33,237 nucleotides of DNA from Calidithermus chliarophilus DSM 9957 (lineage in GTDB: Bacteria; Deinococcota; Deinococci; Deinococcales; Thermaceae): assembly GCF_000430045.1 (NCBI RefSeq), contig NZ_KE387023.1, positions 1,403,258 through 1,436,494 on the forward strand, written 5' to 3'. The notes under the pieces are model-generated. The model worked only from the letters and a program-made list of their open reading frames with translations, was not told the origin of the DNA and did no database searches. The translations under genes were made by a program, and so were the position numbers. This document shows positions 1 through 33,237 of the stretch, one piece after another (within the stretch, counting starts at the first letter, position 1; each line of letters opens with the position of its first letter).

Positions 1-393
1 AACCCCGGCAGCAACCGCTCGGTGGGCATCGTCACCCTGCCCATGGTCCAGGAGGACCCCCGCCTGCAGGGCGGGATCGTCGGGGCCCTGCAGGCCGCCG
101 GCCTGAGCCCCTTCTGGCCCGACCTCCCCCCGGCCAAGCTGCGCGAGGAGGGCGCCCGGGTCGAGATCCCCCTCGACCTGCCGACCGACCTCGAGTTCGC
201 CGGCGCCAGCCGCTACCTCTCCCGCCTGGGCAAGGTCAAGGCCGTGATCTACCTGATGGTCCCCGGCTCCGACCCCATCCCCAACCTCGCCCGCAAACTC
301 TCCCAGCGCCTCCACAAGCCCCACTCCACCCTCACCGTGGGCGAGGACTGGGGCGAGCCGTTGGCAGAACTGGCACGGCAGGTGGGGGGGTAG
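1..393 (+). CDS. C-terminal part of an unrecognised protein (5' end outside window)
   Basis: The frame is open from the first base, so this is the 3' end of a longer gene; the ATG at 22 is unlikely to be the real start. The visible part is about 130 residues, soluble and without membrane segments or signal. It has alternating hydrophobic and charged stretches (VKAVIYLMVPGSDPIPN, then ARKLSQRLHKPHSTLTVGEDWG), suggesting an alpha/beta domain. I do not recognise the family. The stop TAG is at 391-393, and a heptamer-repeat array begins 12 bases later. Coding potential is well supported by third-position GC and amino-acid composition; function is unknown. Confidence 0.7.
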   Translation, partial: NPGSNRSVGIVTLPMVQEDPRLQGGIVGALQAAGLSPFWPDLPPAKLREEGARVEIPLDLPTDLEFAGASRYLSRLGKVKAVIYLMVPGSDPIPNLARKLSQRLHKPHSTLTVGEDWGEPLAELARQVGG

Positions 394-405
394 GGTAAAA
401 CGGGA

Positions 406-475
406 AGCGATAAGCCTTCAGCGGTCAGCTTTCAGCCGTCAGCCGTCAGCCGTCAGCGAAGGGCGAAAGGCTCGT
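406..475. repeat. Heptamer-repeat array 1a (10 units, minus orientation)
   Basis: Ten 7-bp units in one register. Read on the minus strand they begin acgagcc, tttcgcc, cttcgct and continue with gacggct three times, then gaaagct, gaccgct, gaaggct, tatcgct. The same module order (acgagcc, tttcgct, gacggct) ends the array at 8211-8378. Confidence 0.85.
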
Positions 476-497
476 GGTGAAAGGCACCCTGCCCCTT

Positions 498-553
498 CCC
501 TCCCCGCCGGCGGGGAGGGGGTATCCCCCCCTGGCCCCCCTTGCTAAGGGGGG
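498..553. repeat. Double GC-rich hairpin of the repeat island upstream of the ABC operon
   Basis: Two hairpins: ccctcccc/ggggaggg at 498-519 with loop gccggc, and cccccctt/aagggggg at 535-553 with loop gct. The same pair in reversed order and orientation lies at 4640-4693, downstream of the ABC operon. Neither is followed by a clear T-run. Confidence 0.7.
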
Positions 554-576
554 TGAAGAAGGGGCGTTTGGCATTT

Positions 577-625
577 AGCTATCGGCTATCAGCTATCGAC
601 CATCGACCATCGACCACCGACAACC
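577..625. repeat. Heptamer-repeat array 1b (7 units)
   Basis: Seven units in register: agctatc, ggctatc, agctatc, gaccatc, gaccatc, gaccacc, gacaacc. With array 1a and the hairpins it fills most of the 396-base gap 394-789. The rest of the gap (626-789) is the ABC-operon leader, with a hairpin (ctccgc/gcggag near 754-771) just before the ribosome site; no convincing promoter was identified. Confidence 0.85.
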
Positions 626-789
626 AACGTCCCCCAGCCTCCCGCTGCAATTCAAAACTTTGCTTGGCTCTAGAGTAGAACTTTGCTACCATCTAAATTC
701 TGACGACCCGGTTCGGTGGACGGCAGAAAGCGCCAAAAAACAAGGTTTGAGGGGCTCCGCGTATTGGCGGAGGAGCAGCACGGAGGCCA

Positions 790-2535
790 ATGAAAACGGA
801 TCAGTCGGTATGGGGAATGCTGCGGGAGTTGTCGCCGTACTTCCGCCGCTATGCCCGGCCCTACTTCTGGGGTTTGTTGGCCGGGCTTACGGGCATCGGG
901 TTTAACGTGTTGACCCCCTACTTCCTGGGGCGGGCGATCGACGCCATCCGGGTGGGGGAGGCCTACCTGCCGTACGTGGGCATGATCGTGGGGGCGGCGG
1001 TGCTGACGGGTTTGCTCTCGTACACCAACCGCCAGCTCGCCATCGTCGCCAGCCGCTACATCGAGCACGACCTGCGCATGGACCTCTTCAAGCACCTCAT
1101 GGCCCTGGACGCGTACTACTACGGCAAGAGCCGGGTGGGCGACCTGGTCAACAAGATGAACACCGACATGGGCGCGGTGCGCGAGATGATGGCGGGCGGA
1201 GTGAACATGGGAACGCGCATCGTGGCGGGCCTGTTGTTCACCTTCATCTCGATGTACCTGGTCAACTGGAAGCTGGCCGCCGTCCTGACCCTGATTGTGC
1301 CCCTGATCATCGTGATCATGCGCTTCGTGCTGCGGGTGATCGACCGGCGTTACCGCGAGAGCCAGGAGGTCTTCGACCAGATCTCCACCCGTGCGCAGGA
1401 GAACTTCTCGGGCATCCGGGTGGTGAAGGGCTTCGCCCTCGAGCAGCGCGAGCTCGCCGCCTTCCAGACCCTCAACCGCCAGTACATCGACAAGAGCCTG
1501 GCCCTCGCGCGCATCGAAGGCCCCATGCTGTGGTCGCTGATGGGGCTGCTGATGGGCTTCGCGGTGCTCACCGTGCTGTGGCTGGGCGGGGGCTACGTGA
1601 TCCGGGGCGAGATGTCGGTGGGGCAGTTGGTGCAGTTCAACGCCTACTTGCTGCAACTGTCCTGGCCGGTGCTGGGGCTGGGCTTCGTGCTCTCGATGTT
1701 CCAGCGGGCCGCCACGAGCTACAAGCGCCTGCGCGAGCTGCTCGACGAGAAGCCCCGCATCCAGGACCCCGAGCGCCCCGTGGAAGTGGGCGAGCTCGGC
1801 GGCGAGGTCAAGTTCGAGGGGGTGAGCCTCGAGCTCGGCGGGCGCACCCTGCTCAAGGACATCACCCTCACCATCCCTGAGGGCATGACCCTGGGCGTCA
1901 CCGGGCGCACCGGCAGCGGCAAGACCCTGCTGGTGAGCCTGATCCCGCGGCTGCTCGAGGCCAGCCGGGGCCGGGTGCTCGTCGGCGGCCACGACGTGCG
2001 CGACCTCCCCCTCTCCGCGCTGCGCCAGGCGGTGGGCATGGTGCCGCAGGAGCCCTTCCTCTTCTCCGACAGCCTGGCCGAGAACATCGCCTTCGGCCTG
2101 CCCGCCGTCGACGGCGAGCGGGTGGAGTGGGCCGCGAAGCTGGCCGGGGTCCACGACGACATCGTGGGCTTCCCCAAGGGCTACGACACCTCGCTGGGCG
2201 AGCGCGGCGTGACGCTGTCGGGCGGGCAGCGGCAGCGCACCGCGCTGGCGCGGGCGCTGGCCAAGCGGCCCAAGGTGCTCATCCTCGACGACGCCATGAG
2301 CGCGGTGGACACCGAGACCGAGGCGCGCATCCTGGGCGGGCTCAAGCAGGTGCTGGGCCAGCAGACCACGCTGCTCATCGCCCACCGCACCAGCACCCTG
2401 AGGTACGCCGACTGGATCGTGGTGCTCGACCAGGGCCGCATCGCCGAGGAGGGCACCCACGAGATGCTGCTGGAGCAGGGCGGCCTCTACGCCGAGCTCG
2501 ACCGCATCCAGCGGCTGCAGGCGGAGGTGGAGTGA
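790..2535 (+). CDS. ABC exporter half-transporter with degenerate Walker B (TmrB-like)
   Basis: Fused permease and ATPase of 581 residues. The N-terminal part (about 15-310) carries six membrane helices of the type I exporter fold. The nucleotide-binding domain has Walker A GRTGSGKT at 372-379, signature LSGGQ at 476-480, Walker B ending ILDD with D500 and D501, and the H-loop in LIAHRTSTL. Position 501, normally the catalytic Glu, is Asp, so this subunit supplies a degenerate Walker B. The partner gene supplies a canonical Glu but an altered signature, the pattern of heterodimeric exporters such as Thermus TmrAB. The start is the ATG after GGAGG at 782-786. It probably exports lipophilic compounds or peptides; the substrate cannot be read from sequence. 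Confidence 0.93.
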   Translation: MKTDQSVWGMLRELSPYFRRYARPYFWGLLAGLTGIGFNVLTPYFLGRAIDAIRVGEAYLPYVGMIVGAAVLTGLLSYTNRQLAIVASRYIEHDLRMDLFKHLMALDAYYYGKSRVGDLVNKMNTDMGAVREMMAGGVNMGTRIVAGLLFTFISMYLVNWKLAAVLTLIVPLIIVIMRFVLRVIDRRYRESQEVFDQISTRAQENFSGIRVVKGFALEQRELAAFQTLNRQYIDKSLALARIEGPMLWSLMGLLMGFAVLTVLWLGGGYVIRGEMSVGQLVQFNAYLLQLSWPVLGLGFVLSMFQRAATSYKRLRELLDEKPRIQDPERPVEVGELGGEVKFEGVSLELGGRTLLKDITLTIPEGMTLGVTGRTGSGKTLLVSLIPRLLEASRGRVLVGGHDVRDLPLSALRQAVGMVPQEPFLFSDSLAENIAFGLPAVDGERVEWAAKLAGVHDDIVGFPKGYDTSLGERGVTLSGGQRQRTALARALAKRPKVLILDDAMSAVDTETEARILGGLKQVLGQQTTLLIAHRTSTLRYADWIVVLDQGRIAEEGTHEMLLEQGGLYAELDRIQRLQAEVE

Positions 2536-2542
2536 TGGTGCC

Positions 2543-2570
2543 GAACGCCCAACGTCGAACGCCCAACGCC
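2543..2570. repeat. Heptamer-repeat array 2a
   Basis: Four units in register (gaacgcc, caacgtc, gaacgcc, caacgcc), one heptamer after the stop codon of the first ABC gene. It is inverted relative to array 2b in the same gap, so the transcript between the two ABC genes could fold back. Confidence 0.75.
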
Positions 2571-2646
2571 AAAAGCTTCTCTCCCGCTTCGGTTGAGGTA
2601 ATGATCTCGAGGCCCGCTTATCCATCGACTCTGCATCCCCACGCCT

Positions 2647-2688
2647 GGCGTTTAGCCTTGGGCGTTAGGCGTTGGGCGTTAGGCGATT
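2647..2688. repeat. Heptamer-repeat array 2b (inverted)
   Basis: Six units in register on the plus strand: ggcgttt, agccttg, ggcgtta, ggcgttg, ggcgtta, ggcgatt. It ends three bases before the second ABC start codon, where a ribosome-binding site would be expected. Confidence 0.75.
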
Positions 2689-2691
2689 GCT

Positions 2692-4545
2692 ATGCATGAA
2701 GAAGAAGCCTTTAAAAAATCCTTCGACGCCCGGCTGGCCCGCCGCATCCTGACCTACGTGCGCCCCTACCGCCTGCAGGTGGCGCTGGCGCTGGTCTGCC
2801 TTCTGGTGGGCACGCTGACCACGGCGGCCACCCCGCTGTTCCTGAAGTACGCCATCGACAACGCCATCCTGCCGCAGCAGGCGCTCGAGCTCGCCCAGCG
2901 CTACCAACTGCTGCTCTACATCAGCCTGGCCTTCCTGGGCGTGCGTGTCCTCGACTTCTTCGCCCGCTACGGCCAGATCTACCTCATCAGTTGGGTCGGG
3001 CAGCACGTGCTCTTCGACCTGCGCAGCGAGATCTTCTCCAAGCTGCAGCGGCTGCACCTGGGCTACTTCGACAAGAACCCGGTGGGCCGCCTGATGACCC
3101 GTATCACCTCCGACGTCGACGCCATCAACCAGTTCATCACCGGCGGGCTGGTGGGCCTCATCGCCGACATCTTCCTGCTGGCGGGCATCATGGGCTTCAT
3201 GATCGCGCTCGACTGGAAGCTCTCGCTGGTGGCCTTCACCGTGATCCCGGTGCTGCTGGCGGTGACGACCTGGATCCGCAACGGCATGCGCGAGTCCTAC
3301 CGCGAGATGCGCCTGCGGCTGGCGAAGCTCAACGCCTCCTTGCAGGAGAACCTCTCGGGCGTGCAGACCACCCAGCTCTTCAGCCGCGAGCCGCGCAACG
3401 TGGCGGGCTTCGCGGGCCTGTCGCTGGACCTGCGGGCCTCGTGGGTCAAGATCATCTTCTGGTTCGCGCTGTTCTTCCCGATCGTGGGCTTCTTGGGCGA
3501 GTCCACGGTGGCGCTGGTGCTGTGGTACGGCGGGGGCCAGGTGGTGCAGCAGGCCCTCACGCTGGGCCTGCTGGTGGCCTTCGTGGACTACGTGCGGCAG
3601 TTCTTCCAGCCCCTGCAAGACCTCTCCGAGAAGTTCAACATCTTCCAGGCCGCCATGGCCTCGGCCGAGCGCATCTTCGGCCTGCTCGACACGCCCGAGG
3701 AGGTCTCCGACCGCTCCGGGGCCATCCGGGTCGAGCGCTTCCGCGGCCAGATCGACTTCGAGGACGTGTGGTTCGCCTACGGCAAGCGCGGCGAGCCCAA
3801 GCCCGACGGCACCAAGGCCAACACCCCCAAGCAGCTCGAGGCCGAGGCCGAGGACTGGGACTGGGTGCTGCGCGGCGTGTCCTTCCGGATCCGCCCCGGC
3901 GAGAAGATCGCCCTGGTGGGGGCCACCGGCGCGGGCAAGACCAGCGTCATCAGCCTGATCGCCCGCTTCTACGACGTGCAGCGGGGTGCCGTCAAGATCG
4001 ACGGCCAGGACGTGCGTGACTACCTCCAGCGCGACCTGCGCCGCGCCATCGGCATCGTGCTGCAAGACCCCTTCCTCTTCAGCGGCACCGTCGACTACAA
4101 CCTGCGCTTAGGCGACGAGAGCATTCCGCCGCAGCGGGTGGAGGAGGTCGCGAAGTTCGTGGGGGCCCACGAGTTCATCAGCGCCCTGCCGGGGGGCTAC
4201 CAGACCGTGCTGCACGAGCGCGGCGGCGGCCTCTCGACGGGCCAGAAGCAACTGCTCGCCCTCGCCCGGGCCATCCTGCACAACCCCGACATCCTGCTCA
4301 TCCTCGACGAGGCCACCGCCAACGTGGACTCCGAGACCGAGGCCAAGATCCAGGAAGCGTTGTGGCGGGTGATGGAGGGCCGCACCTCGGTCATCATCGC
4401 CCACCGCCTCTCAACGATTCGCCACGTGGACCGCATCCTGGTCTTCCGCAAGGGGAAGCTGCTCGAGGAGGGCAGCCACGAGGAGCTGCTGGCGAAGGGC
4501 GGGTATTACGCCAAGCTGTACGAGTTGCAGTACGCGCGCGGGTGA
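2692..4545 (+). CDS. ABC exporter half-transporter with canonical Walker B (TmrA-like)
   Basis: 617 residues: N-terminal six-helix exporter domain (about 25-320), then an ATPase domain with Walker A GATGAGKT at 410-417, Walker B ending LILDE with D539 and catalytic E540, and H-loop IIAHRLSTI. The signature is LSTGQ (514-518) instead of LSGGQ. In the dimer this altered signature faces the Walker A/B of the upstream subunit, so both defects fall in the same ATP site and the other site stays intact. An insertion of about 25 charged residues (KRGEPKPDGTKAN onward, near 365-390) sits early in the ATPase domain. The 156-base gap to the partner is filled with inverted heptamer repeats, and no ribosome site is visible before the ATG. 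Confidence 0.93.
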   Translation: MHEEEAFKKSFDARLARRILTYVRPYRLQVALALVCLLVGTLTTAATPLFLKYAIDNAILPQQALELAQRYQLLLYISLAFLGVRVLDFFARYGQIYLISWVGQHVLFDLRSEIFSKLQRLHLGYFDKNPVGRLMTRITSDVDAINQFITGGLVGLIADIFLLAGIMGFMIALDWKLSLVAFTVIPVLLAVTTWIRNGMRESYREMRLRLAKLNASLQENLSGVQTTQLFSREPRNVAGFAGLSLDLRASWVKIIFWFALFFPIVGFLGESTVALVLWYGGGQVVQQALTLGLLVAFVDYVRQFFQPLQDLSEKFNIFQAAMASAERIFGLLDTPEEVSDRSGAIRVERFRGQIDFEDVWFAYGKRGEPKPDGTKANTPKQLEAEAEDWDWVLRGVSFRIRPGEKIALVGATGAGKTSVISLIARFYDVQRGAVKIDGQDVRDYLQRDLRRAIGIVLQDPFLFSGTVDYNLRLGDESIPPQRVEEVAKFVGAHEFISALPGGYQTVLHERGGGLSTGQKQLLALARAILHNPDILLILDEATANVDSETEAKIQEALWRVMEGRTSVIIAHRLSTIRHVDRILVFRKGKLLEEGSHEELLAKGGYYAKLYELQYARG

Positions 4546-4552
4546 GAGGGTC

Positions 4553-4636
4553 GATAGCCGATAGCCAAACGCCCAACGCCTAACGCCGGTCGTACGTCCT
4601 ACGTCGTACGCGAGACGCAAAACGCAAGGCGCCTTG
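4553..4636. repeat. Heptamer-repeat array 3a (12 units, plus orientation)
   Basis: Twelve units in register, starting 7 bases after the second ABC stop codon: gatagcc twice, three acgcc-type units, then ggtcgta, cgtccta, cgtcgta, then cgcgaga, cgcaaaa, cgcaagg, cgccttg. The order of sub-families is the same as in arrays at 8211 and 9376. Confidence 0.9.
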
Positions 4637-4639
4637 TCA

Positions 4640-4693
4640 CCCCCCTTAGCAAGGGGGGCTGGGGGGATAAACCCTCCCCGCGCGCGGGGAGGG
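4640..4693. repeat. Double GC-rich hairpin downstream of the ABC operon
   Basis: cccccctt/aagggggg with loop agc at 4640-4658, and ccctcccc/ggggaggg at 4672-4693 with a further self-pairing gcgcgc centre. The first 19-mer is the exact reverse complement of the one at 535-553. It could act as a bidirectional terminator although no T-run follows. Confidence 0.7.
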
Positions 4694-4709
4694 CTGGGGG
4701 GGGTCCACC

Positions 4710-4758
4710 GCGAGCCACGAGCCTCCCGCTGATGGCTGACGGCTGATAGCTGACGGCT
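4710..4758. repeat. Heptamer-repeat array 3b (7 units)
   Basis: Units in register: gcgagcc, acgagcc, tcccgct, gatggct, gacggct, gatagct, gacggct. It is the same module as array 1a in opposite orientation, so the ABC operon is bracketed by inverted copies. Confidence 0.85.
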
Positions 4759-4796
4759 GCCTACCCCGCGCCCCCCACACCATTACCTTGCAGCCT

Positions 4797-4929
4797 CTTA
4801 TACCGGATTCAAAAAGATAATCGTCCAATCCAAAGACCTTCAGAGGCCATCTTTTTGAATCCTAGAGCGCTCCCTTCGGTCGGGTCAGTCCGTCACCGAA
4901 TGGTGACGGACTGACCGAATCTGGTATTA
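4797..4929. mobile_element. MITE-like element, copy 1
   Basis: About 130 bp bounded by near-perfect terminal inverted repeats (TATACCGGATTC at the left, GAATCTGGTATTA at the right; 11 of 13 match). Inside are two hairpins: ggattcaaaaagat paired with atctttttgaatcc (4805-4862), and ggtcagtccgtcacc paired with ggtgacggactgacc around 4883-4916. A second copy, inverted and about 35 bp longer in the middle, lies at 26320-26484. There is no coding capacity. The right end lies about 20 bp before the next gene and may contribute to its promoter. No clear target duplication is visible. Confidence 0.75.
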
Positions 4930-4947
4930 CACGGTAAACTCGTTGGG

Positions 4948-5670
4948 ATGAGCGCGACGCCACCTCGAGACCTCCTGGGCTTGTCGGGACGCATCGTGAT
5001 GGTCACGGGGGCGGGGCGGGGCTACGGCCGCTCCATCGCCCACGCCTACGGGCGCAACGGGGCGACCGTAGTCACCGTGGACCCTGACGTGGAGCTGGCT
5101 ACCGGGGTTGCCTCGGAGGTCGAGGCGCTGGGGGCCACGGCCATCCCCATCCGCGGCGACATGTCGGTGGTGCTCGACGTCATGACCACCTTCGAGAAGA
5201 TCGAGGAGCTGTTCGGGATGCTCGACGGCATCGTGCACGTGACCAGCGCCGAGAGCAAGACGGCCTTCGTGGAGCTGCTCGAGGGCGAATGGTACGACCT
5301 CCTCAACGCCGACGTGAAGTCGAGCCTCTACGTGCTGCAGCAGGGCCTGCGCTACCTCTCGGGCGGGGGCTTCGTGACCATCGTGCTGCCGCCTTTGCAC
5401 CGCGAGCAGCCGCACGTGGCCGCCATCCGGGGGGCGGTGACCGGGCTCATCGAGGGGGCCACGCGCATCTTCCCCTCCAACGTGCGGGTCAACGGGGTGG
5501 TGCCCAGCCGCGACCCCTCGAGCGAGGAGTACGACCAGGCCCTCGTGCGCGGCACCATCGGGCTGGGCTCGATGGTCTCGGAGGGCATCCGCGGGCAGTT
5601 GATGGAGGTGCTGCTCCCCGACCCGCCCCAGCCGCCCGAGCTCTACGACCTGCTGCGCGAATTGCCTTAG
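4948..5670 (+). CDS. SDR-fold protein lacking the catalytic tetrad
   Basis: 240 residues with a short-chain dehydrogenase/reductase Rossmann fold. The nucleotide-binding glycine motif TGAGRGYG and the following strand ending VVTVD are clear in the first 45 residues. The usual NNAG motif is replaced by VTSA. The catalytic Ser region reads VTIVLPPLHREQ, and the YxxxK motif is replaced by VAAIR, so Ser, Tyr and Lys are all missing. The family normally performs NAD(P)-dependent oxidoreduction; this member may only bind a nucleotide, or act as a structural or regulatory protein. The start ATG is 19 bases after the MITE-like element and has no strong ribosome site. Confidence 0.85.
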   Translation: MSATPPRDLLGLSGRIVMVTGAGRGYGRSIAHAYGRNGATVVTVDPDVELATGVASEVEALGATAIPIRGDMSVVLDVMTTFEKIEELFGMLDGIVHVTSAESKTAFVELLEGEWYDLLNADVKSSLYVLQQGLRYLSGGGFVTIVLPPLHREQPHVAAIRGAVTGLIEGATRIFPSNVRVNGVVPSRDPSSEEYDQALVRGTIGLGSMVSEGIRGQLMEVLLPDPPQPPELYDLLRELP

Positions 5671-5767
5671 TCACCCAGGTTGCTGTGAAGGCCGCCCTAC
5701 ACCGTATGCTGGACGCAGAGATGGCTGGAACCGCGTGCTCTTCGGCCCTGTGGCCTGGGGGTCGCCC

Positions 5768-6295
5768 GTGAATTGCCCGTACTGCGCCCATCCCGACACC
5801 CGCGTGCTCGACTCGCGCCCTTCCGACGAGGGCTCGGTGATCCGGCGGCGGCGCGAGTGCCCGGGCTGCAAGCGGCGCTTCACCACCTACGAGCGGGCCA
5901 ACGCCGAGCCGCTCATGGTCATCAAGCGCTCGGGGCGGCGCGAGCCCTTCGACCCCAACAAGCTGCTGCGCGGCCTCACCCTCGCCACCCAGAAGCGCAA
6001 GCTCGAGCCCGAGGTGCTCTACAAGTTCGCCTTCGGCTTCGAGGACACGGTGAAGGAGATGGAGATCACCTCCGAGGAGATCGGCTTGCGCGCGCTGGCC
6101 TTCCTGCGCGAGCTCGACCCCGTGGCCTACATCCGCTTCGCCTCGGTCTACCGCGAGTTCGCCTCCCCCGAGCAGTTCATCGAGGAGATCCGCCGCCTCG
6201 AGGGCGGCCAGGAACTCCTCCAGCGCCGCATCGAGGTGGACGAACCCGAGGAAGAGATGGACCTCGAGACGGCCGCGAAGCTGGGAACGGTCTGA
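5768..6295 (+). CDS. nrdR: Transcriptional repressor NrdR
   Basis: 175 residues, the usual length of NrdR, which represses ribonucleotide reductase genes by sensing ATP/dATP. The N-terminal zinc ribbon has C3, C6, C31 and C34, followed by RRFTTYER. The ATP-cone domain spans about 48-138 (KRSGRREPFDPNKLLRG onward). The GTG at 5768 was chosen because it gives the conserved (V/M)NCPYC start; an ATG 33 bases upstream would add a non-conserved extension. A weak promoter-like pair, TTGCTG (5680-5685) and TATGCT (5705-5710), has a long 19-bp spacer. The C-terminal tail after residue 150 is acidic and lineage-specific. Confidence 0.96.
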   Translation: MNCPYCAHPDTRVLDSRPSDEGSVIRRRRECPGCKRRFTTYERANAEPLMVIKRSGRREPFDPNKLLRGLTLATQKRKLEPEVLYKFAFGFEDTVKEMEITSEEIGLRALAFLRELDPVAYIRFASVYREFASPEQFIEEIRRLEGGQELLQRRIEVDEPEEEMDLETAAKLGTV

Positions 6296-6299
6296 CGCC

Positions 6300-6362
6300 G
6301 GTAGTGGATCGCCGATAGCCGGACGTCGAACGCCCAACGCTGAACGCAAAACGCAAAACGCA
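6300..6362. repeat. Heptamer-repeat array 4a (9 units)
   Basis: In register from just after the nrdR stop: ggtagtg, gatcgcc, gatagcc, ggacgtc, gaacgcc, caacgct, gaacgca, aaacgca, aaacgca. Confidence 0.85.
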
Positions 6363-6380
6363 CCCCCACCCTCACCCAGC

Positions 6381-6442
6381 CCCTCTCCCGCAGGAGAGGG
6401 TTCAGTTCACTTGAAGCAGCCCCTCGCGAGCGAGGGGCTGCT
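6381..6442. terminator. Two hairpins between convergent nrdR and the lipoprotein gene
   Basis: ccctctcc/ggagaggg with loop cgca (6381-6400), then a perfect 12-bp stem agcagcccctcg/cgaggggctgct with a 4-base loop (6415-6442). Position between converging genes suggests bidirectional termination, although neither side has a good T-run. Confidence 0.5.
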
Positions 6443-6470
6443 AGCTATCAGCTATCGACTATCGACAATT
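6443..6470. repeat. Heptamer-repeat array 4b (4 units, minus orientation)
   Basis: agctatc, agctatc, gactatc, gacaatt in register. On the minus strand it follows the lipoprotein stop codon by one base and has the same gatagtc/gatagct opening units as the array at 8211. Confidence 0.8.
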
Positions 6471-6471
6471 T

Positions 6472-7428
6472 CTAGTTGATCACCTTCCCGTCGAGGGTCA
6501 GCGTGTAGCTGCCGCAGCCGGTGAACTCCAGGCGCAGGTTGGCGCTCTGGCCCTTGGAGTCGTTGTAGGTGTAGACCACGGCGCCCTCGTCGAAGGGGAT
6601 CCACACGCCCTCGCCGGTGACGGCGGCGCAGCTCAGGGTGTAGTGGAGGGTGGGGTCGGTGTACCAGTTCCAGTTGTAGACGTCGGCGTTCTTCTGCACC
6701 GTCAGGGTGCCGGGCTTGTCCTTATCGACGGCGAAGTCGCCGGCCAGGACGGGCTTGCTGGGGTCGTCGGGGGCGTAGGTCTCGGTGGTGTCGAAGGTAG
6801 CACCCAGGGTGTTGGTCTGGCCCGCCTTGGTCTGTTTGGAGGTGAGGATGTAGTTCTTGTCGAGCTTGTAGAGGGCGGGGTCCTTGGAGTCGAGGGCGAA
6901 GCTGCCGTCGAAGCTACGCTCGACGGAGTAGTCGCCCTTGGTGGCCTTGTCGGAGAAGCCCTGGAAGCTCAGGCGGAAGCCGCTGTTCTTGAAGTTGTCG
7001 TCGTTGTCCTCCACCCGCAGCGCGCCCTTGAAGGCGTAGCTGTAGCCGTTGTGGTCGAGGGTGCAGTCGACCTTGAGCGTGGCGTCGGCGGGCACGAGGT
7101 CGGCGTCCTTGTCGGTGAAGGGCAGCGGCTCGACCTTGACCTCACAGCCGGCCTCGAGCGCCTGCCGCATGGGGATGCCCAGCCCCTCGAGCCCGCCCAG
7201 CACCTGGGCGTTGAGGCCGGCTTTGGCCGCGCTCTGCGGCACGATGCCGCTGGGGCCGCGCACCAGGCTGCTGCCCAGCGAAAGGTCGCGCAGGGCGACC
7301 GTCGCCGCGGCCTTGGCGGCTTCGGGAGTCATGGGCTTGCCGTTCTGCGGGGGTTGCTGCCCGCCGCAGGCCGCCAGCAATCCCGTCAGAGCCGTAGTCA
7401 CTACGATGGAGCGAAATGTGCTGCTCAT
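6472..7428 (-). CDS. Secreted lipoprotein of unknown function
   Basis: 318 residues. The N-terminus MSSTFRSIVVTTALTGLLAAC is a lipoprotein signal peptide with lipobox LLAAC (lipidated Cys at about residue 21), so the mature protein is anchored in a membrane on the outer face. The start ATG at 7428 was chosen over an upstream candidate because GGGAGG lies 8-13 bases before it and the signal peptide then begins correctly. The mature part is rich in Asp, Lys, Thr and Tyr with beta-strand-like alternation and two late Cys (CAAVTG, FTGCGSY), suggesting a beta-rich fold with a possible disulfide. I do not recognise a catalytic motif. It converges on nrdR. Confidence 0.88.
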   Translation of the reverse strand: MSSTFRSIVVTTALTGLLAACGGQQPPQNGKPMTPEAAKAAATVALRDLSLGSSLVRGPSGIVPQSAAKAGLNAQVLGGLEGLGIPMRQALEAGCEVKVEPLPFTDKDADLVPADATLKVDCTLDHNGYSYAFKGALRVEDNDDNFKNSGFRLSFQGFSDKATKGDYSVERSFDGSFALDSKDPALYKLDKNYILTSKQTKAGQTNTLGATFDTTETYAPDDPSKPVLAGDFAVDKDKPGTLTVQKNADVYNWNWYTDPTLHYTLSCAAVTGEGVWIPFDEGAVVYTYNDSKGQSANLRLEFTGCGSYTLTLDGKVIN

Positions 7429-7611
7429 AATTTTCCTCCCGCTCCCATGAAAGCAGGATTCTTTTTGAGTACCCACGGGCTTTGCCTCAAGCCGGGCTTT
7501 AGCTCAGGCTCAGGCTCGGGGCCGCTTTCGCCGGCAGGAGGCCCGTCGGGGAGCCAGCGTGAGCGTTCTCACCCTGGAGCGGTGCGGGATTAGGCTAGCG
7601 TTAGCGTCAGC

Positions 7612-8211
7612 TTGGAGACCCGAGTGCTCATCTTCAGCGAGGACCCCTGGGCCCGGGCCGGGCTGGCGGCGGCCCTGCGGGGGGAGGCCGGGCTCGAGGT
7701 GGTGGGCCAGCTCGGCGGCCCCGACGGCTGGCAGGCCTACGCGCCCGACGTGGTGCTGTGGGAGGCAGGGGAGAGCCGCCCCGACCTGGAGGCCCTCGAG
7801 CCCCCCGTGCTGGCCCTGGTCGGGCACGAGGCGCAGGCCACCGCCTGGCTGGCGGCCGGGGCGCGGGGCGTGCTGTGGCGCGACAGCGAACCGGAGGCGC
7901 TCTCGGCGGCCCTGCGAGCGCTGGCCCAGGGCCTGGTGGTGCTGGCCCCGGACCTGGCCGAGCCCCTACGCCCCGGACCCCGAGACCCCGAGGGCGAGGC
8001 CGAACCCCCGCTCGAGCCCCTCACCGAGCGCGAGCTCGAGGTGCTGCGCCTGCTGGCGGCGGGCCTGTCCAACAAGGCCATCGCGCGGCGCCTGGAGTTC
8101 AGCGAGCACACCGCCAAGTTCCACGTGGCCTCGATCCTGGGCAAGCTCGGCGTGCAGAGCCGCACGGAAGCCGTGGTGCGGGCGGCGCGGTTGGGGCTGG
8201 TGATGTTGTAG
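7612..8211 (+). CDS. LuxR/NarL-type regulator with a degenerate receiver domain
   Basis: About 195-199 residues. The N-terminal 110 residues resemble a response-regulator receiver, but the phospho-acceptor Asp is Glu (DVVLWEAG where DVVLMD is usual), the switch Thr is Gly (ALVGHEA) and the conserved Lys is Arg ([11 protein letters not shown]). The C-terminal HTH is canonical: [20 protein letters not shown], then SEHTAKFHV and [12 protein letters not shown]. It probably binds DNA constitutively or in response to something other than phosphorylation. Two starts are possible: TTG at 7612, or GTG at 7624, which has GGAG six bases upstream and is my preference. There is no adjacent histidine kinase. 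It is divergent from the lipoprotein gene. Confidence 0.88.
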
Positions 8212-8378
8212 ATAGTCGGTAGCTGATAGCCGAACGCCGAACGCCGGTCGTACGTCCTACGTCGTACGCAAGACGCAAAACGCAAAACGCCAGACGCAAG
8301 ACGCCCTGGCCCTCGGCCCTCGACAAACCACGAGCCTTTCGCTGACGGCTGACGGCTGAGGGCTGATAGCTGATGGCT
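8211..8378. repeat. Heptamer-repeat array 5 (24 units, plus orientation)
   Basis: 168 bases form 24 consecutive 7-bp units with no slip in register, starting at the last base of the regulator's stop codon. Sub-families in order: gatagtc/ggtagct/gatagcc; gaacgcc twice; ggtcgta, cgtccta, cgtcgta; cgcaaga/cgcaaaa types; cgccctg, gccctcg twice; acaaacc, acgagcc; tttcgct; gacggct twice, gagggct, gatagct, gatggct. Units 13-18 (8295-8336, 42 bp) recur exactly, inverted, at 9376-9417. Confidence 0.95.
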
Positions 8379-8457
8379 CGTTCCTGGCCGAATGGCTAGG
8401 CTGGCGCTGCTCGAGCGGCGGATGCGGTGCTATGGGCTGGGGCCTAGGCTCGAGGGC

Positions 8458-9339
8458 ATGAGCAATCCAATTCTCGAACTTTCTAATGCCCTGGTCTCGG
8501 CGGTTGAGGGTGCGGGGAAATCGGTGGTGCGGGTGGACGCGGGGCGCTGGACGGGCTCGACCGGCGTGGTGTGGTCGGCGGACGGGCTGGTGGTCACGGC
8601 AGCGCACGCCCTGCGGCGTTCGGACGTGGCGGTGACGCTGCCCGGCGGGGCTATCCACGAGGCCAGCGTGGTGGGGCGCGACCCCGGCACCGACCTGGCC
8701 CTGCTCAAGCTCGAGGCCGCCGATCTGGCCGTGCCCGAGTGGGCTGAGCCCGGGGGGCTCAAGGTGGGGCAGGTGGTGCTGGCGCTGGGCTGGCCGGGCA
8801 AGCACCTGCGGGCCAGCCTGGGCATCCTGGGCAACGTGGCCGGGGAGTGGCGCACGCCAGCGGGGGGAAGGCTCGAGCGCTACGTCCAGCCCGACGTCTC
8901 GCTCTACCCCGGCTTCTCCGGCGGGCCGCTGCTCGACGCCGAAGGTCGCTTCGTCGGGGTCAACACCCAGGCCCTGCGCCGCGGCCTGACCCTCACCCTC
9001 ACCCTGCCGACCCTGCGCCGGATAACTGAGCTCCTGCACAAGCACGGCACCGTGCGCCGGGGCTACCTGGGCGTGGGCGCCCAGCCGGTGCGCCTGCCGG
9101 AGGGCGCCGGGCAGAGCGTGGGGCTGCTCCTGGTCTCGGTGGAGCCCGGCGGCCCCGCCGAGCGGGCCGGGCTGCTGGTGGGCGACGTGCTGCTGGCGCT
9201 GGACGGCAAGGCGCTGGGGCGGCTCGAGGAACTCCTGGGCATCCTGGCCGACCTCCCCGCCGGCACCCAGGCCCGGCTCAAGCTGTGGCGCGGCGGACAG
9301 CCCCTCGAGCTCGAGGTGACGCTGGGCGAGCGCCAGTGA
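8458..9339 (+). CDS. HtrA/DegP-like S1C serine protease with one PDZ domain
   Basis: 293 residues. The trypsin-like domain (about 20-195) shows the full triad: His in VTAAHAL, Asp in GTDLALLKL and Ser in the GFSGGP motif. One PDZ domain follows (about 205-290; RGYLGVGAQ, then LLVSVEPGGPAERAGLLVGD). No signal peptide or membrane segment is visible, unlike most HtrA proteins, so it is probably cytoplasmic or uses an upstream segment. The ATG at 8458 gives a compact protein; an in-frame ATG at 8392 would add 22 residues (MARLALLERRMRCYG) that do not look like a signal. Likely role: protein quality control. It is flanked on both sides by heptamer arrays in opposite orientation. Confidence 0.92.
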   Translation: MSNPILELSNALVSAVEGAGKSVVRVDAGRWTGSTGVVWSADGLVVTAAHALRRSDVAVTLPGGAIHEASVVGRDPGTDLALLKLEAADLAVPEWAEPGGLKVGQVVLALGWPGKHLRASLGILGNVAGEWRTPAGGRLERYVQPDVSLYPGFSGGPLLDAEGRFVGVNTQALRRGLTLTLTLPTLRRITELLHKHGTVRRGYLGVGAQPVRLPEGAGQSVGLLLVSVEPGGPAERAGLLVGDVLLALDGKALGRLEELLGILADLPAGTQARLKLWRGGQPLELEVTLGERQ

Positions 9340-9375
9340 GTTCAGGAGGGACGCCGGGGGCTAGGGAGGGCTAGT

Positions 9376-9522
9376 GGCTCGTGGTTTGTCGAGGGCCGAG
9401 GGCCAGGGCGTCTTGCGTTTTGCGTCTCGCGTTCGGCGTTCGACGTTAGGCGTATTGCGTACGGCGTAGGACGTACGACGTACGACCCGCCCCCGGCGCC
9501 CGGCTATCGGCCATCGACTACC
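9376..9522. repeat. Heptamer-repeat array 6 (21 units, minus orientation)
   Basis: 147 bases, exactly 21 heptamers in one register on the minus strand, beginning at the stop codon of the thioesterase gene (ggtagtc, gatggcc, gatagcc) and ending acaaacc, acgagcc. The middle has cgtcgta, cgtccta, cgccgta and then cgcaata, cgcctaa, cgtcgaa. The last six units (9376-9417) are identical to 8295-8336 in inverted orientation. Confidence 0.95.
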
Positions 9523-9994
9523 GCCCCGGCCCCGTGCGCCACTCCTCCGGCACCCGCACCGCCAGCACGTCGGCCCGGGCGCACTCGAGGCCCTCCGAGT
9601 ACAGCGTGCAGCTCACCCGCACCTTGCGCCCGGCGATCTCCTCGACCCTGGCCCGCAGGTGTACGGGCCGGTCGATGGGGGTGGGGCGCAGGTAGGTCAC
9701 CTCGAGCTTGGCGGTGGCGCACCAGATGACGGGCCCCTCGCCGATCTCGCGCCCCTCGGCCCGGTAGAGCGCGGCCATCGCGGTGCAGACGGTGTGGCAG
9801 TCGAGGAGGGTGGCGATGATGCCGCCGTTGAGGATGTGGGTGGGCCCGGCCATGTGCTCGGGGCGGGGGTGGAAGGTGCACACGGCCTCCTCGCCCTCCC
9901 AGTAGCTCTTGATCTGCAGGCCCTTGGGGTTGTCCTTGCCGCAGCCCCAGCAGTGGTTGCCGCCCATGGCGTCTTGGAAAGCGGTGGTCTCCAT
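9518..9994 (-). CDS. PaaI-like hotdog-fold thioesterase
   Basis: 158 residues with a single hotdog fold (4HBT/PaaI type). The N-terminus has a cysteine pair in NHCWGCGKDNPKGLQ, typical of a subgroup of PaaI-like proteins. The core helix motif is ILNGGIIATLLDCHTVCTAM, followed by strands TAKLEVTYLRPTPID and VSCTLYSEGLECARADV. The family hydrolyses acyl-CoA or similar thioesters; the substrate is not evident. The ATG at 9994 is supported by the start of homology; longer starts upstream give Ala/Gly/Arg-rich sequence typical of a non-coding frame. A TAGGCT -10-like box lies about 13 bases before the ATG. Confidence 0.9.
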   Translation of the reverse strand: METTAFQDAMGGNHCWGCGKDNPKGLQIKSYWEGEEAVCTFHPRPEHMAGPTHILNGGIIATLLDCHTVCTAMAALYRAEGREIGEGPVIWCATAKLEVTYLRPTPIDRPVHLRARVEEIAGRKVRVSCTLYSEGLECARADVLAVRVPEEWRTGPGR

Positions 9995-10032
9995 ACGCGA
10001 TCCCGCCAAGCCTACCCCATCCGGGCCGTGCT

Positions 10033-10218
10033 TCAACCCCGGGCGACTTCGGGGGAGAGGGGCACCTGGCTGTCGAGCCGCTTCGCCAGCCGGACCAGCC
10101 GCTCGGCCAGGCGGCGGCGCAGGGACTTGTGCGGCAGCAGGCGCACGACCTCGGCCTCGGCCCGCAAGGTCTCCACCCGTGCCTTGGCAACCTGCTCGAA
10201 TTCCCACATCCGGAACAC
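10033..10218 (-). CDS. Small basic helical protein, unrecognised
   Basis: 61 residues starting at GTG 10218, with a strong GAGGGGG ribosome site seven bases upstream. The sequence is almost all helix, rich in Arg, Leu and Glu (SLRRRLAERLVRLAKRLDSQV), with heptad-like spacing suggesting a short coiled coil or nucleic-acid contact. It lies between the thioesterase gene (38 bases) and the EXLDI-like gene (61 bases) on the same strand and may share their transcript. I do not recognise a family. Confidence 0.6.
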   Translation of the reverse strand: MFRMWEFEQVAKARVETLRAEAEVVRLLPHKSLRRRLAERLVRLAKRLDSQVPLSPEVARG

Positions 10219-10279
10219 GACACCACCCCCTCGAGCCCCTCCGGGCCCGTCCCGCGAAAGCCTGAAGTTGCTCTTTCGG

Positions 10280-10735
10280 CTAGATGTCCAGCTCTTCGAC
10301 CGGGTTGCCCGAGAGCATCTGGCGGGCCGCCAGGTACAGCTCCTCCGGCACCTGGCCTACCAGATCCTCGACGCTCTCGTAGACCTCGAGGCGGCAGTCC
10401 TGGATCAGGTGCCCGAGCTCGCCGTGGTACGTCTGGCAGGTGTACACCGCCACCCGCCCCTTGGCGGTCTCGTAGACCTCGTACTCCTTCAGCGGCGCCC
10501 GGCGCTCCGACAGCCGCCCCTTCACCAGCAGGCGCCCCTTGAAGCGCTTCTGGACGTGGGCGATCTTGCCCACCTTCACCTCGACGTCGCGAAAGCCGTG
10601 CTCGTCGGGTTTGTGCTGCTGCACGAATTCCCGAAGGGCGTTGGCGATCGTGGACGAGAGGTTGCCTCCAATTTCTTGGGCGAGCTCGAAGAGGGGAAGG
10701 TCGGCCTCGGAAACGTAAATGGTCTTGTTGGGCAT
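10280..10735 (-). CDS. EXLDI-like protein with ribbon-helix-helix-like N-terminus
   Basis: 151 residues from the ATG at 10735, preceded by AGGAGA. The N-terminal 45 residues (NKTIYVSEADLPLFELAQEI, then NLSSTIANALREFV) have the strand-helix-helix pattern of a CopG/Arc-type DNA-binding domain. The middle is beta-rich (FRDVEVKVGKIAHVQKRF, then RVAVYTCQTYHGELGHL). The protein ends in EELDI, the C-terminal signature of the family named EXLDI, to which I assign it tentatively. Its promoter carries a perfect palindrome between -35 and -10, which fits autorepression. A longer start upstream would run into that operator and is unlikely. Confidence 0.75.
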   Translation of the reverse strand: MPNKTIYVSEADLPLFELAQEIGGNLSSTIANALREFVQQHKPDEHGFRDVEVKVGKIAHVQKRFKGRLLVKGRLSERRAPLKEYEVYETAKGRVAVYTCQTYHGELGHLIQDCRLEVYESVEDLVGQVPEELYLAARQMLSGNPVEELDI

Positions 10736-10746
10736 CACGCTCTCCT

Positions 10747-10766
10747 CCTGTGGGGTTAGCCACAGG
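10747..10766 (-). promoter_or_regulatory. Second dyad in the EXLDI-like gene leader
   Basis: CCTGTGG and CCACAGG separated by six bases form an inverted repeat. It spans from the -10 region across the predicted transcription start to just upstream of the ribosome site, so it is either a second operator or an mRNA hairpin. Confidence 0.5.
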
Positions 10767-10792
10767 ATAATATACGTATACGTATATTGCAA
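10764..10792 (-). promoter_or_regulatory. Promoter with a 20-bp palindromic operator in its spacer
   Basis: On the minus strand, TTGCAA (10787-10792), a 17-bp spacer and TATCCT (10764-10769). The spacer is essentially filled by the perfect palindrome AATATACGTATACGTATATT (10769-10788), which contains three overlapping TATACG-type steps. A repressor bound here would block polymerase directly. Confidence 0.75.
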
Positions 10793-10795
10793 GCC

Positions 10796-12214
10796 CTAAA
10801 GCTGAGCCCCGTCCCCGAAGCGCTCGAGCGCCCGCAGGTACTCGGGGTCCCGGTAGCGCTCGAGGCTGAAGGCCGGGGCGTACTCGGGCAGCGGGTCGCC
10901 CAGGATGTGCGCCGCCAGCAGTTCGCCCGCGGCGCAGGCCGCCATCACGCCGAAGCCGGAGAGCGCCCCCACCACGTAAGCCCCCTCCACCCCCAGCGGC
11001 CCGATCAGTGGGCGGTTCTCGCGGGTCTTGACGTAGTAGCCCCCGTCGATCCAGGGCTTGGGGGCCTTCTCGAAGTACCGCCCCAGGCCCGGGATCATCC
11101 GGGCCATGCCGCGCAGGGCGACGTCGGCGTAGTGGGGGTCGATGGGCAGGGGGAAGCGGGGCTCGAGCGGCTCCAAGTGGTAGTTGTAGAGAACGATCAG
11201 GGTGTTGCTCTCGCCGTGCCCGTCGGGGCGGCAGTGGACGCCGGGGGGGAAGGGCTCGAGCAGCCAGCGCGTGGAGGGCTCCTCGGCCAGCATCTCCTGT
11301 TCCTCCGGGCTCCAGGGCAGCCGCACCTCGTCGGCCCAGATGAGCATGGGGGCCTCGCGCGGCACCACTCCCAGGTGCTCGGGGAAGCTCATCTTCAGGT
11401 GAAGCTCGGCGAAGACCGGGATCTCGACCCCCAGCATCTGCCCCACGGCCTTCTGCATAGGCCCCGCCGCGTTGACGAAGCAGGGGGTCCGGACGGTGAA
11501 GGCCGAGCCGTCCTCGCGCCGCGCCTCCACCGCGCTCACCCGCCCCGCCGTGGTCTGGACCCCCGTCACCCGGCCCTGCACCAGCCGCACCCCGTGGGCG
11601 CGGGCCTGCTCGAGCATCCACATCCCCAACTGCTGCGCCGAGAACCACCCGGCCCGCCGCGCGTGCAGCACGGCCACGGTATCCTCGGCCAGGTAGGGGA
11701 AGTGCCGCCGGATCAGGGCCTTGTCGGTGATGAGGTCGGCCCCGTCCGGCTGGCCCTCGAAGCCGTGGGCGGGCGCCGGGGCGTAGCTTCCCCCCTTCCC
11801 GTCGTGGACCCGCAGCGGCCCCGCCCCCATCCGCGCGGCGTTCTCGGCGGCCTCGAGCAGCACCGGCACCTTGCCCGCCTCGGCGGTGGCGTAGAGGTAA
11901 CCCCGCCGGCCCAGCCCGATGCGGTCGTCGCTCTCCCGGGCGATCTGCTCGAGCCGCTCGATGCTGCGGTTCATCAGGGCGATCATGGCGCCGTCGGGTC
12001 CATGAGTACCGGCATCGCCGGGCCGCTCGGGCGGCTTCACGGGCCACCAGTTGCGGTAGCACTCGGTGGACTTGTCGCTCGTGAGCGAGAGCGGGGCGTC
12101 CTGCTCGAGCAGCACCACGTTCTTCACCCCGCGCTTCACCGCGAGTTTGTAGGCAACAGCAATTCCGGCGATCCCGGCTCCACAGATGACCACTTCGGCC
12201 TCAAGGTTGGACAT
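10796..12214 (-). CDS. FAD-dependent oxidoreductase of the DAO family
   Basis: 472 residues. The N-terminal dinucleotide-binding motif GAGIAGIAVAYKLA is followed by a glutamate ending the second strand (VVLLEQD), as expected for FAD binding. The family motif TECYRNWWP appears near residue 50. A later segment has a typical C-terminal flavin-contact pattern (GGYYVKTRENRPLIGPLGVE, then VVGALSGFGVMAACAAGELL). Relatives include sarcosine and dimethylglycine dehydrogenases and D-amino-acid oxidases; the substrate is not determinable here. The ATG at 12214 lies just downstream of a palindrome and a TATACT box, so the transcript probably has almost no leader. Confidence 0.9.
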   Translation of the reverse strand: MSNLEAEVVICGAGIAGIAVAYKLAVKRGVKNVVLLEQDAPLSLTSDKSTECYRNWWPVKPPERPGDAGTHGPDGAMIALMNRSIERLEQIARESDDRIGLGRRGYLYATAEAGKVPVLLEAAENAARMGAGPLRVHDGKGGSYAPAPAHGFEGQPDGADLITDKALIRRHFPYLAEDTVAVLHARRAGWFSAQQLGMWMLEQARAHGVRLVQGRVTGVQTTAGRVSAVEARREDGSAFTVRTPCFVNAAGPMQKAVGQMLGVEIPVFAELHLKMSFPEHLGVVPREAPMLIWADEVRLPWSPEEQEMLAEEPSTRWLLEPFPPGVHCRPDGHGESNTLIVLYNYHLEPLEPRFPLPIDPHYADVALRGMARMIPGLGRYFEKAPKPWIDGGYYVKTRENRPLIGPLGVEGAYVVGALSGFGVMAACAAGELLAAHILGDPLPEYAPAFSLERYRDPEYLRALERFGDGAQL

Positions 12215-12217
12215 AAG

Positions 12218-12232
12218 TGTATACAGTATACA
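12218..12232. promoter_or_regulatory. 15-bp palindrome over the oxidoreductase promoter
   Basis: TGTATACAGTATACA is a perfect dyad around a central base. It overlaps the -10-like TATACT on the minus strand, 10 bases before the oxidoreductase ATG, a classic repressor position. No regulator gene sits beside it. Confidence 0.6.
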
Positions 12233-12320
12233 AGTGCCTTATGGAAATGACTGCTCGTTTATTGGGAAGATAGGTTAGAGCCAAGCGTGTTCTTAGGCGT
12301 AATATCTATGTAGATCAGCT

Positions 12321-13418
12321 ATGGCCTACTTTCTTGACCTGTTCTCCCCCGAAACTTATGAAGCTTTTAAAAGGTCTAGTCGGGATGTTTCAGGCTTCAG
12401 GATACGTCATCAAAGCGCGGCTAGTCGTATTAAGATTGGCGACAAACTAATTTGCTACATGACGAAACTATCGCGCTGGATTGGACTCTTAGAAGTCACT
12501 AGTAAGAGCTATATTGATGATACGCCCATCTTTTACCCAGAGAATGATCCTTTTGTGGTGCGCTTCAAGGTCAAACCACTAGTCTGGTTAGAAAAAGAGA
12601 AGGCAATCCCTATTCATGAAGCTGAGGTTTGGGATAGCCTCTCATTCACTCGAGGTCAAGACAAAAATAGCTCAAGATGGACAGGGAAAATACGCTCGAG
12701 TTTGGTTACTATAAGTGATAGCGATGGGAAATTCCTTGAAGACATTTTATACCGTCAGCAGAATTCCACAAATATTTTCCCTATAGCTGACGATTTGTAC
12801 GAAAAATTACTTAGACATAGAGTAAGAACACTCGATAAAGTGGTAACGGTTACGGTTCCCCAGGATGCAGACCTGCCGCAATTAGAGAAAGCAATTAACC
12901 TAGAAACTCGCGAGTCTATAAAGATTCAAGCTTTACTTGCACGTATTGGAGCAACGATGGGTATGAAAATATGGATTCCTAAAGGTGATCGCACTGGTGT
13001 TCTTCAGGAGTGGCAACCTGAACCAGGGGTGCTACTTGAGAGATTACCTCTCAATTATGATGAAACAACACTAAAGACCATAGAACAGATAGATGTGTTA
13101 TGGTTCAAAGGCAGATCTATTGCGAGGGCTTTTGAAGTTGAGCATACTACCTCTATCTATTCTGGTATTCTTCGAATGGCTGATTTGATCGCGCTACAGC
13201 CTAATATGAATATCAACCTTCATATTGTTGCGCCTTCTGCACGTAGAGAAAAGGTGTTCCAGGAGATTACTAGACCGGTTTTTGCTTTGTTAGAGCGACC
13301 TTTGCAAGAAATTTGTACGTATATTTCTTACGATAGCGTTGAAGAGTTATCGAAGCTTCGCCATTTGTCACACACCTCTGATTCTATCCTGGATGAATAT
13401 TCAGAAGAAGCTGAGTAA
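12321..13418 (+). CDS. EVE-like domain fused to a putative PD-(D/E)XK-type nuclease
   Basis: 365 residues and strikingly AT-rich against its GC-rich surroundings, with rare-for-host codons throughout, so recently acquired. Residues 1 to about 140 resemble an EVE/PUA-like domain (YFLDLFSPETYEAFKRS, IKIGDKLICYMTKLSRWIG, LLEVTSKSYID), a fold used to read modified bases. Residues about 190-320 contain a conserved-looking core IEQIDVLW (Asp258), then AFEVEHTTSIYSGILRM (Glu272, Glu274, His275), consistent with a restriction-endonuclease-like fold, though the usual Lys is replaced. The combination suggests modification-dependent restriction; this is inference. It stands alone, with no methyltransferase nearby, between two minus-strand metabolic genes. 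No clear ribosome site precedes the ATG. Confidence 0.7.
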   Translation: MAYFLDLFSPETYEAFKRSSRDVSGFRIRHQSAASRIKIGDKLICYMTKLSRWIGLLEVTSKSYIDDTPIFYPENDPFVVRFKVKPLVWLEKEKAIPIHEAEVWDSLSFTRGQDKNSSRWTGKIRSSLVTISDSDGKFLEDILYRQQNSTNIFPIADDLYEKLLRHRVRTLDKVVTVTVPQDADLPQLEKAINLETRESIKIQALLARIGATMGMKIWIPKGDRTGVLQEWQPEPGVLLERLPLNYDETTLKTIEQIDVLWFKGRSIARAFEVEHTTSIYSGILRMADLIALQPNMNINLHIVAPSARREKVFQEITRPVFALLERPLQEICTYISYDSVEELSKLRHLSHTSDSILDEYSEEAE

Positions 13419-13458
13419 ATATGCTTAGCTCTTGAGATGGCGGCGAGTTAGGTAAGAA

Positions 13459-14820
13459 CTAAGAAATAAGCTCCTTCACCGCCTGCGTGAACACCTCCGT
13501 ATGCCGGTCCACGTGCTCCTCGAGCGTCGCCGGGGACATCAGCGCCATGTTGTGGAAGGGGGTGAGCAGGACGCCGCGGTTGAGCATGTAGAGGTGGATG
13601 AAGGGGTCGAGGTCGGGGTCCTGGCCGGCCAGGGCCTCGGAGCCGTTCTTGGCGGGATTGGGGCGGAAGAGGTACTCGACGCGGCAGCCCACGCGGGTGA
13701 CGTGCCAGGGGAGCTTGTACTTGGCGATCACGCCCTTCACGCCCCACTCCAGCCGCTCGGCCAGCGCGATCATGCGCTCGTAGGCCTCCTCGGTGAGGAC
13801 GTGCTCGAGGGTGGCCCGCATCGCCGCCAGCGAGAGCGCGTTGGCGGCCAGGGTGCCGCCGATGCCGCCGGTGTCGGCGTAGGGGGGCTGGATGACGGCG
13901 TGGGCGTTGCGCCCGAGTTCTTCGGTGAAGCCGTAGGCGGCGGCGGGGATGCCGCTCGCCAGCGGCTTGCCCACGGTGAGCAGGTCGGGCTCGAGGCCGT
14001 GCTTGCGGGTGTAGCCCCCGGGCCCGGCCGAGAGGGTGTGGGTCTCGTCGAGGATGAGCAGGGTGCCGTACTCGCGGGTCAGCTCGCGCAGGGCCTGGTG
14101 GTAGCCCGGCTCGGGGTGCACGATGCCCACGTTGGTCATCACCGGCTCGGCCAGCACCGCGGCCACGTCGCCGGGGGCTAGGGCGGCCTCGAGGGCCTCC
14201 ACGTCGTTCCACTCGACCACCTTGGAGGTGAGGGTGGGGTCGACCTGCGGCCCGATGTTGCCGGGGCGGCTCCGGGCCTCGCCGCCCACCAGGCTCACGT
14301 AGGCCTCGTCCACCGTGCCGTGGTAGCAGCCGTTGAACACCAGCACCTTGGGGCGACCGGTGACGGCGCGGGCCAGCCGCAGCGCGAAGCGGTTGGCGTC
14401 GGTGGCGCTGAGGGCGAACTGCCAGTACTTCAGGCCGAAGCGGCGCTGCAACTCCTCGGCCACCCAGAAGGTGTTCTCGCTGGGCAGCATGGTGGTGATG
14501 CCCTTGGCGAGCTGCTCGGTGATCTTGGGCAGCACGGCGGGCGGGGAGTGCCCGGTCATGGCCCCGGTGTCGCCCAGGCAGAGGTCGACGTACTCGAGCC
14601 CGTCCACGTCGCGGAAGGTGGCCCCTCTGGCCTCGGCCACGAAGAGCGGGAAGCCGCCGGGCCAGCGGGTCATCCAGTGCATGGGGACCCCGGCCAGCAG
14701 GGACTCCTGGCTGCGCCGGTGGAGCTCCCGGGACTGGGGGTGGCGCTCGGCGAAGAGGGCCTTCTCGCGCTCCATCAGGGCTCGGACTTTGCTGCGGTCG
14801 ATGTGGGCGTGCTGGACCAT
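13459..14820 (-). CDS. Class III PLP-dependent aminotransferase (GSA-aminomutase-like)
   Basis: 453 residues of fold-type I class III aminotransferase. Visible motifs: the substrate/cofactor region LSATDANRFALRLARAVTG, FNGCYHGTVDEAY, the Asp of ILDETHTLSAGPGG that contacts the pyridine nitrogen, and the PLP lysine in LTVGKPLASGIP. It resembles glutamate-1-semialdehyde 2,1-aminomutase but also the broader aspartate aminotransferase family; the extended N-terminus with PMHWMTRWPGGFPLF is typical of the latter. The substrate is unknown. The start ATG has GAGGAG eight bases upstream. It converges with the EVE-like gene and is divergent from trpF. Confidence 0.92.
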   Translation of the reverse strand: MVQHAHIDRSKVRALMEREKALFAERHPQSRELHRRSQESLLAGVPMHWMTRWPGGFPLFVAEARGATFRDVDGLEYVDLCLGDTGAMTGHSPPAVLPKITEQLAKGITTMLPSENTFWVAEELQRRFGLKYWQFALSATDANRFALRLARAVTGRPKVLVFNGCYHGTVDEAYVSLVGGEARSRPGNIGPQVDPTLTSKVVEWNDVEALEAALAPGDVAAVLAEPVMTNVGIVHPEPGYHQALRELTREYGTLLILDETHTLSAGPGGYTRKHGLEPDLLTVGKPLASGIPAAAYGFTEELGRNAHAVIQPPYADTGGIGGTLAANALSLAAMRATLEHVLTEEAYERMIALAERLEWGVKGVIAKYKLPWHVTRVGCRVEYLFRPNPAKNGSEALAGQDPDLDPFIHLYMLNRGVLLTPFHNMALMSPATLEEHVDRHTEVFTQAVKELIS

Positions 14821-14907
14821 GGGCTCTCCTCAACGCGGATGGCCCGATTTTACCTTGGGCAGGGCGGTTGCCGGTGTCCCGGGCGGGGGAGGGTCGCTCC
14901 CAGCCGC

Positions 14908-14919
14908 TAGACTGGGGCT
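14908..14919 (+). promoter_or_regulatory. Leaderless -10 box of trpF
   Basis: TAGACT (14908-14913) is followed by six bases and then the GTG start, the arrangement of leaderless genes in Deinococcus-Thermus. No Shine-Dalgarno sequence is present. Confidence 0.6.
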
Positions 14920-15543
14920 GTGGTCAAGGCCAAGATCTGCGGGGTCACCCGCCTCGAGGACGCCCTCCTGGCCGAGCGCCTGGGGGCCTGGGCCGTGGGC
15001 TTCATCCTGGCGCCTGGGTCCAAGCGCTACCGCCCGCCCGAGCACTACGCCCCCATCAGCCGGGCGCTGGGCCCCTTCGTCGCCCGCGTGGGGGTGTTCC
15101 AGGACGCGCCCCCTGAGGCGGTGCTCGAGGCCATGCGCACCGCCCGCTTCCAGGTGGCGCAGCTCCACGGCGACGAGCCCCCCGAGTGGGCCGAGGCCCT
15201 GCGCGCGCACTTGCCGGTCATCAAGGCCTTCAAGCTCTCCGGCCCCGCCGACCCCCGCCTCGCCGACTACCCCGCCGACGCCCTGCTGCTCGACGGCGTG
15301 AGCCCCGGCAGCGGACAGGGCTACCCGCTGGAGTGGCTCGAGCCCCTCCGCCACCACCCCCGCCTGATCGTGGCAGGCGGCCTGACCCCCGAGAACCTGG
15401 GCCCGGTTCTGGCGCTACGGCCCTACGCCGTGGACGTCTCGAGCGGGGTCGAAGAGGCTGTAGGGCTCAAATCCCCCGACAAGCTGCGGGCCTTCCTGGA
15501 GGCTGTGGATAACTCCCGGTCAATTGTGGAAGCCTGTGGATAA
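14920..15543 (+). CDS. trpF: Phosphoribosylanthranilate isomerase
   Basis: 207 residues, a TIM barrel that converts N-(5-phosphoribosyl)anthranilate to the CdRP intermediate in tryptophan synthesis. Family motifs are all present: KICGVTRLEDA with the catalytic Cys near the N-terminus, VGVFQDA, QLHGDE, DGVSPGSGQGYPLEW, IVAGGLTPEN and AVDVSSGVEE with the catalytic Asp. It is not in a trp operon here. The last 15 or so codons run through a DnaA-box cluster, giving a non-conserved tail (AVDNSRSIVEACG). The stop TAA is part of the second DnaA box. Confidence 0.96.
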   Translation: MVKAKICGVTRLEDALLAERLGAWAVGFILAPGSKRYRPPEHYAPISRALGPFVARVGVFQDAPPEAVLEAMRTARFQVAQLHGDEPPEWAEALRAHLPVIKAFKLSGPADPRLADYPADALLLDGVSPGSGQGYPLEWLEPLRHHPRLIVAGGLTPENLGPVLALRPYAVDVSSGVEEAVGLKSPDKLRAFLEAVDNSRSIVEACG

Positions 15544-15575
15544 GTCTGTGGATAACTGCCTCAACCTGTGGAAAA
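15504..15575 (+). promoter_or_regulatory. DnaA-box cluster at the 3' end of trpF
   Basis: Three perfect TGTGGATAA boxes, all in the same orientation, lie at 15504-15512, 15535-15543 and 15547-15555. Near-matches TGTGGAAGC (15525-15533) and TGTGGAAAA (15567-15575) add to the group. A small dyad GTGGAAA/TTTCCAC follows. No dnaA or dnaN is adjacent, so a titration or regulatory site (datA- or DARS-like in concept) is more likely than the chromosomal origin. Confidence 0.7.
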
Positions 15576-15953
15576 CTTTCCACCGCTTTCCACGGGAGCC
15601 AGGGTGAACCAGTAGACGTAGCGCCCTTCGGCCGCCTCCCGGCGGTACTCCACCCCTTCGACCCGGTAGAGCCCCAGGTCCCGCCAGCGGTTGACCCCCT
15701 CGCGCAGAAAGACCCGCAGGGGCCGCCGGGTTTGGAGGGCCTCGAGCAGCACGGCATTCCCGCCCGTAGGCTGCTGGTGCCCCTCGAGGCCTTCCCCCAC
15801 GTAGACGATGCGCCCGTCCGGCAGGAACACGTTGCGGTAGCCCGACTCGCCCTCATCGGCCAGCAGGCTGTTTTTCGCGATCCCGCGCAGGCTTTTGTGC
15901 TGGGCCAGCACCTCGCGCCAGGTGAGGAGGGGGCTCGAGGGGGGGTTCTTCAT
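15561..15953 (-). CDS. Small protein with possible SRA-like domain
   Basis: 130 residues. The core has the pattern RIVYVGEGLEGHQQ, then GGNAVLLEALQTRRPLRVFL, then GLYRVEGVEYRREA. This resembles the SRA-like beta-barrel of ScoMcrA-type enzymes, where Y-x-GEG-x-x-G-x-Q is followed by GN-x-AL and a hydrophobic F strand. No nuclease domain is attached. If the resemblance holds, the protein would bind modified DNA bases without cutting. It is convergent with trpF, so the DnaA boxes lie in the shared 3' region, and divergent from the tRNA-Asp promoter. Coding potential is good; the assignment is tentative. Confidence 0.6.
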   Translation of the reverse strand: MKNPPSSPLLTWREVLAQHKSLRGIAKNSLLADEGESGYRNVFLPDGRIVYVGEGLEGHQQPTGGNAVLLEALQTRRPLRVFLREGVNRWRDLGLYRVEGVEYRREAAEGRYVYWFTLAPVESGGKFSTG

Positions 15954-15962
15954 GGCCTTTGC

Positions 15963-15991
15963 TTGACAGGTTCGCCTGCCTCGACTATCAT
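15963..15991 (+). promoter_or_regulatory. Promoter of tRNA-Asp
   Basis: TTGACA (15963-15968), a 17-bp spacer and TATCAT (15986-15991) form a near-consensus housekeeping promoter 42 bases before the mature tRNA. A hairpin in the 5' leader (gctg-c-ctttgg / ccaaag-cagc, 15999-16024) may guide processing. Confidence 0.8.
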
Positions 15992-16033
15992 CCTATGTGC
16001 TGCCTTTGGAAAGCCCAAAGCAGCCGAAATTCT

Positions 16034-16110
16034 GGCCCGGTGGTGTAGTTGGTTAACATACCCGCCTGTCACGTGGGAGATCGCGGGTTCAAGTCCCGTC
16101 CGGGCCGCCA
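16034..16110 (+). tRNA. tRNA-Asp (anticodon GTC)
   Basis: 77 bases with CCA encoded. The acceptor stem pairs GGCCCGG with CCGGGCC, the anticodon stem CCCGC pairs with GTGGG around loop CTGTCAC (anticodon GTC), and the T arm is GCGGG TTCAAGT CCCGT. It probably shares a transcript with the tRNA-Phe 52 bases downstream. Confidence 0.95.
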
Positions 16111-16162
16111 AAAACGCGTGCCGTGCGTAGCCGAAGCTCGCGCCGCGCCCGGCGCGCCGCGA

Positions 16163-16238
16163 GCCAAGGTAGCTCAGTCGGTAGAGCATGCGACTGAAAA
16201 TCGCAGTGTCGGCGGTTCGATTCCGCCCCTTGGCACCA
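16163..16238 (+). tRNA. tRNA-Phe (anticodon GAA), attachment site of the integrative element
   Basis: 76 bases with CCA encoded. The acceptor stem GCCAAGG pairs with CCTTGGC, the anticodon stem TGCGA/TCGCA holds loop CTGAAAA (anticodon GAA), and the T arm is GGCGG TTCGATT CCGCC. The 3' 45 bases, from the anticodon loop to CCA, are duplicated exactly at 22221-22265, so the element integrated here without breaking the gene. Confidence 0.95.
16194..16238. other. Attachment site, left (att inside tRNA-Phe)
   Basis: 45-bp copy forming the 3' part of the intact tRNA-Phe, starting at the anticodon loop and ending with CCA. It is identical to 22221-22265. Confidence 0.92.
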
Positions 16239-16271
16239 AGAGAAGAGCCGATAGGGAAGGCTCAAAATAAG

Positions 16272-16302
16272 ATAACCGGGAGTTGAAAAGACTCCCGGTT
16301 AT
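16272..16302. terminator. Bidirectional terminator at the left end of the element
   Basis: A perfect 12-bp stem ATAACCGGGAGT/ACTCCCGGTTAT with a 7-base loop lies between tRNA-Phe and the integrase stop. It would end the tRNA transcript, whose original terminator was moved 6 kb away, and the integrase transcript from the other side. Confidence 0.75.
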
Positions 16303-16309
16303 TGTGTCT

Positions 16310-16330
16310 TGACGGCAACCTGACGGCAAC
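16310..16330. other. Left arm-type repeat of the element
   Basis: Two tandem copies of TGACGGCAAC(C), 11-bp period. The same 21 bases occur at 22117-22137 in the same orientation near the other end, as expected of integrase arm-binding sites. Confidence 0.65.
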
Positions 16331-16335
16331 GCGCC

Positions 16336-17502
16336 TCAGGCGGTGGGTCTTCCCTCTTTGGGGCCTAACAACTCGCTCACCGCTAGGGCGGCCTTCTTGC
16401 GCTGGGACGCGAAGACGTGCTGATAGGTCTGCTGGGTAAAGGAGACGTTGGCGTGTCCTACCCGCTCAGAAATAACCTTGGCGTCCATCCCGGCCAGGGC
16501 CAGCAAGCTTACATGGGTATCGCGCAGATCGTGGAAGCGGATTCGCTTCACCCCGGCCCGCTGGATGACCCGCACGAACTCGCGATGAAGGTTCCCCGGC
16601 TCGATCGGCGTGCCCAGCGAGGTCGTGAACACCCAATCCCCATTCGCCCAATCCTCACCCATCTCGAGGCGCTCCTTCTCCTGCTTTTCCCGGTGCTGCC
16701 TGAGCACCTCGAGCACGTCCGGCCCCACGTCCACCGGGCGGCTCGAGCGGTGGGTCTTGGGGGTGTGGATGACCTTTTCCCCCCCGGCCACGGTGTAATT
16801 GCGGCGTACCCAGATACAAGCGCCCCGCCAGTCCACATCTGACCATTTGAGCCCCAATAGCTCGCCCCGGCGCATCCCGCTCATGAGGGCCAGGAAGAAG
16901 AGGGCGTACCAACGGGAGTGCTGGGCCTCGGCAAGAAACGCCCAAGCCTCTTGGGGCGTCCACACCTCGCCCACGTAGCGGGGAGCTTTGGGCGGCTTCA
17001 CCCGCTCGGCCGGGTTCCAGGGGAGGAGGCCCCACTGCACCGCGTCGTTCAGGGCCGCGTGCAGGGCGCGGTGAACGAGCCGCACCGTGGTGGGGGAGAG
17101 GGTCTCGAGCCGCTCGGGGTCGTTAGGGCGAATCCGCTTCTTGAGCAGTTCGGCGTAAAGGTGGGTCAGGTGCAAGGGCTGTAGGCGCTGCACCGCCACG
17201 TCTCCCAGGACAGGGGTCACATGCCGCCTGAGCGAGATGGAGTATTGCAGATGGGTCGTGGGCTTGACGCGGTGCTCTACGGCGGCTAGCCACCGCTCGA
17301 TGAACTCAGAGACGCTGATCCGGTCGGGGTCGGGGAGAAGGTTCCGGCCATAAGCCGATAAAAGCTCAGCGAGCTTCTTGGCGGCCTCTTTGCGGGTCTT
17401 GGCATACCCTCGATGCCGCTTTCCGTTTACGGTAAGCGAATACTCATAGCGGCCATCAGAGCGCTTGTAGATCGAGCCCTCATTATTTGATCTTTTGGGC
17501 AT
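16336..17502 (-). CDS. Tyrosine recombinase (integrase) of the element
   Basis: 388 residues. The N-terminus is an AP2-like arm-binding domain (GSIYKRSDGRYEYSLTVNGK), followed by a core-binding SAM-like domain (about 65-165) and the catalytic domain. Catalytic residues: R211 in SGMRRGELLGL, a Lys in HTPKTHRSSRPV, H324 and R327 in FHDLRDTH, H350 in RVGHANVSF, and Y360 in TYQHV. It catalyses integration into, and with the excisionase excision from, the tRNA-Phe site 98 bases downstream of its stop. Its ATG overlaps the preceding small gene by 20 bases, so both are made from the promoter near 17715, separate from the main operon. Confidence 0.95.
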   Translation of the reverse strand: MPKRSNNEGSIYKRSDGRYEYSLTVNGKRHRGYAKTRKEAAKKLAELLSAYGRNLLPDPDRISVSEFIERWLAAVEHRVKPTTHLQYSISLRRHVTPVLGDVAVQRLQPLHLTHLYAELLKKRIRPNDPERLETLSPTTVRLVHRALHAALNDAVQWGLLPWNPAERVKPPKAPRYVGEVWTPQEAWAFLAEAQHSRWYALFFLALMSGMRRGELLGLKWSDVDWRGACIWVRRNYTVAGGEKVIHTPKTHRSSRPVDVGPDVLEVLRQHREKQEKERLEMGEDWANGDWVFTTSLGTPIEPGNLHREFVRVIQRAGVKRIRFHDLRDTHVSLLALAGMDAKVISERVGHANVSFTQQTYQHVFASQRKKAALAVSELLGPKEGRPTA

Positions 17503-17704
17503 CCTCCACCCCCTCCAGCAGTCCTAAAGCCTCGAGCCCGGCCCGCACCACCTCACCCCTGCGCCGGGTATCGAGCCGTAGAAAAGCCTCTACCACCTCG
17601 CCGCGCCCGCGAAAGCGGGCGCTTGCCGTCCTCTCTCCCGGTGCCAGCTCGATCAGCCCGCCAAGGGCCTTAAGCCTCAACTCCTTCGGCGGTATCTTTC
17701 TCAT
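17483..17704 (-). CDS. Small basic protein coupled to the integrase
   Basis: 73 residues from the ATG at 17704 (MRKIPPKELRLKALGGLIEL). The sequence is helical and Arg-rich, with GEVVEAFLRLDTRRRGEVVRAGL in the middle. It overlaps the integrase start by 20 bases. A TATGAT box (17711-17716) ends six bases before the ATG, so the message is probably leaderless. It could be a regulator or directionality factor for the integrase; the family is not recognised. Confidence 0.7.
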   Translation of the reverse strand: MRKIPPKELRLKALGGLIELAPGERTASARFRGRGEVVEAFLRLDTRRRGEVVRAGLEALGLLEGVEDAQKIK

Positions 17705-17710
17705 ACCCCA

Positions 17711-17728
17711 ATCATAGCACGTGTACAC
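17711..17728 (-). promoter_or_regulatory. Leaderless promoter with GTGTACAC palindrome (integrase operon)
   Basis: On the minus strand a TATGAT -10 box lies six bases before the ATG of the small gene. GTGTACAC (17721-17728), just upstream, is a perfect 8-bp palindrome in the spacer and a plausible operator. No good -35 is seen. Confidence 0.5.
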
Positions 17729-17836
17729 AAGCGAATATCCCCTAATCTCTATTAAGGGAAATATGCCCCCTCCAACTCCACCGCCCACGAGCGCCGTCCT
17801 GGACGGTGCTCACCGACCGCGTAAAACGAACGATAA

Positions 17837-17856
17837 GCCCCCTCGCTCGAGGGGGC
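17837..17856 (-). terminator. Terminator ending the main operon of the element
   Basis: GCCCCCTCG/CGAGGGGGC hairpin with a 2-base (or 4-base) loop; on the minus strand it is followed by TTATCGTT. It lies after the last gene of the long operon and separates it from the integrase unit. Nothing else is seen in 17705-17891. Confidence 0.6.
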
Positions 17857-17891
17857 CGGGGTGGAGTAGTAGCCGGGGGGCTCGAGCTTTG

Positions 17892-18200
17892 CTAGGGCTT
17901 CAGCAGGGCCAGAAGCCCCCCACCGGCGGCCCGGTGACGCTGAAGGGCCTTCACCAGGGACGGGTGAGGGGTCACCGGGCTTAGCCCTGGAAGACAGTCA
18001 CCGGGTAGGGGGAGCAGCACGGCCAGCACCGGGCGGCCCTGCTCGAGGGCCTTCACACCCGGCGAATCGGCCTCGTCAGGCCGCACGGCGAACCAGGACG
18101 GCGTATCTCCTCGGGCGTCAAGCCAGAGGGTCACGCCGGGCGCGTTGGCGGCTAGGAGGGCTTCGGCGGTCTGCTCGAGTTTGGTGATTCGGCTTCTCAT
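17892..18200 (-). CDS. Unknown element protein, 102 residues
   Basis: Begins MRSRITKLEQTAEALLAANA, a short amphipathic helix likely to form a coiled coil, followed by a region with strand-like patterns (GVTLWLDARGDTPSWFAV, then PVLAVLLPLPGDCLPG). The ATG overlaps the previous stop in an ATGA, so translation is coupled. It is the last gene of the main operon. I do not recognise the family. Confidence 0.7.
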   Translation of the reverse strand: MRSRITKLEQTAEALLAANAPGVTLWLDARGDTPSWFAVRPDEADSPGVKALEQGRPVLAVLLPLPGDCLPGLSPVTPHPSLVKALQRHRAAGGGLLALLKP

Positions 18201-18433
18201 GTGATCCTTCCGTGTTCGGACAACTGCTGCTCGAGGGCCTCAAGGCGGCGCTCGAGGTCGTGGGCCTCGTGGAGCTTGGCGTAAGCGAGGGTGACTTGCC
18301 CTAGGGCGTGGATGGCGCGAAGGGCGAGGTTGGGGTCTATGTCCTCGACGATCTCTGAGGCCCGCAAAACGGCCCGCCACAGCCGCTTTTTGGCCCTCTC
18401 CAAATCTCCAGTAGTTCGCGCTTTGGACGGCAT
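18197..18433 (-). CDS. Unknown helical element protein, 78 residues
   Basis: All-helical and charged: LERAKKRLWRAVLRASEIVE, then ALGQVTLAYAKLHEAHDLERRLEALEQQL, with a probable C-terminal coiled coil. The start ATG is preceded by GGGGGA. Size and composition recall small phage or plasmid accessory proteins, but no family is recognised. Confidence 0.7.
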   Translation of the reverse strand: MPSKARTTGDLERAKKRLWRAVLRASEIVEDIDPNLALRAIHALGQVTLAYAKLHEAHDLERRLEALEQQLSEHGRIT

Positions 18434-18454
18434 AAATCCCCCTTGGGGGAGGGC

Positions 18455-19156
18455 TTACCCCCCCTCCCCCCGCCCGAACAGCCGCTCGACCGGCGGCACC
18501 GGGATTCGGTAGTCCTGTGCACCGAAGTGCAGCGCGGCGGCCAGGGCCTCATCGAGCTTGGGCAGGTATTCCTCGGCAAGCTCGAGCTTTTCCACGACGG
18601 CGGCTCGATCCGGCCCGGCCAGCCCACGGCGCAAGCGGGCCATGGCCTCCCGGTACATGAGCTTATCGGCCTCATCACCGTCCTGGACGAGCTTCCCCAC
18701 CGTGGGAGAGGCCAAGTAGTGCTGTAGCGCGGTGTCCTGGTGCTCGAGGGCGTGCAGAACCAGCTTCTCGAACCGCTCACCGAGACGGCCCGGCGTGTTG
18801 GCCCACAGGGTTTGGAAGTTGGTGGCCGCGAGCAGTTGGGCCGTTTCAGAGGGCGGGTTGGGCTTGGCGCGGGCCTCGAGGTTGGTGAGGTAGTTGGCGC
18901 GGGCGGTGCGGTACTGTCTGACGATCTCCTCGAGCCGGTTCTTGAACGACCGATTGAGGGCGTCCCAAGCCTGAGCCTTGCCCAGCGGGGAAAGGGACTC
19001 ATCGCGGTCGATCATCGCGGCGCGGCTCGGGTAATCGGCGAGGGCGGCGAAGAGTTGGCGCACCGGGCCGGTGATCGAGTCGGGGGGGCTGAGCTTGCTG
19101 AGGATTTCTTCGGCGGTTGCGGCTAGAAGAGCTTGGGTGTTGGGCTGGTTCAACAT
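18455..19156 (-). CDS. Unknown helical element protein, 233 residues
   Basis: A soluble, mainly helical protein with many Ala, Leu, Glu and Arg (LEEIVRQYRTARANYLTNLEA; LGERFEKLVLHALEHQDTAL). There are no membrane segments and no recognisable catalytic motif. The start ATG at 19156 follows AGGAG. It lies between a 121-residue unknown gene and a 78-residue unknown gene in the operon. It may be the element's cargo or a regulatory/structural component; function is open. Confidence 0.75.
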   Translation of the reverse strand: MLNQPNTQALLAATAEEILSKLSPPDSITGPVRQLFAALADYPSRAAMIDRDESLSPLGKAQAWDALNRSFKNRLEEIVRQYRTARANYLTNLEARAKPNPPSETAQLLAATNFQTLWANTPGRLGERFEKLVLHALEHQDTALQHYLASPTVGKLVQDGDEADKLMYREAMARLRRGLAGPDRAAVVEKLELAEEYLPKLDEALAAALHFGAQDYRIPVPPVERLFGRGEGG

Positions 19157-19186
19157 ACGTACTCCTGTAAAGGTTTGAGAGAGGGC

Positions 19187-19552
19187 TTATTGCCTGAGGG
19201 CCTCAGAGGGGCTTACAGCGGGTCTAGGGGGCGCTCGAGCCGGGCGGTGGGCCACAGCTACCCGCTCCAGCCGTGGCGGGTGGCCGGGCCACTGGCCGCA
19301 CACCTCGACCGACTGCCTGGGGCTGGGGTAGAGCCGGGCCAGCTTGTCCAGAGCCTCGGCTATCCGGCGCTCGAGGGCGAGGCGCGGCATACCGGGAAAG
19401 CGGGCGTGGGCCTCGAGGTCTTCGGGGGTGGGCCAGGCGGTGATGTAAACCGGCTCACCGTCAACCTTGACCACCAGCAGCGGGGGTTGCAGGGTCTTGA
19501 GCTTGGCTGCGATGGCCCCGGTGCGGGTGGTCAGGGCGTCCCAGGGGGTCAT
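19187..19552 (-). CDS. Unknown element protein, 121 residues
   Basis: Starts MTPWDALTTRTGAIAAKL and contains LLVVKVDGEPVYITAWPTPED, an alpha/beta pattern, with a Pro/Arg-rich C-terminal tail (HRPARAPPRPAVSPSEA). The ATG at 19552 overlaps the stop of the RepA-like gene in an ATGA, so it is translationally coupled. The family is not recognised. Confidence 0.7.
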   Translation of the reverse strand: MTPWDALTTRTGAIAAKLKTLQPPLLVVKVDGEPVYITAWPTPEDLEAHARFPGMPRLALERRIAEALDKLARLYPSPRQSVEVCGQWPGHPPRLERVAVAHRPARAPPRPAVSPSEALRQ

Positions 19553-20697
19553 ACCTCGACCTCCCACCCTTCGGGCTCGGCCTCGAGGTCGGGGGTCGGT
19601 GCGGGCTCGGGCGGATTTAGCGCAAACTGCGCAGGGGTGCGCAAGGGGGTTTGCGCTAAATCCGTGCGTTGCTCATCGGCTTTTTCCCCATTTACGGCAA
19701 AGCGCAAAGTGTACAGCGTGGGGCTACCCTTGCCGCTGGACTCTCGGGCCTCGACCTCCCCGGCGGCCTTGAGGCGGCGCAGGGCCTCGGTGATGGTGCG
19801 CTCGGAAGCGTTGGCCCGCTCGGCCACCTTGCGGATGAGTTCACCGCGCAGCAGCGGGCCTTCTCCCAGCACCTCCCGCACGCCCCGCAGGGCGCGGGTC
19901 AGGGCAGGGGCGTGGCTCGCTTCTTCTTCGGGCAGGTCGGTGATCTCGAAGCGCAGGCTGTCCCGCTCGAAGTGGCGGGCGATGCCCAGCGGTTCGCCCA
20001 TCGGGCCGAGGTTGTTTTTCAGGCAGTCCAGCCTAAGCACGTCCTGCCCACCGGTGAGCTTGGGGGCCACCCGTTGCAGCAGGTAGGCACTGCGGGCCCC
20101 GCCCAGCTTGTAGAAGCTCCCCGCCACCCCGCGCTCGAGCACCGTGAGCCCCTGCACCGGCTTGGGGGTGTGGTCCAGCACCAGCACCGCAGGCCCCAGG
20201 GCGGCAATCTGCCGCAGGCGGTTCATGACCTCGGCCACGTGCTCGGCCTTCTTGGAGTCGGCGTAGAAGAAAGCTGATGTCCAGGCGTCGATCACGATGA
20301 GCCTAGGTGCATCCAGCCGCGCCAGCCCCTCCAGCTCATCGAGTCGCTCGAGGTCGAGCCCCTGGGAGGGGTTGGAAGGCTCGAGGTAGTGGATGCGCTG
20401 GAGCGCTTCGGCTCCAACCCCCAGCCCGGCGGCGACCTTGCGATACCAGGGGCCTTGCAGGCGGGCGTCGGTGTCGTAGTCCAGGTGCCACACCTCGCCC
20501 TGCTGGGTGGGGGCCTCGAGGAAGTCCACCCCGGCGGCCACGGCCACCTCGAGGGCGGCGATGAGGGTGCTCTTGCCCGCACCGGCAGGCCCGCCCAGGA
20601 TGCCCACCGTACCGGCGGCGATGTACCCTTCCCACAGCCAGCCCACCTCTGAGGCGGTGGGCAGGGTATCGGCGGTTTTCCAGGCGAAGCCGCTCAC
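19549..20697 (-). CDS. RepA-like AAA/RecA-fold ATPase with C-terminal winged helix
   Basis: 382 residues. Walker A GGPAGAGKST spans residues 35-44, Walker B PRLIVIDAW ends at about Asp137, and the motif VLVLDHTPKP (171-180) is typical of hexameric RepA-type helicases of plasmids and phages. Residues about 285-330 form a winged helix (LRGELIRKVAERANASERTI, then RRLKAAGEVEARES). The tail contains TDLAQT and QFALNP, encoded by an inverted pair of iteron-like 13-mers. The GTG start overlaps the previous stop (GTGA) and has GGGAGG upstream. Likely role: replication initiation or helicase for the element. Confidence 0.88.
   Translation of the reverse strand: MSGFAWKTADTLPTASEVGWLWEGYIAAGTVGILGGPAGAGKSTLIAALEVAVAAGVDFLEAPTQQGEVWHLDYDTDARLQGPWYRKVAAGLGVGAEALQRIHYLEPSNPSQGLDLERLDELEGLARLDAPRLIVIDAWTSAFFYADSKKAEHVAEVMNRLRQIAALGPAVLVLDHTPKPVQGLTVLERGVAGSFYKLGGARSAYLLQRVAPKLTGGQDVLRLDCLKNNLGPMGEPLGIARHFERDSLRFEITDLPEEEASHAPALTRALRGVREVLGEGPLLRGELIRKVAERANASERTITEALRRLKAAGEVEARESSGKGSPTLYTLRFAVNGEKADEQRTDLAQTPLRTPAQFALNPPEPAPTPDLEAEPEGWEVEV
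19613..19663. repeat. Inverted pair of iteron-like repeats in the RepA-like gene
   Basis: GGATTTAGCGCAAAC (19613-19627) and its exact reverse complement GTTTGCGCTAAATCC (19649-19663) are separated by 21 bases. The same 13-mer core occurs three more times at 20746-20831. Both halves are read through as codons. Confidence 0.8.
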
Positions 20698-21371
20698 CGC
20701 TTGCCTCCCTTACCCCGCGCAAACACGCTTTGGCGCTTTGCGCTGTTTGCGCTAAATCGGGTTTGCCCATCTCCATCGCGTTTATTTAGCGCAAAGGGCC
20801 TTGCGCTACCCCTTGCGCTTTGCGCTAAATCCGGCGGTAAATCGCGGGGGTGCTGAGCACCCTTCTTGAATCCGCGCTTGGCGGTGCTCAGGGCCTCTTG
20901 GTGAGACAAGCCGGTAACTAGCGCGGCCTGTACCAGCTCCTCAAGGACGCGGTGCTCATCGAGTCCAAGGTGCTCGAGTTGGCCTAGCCCGAACGCGGCG
21001 CGGGCCAGGACGTTGTTTCTTTGCCCTACGGGGGCAGATTGCACCTCCAGCACGGCGCGAGCTAGGGCGGCTTCGCTGTAGGCCCGCTCTCTATCGCGGG
21101 TCGTAGAGCGTTGCCAGCGGGGTTTCTCGTTCGGGTGCTCAGGATCAAGCACCGAGAGGCTGCGATGCAGGGCCAGGAGCCGGATTTCCTCAGCCGAGAG
21201 CAAGTAACCCTCGATGTCATCGGCATTTTCTCGGTAGGCGGTAAGGATTACACCCCGCTCGAGCAGATCGGGCGGGGGGGTCTCTACCTCGAAGTGCTCG
21301 AGCTCGAGCACGGCGCGGGCCTGTTGCAGGTGGGCGGGGTCGAGTACAATGGACTTGCGCACGGCCCGCAC
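20694..21371 (-). CDS. PriCT-like protein without primase catalytic domain
   Basis: 225 residues. Residues about 115-180 (GQRNNVLARAAFGLGQLEHLG, then ALVTGLSHQEALSTAKRGFKKG and HPRDLP) match the primase C-terminal helical domain that normally follows a prim-pol or Toprim catalytic domain, but no catalytic domain precedes it. The C-terminal tail (PDLAQS, PFALNK, RFSANS) is encoded by iteron-like repeats just upstream of the RepA-like gene. The GTG start lies three bases after the previous stop. Probably a replication accessory or helicase-loading protein. Confidence 0.75.
   Translation of the reverse strand: MRAVRKSIVLDPAHLQQARAVLELEHFEVETPPPDLLERGVILTAYRENADDIEGYLLSAEEIRLLALHRSLSVLDPEHPNEKPRWQRSTTRDRERAYSEAALARAVLEVQSAPVGQRNNVLARAAFGLGQLEHLGLDEHRVLEELVQAALVTGLSHQEALSTAKRGFKKGAQHPRDLPPDLAQSARGSARPFALNKRDGDGQTRFSANSAKRQSVFARGKGGKR
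20746..20831. repeat. Iteron-like repeats upstream of the RepA-like gene (candidate origin)
   Basis: TTTGCGCTAAATC occurs at 20746-20758 and 20819-20831, and as its reverse complement with one change at 20784-20795. Partial copies (TTGCGCT) lie at 20735-20742, near 20801 and near 20813. The group lies 50-130 bases before the RepA-like start, the usual place for iterons of theta replicons, inside the tail of the PriCT-like gene. Confidence 0.65.
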
Positions 21372-21374
21372 CCC

Positions 21375-21611
21375 CTAACGCCCCCCGCCAGCCCCGGCGG
21401 GGGGTTCGCCCTCGAGGAACTCGGCAAGGGCCTTGACCGGTATCAAAAGCCGATTGCCGTTCCTAACAGCCCGCAAGCGGCCAGAATGGATATGCTCGTA
21501 AGCTTGCCGTCTCCCCAGGCGAAGTATCCGGGCCGCTTCCTCGACCTTGAACACTAGCGGGCGGCCAAAGCCGAGCCGCTCTGATACTTCCCAAACGCTA
21601 TCGAAGCTCAT
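21375..21611 (-). CDS. Excisionase-like HTH protein (second)
   Basis: 78 residues. The core FKVEEAARILRLGRRQAYEH, then IHSGRLRAVRNGNRLLIPV, is the winged-helix DNA-binding fold of the MerR/excisionase (HTH_17) type. The ATG shares one base with the stop of the preceding HTH gene (TGATG), so the two are coupled. Likely role: excisionase or operon regulator. The other HTH gene could equally be the excisionase. Confidence 0.85.
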   Translation of the reverse strand: MSFDSVWEVSERLGFGRPLVFKVEEAARILRLGRRQAYEHIHSGRLRAVRNGNRLLIPVKALAEFLEGEPPAGAGGGR

Positions 21612-21802
21612 CAATCGCCCTCCTTGCCCTGCCGAAGCCGCTCGAAAGCCTCTGGAGCAAACTCCTTGAGGGATTCGGGTTTGATGCGGAGACGGGCACC
21701 GATGAAGTAGCCTGCAAGCTTTTTTTCTCGCACCCAACGGCGAACCGATTCCTTGGAAACACCCAAAAGCCGTGACACTTCCCCAACCTGTAGATCGCGC
21801 AT
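21611..21802 (-). CDS. Excisionase-like HTH protein (first gene of the operon)
   Basis: 63 residues, MRDLQVGEVSRLLGVSKESV followed by RRWVREKKLAGYFIGARLRI, a classic MerR/Xis-type helix-turn-helix with wing. The ATG is preceded by AGAGGTG. It is the first gene after the long leader from the promoter at 21980-22008. Likely an excisionase or repressor of the element. Confidence 0.85.
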   Translation of the reverse strand: MRDLQVGEVSRLLGVSKESVRRWVREKKLAGYFIGARLRIKPESLKEFAPEAFERLRQGKEGD

Positions 21803-21841
21803 ATACGCACCTCTGTAAAATCTGGTGGCTTAAAAGCAAAT

Positions 21842-21865
21842 GGCCCACCGCGCAAACGGTGGGCC
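21842..21865 (-). terminator. Leader hairpin 2 of the element operon
   Basis: Stem GGCCCACCG/CGGTGGGCC with a 6-base loop; on the minus strand it is followed by ATTTGCTTTT. It lies between promoter and first gene, so it must be read through or controlled. Confidence 0.55.
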
Positions 21866-21923
21866 TGCCGACAAGTGGGAGTGTCAACGGGGGTGGTCTA
21901 GGCATTAGAGCCTCCAAAAATGA

Positions 21924-21947
21924 GAGCCCGCCGGGGTGGGCGGGCTC
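21924..21947 (-). terminator. Leader hairpin 1 of the element operon
   Basis: Stem GAGCCCGCC/GGCGGGCTC with a 6-base loop; on the minus strand it is followed by TCATTTTTGG. It is a terminator-like structure about 40 bases after the predicted transcription start. Confidence 0.6.
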
Positions 21948-21979
21948 GGGGTAGAAATAGGGACAGTCTAGCAATTTTC

Positions 21980-22008
21980 AGTATAGGGCCAACAAAACAG
22001 CCTGTCAA
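21980..22008 (-). promoter_or_regulatory. Consensus promoter of the element's main operon
   Basis: On the minus strand TTGACA (22003-22008), exactly 17 bp, then TATACT (21980-21985). It is the best sigma-70-type promoter in the window. It leaves a leader of about 170 bases before the first HTH gene, holding two terminator-like hairpins and no ORF of note. Confidence 0.85.
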
Positions 22009-22116
22009 GCCAAACCGGTCAATGGGGGGTGAATCAGCATAGCCTCGCGTGGCAAGGTGGTTTGCTCTGAGCGGTGCAAGAAGCGTCTACAACGGGCTAA
22101 AACCCCTGCTCAGGGG

Positions 22117-22137
22117 TGACGGCAACCTGACGGCAAC
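22117..22137. other. Right arm-type repeat of the element
   Basis: Tandem TGACGGCAACC, identical to 16310-16330 and in the same orientation, 83 bases inside the right attachment site. A small hairpin CCCCTG/CAGGGG (22103-22116) adjoins it. Confidence 0.65.
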
Positions 22138-22220
22138 CGGGGGGTAAAAGTGGGGGGTGGGGGTATGTAAAAAGCCCGTCCAGGACACAAGCGGAAACGT
22201 CAGGATACGCCTGACTGTAC

Positions 22221-22265
22221 CTGAAAATCGCAGTGTCGGCGGTTCGATTCCGCCCCTTGGCACCA
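22221..22265. other. Attachment site, right
   Basis: Exact 45-bp duplicate of the 3' part of tRNA-Phe (16194-16238). The 5' half of a tRNA is missing, so it is not a second tRNA gene. Confidence 0.92.
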
Positions 22266-22269
22266 GATC

Positions 22270-22299
22270 AGGACGCGACTTCTTCGTCGCGTCCTTTTT
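22270..22299 (+). terminator. Original tRNA-Phe terminator, displaced by the element
   Basis: Stem AGGACGCGAC/GTCGCGTCCT with loop TTCTTC followed by TTTTC, four bases after the right att copy. Before integration it would have ended the tRNA transcript. Confidence 0.8.
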
Positions 22300-22362
22300 C
22301 GTTTGCCCCAACTTGTGCCCCAATATGCACGGCGGCTTTCCGCGGCAGCACCATCACCTCCA

Positions 22363-23046
22363 TCAGCCGGACGGTTGCTCCAACACCCGGATCCTCTCGA
22401 GGCCGTCGAGGATGAGGTCGAGGCCGAACTCGAAGTCGCCCTCACCCTCCTGCCCGAGCAGGGCGAGGTGTACCTGCATGTGCTCGACGATGTAGGGGTA
22501 CTTGTCCACGGAGATCCGCTCGAGGAAGTTCGCCACCAGGTTAGGCACGTCGGCCTTGCGGATGGGGAGGCTCGCCTGCCACAGGGTGAAGCCGGTGATG
22601 TGGCCCTCGAGGGCGTGGTAGGCGCGGTGGGCCGCGTAGGCCGAGAAGCCCGCCTCGCGCAGGCAGCGCAGGAGGGAGTCCATGTAGCGCAGCCGCGCGG
22701 GGCCGACCCGGCTGGGCGACATCATCACGCCCAGCGCCCAGCGGTGGCGCAACAGGGCCTCGTGGGCGGAGATCGCGCTCCGGCGAAGAGCGGCCTTCCA
22801 GTCGGGGTTTTCGGGGGGAAGCTCGATCTCGCCGATGACGAGCTCGAGGATGCCGCCGAGAACGTCGTCCTTGTTGGCGACGTAGTAGTACAGCGACATC
22901 ACCTTCGTCCCCAGTTCCTCCGCGAGCTTGCGCATGCTCAGCGATTCGATCCCGTCGCGGTCGGCGAGGGCGAGGGCGGCGCGCAGCACCCGGTCCCTGC
23001 TGAGGGACGTCCGCGGCCGGGGGCTGGGGTCGGCGGGACGGGTCAT
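22363..23046 (-). CDS. TetR-family repressor
   Basis: 227 residues. The N-terminal HTH (about 15-65) has the family pattern RVLRAALALADRDGIESLSM, KLAEELGTKVMSLYYYVANK and DDVL. The C-terminal domain (RRSAISAHEALLRHRWALGV onward) resembles the TetR_C effector-binding domain. The ATG follows AGGAGG. It is transcribed away from the oxidoreductase gene, and the intergenic region carries two copies of a 15-bp dyad, so it very likely represses that gene and itself. The inducer is unknown. Confidence 0.92.
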   Translation of the reverse strand: MTRPADPSPRPRTSLSRDRVLRAALALADRDGIESLSMRKLAEELGTKVMSLYYYVANKDDVLGGILELVIGEIELPPENPDWKAALRRSAISAHEALLRHRWALGVMMSPSRVGPARLRYMDSLLRCLREAGFSAYAAHRAYHALEGHITGFTLWQASLPIRKADVPNLVANFLERISVDKYPYIVEHMQVHLALLGQEGEGDFEFGLDLILDGLERIRVLEQPSG

Positions 23047-23094
23047 CAGCTATCCTCCTTGGCCTGCGCCTCCGCCACGGGCGGAGCTGAGGCC

Positions 23095-23123
23095 TTGACA
23101 ATCGTACAGTGTACGAGTACTGT
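23095..23123 (+). promoter_or_regulatory. Oxidoreductase promoter enclosing a TetR operator
   Basis: TTGACA (23095-23100), 17-bp spacer, TACTGT (23118-23123). The 15-bp dyad TCGTACAGTGTACGA (23102-23116) fills the spacer. Confidence 0.7.
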
Positions 23124-23136
23124 GCGGCTACAGCAG

Positions 23137-23151
23137 TCGTACAGTGTACGA
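23137..23151. promoter_or_regulatory. Second TetR operator
   Basis: A second identical TCGTACAGTGTACGA, 35 bp from the first copy. Together they cover the divergent control region of the TetR and oxidoreductase genes. Confidence 0.75.
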
Positions 23152-23208
23152 AAAGAGGCCGGCAGGGTTGGCTGGGCGTCGGGTACGGCTGTCACCGGGG
23201 AGGGGATC

Positions 23209-24219
23209 ATGACCGCGAACGCACCAGCTCAGCAGGACACGGCGAAGGGGAAGATGAGGGCGATCGTCCAGGAGCGCTACGGCCCGCCGGGGGCTCTCCG
23301 GCTCAGGGAGGTCGACCGGCCGGCGCTGCCGGAAGACGGCGTGCTCGTGCGCGTGCGCGCGTCTTCGGTGAACCGGGCGGAGTGGTACGGGGTGACGGGG
23401 ACGCCGTACTTCGCGCGGGCCTTCACGGGGCTGATCCGGCCGAAGCAGTCCATCCCCGGCGTGGACTTCGCGGGCGTGGTCGAGGCCGTCGGCAGTGCCG
23501 TGACGCGCTTCCGGCCGGGGGACGAGGTCTTCGGCGGGCGCAACGGGGCCCTGGCCGAGTACCTGACCGTCCGCAAAAACGTGGTCCACAAGCCTGCCAA
23601 CGTGACGTTCGAGGAGGCGGCGTCGGTCCCTACGGCGGCCATCACCGCGCTGCAGGGGCTGCGCGACCATGGGCAGGTCCGCCCGGGCCAGAAGGTCCTC
23701 GTCAACGGGGCGGCCGGGGGGGTCGGGACCTTCGCGGTGCAGATCGCCAAGGCGCTCGGCGCGCACGTGACCGCGGTGTGCAGCACGCGGAACGTCGAGC
23801 TCGCCCGCACCCTCGGCGCGGACCGCGTGATCGACTACACCCGGGAGGACTTCACCCGCGGCGGCGAGCGCTACGACCTGCTGCTCGACGTCGCCGGGGG
23901 CCGGCCGTGGTCGGCGCTCAGGCGGGTCCTCGAGCGCGGCGCGAGGTTGGTCCTGGTCGGGGGGCCCATGGGCAACCCGGTGCTCGGGCCCGTGGGGCAC
24001 CTGCTCCGGGTCCGGCTGGCTTCGCTGGGCGCGAGCCAGAAGGTGGTGTTCTTCATCGCGAAATTCACCCCGGAGGACCTGCTGGCCCTGGGGCAGATGC
24101 TCGAGGCGGGGAGGATCAAACCCGTCATCGACCGCCGCTACACCCTGGCGGAGGTGCCCGAGGCGCTCGGGTACATCAGGACCGGCCACGCCCGCGGCAA
24201 GGTCGTGATCACGGTGTGA
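23209..24219 (+). CDS. NAD(P)-dependent oxidoreductase, quinone-reductase/MDR family
   Basis: 336 residues of the medium-chain dehydrogenase/reductase superfamily. The N-terminal GroES-like domain shows KMRAIVQERYGPPGALRLRE, VRVRASSVNRAEWY and IPGVDFAGVVEAVG. The Rossmann domain has VLVNGAAGGVGTFAVQIAKAL. No structural zinc cysteines are present, so it belongs with zinc-independent quinone oxidoreductase-like enzymes. The ATG at 23209 follows GAGGGGAT. It is controlled by the divergent TetR protein. Likely role: reductive detoxification of quinones or enals, induced by its own substrate class. Confidence 0.92.
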   Translation: MTANAPAQQDTAKGKMRAIVQERYGPPGALRLREVDRPALPEDGVLVRVRASSVNRAEWYGVTGTPYFARAFTGLIRPKQSIPGVDFAGVVEAVGSAVTRFRPGDEVFGGRNGALAEYLTVRKNVVHKPANVTFEEAASVPTAAITALQGLRDHGQVRPGQKVLVNGAAGGVGTFAVQIAKALGAHVTAVCSTRNVELARTLGADRVIDYTREDFTRGGERYDLLLDVAGGRPWSALRRVLERGARLVLVGGPMGNPVLGPVGHLLRVRLASLGASQKVVFFIAKFTPEDLLALGQMLEAGRIKPVIDRRYTLAEVPEALGYIRTGHARGKVVITV

Positions 24220-24221
24220 GG

Positions 24222-24237
24222 CCGCGCTCGAGCGCGG
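24222..24237. terminator. Palindromic hairpin between convergent genes
   Basis: CCGCGCTCGAGCGCGG is a perfect 16-bp palindrome two bases after the oxidoreductase stop codon, followed by a second GC-rich inverted repeat. It probably terminates from both sides although no T-run is present. Confidence 0.4.
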
Positions 24238-24300
24238 GGAGGGGGTGGTCCCGGGGCCCGTTTCCGCCCGGGGGCCACCCCCACGTGCCGTGCCAGCGGG

Positions 24301-24759
24301 TTAGCGCAAGGGGATGCCCTCGAGGCCCTGCGCCCGCAGGCCGGAGTCTTCGGTGAGCACCTCCATCTGGATGTTGACCCCGGCCTTGGGCGGGGACACG
24401 GCCACGATCTTGCCGCCCTCCGTGTAGATCCCGCCGTAGTCGCCCGCCGTCAGGCTGCCGCTGCCGTCGACGTCCTTGATGGCGAGCACGACGTACTGTC
24501 CGGCGGCGAGGGAGAGGTTGTAGGCGCCGTTCGCGCCCACGACCGTAGCGCGCGTGTTGGGCGACTGGGCGTTGCACTGGTTGCCCTCGACGAAGCAGGC
24601 TATCACCCGGCTGCCCGCCGCGCTCCCGCCCGCCGGGGCGCGCACCGAGCCCTGGATCTCGCCGCCGCTTCCGCCCCCGCTCCCGCCCCCGCCACAAGCC
24701 GCCAGGACGCCCACCATCGATGCCGCCGCCAATCCTTTCGCCAATGCTTTACGGTTCAC
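24301..24759 (-). CDS. Small lipoprotein with a calcium-loop-like motif
   Basis: 152 residues from the GTG at 24759, which follows AGGAGG. The signal peptide MNRKALAKGLAAASMVGVLA precedes the lipobox Cys (LAAC). A Gly/Ser linker GGGGSGGGSGG follows, then a beta-rich domain resembling a carboxypeptidase-regulatory-like sandwich (IQGSVRAPAGGSAAGSRV). The segment KDVDGSGSLTAGDYGG matches the D-x-D-G-S-G-x-L-x-x-x-D pattern of EF-hand/dockerin loops. It would be surface-anchored. The 5' leader holds a CCGGCCCG/CGGGCCGG hairpin (24772-24794). The region 24795-24970 shows nothing else. Confidence 0.85.
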   Translation of the reverse strand: MNRKALAKGLAAASMVGVLAACGGGGSGGGSGGEIQGSVRAPAGGSAAGSRVIACFVEGNQCNAQSPNTRATVVGANGAYNLSLAAGQYVVLAIKDVDGSGSLTAGDYGGIYTEGGKIVAVSPPKAGVNIQMEVLTEDSGLRAQGLEGIPLR

Positions 24760-24992
24760 GCTTCCTCCTTCCCGGCCCGCGAACTCCGGGCCGGAATATG
24801 GGCTTCAATCGTGCCCTTGCAGGCCGGGCCTCAGGGCTTGTCGGGGGTCCCGAGCCGCGCGCGGGCTTCTCCTCGCCGGCGCGGCGTCACCCGCCTTTTC
24901 CAGAGCAGGTGCAGGGACACCGCACCCCTGAAAGGTAGCGGGCCCACCGTTCAAATACAACCTGGCCCGGTGAGCGGTTAAGCTTGCGGCGT

Positions 24993-25625
24993 ATGAGGAC
25001 GGCGGAGGCTCGAGAACGGCGCATCACGGACCCGGAGGCGGCCCTGTTTTTGCTCGACCGCTACCGCAGCAGCTTTATCGTGCCCTTCCTGGGCCTGGAG
25101 TGCAGCCTGGCCGAGGCGGCGCGGGCGCTGGGGCTGAGCAAGAGCCGCATGAGCTACTGGGTGCGGCGCATGCTCGAGCTCGGCCTCATCGAGGTGGTGC
25201 GGGTGGAGAAGCGCTCGAGGTTCAACGTCCCCGTCTACCGCTCGGTGGCCGACGTCTTCACCTTCCCCATCGAGCTCGTGCCCGCCGAGTCGGACGAGGC
25301 CCTGCTGGCGATCCAGTTCGGGGACTTCTTCGAGCGCGTCAAGCGCTCGCTGGCCTACGCCGGGCGCAAGAACGCCGACGGCTGGCACGTCCGGGCCGAG
25401 CGGGACGGGGGCAACGTCTGGGTGCGGATGCTGCCCGAGGCGGGGAATTCGGAGGCGGCCAAGCTGCTCAGCGACTTCGGGCGGCTTTACCTGAGCGAGG
25501 CCCAGGCCGCCGAGCTGCGCCGGGAGATGCGGGCGCTCTTGGGGCGTTTCGTCGAGCGCTCCGACCGGGAGGGCGGCAAGGCGCACCTGGTCTACTTCCT
25601 GGCCGTGGAGGAGGCCCCGGGCTGA
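24993..25625 (+). CDS. Winged-helix transcriptional regulator (ArsR-like fold)
   Basis: 210 residues. An N-terminal helix-turn-helix (LECSLAEAARALGLSKSRMS, then YWVRRMLELGLIEVVRVEK) is followed by a wing and a larger C-terminal helical region with EAQAAELRREMRALLGRFVE. It resembles helix-turn-helix regulators of the ArsR/GntR superfamily; the ligand is unknown. The ATG at 24993 lies eight bases after a TAAGCT box (24979-24984), so it is probably near-leaderless; a TTG nine bases upstream is the alternative. Confidence 0.82.
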   Translation: MRTAEARERRITDPEAALFLLDRYRSSFIVPFLGLECSLAEAARALGLSKSRMSYWVRRMLELGLIEVVRVEKRSRFNVPVYRSVADVFTFPIELVPAESDEALLAIQFGDFFERVKRSLAYAGRKNADGWHVRAERDGGNVWVRMLPEAGNSEAAKLLSDFGRLYLSEAQAAELRREMRALLGRFVERSDREGGKAHLVYFLAVEEAPG

Positions 25626-25673
25626 GGCGCGCGGTCGCCGCCCGGGGCCGCGGACGCGAAGAGGTTCGGCCCC

Positions 25674-25890
25674 TCAGCGCAGCCTGCCCGGCAGGCTGAG
25701 GTCGCCGGAGGCGACGTCGAAGACGTCGCTCACGCACAATAGCGGGCTGTGCAGGCCGGCGTTGACCCGCAGGGCGGCGGTCACGCCGTCGTAGGCGAAC
25801 TCCTTGGGGAAGCCGAGCTCCTTCAGCGGCACGCGCAGCTCGAGCGTGCTCCCCCCGAGGGCGAGGTCGTAGCCGGGGCTGTCGATGGAA
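25674..25890 (-). pseudogene. 3' remnant of a lost gene
   Basis: On the minus strand, about 70 codons read SIDSPGYDLALGGSTLELRV, then PLKELGFPKEFAYDGVTAAL, then CVSDVFDVASGDLSLPGRLR and a stop at 25674-25676. Composition and third-base GC are those of a real gene, and the sequence looks like the tail of a beta-rich, possibly secreted, protein. No start codon or ribosome site is available: the upstream sequence is the broken 3' end of the MarR gene. This is evidence for a deletion that joined two genes. Confidence 0.55.
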
Positions 25891-26240
25891 GTCGGGCCAG
25901 AGCGCGGTGTGCCCGGCCTGGGCCCGCCCCTCGGGGGTCAGGCCAGGCTCACGGCGCGGGCGTCGCCCGGCCCCCTCGCCTTGACCACCAGCCCCTTGGC
26001 GGCGAGCGCCTTCACGGCGTCGCTGGCGGTGGCGGGGGTGATGCCAAGCGACTGCGCGACCTCGCCCAGCCGCTGCTCGCCGCGCTGGGCCAGCAGGGCG
26101 AGGACCTGGCCCTGGGTGGGGGTGAGCCCCTGCTGGCTGGCGCCCTTCCAGGCCTGGGCCTTGAGGGCCAGGCCGATCTTGGACAGCCCGGTGACCACCC
26201 GGTTGCCGATGGGTTCTTCGGAGATGGCGTTCTCGCTCAT
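25891..26240 (-). pseudogene. MarR-family regulator, frameshifted and truncated
   Basis: From the ATG at 26240 the frame gives 100 residues with a MarR winged helix (LTPTQGQVLALLAQRGEQRL, then GEVAQSLGITPATASDAVKAL, then wing GPGDARAVSLA) and stops at 25938. MarR proteins normally continue with LTPEGR and about 40 further residues. Exactly this continuation, LTPEGRAQAGHTALWPDF, is present in another frame from 25941 downward, so a small indel broke the gene. The continuation then runs into an unrelated remnant. The 100-residue product retains the DNA-binding part but lacks the C-terminal dimerisation helix. Confidence 0.75.
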
Positions 26241-26319
26241 GGGGGACCTGCCGGAGAGTCTAGCGTGTGGGATGCCTGGGTCACGAGGGGTTCTGCCTGC
26301 GGTGTCGCGCTGCTGGTCC

Positions 26320-26484
26320 TAATACCAGATTCGGTCAGTTCGTCACCGAATGGTGACGAACTGACCCGACCGAAGGGATACGCTTTCTTCGCCGGCCGTC
26401 AGGGAGGGGTGTGCTCTGGGATTCAAAAAGATAGCCTCCGGGTCTCTTTGGTTTGGGTGATTATCTTTTTGAATCCGGTATAAG
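26320..26484. mobile_element. MITE-like element, copy 2 (inverted)
   Basis: About 165 bp, reverse-complement related to 4797-4929. The termini TAATACCAGATTC and GAATCCGGTATAAG match copy 1, as do both internal hairpins (ggtcagttcgtcacc/ggtgacgaactgacc and ggattcaaaaagat/atctttttgaatcc, the latter with a longer loop). About 35 extra bases separate the two hairpins. There is no coding capacity. Confidence 0.75.
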
Positions 26485-26559
26485 TTATTTAGATTCCTAA
26501 TTAATACTCGCGGCTAGGCCGACGTGTCAAGCCGTTCGGGCATCGGGGAATTAAACGGC

Positions 26560-26584
26560 AGGGCCGGGTCTGAAACCCGGCCCT
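26560..26584 (-). terminator. Terminator of the YceI-reductase-cupin operon
   Basis: Perfect 10-bp stem AGGGCCGGGT/ACCCGGCCCT with a 5-base loop, 18 bases after the cupin stop; on the minus strand TGCCGTTTAATT follows. Confidence 0.65.
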
Positions 26585-26601
26585 ACGCGGCTAACGGCTG
26601 C

Positions 26602-27117
26602 TCAGGAGCGCTCGAGCTCGGGCAGCCGCAGCTCGAGGTGGTGCTTGGGGGCCGCGCGGACCGCCCGTGCGATCTCTTCGGGGCCCACCGGCGGGGGGGT
26701 CTCCCCGGGCCGCGCCGGCAGCCCGACCTCGAAGAGGAAATTCTCGAAGCCGGCCGGGGTGAAGAGCACCAGCATGCGGCTGTTGCCTTCCCCGACGTTC
26801 TGGAAGCGGTGCAGGCGGCCGCGGGGGATGTACACGTAGTCCCCGGCCCGGGCCGTGAAGGTGCGCTCGCCGTCGAGGACCTCGAGCTCGCCCTCCAGCA
26901 GGTAGTAGGCCTCGTCGGCGTCGTGGTGGACGTGGGGCGGCGGGCCGCCCCCGGGCGGGATGTCGGCCTCGAAGACGGTGAGCTGGCCTTCGGTGTCCCG
27001 GCCGGTGCTCTTGAAGGTGTAGGTGTCGCCGGAGGCCCAGATGGCAGGGCCCTCGCCCGGCAGCAGGTGCTGGACGGGCCGTAGCTTGGTGGCGCTGAGC
27101 TTCGGTTCCTTGCTCAT
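26602..27117 (-). CDS. Cupin-domain protein
   Basis: 171 residues of the single-domain cupin type related to quercetin dioxygenase-like proteins. Motif 1 is PPPHVHHDADEAYYLLEGE, which supplies His and Glu metal ligands, and motif 2 is GDYVYIPRGRLHRFQN, which supplies the last His. The C-terminus is helical. Such proteins are metal-dependent dioxygenases, isomerases or sensors; the substrate cannot be inferred. The start ATG follows GAGGAAT. It is the third gene of an operon with the YceI and F420-reductase-like genes, 31 bases after the latter. Confidence 0.9.
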   Translation of the reverse strand: MSKEPKLSATKLRPVQHLLPGEGPAIWASGDTYTFKSTGRDTEGQLTVFEADIPPGGGPPPHVHHDADEAYYLLEGELEVLDGERTFTARAGDYVYIPRGRLHRFQNVGEGNSRMLVLFTPAGFENFLFEVGLPARPGETPPPVGPEEIARAVRAAPKHHLELRLPELERS

Positions 27118-27148
27118 GGATTCCTCTATCCGCTCGCCAGGAGCGGGG

Positions 27149-27841
27149 TTATACCGGAGCAGCCGGGCCCTTGCGCCCCTCCTGCCACGCCTCCCCCAGC
27201 AGCCGCCAGTTCATGCGGGGGTAGTAGCCCATCTGGCGGCCGAGCCTGCCGGTGATGAGGGTCAGGCGCTCGACGGTGCGGGCGTTGATCAGGGGGCCGG
27301 CGTCGAGGTAGCGGAAGGGGGTGCCCTCGGCCAGCGCCAGGAAGGCGCGCTTGGCGTCCTCGTCGTCCCCCACCACCAGCACGTCGCTGGGCGTGCCCTC
27401 GAAGAGGGGCTCGTCGAAGACCTCCCAGTAGACGTGCTTGTACGCCCCGACCACTCGAGCCCGCGGGAAGCGCTTCTGCATCTCCTCGGCGCCCGAGGAG
27501 TCCCAGGGGGTGATGTAGTCGGAGTAGTCGGCGTTGAAGGGGTTGGAGATGTCGATGAGCAGCTTGCCCTTGAGGTCGGCGGCGAAGGCGCCCAGGAGGT
27601 CGAAGAGGCCGTCGCGGATGAACACGGCGGGCAGCACGGCGCCTGCCCGCGCGGCGTCGGCGTAGGAGCCGGGGGTGAGGCCGGGCAGGCCCAGGGCGGC
27701 GGTGAGCCGGGCGGCGCGCTCCGGGTCGCGGGAGCCGAGCACCACGCGGCGGCCCGCGCGGGCGAACATCGCGGCCAGGCGCAGGCCCATGCGCCCGGCG
27801 CCGAGCACGCCGAGTTCGGGGGCGGGGGAGGTCGGGCTCAT
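27149..27841 (-). CDS. F420-NADP oxidoreductase-like reductase
   Basis: 230 residues. The N-terminal Rossmann motif GVLGAGRMGLRLAAMFARAG is followed by GSRDPERAARL, the NADP-binding pattern of the NADP oxidoreductase, coenzyme F420-dependent family. Later motifs include LLIDISNPFN and VVGAYKHVYWEVF. In organisms without F420 such proteins reduce other substrates. The ATG at 27841 has AAGGG seven bases upstream; a GTG at 27856 overlapping the YceI stop (GTGA) is an alternative start. It forms an operon with YceI upstream and cupin downstream. Confidence 0.88.
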   Translation of the reverse strand: MSPTSPAPELGVLGAGRMGLRLAAMFARAGRRVVLGSRDPERAARLTAALGLPGLTPGSYADAARAGAVLPAVFIRDGLFDLLGAFAADLKGKLLIDISNPFNADYSDYITPWDSSGAEEMQKRFPRARVVGAYKHVYWEVFDEPLFEGTPSDVLVVGDDEDAKRAFLALAEGTPFRYLDAGPLINARTVERLTLITGRLGRQMGYYPRMNWRLLGEAWQEGRKGPAAPV

Positions 27842-27852
27842 GGGGGGACCCT

Positions 27853-28389
27853 TCACGCGGCCTGGGTGGGGATGGGGGCCAGCGCCTCGACGTCGATGCT
27901 GAACTTCACTTCCTCGCCCACCAGCAGGACGCCCCGCTCGAGCACCTGGTTCCAGGTGAGCCCCCAGTCCTTGCGGTTGAGCCTGCCCTCGGCGCTGCCG
28001 CCCACGCGGGTCAGGCCGTCCGAGTCGACGATGGCCGGGGTGAGCTCGGCCTCGAGGGTCACGGGCTTGGTCACGTCGCGGATGGTGAGCTCCCCCTCGA
28101 CGCGGTAGTTGTTACCGCCCAGCGCTTCGATCCGGGTGCTGGTGAAGCGGAGGTAGGGGTACTGCTCGGCGTGCAGGAAGTCGGGGGAGCGCAGGTGCGC
28201 GTCGCGCTGGGGCTCGCTGGTGTCGATGCTGGCGGCCTCGAGGGTCACGTCGATCTTGCTCGGGCGGCCCTGCTCGTCGGCCTCCACGAGGCCGCCGACC
28301 TGCTTGAACCGGCCGCGCACGGTGAAGAAGCCGAGGTGCTTGACGGAGAAGGTGACGGATGTGTGGCTGGGGTCGAGATTCCATTGCAT
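27853..28389 (-). CDS. YceI-family protein
   Basis: 178 residues, typical of Yce[21 protein letters not shown], then [47 protein letters not shown] and [18 protein letters not shown]. The fold is a lipocalin-like barrel that binds polyisoprenoids or similar long hydrophobic molecules. There is no signal peptide, so it acts in the cytoplasm. The start ATG follows AGGAGG. It is the first gene of the three-gene operon. Confidence 0.93.
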
Positions 28390-28444
28390 ACGGTCCTCCT
28401 TGCGGTGGCGATGGCCAGGATTCATCACCTGCTGTGCATCGTAA

Positions 28445-28467
28445 TATATAGCAGTATATAATGTCAA
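28445..28467 (-). promoter_or_regulatory. Promoter/operator region of the YceI operon
   Basis: TTGACA on the minus strand (28462-28467) is followed by TATATACTGCTATATA (28445-28460), an imperfect dyad with a 4-base centre, in the spacer position. The -10 is unclear. A MarR- or TetR-type repressor site is plausible. Confidence 0.5.
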
Positions 28468-28491
28468 GCGATTAGATAAGTGAACCACACC

Positions 28492-29388
28492 CTAGCGAGA
28501 GGCGAGCGCCCGGGGCGGGCTGCCGGCGAGGAGGTTGGTCAGGGCCACCCCGGCGAGGGCGACCGCGCCGCCGGCGAGCGAGAGGGCGGTGGGCACCTCG
28601 CCCAGCCACAGCCACGCGATCCCCACGGCGAAGACCGGGGTGAGGTACTGGAAGCTGCTGGCGGTGGCGGCCGACACCCGCGCGAGCGCCAGGCCCCAGG
28701 TGAGGTAGGCCAGGGCCCCGGGGAAGAGGCCCATGTACACCACCGCCCAGGTGGCCGCGGCGGGGGCGCTCGCCACCGCGCCCGGCAGCCCGGGGGCGAA
28801 GACCAGCAGGCTCAGGGTGCCCGACCAGATGGCGTAGGAGGTGAGCTCGAGCGGCCGGTAGCGGCCCTGAAACGGCTTCTGGAACACCGAGTAGACGCTG
28901 AGGCTGGCCGCGGCGAGCAGCACCGGCAGGGCCCCGGGGGACAGCCGCAGCCCGTCGCCCTCGCCGAGGGCGATGACCGCCACCCCGGCGAACCCCAGGC
29001 CCACCCCCACCCAGCGCCGGACCGCCAGCCGCTCCTTGAGCACCGCCGTCGCCAGCAGCGTGGTGAGGATGGGGGAGGTGCCAACGAGCAGGCTCGCCAC
29101 CCCCGCGCTGACGCTGCGCTCCCCGATGCCCAGGGCGATCTGGTACACCCCGATCCCCGCCAGCCCCAGGCCGAAGAGGGCGGGGAGGTCTCGAGGCCGC
29201 GGGGGGCGCACCCGCTGGAACGCCGCCAGCAGGGCCAGGGCCGCCGAGGCTACCAGAAAGCGCAGCAGCGCCATGTGCTCGGGGCTGTAGCCCGCCAGGG
29301 CCGCCCGGATGCCCGCGAAGGCCGAGGCCCACAGGGTGACGGTGGTCAGGAGCAGGGCCAGGCTGAGCCAATCCGCTTGCCGTTTCAT
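28492..29388 (-). CDS. EamA/DMT-family transporter
   Basis: 298 residues with about ten membrane helices arranged as two EamA repeats (LALLLTTVTLWASAFAGIRA early; WAVVYMGLFPGALAYLTWGL and VFAVGIAWLWLGEVPTALSL late). The family exports amino acids and other metabolites. The ATG at 29388 gives the normal N-terminus (MKRQADWLS). It is divergent from an Lrp/AsnC gene about 100 bases away, a frequent pairing in which the regulator controls the exporter in response to an amino acid. Confidence 0.92.
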   Translation of the reverse strand: MKRQADWLSLALLLTTVTLWASAFAGIRAALAGYSPEHMALLRFLVASAALALLAAFQRVRPPRPRDLPALFGLGLAGIGVYQIALGIGERSVSAGVASLLVGTSPILTTLLATAVLKERLAVRRWVGVGLGFAGVAVIALGEGDGLRLSPGALPVLLAAASLSVYSVFQKPFQGRYRPLELTSYAIWSGTLSLLVFAPGLPGAVASAPAAATWAVVYMGLFPGALAYLTWGLALARVSAATASSFQYLTPVFAVGIAWLWLGEVPTALSLAGGAVALAGVALTNLLAGSPPRALASR

Positions 29389-29454
29389 GTTTCGAGGATA
29401 GTCGGCGGATGCCGTGATCTGAATGGCGATGTTCAGACGGAAACGGCAATGCCC

Positions 29455-29483
29455 TTGGTGGTTATTAGGCACTTTGGTAAGAT
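29455..29483 (+). promoter_or_regulatory. Leaderless promoter of the Lrp-like gene
   Basis: TTGGTG (29455-29460), 17-bp spacer, TAAGAT (29478-29483), then six bases to the ATG at 29490. Confidence 0.65.
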
Positions 29484-29489
29484 TGGCCT

Positions 29490-29962
29490 ATGAATCAAGA
29501 AAAGCTGCTCGACGCCAAGAGCTGGCAGTTGCTGCGGGAACTGCAGGAGGACGCGCGGCTGACCTACGCAGAGCTGGCGCGGCGGGTGGGGCTATCGGTG
29601 CCCAGCGTGGTCGAGCGGGTGCGCAGGAGGACGCGGGGATCATCAGCGGCTACCACGCCAGGGTCAACGTCAAGGCCCTGGGGCTGCCCCTCTCGGCGGT
29701 GGTGCGGCTGAGCGCGCAGGGGCGGCACCTGCGGCAGGTGGCCGAGCTGGTGCAGGAGTTGCCGGAGGTGCTGCAGTGCTACCGGGTGACCGGCGACGCC
29801 TGCTACCTGCTGATCGTGGCCGCCGCCGACATGGAGCACCTCGAGCGCCTGCTGGACCGGCTGAGCTTCTACGGCCAGACCAACACCTCGATGGTGGTCT
29901 CCACCCCGCTCGACCGGCGCGTCGTCACCGGGACGGTGCGCGAGACCCCCCCGAAGACCTGA
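29490..29962 (+). pseudogene. Lrp/AsnC-family regulator with a frameshift
   Basis: The HTH half reads [20 protein letters not shown], then [19 protein letters not shown] from the ATG at 29490. The frame then goes wrong (RRTRGSS) and would stop at 29711. The ligand-binding half continues in another frame with [20 protein letters not shown], then LPEVLQCYRVTGDACYLLIV, ending at 29962. The break is at about 29625, where the usual RRLEEAGIISGY junction is 1 base (mod 3) short. The 13-mer GCAGGAGGACGCG at the break also occurs at about 29544 in the same gene. Either a real mutation or an assembly error; the divergent EamA gene would lose its regulator. Confidence 0.8.
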
Positions 29963-29971
29963 GCCGGGCGC

Positions 29972-32467
29972 CTACCGCGAGGAGTCCTCGAAGGTCGCCA
30001 GGAAGACCCGCACGATCTCGGGGTCGAACTGCCGCCCGGCCTGGACCCCGATCTCGGCCAGGGCCGCCTCCCGGCTCCAGGGCTGCTTGTAGGGACGGGC
30101 CGAGGTGAGCGCGTCGTAGACGTCGGCCAGGGCGAAGAGGCGGGCGAGGAGGGGGATGGCCTCCCCCTTGAGGCCGTCGGGGTAGCCGGTGCCGTCCCAG
30201 CGCTCGTGGTGGTGGCGGATGACGCCCAGCGTCGGCGCGGGCAGGAAGCCGAGCTGCCTGGCCATCAGCTCGCCCAGGGTGGCGTGGGCCTTCATGCGCT
30301 CCCACTCCTCGGGCGTGAGCTTGCCGGGCTTCTGCAGGATGGCGTCGGGGATGGCGAGCTTGCCCAGGTCGTGCAGGTAGGCCCCCCAGCGCAGGTTGGC
30401 GAGCTCGGCCTCGCCCAGCCCTAGCCGCTCGCCCAGCCGCAGGGCCAGCGCGGTCACGCGGTCGGTGTGGCCGGCGGTCTCGAGGTCGCGGTACTCCAGC
30501 GCCAGCCCCAGGCTGCGCAGGGCCTCCTCGCGGGTGCGCTCGAGCTCGGCCACGAAGGCGTGGCGCTCGAGCACCCCCTCCACCTGGCGGGCCACCCCGG
30601 CCAGGAGGTCGCGCAGCTCCTCGCTCAGGTGCACCGTGCGCCCGGAGGTGCCCAGCGCCAGCACCCCGAAGGCCTGCCCGCGCGGGCGCAGGGGGATGGC
30701 CGCCGCGCTCTTGAGCCCGCTCTGTAGGAAGACGGGCAGGGCGCCGGGGAACTCGGCGTAGTCGGTCACGTGCACGATCTCCCCCCGCACGAGCGCCTGC
30801 TCCATGAGGCCCTTGCCCGAGCCGAAGGGGTAGCTCTTGGCGAGGCGCGGGAGCTTGGCGGAGTAGCGGCCCGCCCAGATCATGGGGGTGAGGGCGCCGT
30901 CGAGCGCGGCGAAGAGCCCGGTGTCCATGCCCGTGAGGTCGAGCAGGGTCTCGAGGGCGTGGCGGATGACGGCCTCGGGGTCGGGGGACTCCGACAGCCG
31001 CGCCGAGAAGCGGGCGAGCTGCTGGAAGCGCCTCGCCTCGCTGCGGGCGAGCTCGAGGGCGTTGAGGCGGGCGATGGCCGCCCCGGCCGCCTCGGCCAGG
31101 GCCTCGACGAAGAAGCGGTCCTCCTGGTTGAAGTTCTCGCCGGTGGCGGCGGTGTCGAGGGAGAGCACCCCGTGCACGCGGCCGGTGTGGTCGGAGAGGG
31201 GGACGCCGAGGTAGGCCGCCGGGGCGCGGCGCTCGGCGATGAAGACGGCCCGCCGGTCCTGCGCGGCGTCGGGCACGTAGACGGTCTGGCCGAGGTCGAA
31301 GACCTCCCACGCCAGCCCCTGCCCCCGGGGCAGCCGCAGGCCGGGGCTCTGCGGCACGCCCTCCCCGAGCGAGACGGCGAGCTCGAGGCCGTCGTGGGCC
31401 TCGTCGTAGAGGAAGAGGTTGGCGGTGGAGGCGCCCGTCTCGCGCAGGGCGGCCTCGACGGTCAGGCGGTGCACCTCCTCGACCGACTGCGCCGGGCGCA
31501 GCAGCCGGTAGGCCCGCGAGGCGGCCTCGAGGCGCGCGGTCTGGTTGAGGTACTCCAGCTCGGCCTCGGCCCGGCGGGCGTAGGCCTCGAAGAGGCGCTG
31601 CCGGTAGGGGGCCTCCTCCGCGGGCAGCGGGGCGTCGTGCAGGGCGACGAGCAGGCCCAGCACCCGGCCGCTGCGGGCGCGCAGGGGCCGGCCCAGGTAG
31701 GCCTCCGCGCCCCAGTCCTGGAGGAAGAGGTCCTCGGGGAAGCAGCGGGCCACCCCGTCGGCGTGCTCGCAGAACCCGCCCCGCAGCACGTCGGCGCAGG
31801 GGGTGCCGGTGAGGGAGTAGACGAAGGGCTCGCCGCCGTGGACCGCGAAGGCCTCGACGTGCTCGGCGTCGATGAGCCGGCCGACCAGCGCCATCCGCGC
31901 CCCGAGGCTGCGGGCCAGGGCGGCGGCCAGGCCCTGGAGGTCGCCGGGGGGCACGCTGGCGAGGGCCTCGAGCGCGAGGAGGTGCTGCTCCTTGTCGGTG
32001 CCGTGGGGGGCGGCCTCGAACAACCGGGCGAGGACGGCCGCCGCGGCCGCCGCGCCCTGGGCGTCGGGGGGCGGGCCCCCGCGGAACAGCAGGCCGATCG
32101 CCCCGGCCGGGCCGTGCCGCGCGGGCAGGGGGAGCAGCAGCAGGCCGCCGTAGCCCTGCTGGGCCGCGAAGCGGGCGAGGGGGGTGGGGGCTTCCTCCAG
32201 GAGCCGGTACGCCAGCGACCCCCCGGCGGCCAGGCGGGCCTCCTCCTCGGGCGTGATCAGGGCTCGGGGCGCGGCGGGAAGGCCCACCGCCACCCCGGCC
32301 GGCGAGCCGCTTCCCCATAGGTTCAGCCAGCCGGCCTCCGCCCCCACCGCCTCCGCCAGCGCCCGCAGCCCCTCGGCGAGATGGGCGGGCTGCCGCGGGG
32401 AAGGCCGCAGGGGAGGGGGCAGCGGCGGGCCGTAGAAACCCTCAGCCAGGGCCGGGTCGAGTGACAT
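29972..32467 (-). CDS. GAF-domain HD-GYP c-di-GMP phosphodiesterase
   Basis: 831 residues. At least three GAF-type sensor regions precede the enzyme: about 20-160, about 320-465 (ANLFLYDEAHDGLELAVSLG, then RAPAAYLGVPLSDHTGRVHG) and about 490-630 (MDTGLFAALDGALTPMIWAG). A region around 165-310 with several cysteines (TPCADVLRGGFCEHADGVARCF) may be another sensor. The HD-GYP domain (about 645-825) has H699-D700 in YLHDLGKLAIPD and the GYP motif at 761-763 in HHERWDGTGYPDG, both intact, so hydrolysis of cyclic di-GMP is expected. No membrane segment is seen; it is cytoplasmic. A TACAAT box lies eight bases before the ATG. Confidence 0.93.
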   Translation of the reverse strand: MSLDPALAEGFYGPPLPPPLRPSPRQPAHLAEGLRALAEAVGAEAGWLNLWGSGSPAGVAVGLPAAPRALITPEEEARLAAGGSLAYRLLEEAPTPLARFAAQQGYGGLLLLPLPARHGPAGAIGLLFRGGPPPDAQGAAAAAAVLARLFEAAPHGTDKEQHLLALEALASVPPGDLQGLAAALARSLGARMALVGRLIDAEHVEAFAVHGGEPFVYSLTGTPCADVLRGGFCEHADGVARCFPEDLFLQDWGAEAYLGRPLRARSGRVLGLLVALHDAPLPAEEAPYRQRLFEAYARRAEAELEYLNQTARLEAASRAYRLLRPAQSVEEVHRLTVEAALRETGASTANLFLYDEAHDGLELAVSLGEGVPQSPGLRLPRGQGLAWEVFDLGQTVYVPDAAQDRRAVFIAERRAPAAYLGVPLSDHTGRVHGVLSLDTAATGENFNQEDRFFVEALAEAAGAAIARLNALELARSEARRFQQLARFSARLSESPDPEAVIRHALETLLDLTGMDTGLFAALDGALTPMIWAGRYSAKLPRLAKSYPFGSGKGLMEQALVRGEIVHVTDYAEFPGALPVFLQSGLKSAAAIPLRPRGQAFGVLALGTSGRTVHLSEELRDLLAGVARQVEGVLERHAFVAELERTREEALRSLGLALEYRDLETAGHTDRVTALALRLGERLGLGEAELANLRWGAYLHDLGKLAIPDAILQKPGKLTPEEWERMKAHATLGELMARQLGFLPAPTLGVIRHHHERWDGTGYPDGLKGEAIPLLARLFALADVYDALTSARPYKQPWSREAALAEIGVQAGRQFDPEIVRVFLATFEDSSR

Positions 32468-32522
32468 CAGCCGAAATTGTAGCGAGGGGTAAGTTCCGGC
32501 CCCGTGATTCTTGACCCTCGGC

Positions 32523-33237
32523 TCAACCCCGGCGCCGGATGAGGGCGAACTCCTCGGCCCCCAGCGTGAGCAGGTCGCCCGGCTCGAGCCTGCGGCGCTG
32601 GCCCTGCGGCAGGCCCTCCCCGTTGACCTGGACCCCCTCGGCCAGGGCGACGAGCTCGAGGCCCTGTGTCCCCGCCCGGATCTCGGCCTGGCGGGGGGCG
32701 ACCCTCTGGCCCCGGATCACCACCGTGCAGCGGGGGTCGGAGCCCAGGGTGGCCTGCCGCAGGGGGAAGGGCAGGGGGTGGGTCTGGGTGTTGCCCTGCA
32801 GGGCCCAGGCGTCCAGGGTCTCGGGGGGCTGGGCGCCGCGGGCCTGGAACATGAACTCGGCGGTCCCCAGCCGCAGGCGGTCGCCCGGGCGCAGGGCCTG
32901 CTGGGGGGTGACCACCCCGTTGACGGGGACGGGCTGGCCCTCCCAGCGCCACACGCCCTGCTCCAGGCGCAGCACCCCCGCCTTCAGCGGCAGGTCGCGC
33001 TCGCGGTAGAGCCCGATGTCGTTGGCGTCGGAGCGCCCCACCGTGACGACGGGCTTGGCGAGGATGTACTCCTTGCCCTCGTAAGGGCCGGTGCCCACCC
33101 CCACCAGCCAGGCGGTCTTGAAGGCCTGCTGGGCCCACTGCACCATCATCCCCACGAAGGCGCCCAGGACGGCGAAGCCCGCCAGCCGCGCCAGCGCGCC
33201 GCTCCCCAGCCCCAGCAGCCCCTCGAAGACCAGCCCG
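32523..33237 (-). CDS. FHA-domain protein, N-terminus outside window
   Basis: The frame is open to the window edge, so the apparent start at 33155 is internal. The visible upstream part is a Gly/Ala/Leu-rich membrane-like segment (GLLGLGSGALARLAGFAVLG, then AFVGMMVQWAQQ), followed by two FHA-like domains: the first has VTVGRSDANDIGLYRERDLP and the second has LGSDPRCTVVIRGQRVAPRQ and GVQVNGEGL. FHA domains bind phosphothreonine. The membrane segment places the domains at the inner face of the membrane, possibly with a Ser/Thr kinase or secretion partner encoded upstream. The upstream part cannot be judged. Confidence 0.85.
   Translation of the reverse strand, partial: GLVFEGLLGLGSGALARLAGFAVLGAFVGMMVQWAQQAFKTAWLVGVGTGPYEGKEYILAKPVVTVGRSDANDIGLYRERDLPLKAGVLRLEQGVWRWEGQPVPVNGVVTPQQALRPGDRLRLGTAEFMFQARGAQPPETLDAWALQGNTQTHPLPFPLRQATLGSDPRCTVVIRGQRVAPRQAEIRAGTQGLELVALAEGVQVNGEGLPQGQRRRLEPGDLLTLGAEEFALIRRRG

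Follow-up and report, generated by a model that had tools for sequence, protein, structure and literature searches.

The closest described counterpart of the locus analyzed here is ICETh2 of Thermus thermophilus HB27, which is excised and integrated via Int2 and replicates little, if at all, after excision (PMC7693054). ICETh2-like elements have been defined by homologues of Ppol, Hel and Int2 with at least 40% identity, located near a tRNA gene with a 45–50 bp repeat (Baquedano 2020; Garcia-Quintans 2020, PMC7693054), and the ICETh2 authors also mention putative ICEs without Ppol. Research on ICETh2 has centered on the primase-polymerase, though its deletion did not stop the element: the circular form persists after Ppol deletion (PMC7693054). 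All ppol mutants carried addAB suppressor mutations (PMC9751324), which makes ppol-deletion phenotypes harder to read. Transfer of ICETh2 is reported to require its partner ICETh1 and the natural competence apparatus of the recipient, a process termed transjugation (PMC5365140).

We analyzed a window of 33,237 nt from Calidithermus chliarophilus DSM 9957 (GCF_000430045.1, NZ_KE387023.1, positions 1,403,258–1,436,494), and element coordinates are positions within this window. The original prediction for this locus described a discrete integrative element in a tRNA-Phe gene with excision and replication genes, and such an att-bounded element is confirmed. It spans positions 16194–22265 (6,027 bp from one 45-bp core copy to the other) and is flanked on both sides by ordinary chromosomal genes; the predicted att duplication is exact, the last 45 bases of the tRNA gene recurring identically at the right end (Table 1). 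All element genes lie on the minus strand and point toward the tRNA, in the order (right to left) two HTH_17/excisionase-family genes, orf225, repA, orf126, orf233, orf78, orf102, orf101 and integrase, and the sole sigma-70-like promoter of the element lies upstream of all of them. The description of such elements as poorly known in Thermaceae was only partly right. As worded it does not stand, since ICETh2 and its Thermus and Meiothermus relatives (PMC7693054) and transjugation (PMC5365140) have been published; relative to the cited literature, the iterons in coding tails, the recurrent tandem arm sites and the near-identical integrases at different tRNA genes appear to be new.

Table 1. Features of the tRNA-Phe element, in window positions.
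Feature	Position	Strand	Basis or remark
tRNA-Phe (GAA)	16163..16238	+	ARAGORN
attL core, 3' 45 bases of tRNA-Phe	16194-16238	+	exact repeat
Terminator-like hairpin separating the attL core from the left arm sites	16272..16302	.	
Predicted left arm-type sites, TGACGGCAAC x2, 11-bp spacing	16310..16330	+	
Tyrosine integrase, 388 aa	16336..17502	-	Pfam, PHROG, NCBIfam searches
orf101, overlaps integrase start	17483..17704	-	conserved small partner gene
orf102, no family match	17892..18200	-	
orf78, small helical protein	18197..18433	-	
orf233, weakly conserved	18455..19156	-	26% to a Meiothermus element
orf126, conserved	19187..19552	-	
repA, helicase resembling RSF1010 RepA (AAA_25); C-terminal winged helix, iteron-encoding tail	19549..20697	-	
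Iteron pair, 3' coding tail of repA	19615..19661	19615-19626 -, 19650-19661 +	
orf225, PriCT-like C-terminal domain without Prim-Pol; disordered iteron-encoding tail	20694..21371	-	
Iteron triplet, 3' coding tail of orf225	20746..20830	20746-20757 +, 20784-20795 -, 20819-20830 +	
HTH_17/excisionase-family protein 1	21375..21611	-	HTH_17, TIGR01764 'excise'
HTH_17/excisionase-family protein 2	21611..21802	-	HTH_17, TIGR01764 'excise'
Sigma-70-like promoter, TTGACA-17-TATACT	21980..22008	-	consensus match only
Predicted right arm-type sites, TGACGGCAAC x2, orientation as at left end	22117..22137	+	
attR core, exact 45-bp copy of tRNA-Phe 3' end	22221..22265	+	

By its layout, the element is built like ICETh2. 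Both have Thermaceae hosts, attach at the 3' end of a tRNA gene with a repeat within the 45–50 bp of the definition, carry a tyrosine integrase gene adjoining the tRNA, an excisionase and a primase-type gene followed by the adjoining helicase gene, and have no transfer machinery of their own. However, the present element is 6.0 kb long rather than 11.3 kb, is located in tRNA-Phe rather than tRNA-Val, encodes a divergent integrase and another N-terminal domain in place of Prim-Pol, and possesses iterons and arm sites, neither of which is mentioned in the Ppol paper (PMC7693054). Among the integrases compared, none is more than ~38% identical to that of the element, which probably misses the 40% cut-off for Int2, judging from its ~30–38% identity to other integrases of the family. 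As a Ppol homologue is also missing, we do not file the element as a strict ICETh2 homologue.

The integrase is well supported by matches to Pfam Phage_integrase (7.9e-25) and a PHROG integrase family (9.7e-78), and the paired HTH excisionase-like genes of the original prediction were recovered as two HTH_17 genes. A paired repeat not noted in the original prediction, TGACGGCAACCTGACGGCAAC, occurs 72 bp inside attL and, co-oriented, 84 bp inside attR. These copies look like integrase arm sites, a reading we favor because the left copy is preserved without change in a 1.5-kb remnant with a truncated integrase, located at tRNA-Phe in another genus of Thermaceae; a further exact copy lies nearby. 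An equivalent of the left-end hairpin is visible in nearly all relatives. Leader terminators were also considered as a family feature and rejected, as a clear double terminator was found in the window only. For orf101, 16 homologous matches were obtained in related loci; most of them immediately precede the integrase gene, which makes the orf101 product a candidate recombination accessory factor.

The RepA-like ATPase was likewise borne out (AAA_25 in Pfam, 1.4e-23; RSF1010 RepA structure 1g8y, 3.2e-6), and its gene lies directly downstream of orf225. A weak winged-helix signal at its C terminus (GntR, 4.8e-4; lambda-O-like PHROG, 1.6e-4) suggests an origin-binding domain. Iterons had been proposed as well, and TTTGCGCTAAAT is present in five exact copies in the window versus 0.02 expected; these are the only copies in the whole 4.69-Mb genome. 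All five lie within coding sequence, where the repA tail has two and the orf225 tail three, and are read in three codon phases (FALN, DLAQ and FSAN), which points to a constraint on the DNA and not on the peptide. The combination that characterizes RepA-type iteron replicons, a hexameric RepA helicase with origin iterons, is thus present at the sequence level. The helicase type and the iterons are shared with RSF1010 (IncQ), whereas the winged helix fused to the helicase and the placement of iterons in coding tails are particular to this element, which also lacks the RepB' primase and a separate RepC.

The PriCT-like protein of the original prediction, orf225, could be upheld only indirectly. 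Over its C-terminal half it can be aligned to the domain found at the C terminus of Prim-Pol proteins encoded by sister elements, but the protein has no Pfam, PHROG or NCBIfam family match. PriCT domains are regarded as the counterpart of PriL, the non-catalytic primase subunit (PMC5862659). The predicted structure of orf225 folds in part only (pLDDT 73) and has no significant PDB match, and the tail is predicted to be disordered from residue 184 onward. Counterparts in Thermus relatives measure 305–421 aa, and the one tested contains a PF09250 Prim-Pol domain (6.8e-29); RepA shares 57–62% identity with the helicase encoded by a Thermus element that has a Prim-Pol gene. In the window element and two Meiothermus elements, the C-terminal part is kept together with a different N-terminal domain, one that Thermus and Meiothermus also have in other replication contexts. 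By their domain content, the window element and these two relatives are a variant without Prim-Pol, and this natural loss agrees with the survival of the ICETh2 circular form after Ppol deletion. The same domain set is known from PrimPol-PV1 and PrimQH primases, which have PriCT and RepA, DUF927 or DUF3987 helicases (Kazlauskas 2018, PMC5862659). Here it is distributed over neighboring genes, with the PriCT-like domain beside a RepA helicase, although in orf225 the PriCT-like part is not accompanied by a primase domain. The Prim-Pol of a sister element has relatives in many phages and plasmids (<60% identity, up to ~79% of the query).

Related insertions, for which the original prediction had proposed a search, are abundant in Thermaceae, and nothing points to the larger prophage of which the element might have been a remnant. 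A search of 61 genomes detected RepA homologues in 14, for the most part from Thermaceae; orf225 homologues were present in 25 of 50 Thermaceae genomes, covering all five genera sampled. An alignment-based scan of GTDB contigs gave matches in Thermus caliditerrae, Meiothermus luteus and T. igniterrae; a scan of the same contigs with single-sequence patterns gave none, the patterns being too specific. In total, 15 further att-bounded relatives were identified, distributed over Thermus, Meiothermus and two more genera of Thermaceae; one of them is a second element in the same genome (tRNA-Val, 7,682 bp, 45-bp core). Exact cores of 44–101 bp bound 14 elements, counting the window element and the second one of its genome, and two more have imperfect cores. 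Seven tRNA isotypes are used as sites (Phe, Arg, Met, Lys, Gln, Val and Ile), and the relatives have end structure, gene order, orientation and integrase position in common with the window element. In the aligned set (15 elements including the window element; 13 with exact cores, two imperfect), the distance between the integrase stop and the outer attL edge is always 120–143 nt, and both ends of every element have a repeat of 9–12 bp or more in common. In the only congener tested, the tRNA-Phe gene has no element and a left flank 91% identical to that of the window element, in a contig that ends 450 bp past the tRNA, so that the match covers the left side of the empty site.

These relatives also bear on whether the element could be a fossil, an inert and decayed relation of some larger ICE or prophage, that has lost excision. 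Compatible with decay are its small size, the presence of three short genes to which no clear function can be assigned, and the 1.5-kb remnant of a close relative in another genus. Nonetheless, the core genes are all open and full length, the att cores and arm sites are intact, and independent relatives with exact att pairs measure 5.4–6.7 kb, so that small size is the normal form. We therefore consider a fossil unlikely.

Replication modules have been exchanged within the family. The helicase modules comprise RepA, two other ATPase types, DUF927-type fusions (an assignment taken from the published description) and Toprim plus DUF3987, and the integrase tree does not sort elements by helicase type. 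Two elements have integrases that are 99.7% identical and central regions that differ. Judging from these comparisons, the modules are interchangeable. Another two elements, at tRNA-Met and tRNA-Phe, have integrases 93% identical and end regions ~91% identical, in parallel with the published action of Int2 on both ICETh2 (tRNA-Val) and ICETh1 (tRNA-Ile). Of 14 scorable elements, 12 have their iteron-rich or densest repeat window at the 3' end of a helicase or primase gene (p ~2e-11 under random placement, a value that treats related elements as independent and overstates the significance, as they share ancestry), and the repeat sequence there differs in each replicon type. It is conceivable, albeit tentative, that throughout the family the helicase and primase genes harbor the origin in their 3' coding tails, each element having an iteron private to it, so that origin and initiator would form one cassette swappable between integrase/tRNA backbones; in the present sub-type, a catalytically empty PriCT-like protein would have replaced the primase-polymerase, leaving replication dependent on a host or other primase.

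Taken as a whole, the element is likely a small integrative member of an ICETh2-like Thermaceae family, representing a RepA form that lacks Prim-Pol, and for its excision, replication, iteron binding and transfer we infer the following route. The integrase would bind the tandem 11-bp arm sites near both ends and recombine the 45-bp core in the tRNA-Phe 3' end, the tRNA being rebuilt upon integration, with direction set by the HTH_17 proteins and perhaps also orf101. After excision, the RepA hexameric helicase, with its winged helix, would be recruited to the iterons in the repA and orf225 coding tails and start plasmid-like replication there, with orf225 serving as a non-catalytic PriCT-type helper and priming provided by the host or another factor. 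A self-contained excise-and-replicate unit, as originally predicted, is plausible, although replication may be weak, given that ICETh2 replicates little after its own excision.

The predicted lack of transfer or capsid genes was substantiated, as no transfer, relaxase, capsid, terminase or portal genes were recognized in the element by Pfam, PHROG and NCBIfam searches, and it has no conjugation machinery of the kind that defines an integrative and conjugative element. Because transfer genes are absent, we propose that entry into new cells would occur through DNA uptake by natural competence, possibly after being pushed out by an ICETh1-type donor system. ICETh1 is itself a tRNA-integrated Thermus element with a 47-bp repeat (PMC5365140), but it encodes DNA donation genes (TdtA, NurA-like) that the present element lacks. 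A homologue of the competence gene product ComEC is encoded in this genome. A HerA-like ATPase beside a methylase on contig C5 was considered as an ICETh1 donor module, the gene order being suggestive; it is not claimed as such, since the neighboring gene has no Pfam match and PADLOC calls the ATPase a defense HerA.

A helper phage had been named among the possible routes of spread, and as a phage satellite the element would be packaged by such a helper, and orf78 and orf233 would serve in packaging or in capsid modification. The size and the tRNA attachment site, together with Rep-type replication and the excisionase genes, do resemble satellites of other bacteria, and orf78 and orf233 encode uncharacterized helical proteins. 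However, terminase, capsid and portal matches are missing, RepA, orf233 and orf78 have no phage relative among 50,697 phage genomes (INPHARED), pattern scans of IMG/VR returned no RepA relative, and neither orf78 nor orf233 is present throughout the family, which makes this route very unlikely. An origin from a phage or plasmid was rejected more generally, as RepA tblastn against INPHARED and PLSDB and the IMG/VR pattern scans returned nothing. Many integrative mobilizable elements of other bacteria are of this size. That the element is one of these, relying on a classical conjugation system for movement and on a cryptic oriT or relaxase of its own, would fit its absence of own transfer genes but is highly improbable, as Pfam, NCBIfam and PHROG searches revealed no relaxase, PLSDB yielded no relative of RepA, and published Thermus transfer involves no relaxase-T4SS route (PMC5365140, PMC7767461).

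If the element is, as we favor, a Prim-Pol-less member of the ICETh2-like family, the retention of the PriCT-like domain, the RepA helicase and the iterons despite the loss of Prim-Pol hints at the true replication core, and the Prim-Pol-less elements would offer a test system of 5.4–6 kb. The family may further indicate how one integrase backbone shifts between tRNA genes and swaps replication modules, and since transfer functions would have to come from outside, competence and transjugation can be tested directly as the route.

The remaining genes are less readily characterized. No homologue of orf102 was found, the searches including Pfam, PHROG and NCBIfam. A role of orf78 as a small terminase was rejected (no PHROG support), as was that of orf233 as Lamassu LmuA (a single weak match, 1.6e-4). 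For orf126, a confident alpha/beta model (pLDDT 87) had no significant PDB match. Both orf78 and orf126 recur beyond this locus, the former in RepA-type elements and the second element of the same genome, the latter directly downstream of the helicase gene in 12 loci.

Two Meiothermus elements of the ICETh2-like family have integrases that are 93% identical and end regions that are about 91% identical, and they occupy tRNA-Met and tRNA-Phe. This pair is a case of a target site changed in nature. The genome of C. chliarophilus DSM 9957 itself carries a further family element, located on contig C3 in tRNA-Val(TAC), where a Toprim/CHC2-like primase together with a DUF3987 protein stands in place of RepA. 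A close relative of the window element was also found in another genus as a remnant in the same tRNA-Phe; its integrase is truncated, its att copies enclose other small genes, and one more right end lies nearby in inverted orientation.

In the L031 element, the att repeat does not stop with the tRNA but continues for another 56 bp within the terminal sequence of the element itself, a pattern that resembles consecutive insertions of two related elements. At locus L076 (genome G029), two orf101-type genes spaced about 7 kb apart, close to a contig end, suggest family elements in tandem.

In the leader of the window element, two strong intrinsic-terminator hairpins lie between its only good promoter and first gene, possibly serving attenuation or copy control; this pair has no clear counterpart in relatives. 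Elsewhere in the window, a 365-aa ORF has a local G+C of about 52%, compared with about 70% around it, and looks like a recent acquisition. A distant RepA relative, from another family of the order, adjoins an ORF of 891 aa resembling phage tape-measure proteins. Repeats adjoining the HerA-like cluster on contig C5 look like a CRISPR array.

Coordinates of the features described
Feature	Location	Size	Att repeat
Paired terminator hairpins	window 21842-21947		
Low-G+C ORF	window 12321-13418		
tRNA-Val(TAC) element	contig C3, L099:6908-14634	7,682 bp	core 45 bp, exact
tRNA-Phe remnant	L088:6052-8087		
L031 att repeat copies	L031:5546-5646 and 11554-11654		
Meiothermus pair	L079, L080		
Distant RepA relative	L034:1690-7140		
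HerA-like ATPase, 423-aa uncharacterised protein, N4/N6 methylase and M78 peptidase, grouped	contig C5, L100:7735-18900

Follow-up and report, generated by a model that had tools for sequence, protein, structure and literature searches.

The window analysed here is the whole 33,237-nucleotide stretch of the Calidithermus chliarophilus DSM 9957 genome, and it contains a 6,027-bp insertion in a tRNA-Phe gene that is flanked by two identical 45-bp direct repeats. One att copy forms the 3' end of the tRNA-Phe gene (16194..16238, plus strand), and the second lies 6,027 bp further on (22221..22265, plus strand; 100% identity over 45 bp). The element encodes a tyrosine integrase (16336..17502, minus strand; PF00589, E 7.9e-25; phrog_1), a helix-turn-helix protein resembling an excisionase, a gene in the primase position that we call gene X (20694..21371, minus strand), a RepA-like helicase (19549..20697, minus strand) and small unknown genes. 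By the open reading frames as called, the stop of X and the start of RepA touch or overlap. The sole promoter-like site found is a sigma-70-like sequence on the minus strand, matching at 11 of 12 positions (21980..22008) and lying upstream of the leftward operon; this one site compares with a shuffle mean of 0.7. Just past it, near the start of the operon, two strong terminator-like hairpins are found on the minus strand (21842-21947), and these are a possible attenuator region. Repeats of TGACGGCAAC occur at 16310-16330 and 22117-22148, with two units by one end of the element and two to three by the other, and are candidate arm-binding sites of the integrase.

The RepA-like protein has an ATPase of the RSF1010-RepA type (AAA_25), both by sequence and by fold [PF13481, E 1.4e-23; 1g8y, E 2.9e-7; 1nlf, Foldseek E 7.6e-12], followed by a C-terminal winged helix predicted at about residues 265-331 and a predicted disordered tail (residues 334-382). 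Relatives bearing an N-terminal Prim-Pol domain match the X protein of the window in their C-terminal part, a helical region common to both, and X too ends in a predicted disordered tail. X gave no match in Pfam (even at E < 5), PHROGs or NCBIfam, so that "PriCT" remains a label by position, and no significant fold was found by Foldseek. In the window and in two of the related loci (L037 and L039), the N-terminal ~85 residues of X match nothing in Pfam or PHROGs and no fold significantly, in the place taken by the Prim-Pol domain in other relatives, and this part may be a priming module that is new or was exchanged.

A stretch of 1.2 kb contains four exact copies of the 13-mer TTTGCGCTAAATC and a fifth that departs from it at one position. 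The initial annotation had listed these five copies correctly except for one start, which is at 20783 and not at 20784; it had placed them inside the 3' coding tails of a PriCT-like and a RepA-like gene, which holds for the positions, and the PriCT identity is not confirmed by Pfam. The repeats are real, but the picture was incomplete: copies occur in both orientations, and counting the degenerate ones there are eight sites, which fall into two groups of four, array A within the tail of X and its mirror image, array B, within that of RepA. In gene orientation array A reads S1> 19 S2> 17 S3< 37 S4>, and consists of S1 (20819..20831, plus strand, exact), S2 (20800..20812, plus strand, degenerate with four mismatches but with GCGCAA kept), S3 (20783..20795, minus strand, one mismatch) and S4 (20746..20758, plus strand, exact). 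Array B reads S4'< 39 S3'> 17 S2'< 19 S1'< in the same orientation, with S4' at 19689..19701 (minus strand, three mismatches, falling where the layout predicts), S3' at 19650..19662 (plus strand, exact), S2' at 19633..19645 (minus strand, degenerate, and placed by eye from the expected spacing without a tool score) and S1' at 19614..19626 (minus strand, exact). The spacer between S3 and S4 is about 26 bp, and in many elements it resembles, by eye, GCCGTCCTGGACGGC with a stretch of A or T after it, a resemblance that is weaker in the window.

At up to one mismatch, no further copy of the 13-mer exists in the genome of 4,688,964 bases, in which the reversed 13-mer pattern used as a control occurs once. 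Short repeats in several copies, regularly spaced and unique to the replicon, are expected of an iteron-type origin, and this pattern is present here. The count within the window at up to three mismatches is only marginal (seven matches against a shuffle mean of 2.59, with 3 of 100 shuffles reaching seven); what makes the case is that the copies cluster, that the genome has no others at up to one mismatch and that relatives carry such sites. A general repeat detector applied to the RepA gene only (10-mers, up to one mismatch) finds two copies for array B of the window, which 40 of 40 codon shuffles also reach, and array B by itself is thus unconvincing. With the same detector L028, L030 and L034 stand above their codon shuffles (reached in 0, 1 and 1 of 40, respectively).

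We examined all 16 matches to the RepA profile A1 at E ≤ 1e-20, which come from 15 of 111 genomes, the number covered at both the order and the phylum level. Sites are present at each of these 16 strong RepA loci and both arrays in 14 of them, the remaining two (L029 and L042, both of genome G026 and both with an N-terminally truncated RepA) having only array B. The arrays of L038 and L041 are degenerate; those of L038 missed the strict filter and were recognised with a more permissive match (up to 3 mismatches in 11) at the canonical spacing, amid other scattered hits. After a common start, G(A/G)TTT, the iterons continue as AGCGCAA, TCCGCAA, TGGAACA, TGGAGCA, TGGGCCA, TGTGCCA, GACGACA, GATGCAA, GATGAAG or TGGGCAA. 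Since L034 and L035 are nearly identical, and L030/L031 and L032/L033 are close, about ten of these classes are independent, and they occur in one layout. Start-to-start spacing in the clear arrays is nearly constant (about 18-19, 17-18 and 37-40), L028 deviating through how its motif was written, and sites are missing, extra or reordered in L037, L040, L041 and L036. The sites within each element belong to one class, with the exception of arrays A and B of L033, and this points to a common trans-acting binder. Among weaker RepA-like loci, the strict scan found one three-copy cluster each in L044 and L076, and L045 has a tail cluster; no cluster was found in that scan for L043, L046 or L038. 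The window RepA had no match among plasmid and phage records, nor did the L030 RepA among plasmid records or the L034 RepA among phage records. The L028 RepA as query found no relative in genome contigs and the L034 RepA none in viral contigs; alignment A3 as query retrieved one relative, Thermus brockianus, from the former and five distant matches from the latter.

Whichever gene precedes rep has array A in its tail, and these genes include unrelated primases. The preceding gene encodes a Prim-Pol protein by Pfam in L028, L030 and L036 (the arrays of L036 being elsewhere), a primase detected by PHROGs only in L034, and a DnaG-type primase in L038; it is without a primase match in the window, L037 and L040. 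In L039 both arrays are within the tail of RepA, with about 60 bp from S4 to S4', and in L036, the T. brockianus locus, both follow the RepA stop codon as a compact pair, back to back and ~20 bp apart. These two loci indicate that coding tails are not essential for the arrays. The arrays of L036 probably lie in non-coding DNA: an open reading frame of 254 amino acids can be read through them, but the part of this frame that resembles the downstream gene of its neighbours starts, in our judgement, after the arrays. At L041 A-type sites are kept and no homologue of X was found upstream, although this copy may be decaying, as its RepA has a Walker A motif that by eye is altered. At positions 945-1040 of L032 we also observed the remnant of a second B-type array, far from rep, in which sites of the TGGGCCA and TGTGCCA classes of L032 and L033 are mixed, and this remnant is a possible donor or relic of a class switch.

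A pattern of repeats inside coding sequence raises the question of whether the DNA or the peptide is under constraint. The tails could carry conserved protein motifs, for example for binding a partner, with the DNA repeats as a by-product of repeated peptides, and the peptides DLAQ, FALN and LAQN do recur within the tails. The first two had been reported in the initial annotation for both tails, and we find them there together with a third reading, FSA. However, when sites with up to two mismatches are counted in 11 elements, their 81 readings are distributed over forward offsets 0, 1 and 2 as 16, 6 and 21 and over reverse offsets as 24, 1 and 13, so that a site is read in all six combinations of strand and frame, one of them once only. 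In four pairs of related elements, 274 of 286 positions in the sites are identical (95.8%), against 445 of 579 in the rest of the tails (170 of 204 between sites and 275 of 375 after the arrays). At third codon positions the sites show identity in 88 of 92 cases and the gene bodies in 1164 of 1447 (Fisher P = 7.8e-5, for positions that are non-independent), and no drop in identity at third positions is seen within the sites. The RepA genes of L030 and L031 are an exception, with lower identity in the sites (0.923) than in the gene body (0.962). The parts encoded by the arrays (residues 334-382 of RepA and 183-225 of X) have AlphaFold pLDDT values below 50. Taken together, the use of frames, the conservation of the sites and the predicted disorder favor a function of the DNA over one of the peptide, and the protein tails that hold the sites appear to carry no other constraint.

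The comparison among relatives argues in the same direction. The encoded peptides differ between iteron classes, the arrays of L036 lie beyond the gene, and L041, possibly a decaying copy, keeps A-type sites without an X homologue. It had been proposed that related elements would have conserved iterons and variable peptides, and what we see is a layout that is kept while the iteron sequence and the peptides vary; the opposite pattern, peptide tails kept and DNA repeats lost, which had been named as a sign of protein function, is seen in 0 of the 16 strong relatives. We regard an explanation by protein motifs as already disfavoured and as highly improbable.

The repeats could also act as RNA hairpins, in stability, retro-regulation or termination, or be selfish palindromic inserts such as the RPE of Rickettsia, and indeed S1/S3 and S2/S3 are inverted pairs able to fold. 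Folding with a neighbour would not demand that S4 and the distant array share a sequence class, as they do, and the only Rfam matches are tRNAs. Selfish inserts are dispersed in a genome, which these sites are not, and there is very little probability left for an origin of the repeats along either line.

If a trans-acting protein reads the sites, its DNA-binding domain may be expected to change with them. We compared the distances between iterons with those between protein parts, in 8 to 11 elements of shared ancestry, with L033 entered by the class of its array B; the set of 11 leaves out L029, L031, L034, L035 and L042, which have the same classes or are truncated. Iteron distance is correlated with the distance in the RepA winged helix (rho = 0.36, P = 0.009, n = 11) and in the recognition helix (rho = 0.41, P = 0.007, n = 11), but not in the RepA ATPase (rho = -0.14, P = 0.82, n = 11), and the partial correlation with the winged helix given the ATPase is 0.47 (P = 0.0012, n = 11). 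The C-terminal part of X shows no such correlation (rho = 0.15, P = 0.24; 8 elements, those in which both proteins are present). In the near-identical pair L032 and L033, the rep genes differ at 15 codons within 1-277 and at 30 of 86 codons within 278-363; this latter block of L033 holds the recognition-helix change K299M and array B, with a G-to-T change in all four B sites. From the sequences, it looks as if helix and sites were replaced jointly. Array A of L033 has retained the old class while array B and the winged helix changed, and thus array A may be dispensable there or the element may be a hybrid. The covariation with RepA's own winged helix also bears on the idea that the arrays are partition or transfer sites, centromere-like or oriT-like, which would serve another protein of the element. 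Paired inverted arrays do occur at partition loci, but a scan of nine proteins of the element recognised neither ParA/ParB nor a relaxase or transfer gene, and we consider sites of this kind quite improbable.

Relatives that keep the layout while changing the letters of the repeats suggest that the repeats are probably RepA binding sites and an origin. Our preferred interpretation, which we hold to be likely, is that they are iterons bound by RepA and serve the excised element as its origin of replication. The iterons would be recognised by the C-terminal winged helix of RepA, and both arrays together would constitute the origin of the excised circular form, where RepA would bind the arrays, load as a hexameric helicase and open the DNA for priming. 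RepA binding, origin function and any pairing of the arrays are what we infer from sequence comparison and analogy. Consistent with an initiator, the element encodes a RepA with a predicted DNA-binding domain that tracks the iteron sequence, in a small and related sample. The operon is very tightly packed, which would account for sites that sit in coding DNA, in protein tails. Several observations speak against this interpretation: an AT-rich melting tract was not found at the arrays of the window, where the local GC content is 57-68% around both; X has no recognised primase domain; the class of array A is unswitched in L033; the correlations come from only 8 to 11 elements of common ancestry; and for the studied element ICETh2, discussed below, little if any replication is reported (PMC7693054).

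The missing AT-rich tract would also fit a reading of the arrays as operators bound by RepA, or as copy-control sites of the handcuffing or incompatibility type, with the true origin elsewhere. Many iteron initiators bind control sites as well, and the sites here are inside the operon. The arrays are, however, at gene ends and away from the sole promoter-like site, neither the element nor the genome has another iteron copy at up to one mismatch, and the compact form in T. brockianus looks like an origin beside rep, so that a purely regulatory role seems unlikely to us. A more specific form of the origin interpretation, which we put forward as tentative and rather doubtful, is a split origin, in which two mirror-image half-origins at the ends of the X and RepA genes would be brought together by RepA across its own 1.1-kb gene, with one start per strand. 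The winged helix and the eight sites would then switch specificity together, close elements would avoid each other's replication, and L033 would represent a switch that is half-way. If the origin interpretation is right, the roughly ten naturally occurring combinations of winged helix and iteron in these elements could teach how initiator specificity changes, and the elements would illustrate how disordered protein tails can accommodate hidden regulatory DNA when a replicon is very compact.

Repeats in the tails of such helicase genes are not confined to these elements. Distant RepA-like replication genes (AAA_25) of viral contigs, at six loci in two groups (L091-L093 and L094-L096), have convergent iterons in their last ~130 nt; the iterons differ between the groups but enclose an AT-rich core that is similar in both. 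For L091, L092, L093 and L094 none of 40 codon shuffles reaches the observed tail iterons. In viral contig L086 a tail cluster does not stand out from shuffles (7 of 40). From 93 matching plasmid and phage records of viral RepA relatives, seven annotated ones were examined, and convergent repeats were found in the gene tail in L102 (Microbacterium phage Fizzles) and just past the stop in L101 (pCG2); in L097, L098, L099, L100 and L103 repeats were not above shuffles. At L102, gene 69 (primase/helicase) has three direct and three inverted copies of GGTGTCACAA at 2523-2588, ~150-210 nt before its stop, and by its sequence this cluster is likely a phage origin. Tail iterons in helicase genes of the RepA-like kind therefore recur, but they are not universal.

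Among solved structures, the ATPase of the window RepA is closest to RSF1010 (IncQ) RepA, by sequence profile and by fold. To our knowledge RSF1010 RepA has no comparable winged helix and tail, and the RSF1010 iterons are bound by a separate protein, RepC. An origin within an initiator gene is an old idea, and we found no description in the open-access literature searched of a mirror-image array pair split between the tails of a primase and a helicase gene. The lambda origin, as described in the part of the source used here, lies within gene O and has four 18-bp iterons and a 38-bp AT-rich sequence in one place (PMC3349717). The likeness is that of iterons within the coding sequence of their own binding protein, as array B is inside the RepA reading frame and RepA is the putative initiator; unlike lambda, the window has two inverted arrays in the C-terminal tails of two genes, and the binder would be the helicase itself.

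A further parallel is with the PICI and SaPI elements. In the portions of the published accounts considered, a PICI origin comprises an AT-rich region 3' of rep with a set of iterons on either side of it (PMC6092414), and the C-terminal domain of the SaPI Rep recognises the iterons (PMC7581432). The element in the window is likewise small and integrated, with an integrase, a primase-position gene, a helicase-initiator candidate and two iteron sets near the 3' end of rep. Unlike those of PICI, its sets mirror each other from the coding tails of two genes and are separated by the whole helicase gene; the helicase is RSF1010-RepA-like, and an AT-rich tract was not found at the arrays of the window. 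The two sets of the window thus flank the rep gene, and the forms nearest to PICI are L036 and L039.

Within the Thermaceae, a studied element of similar general make-up is ICETh2 of Thermus thermophilus HB27, which carries a primase-polymerase in commercial use. As far as the portions of its published description considered here extend, ICETh2 is integrated at a tRNA gene between 47-nt att repeats and encodes a tyrosine integrase and a primase-polymerase followed by a helicase (PMC7693054, PMC9751324); its excised circle exists at a level affected by Hel, and replication is called "quite low if existent" (PMC7693054). Family, tRNA att repeats and tyrosine integrase are shared with the element in the window; X of the window lacks a Prim-Pol match, which is present in relatives of X. 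The same portions name neither iterons nor an origin (PMC7693054, PMC9751324), and in our search of the open-access literature no description of ICETh2 iterons was found. If the origin interpretation is right, arrays of the type described here are origin candidates that can be tested directly, for a group of elements in which the published description of the studied member, so far as considered, names none.
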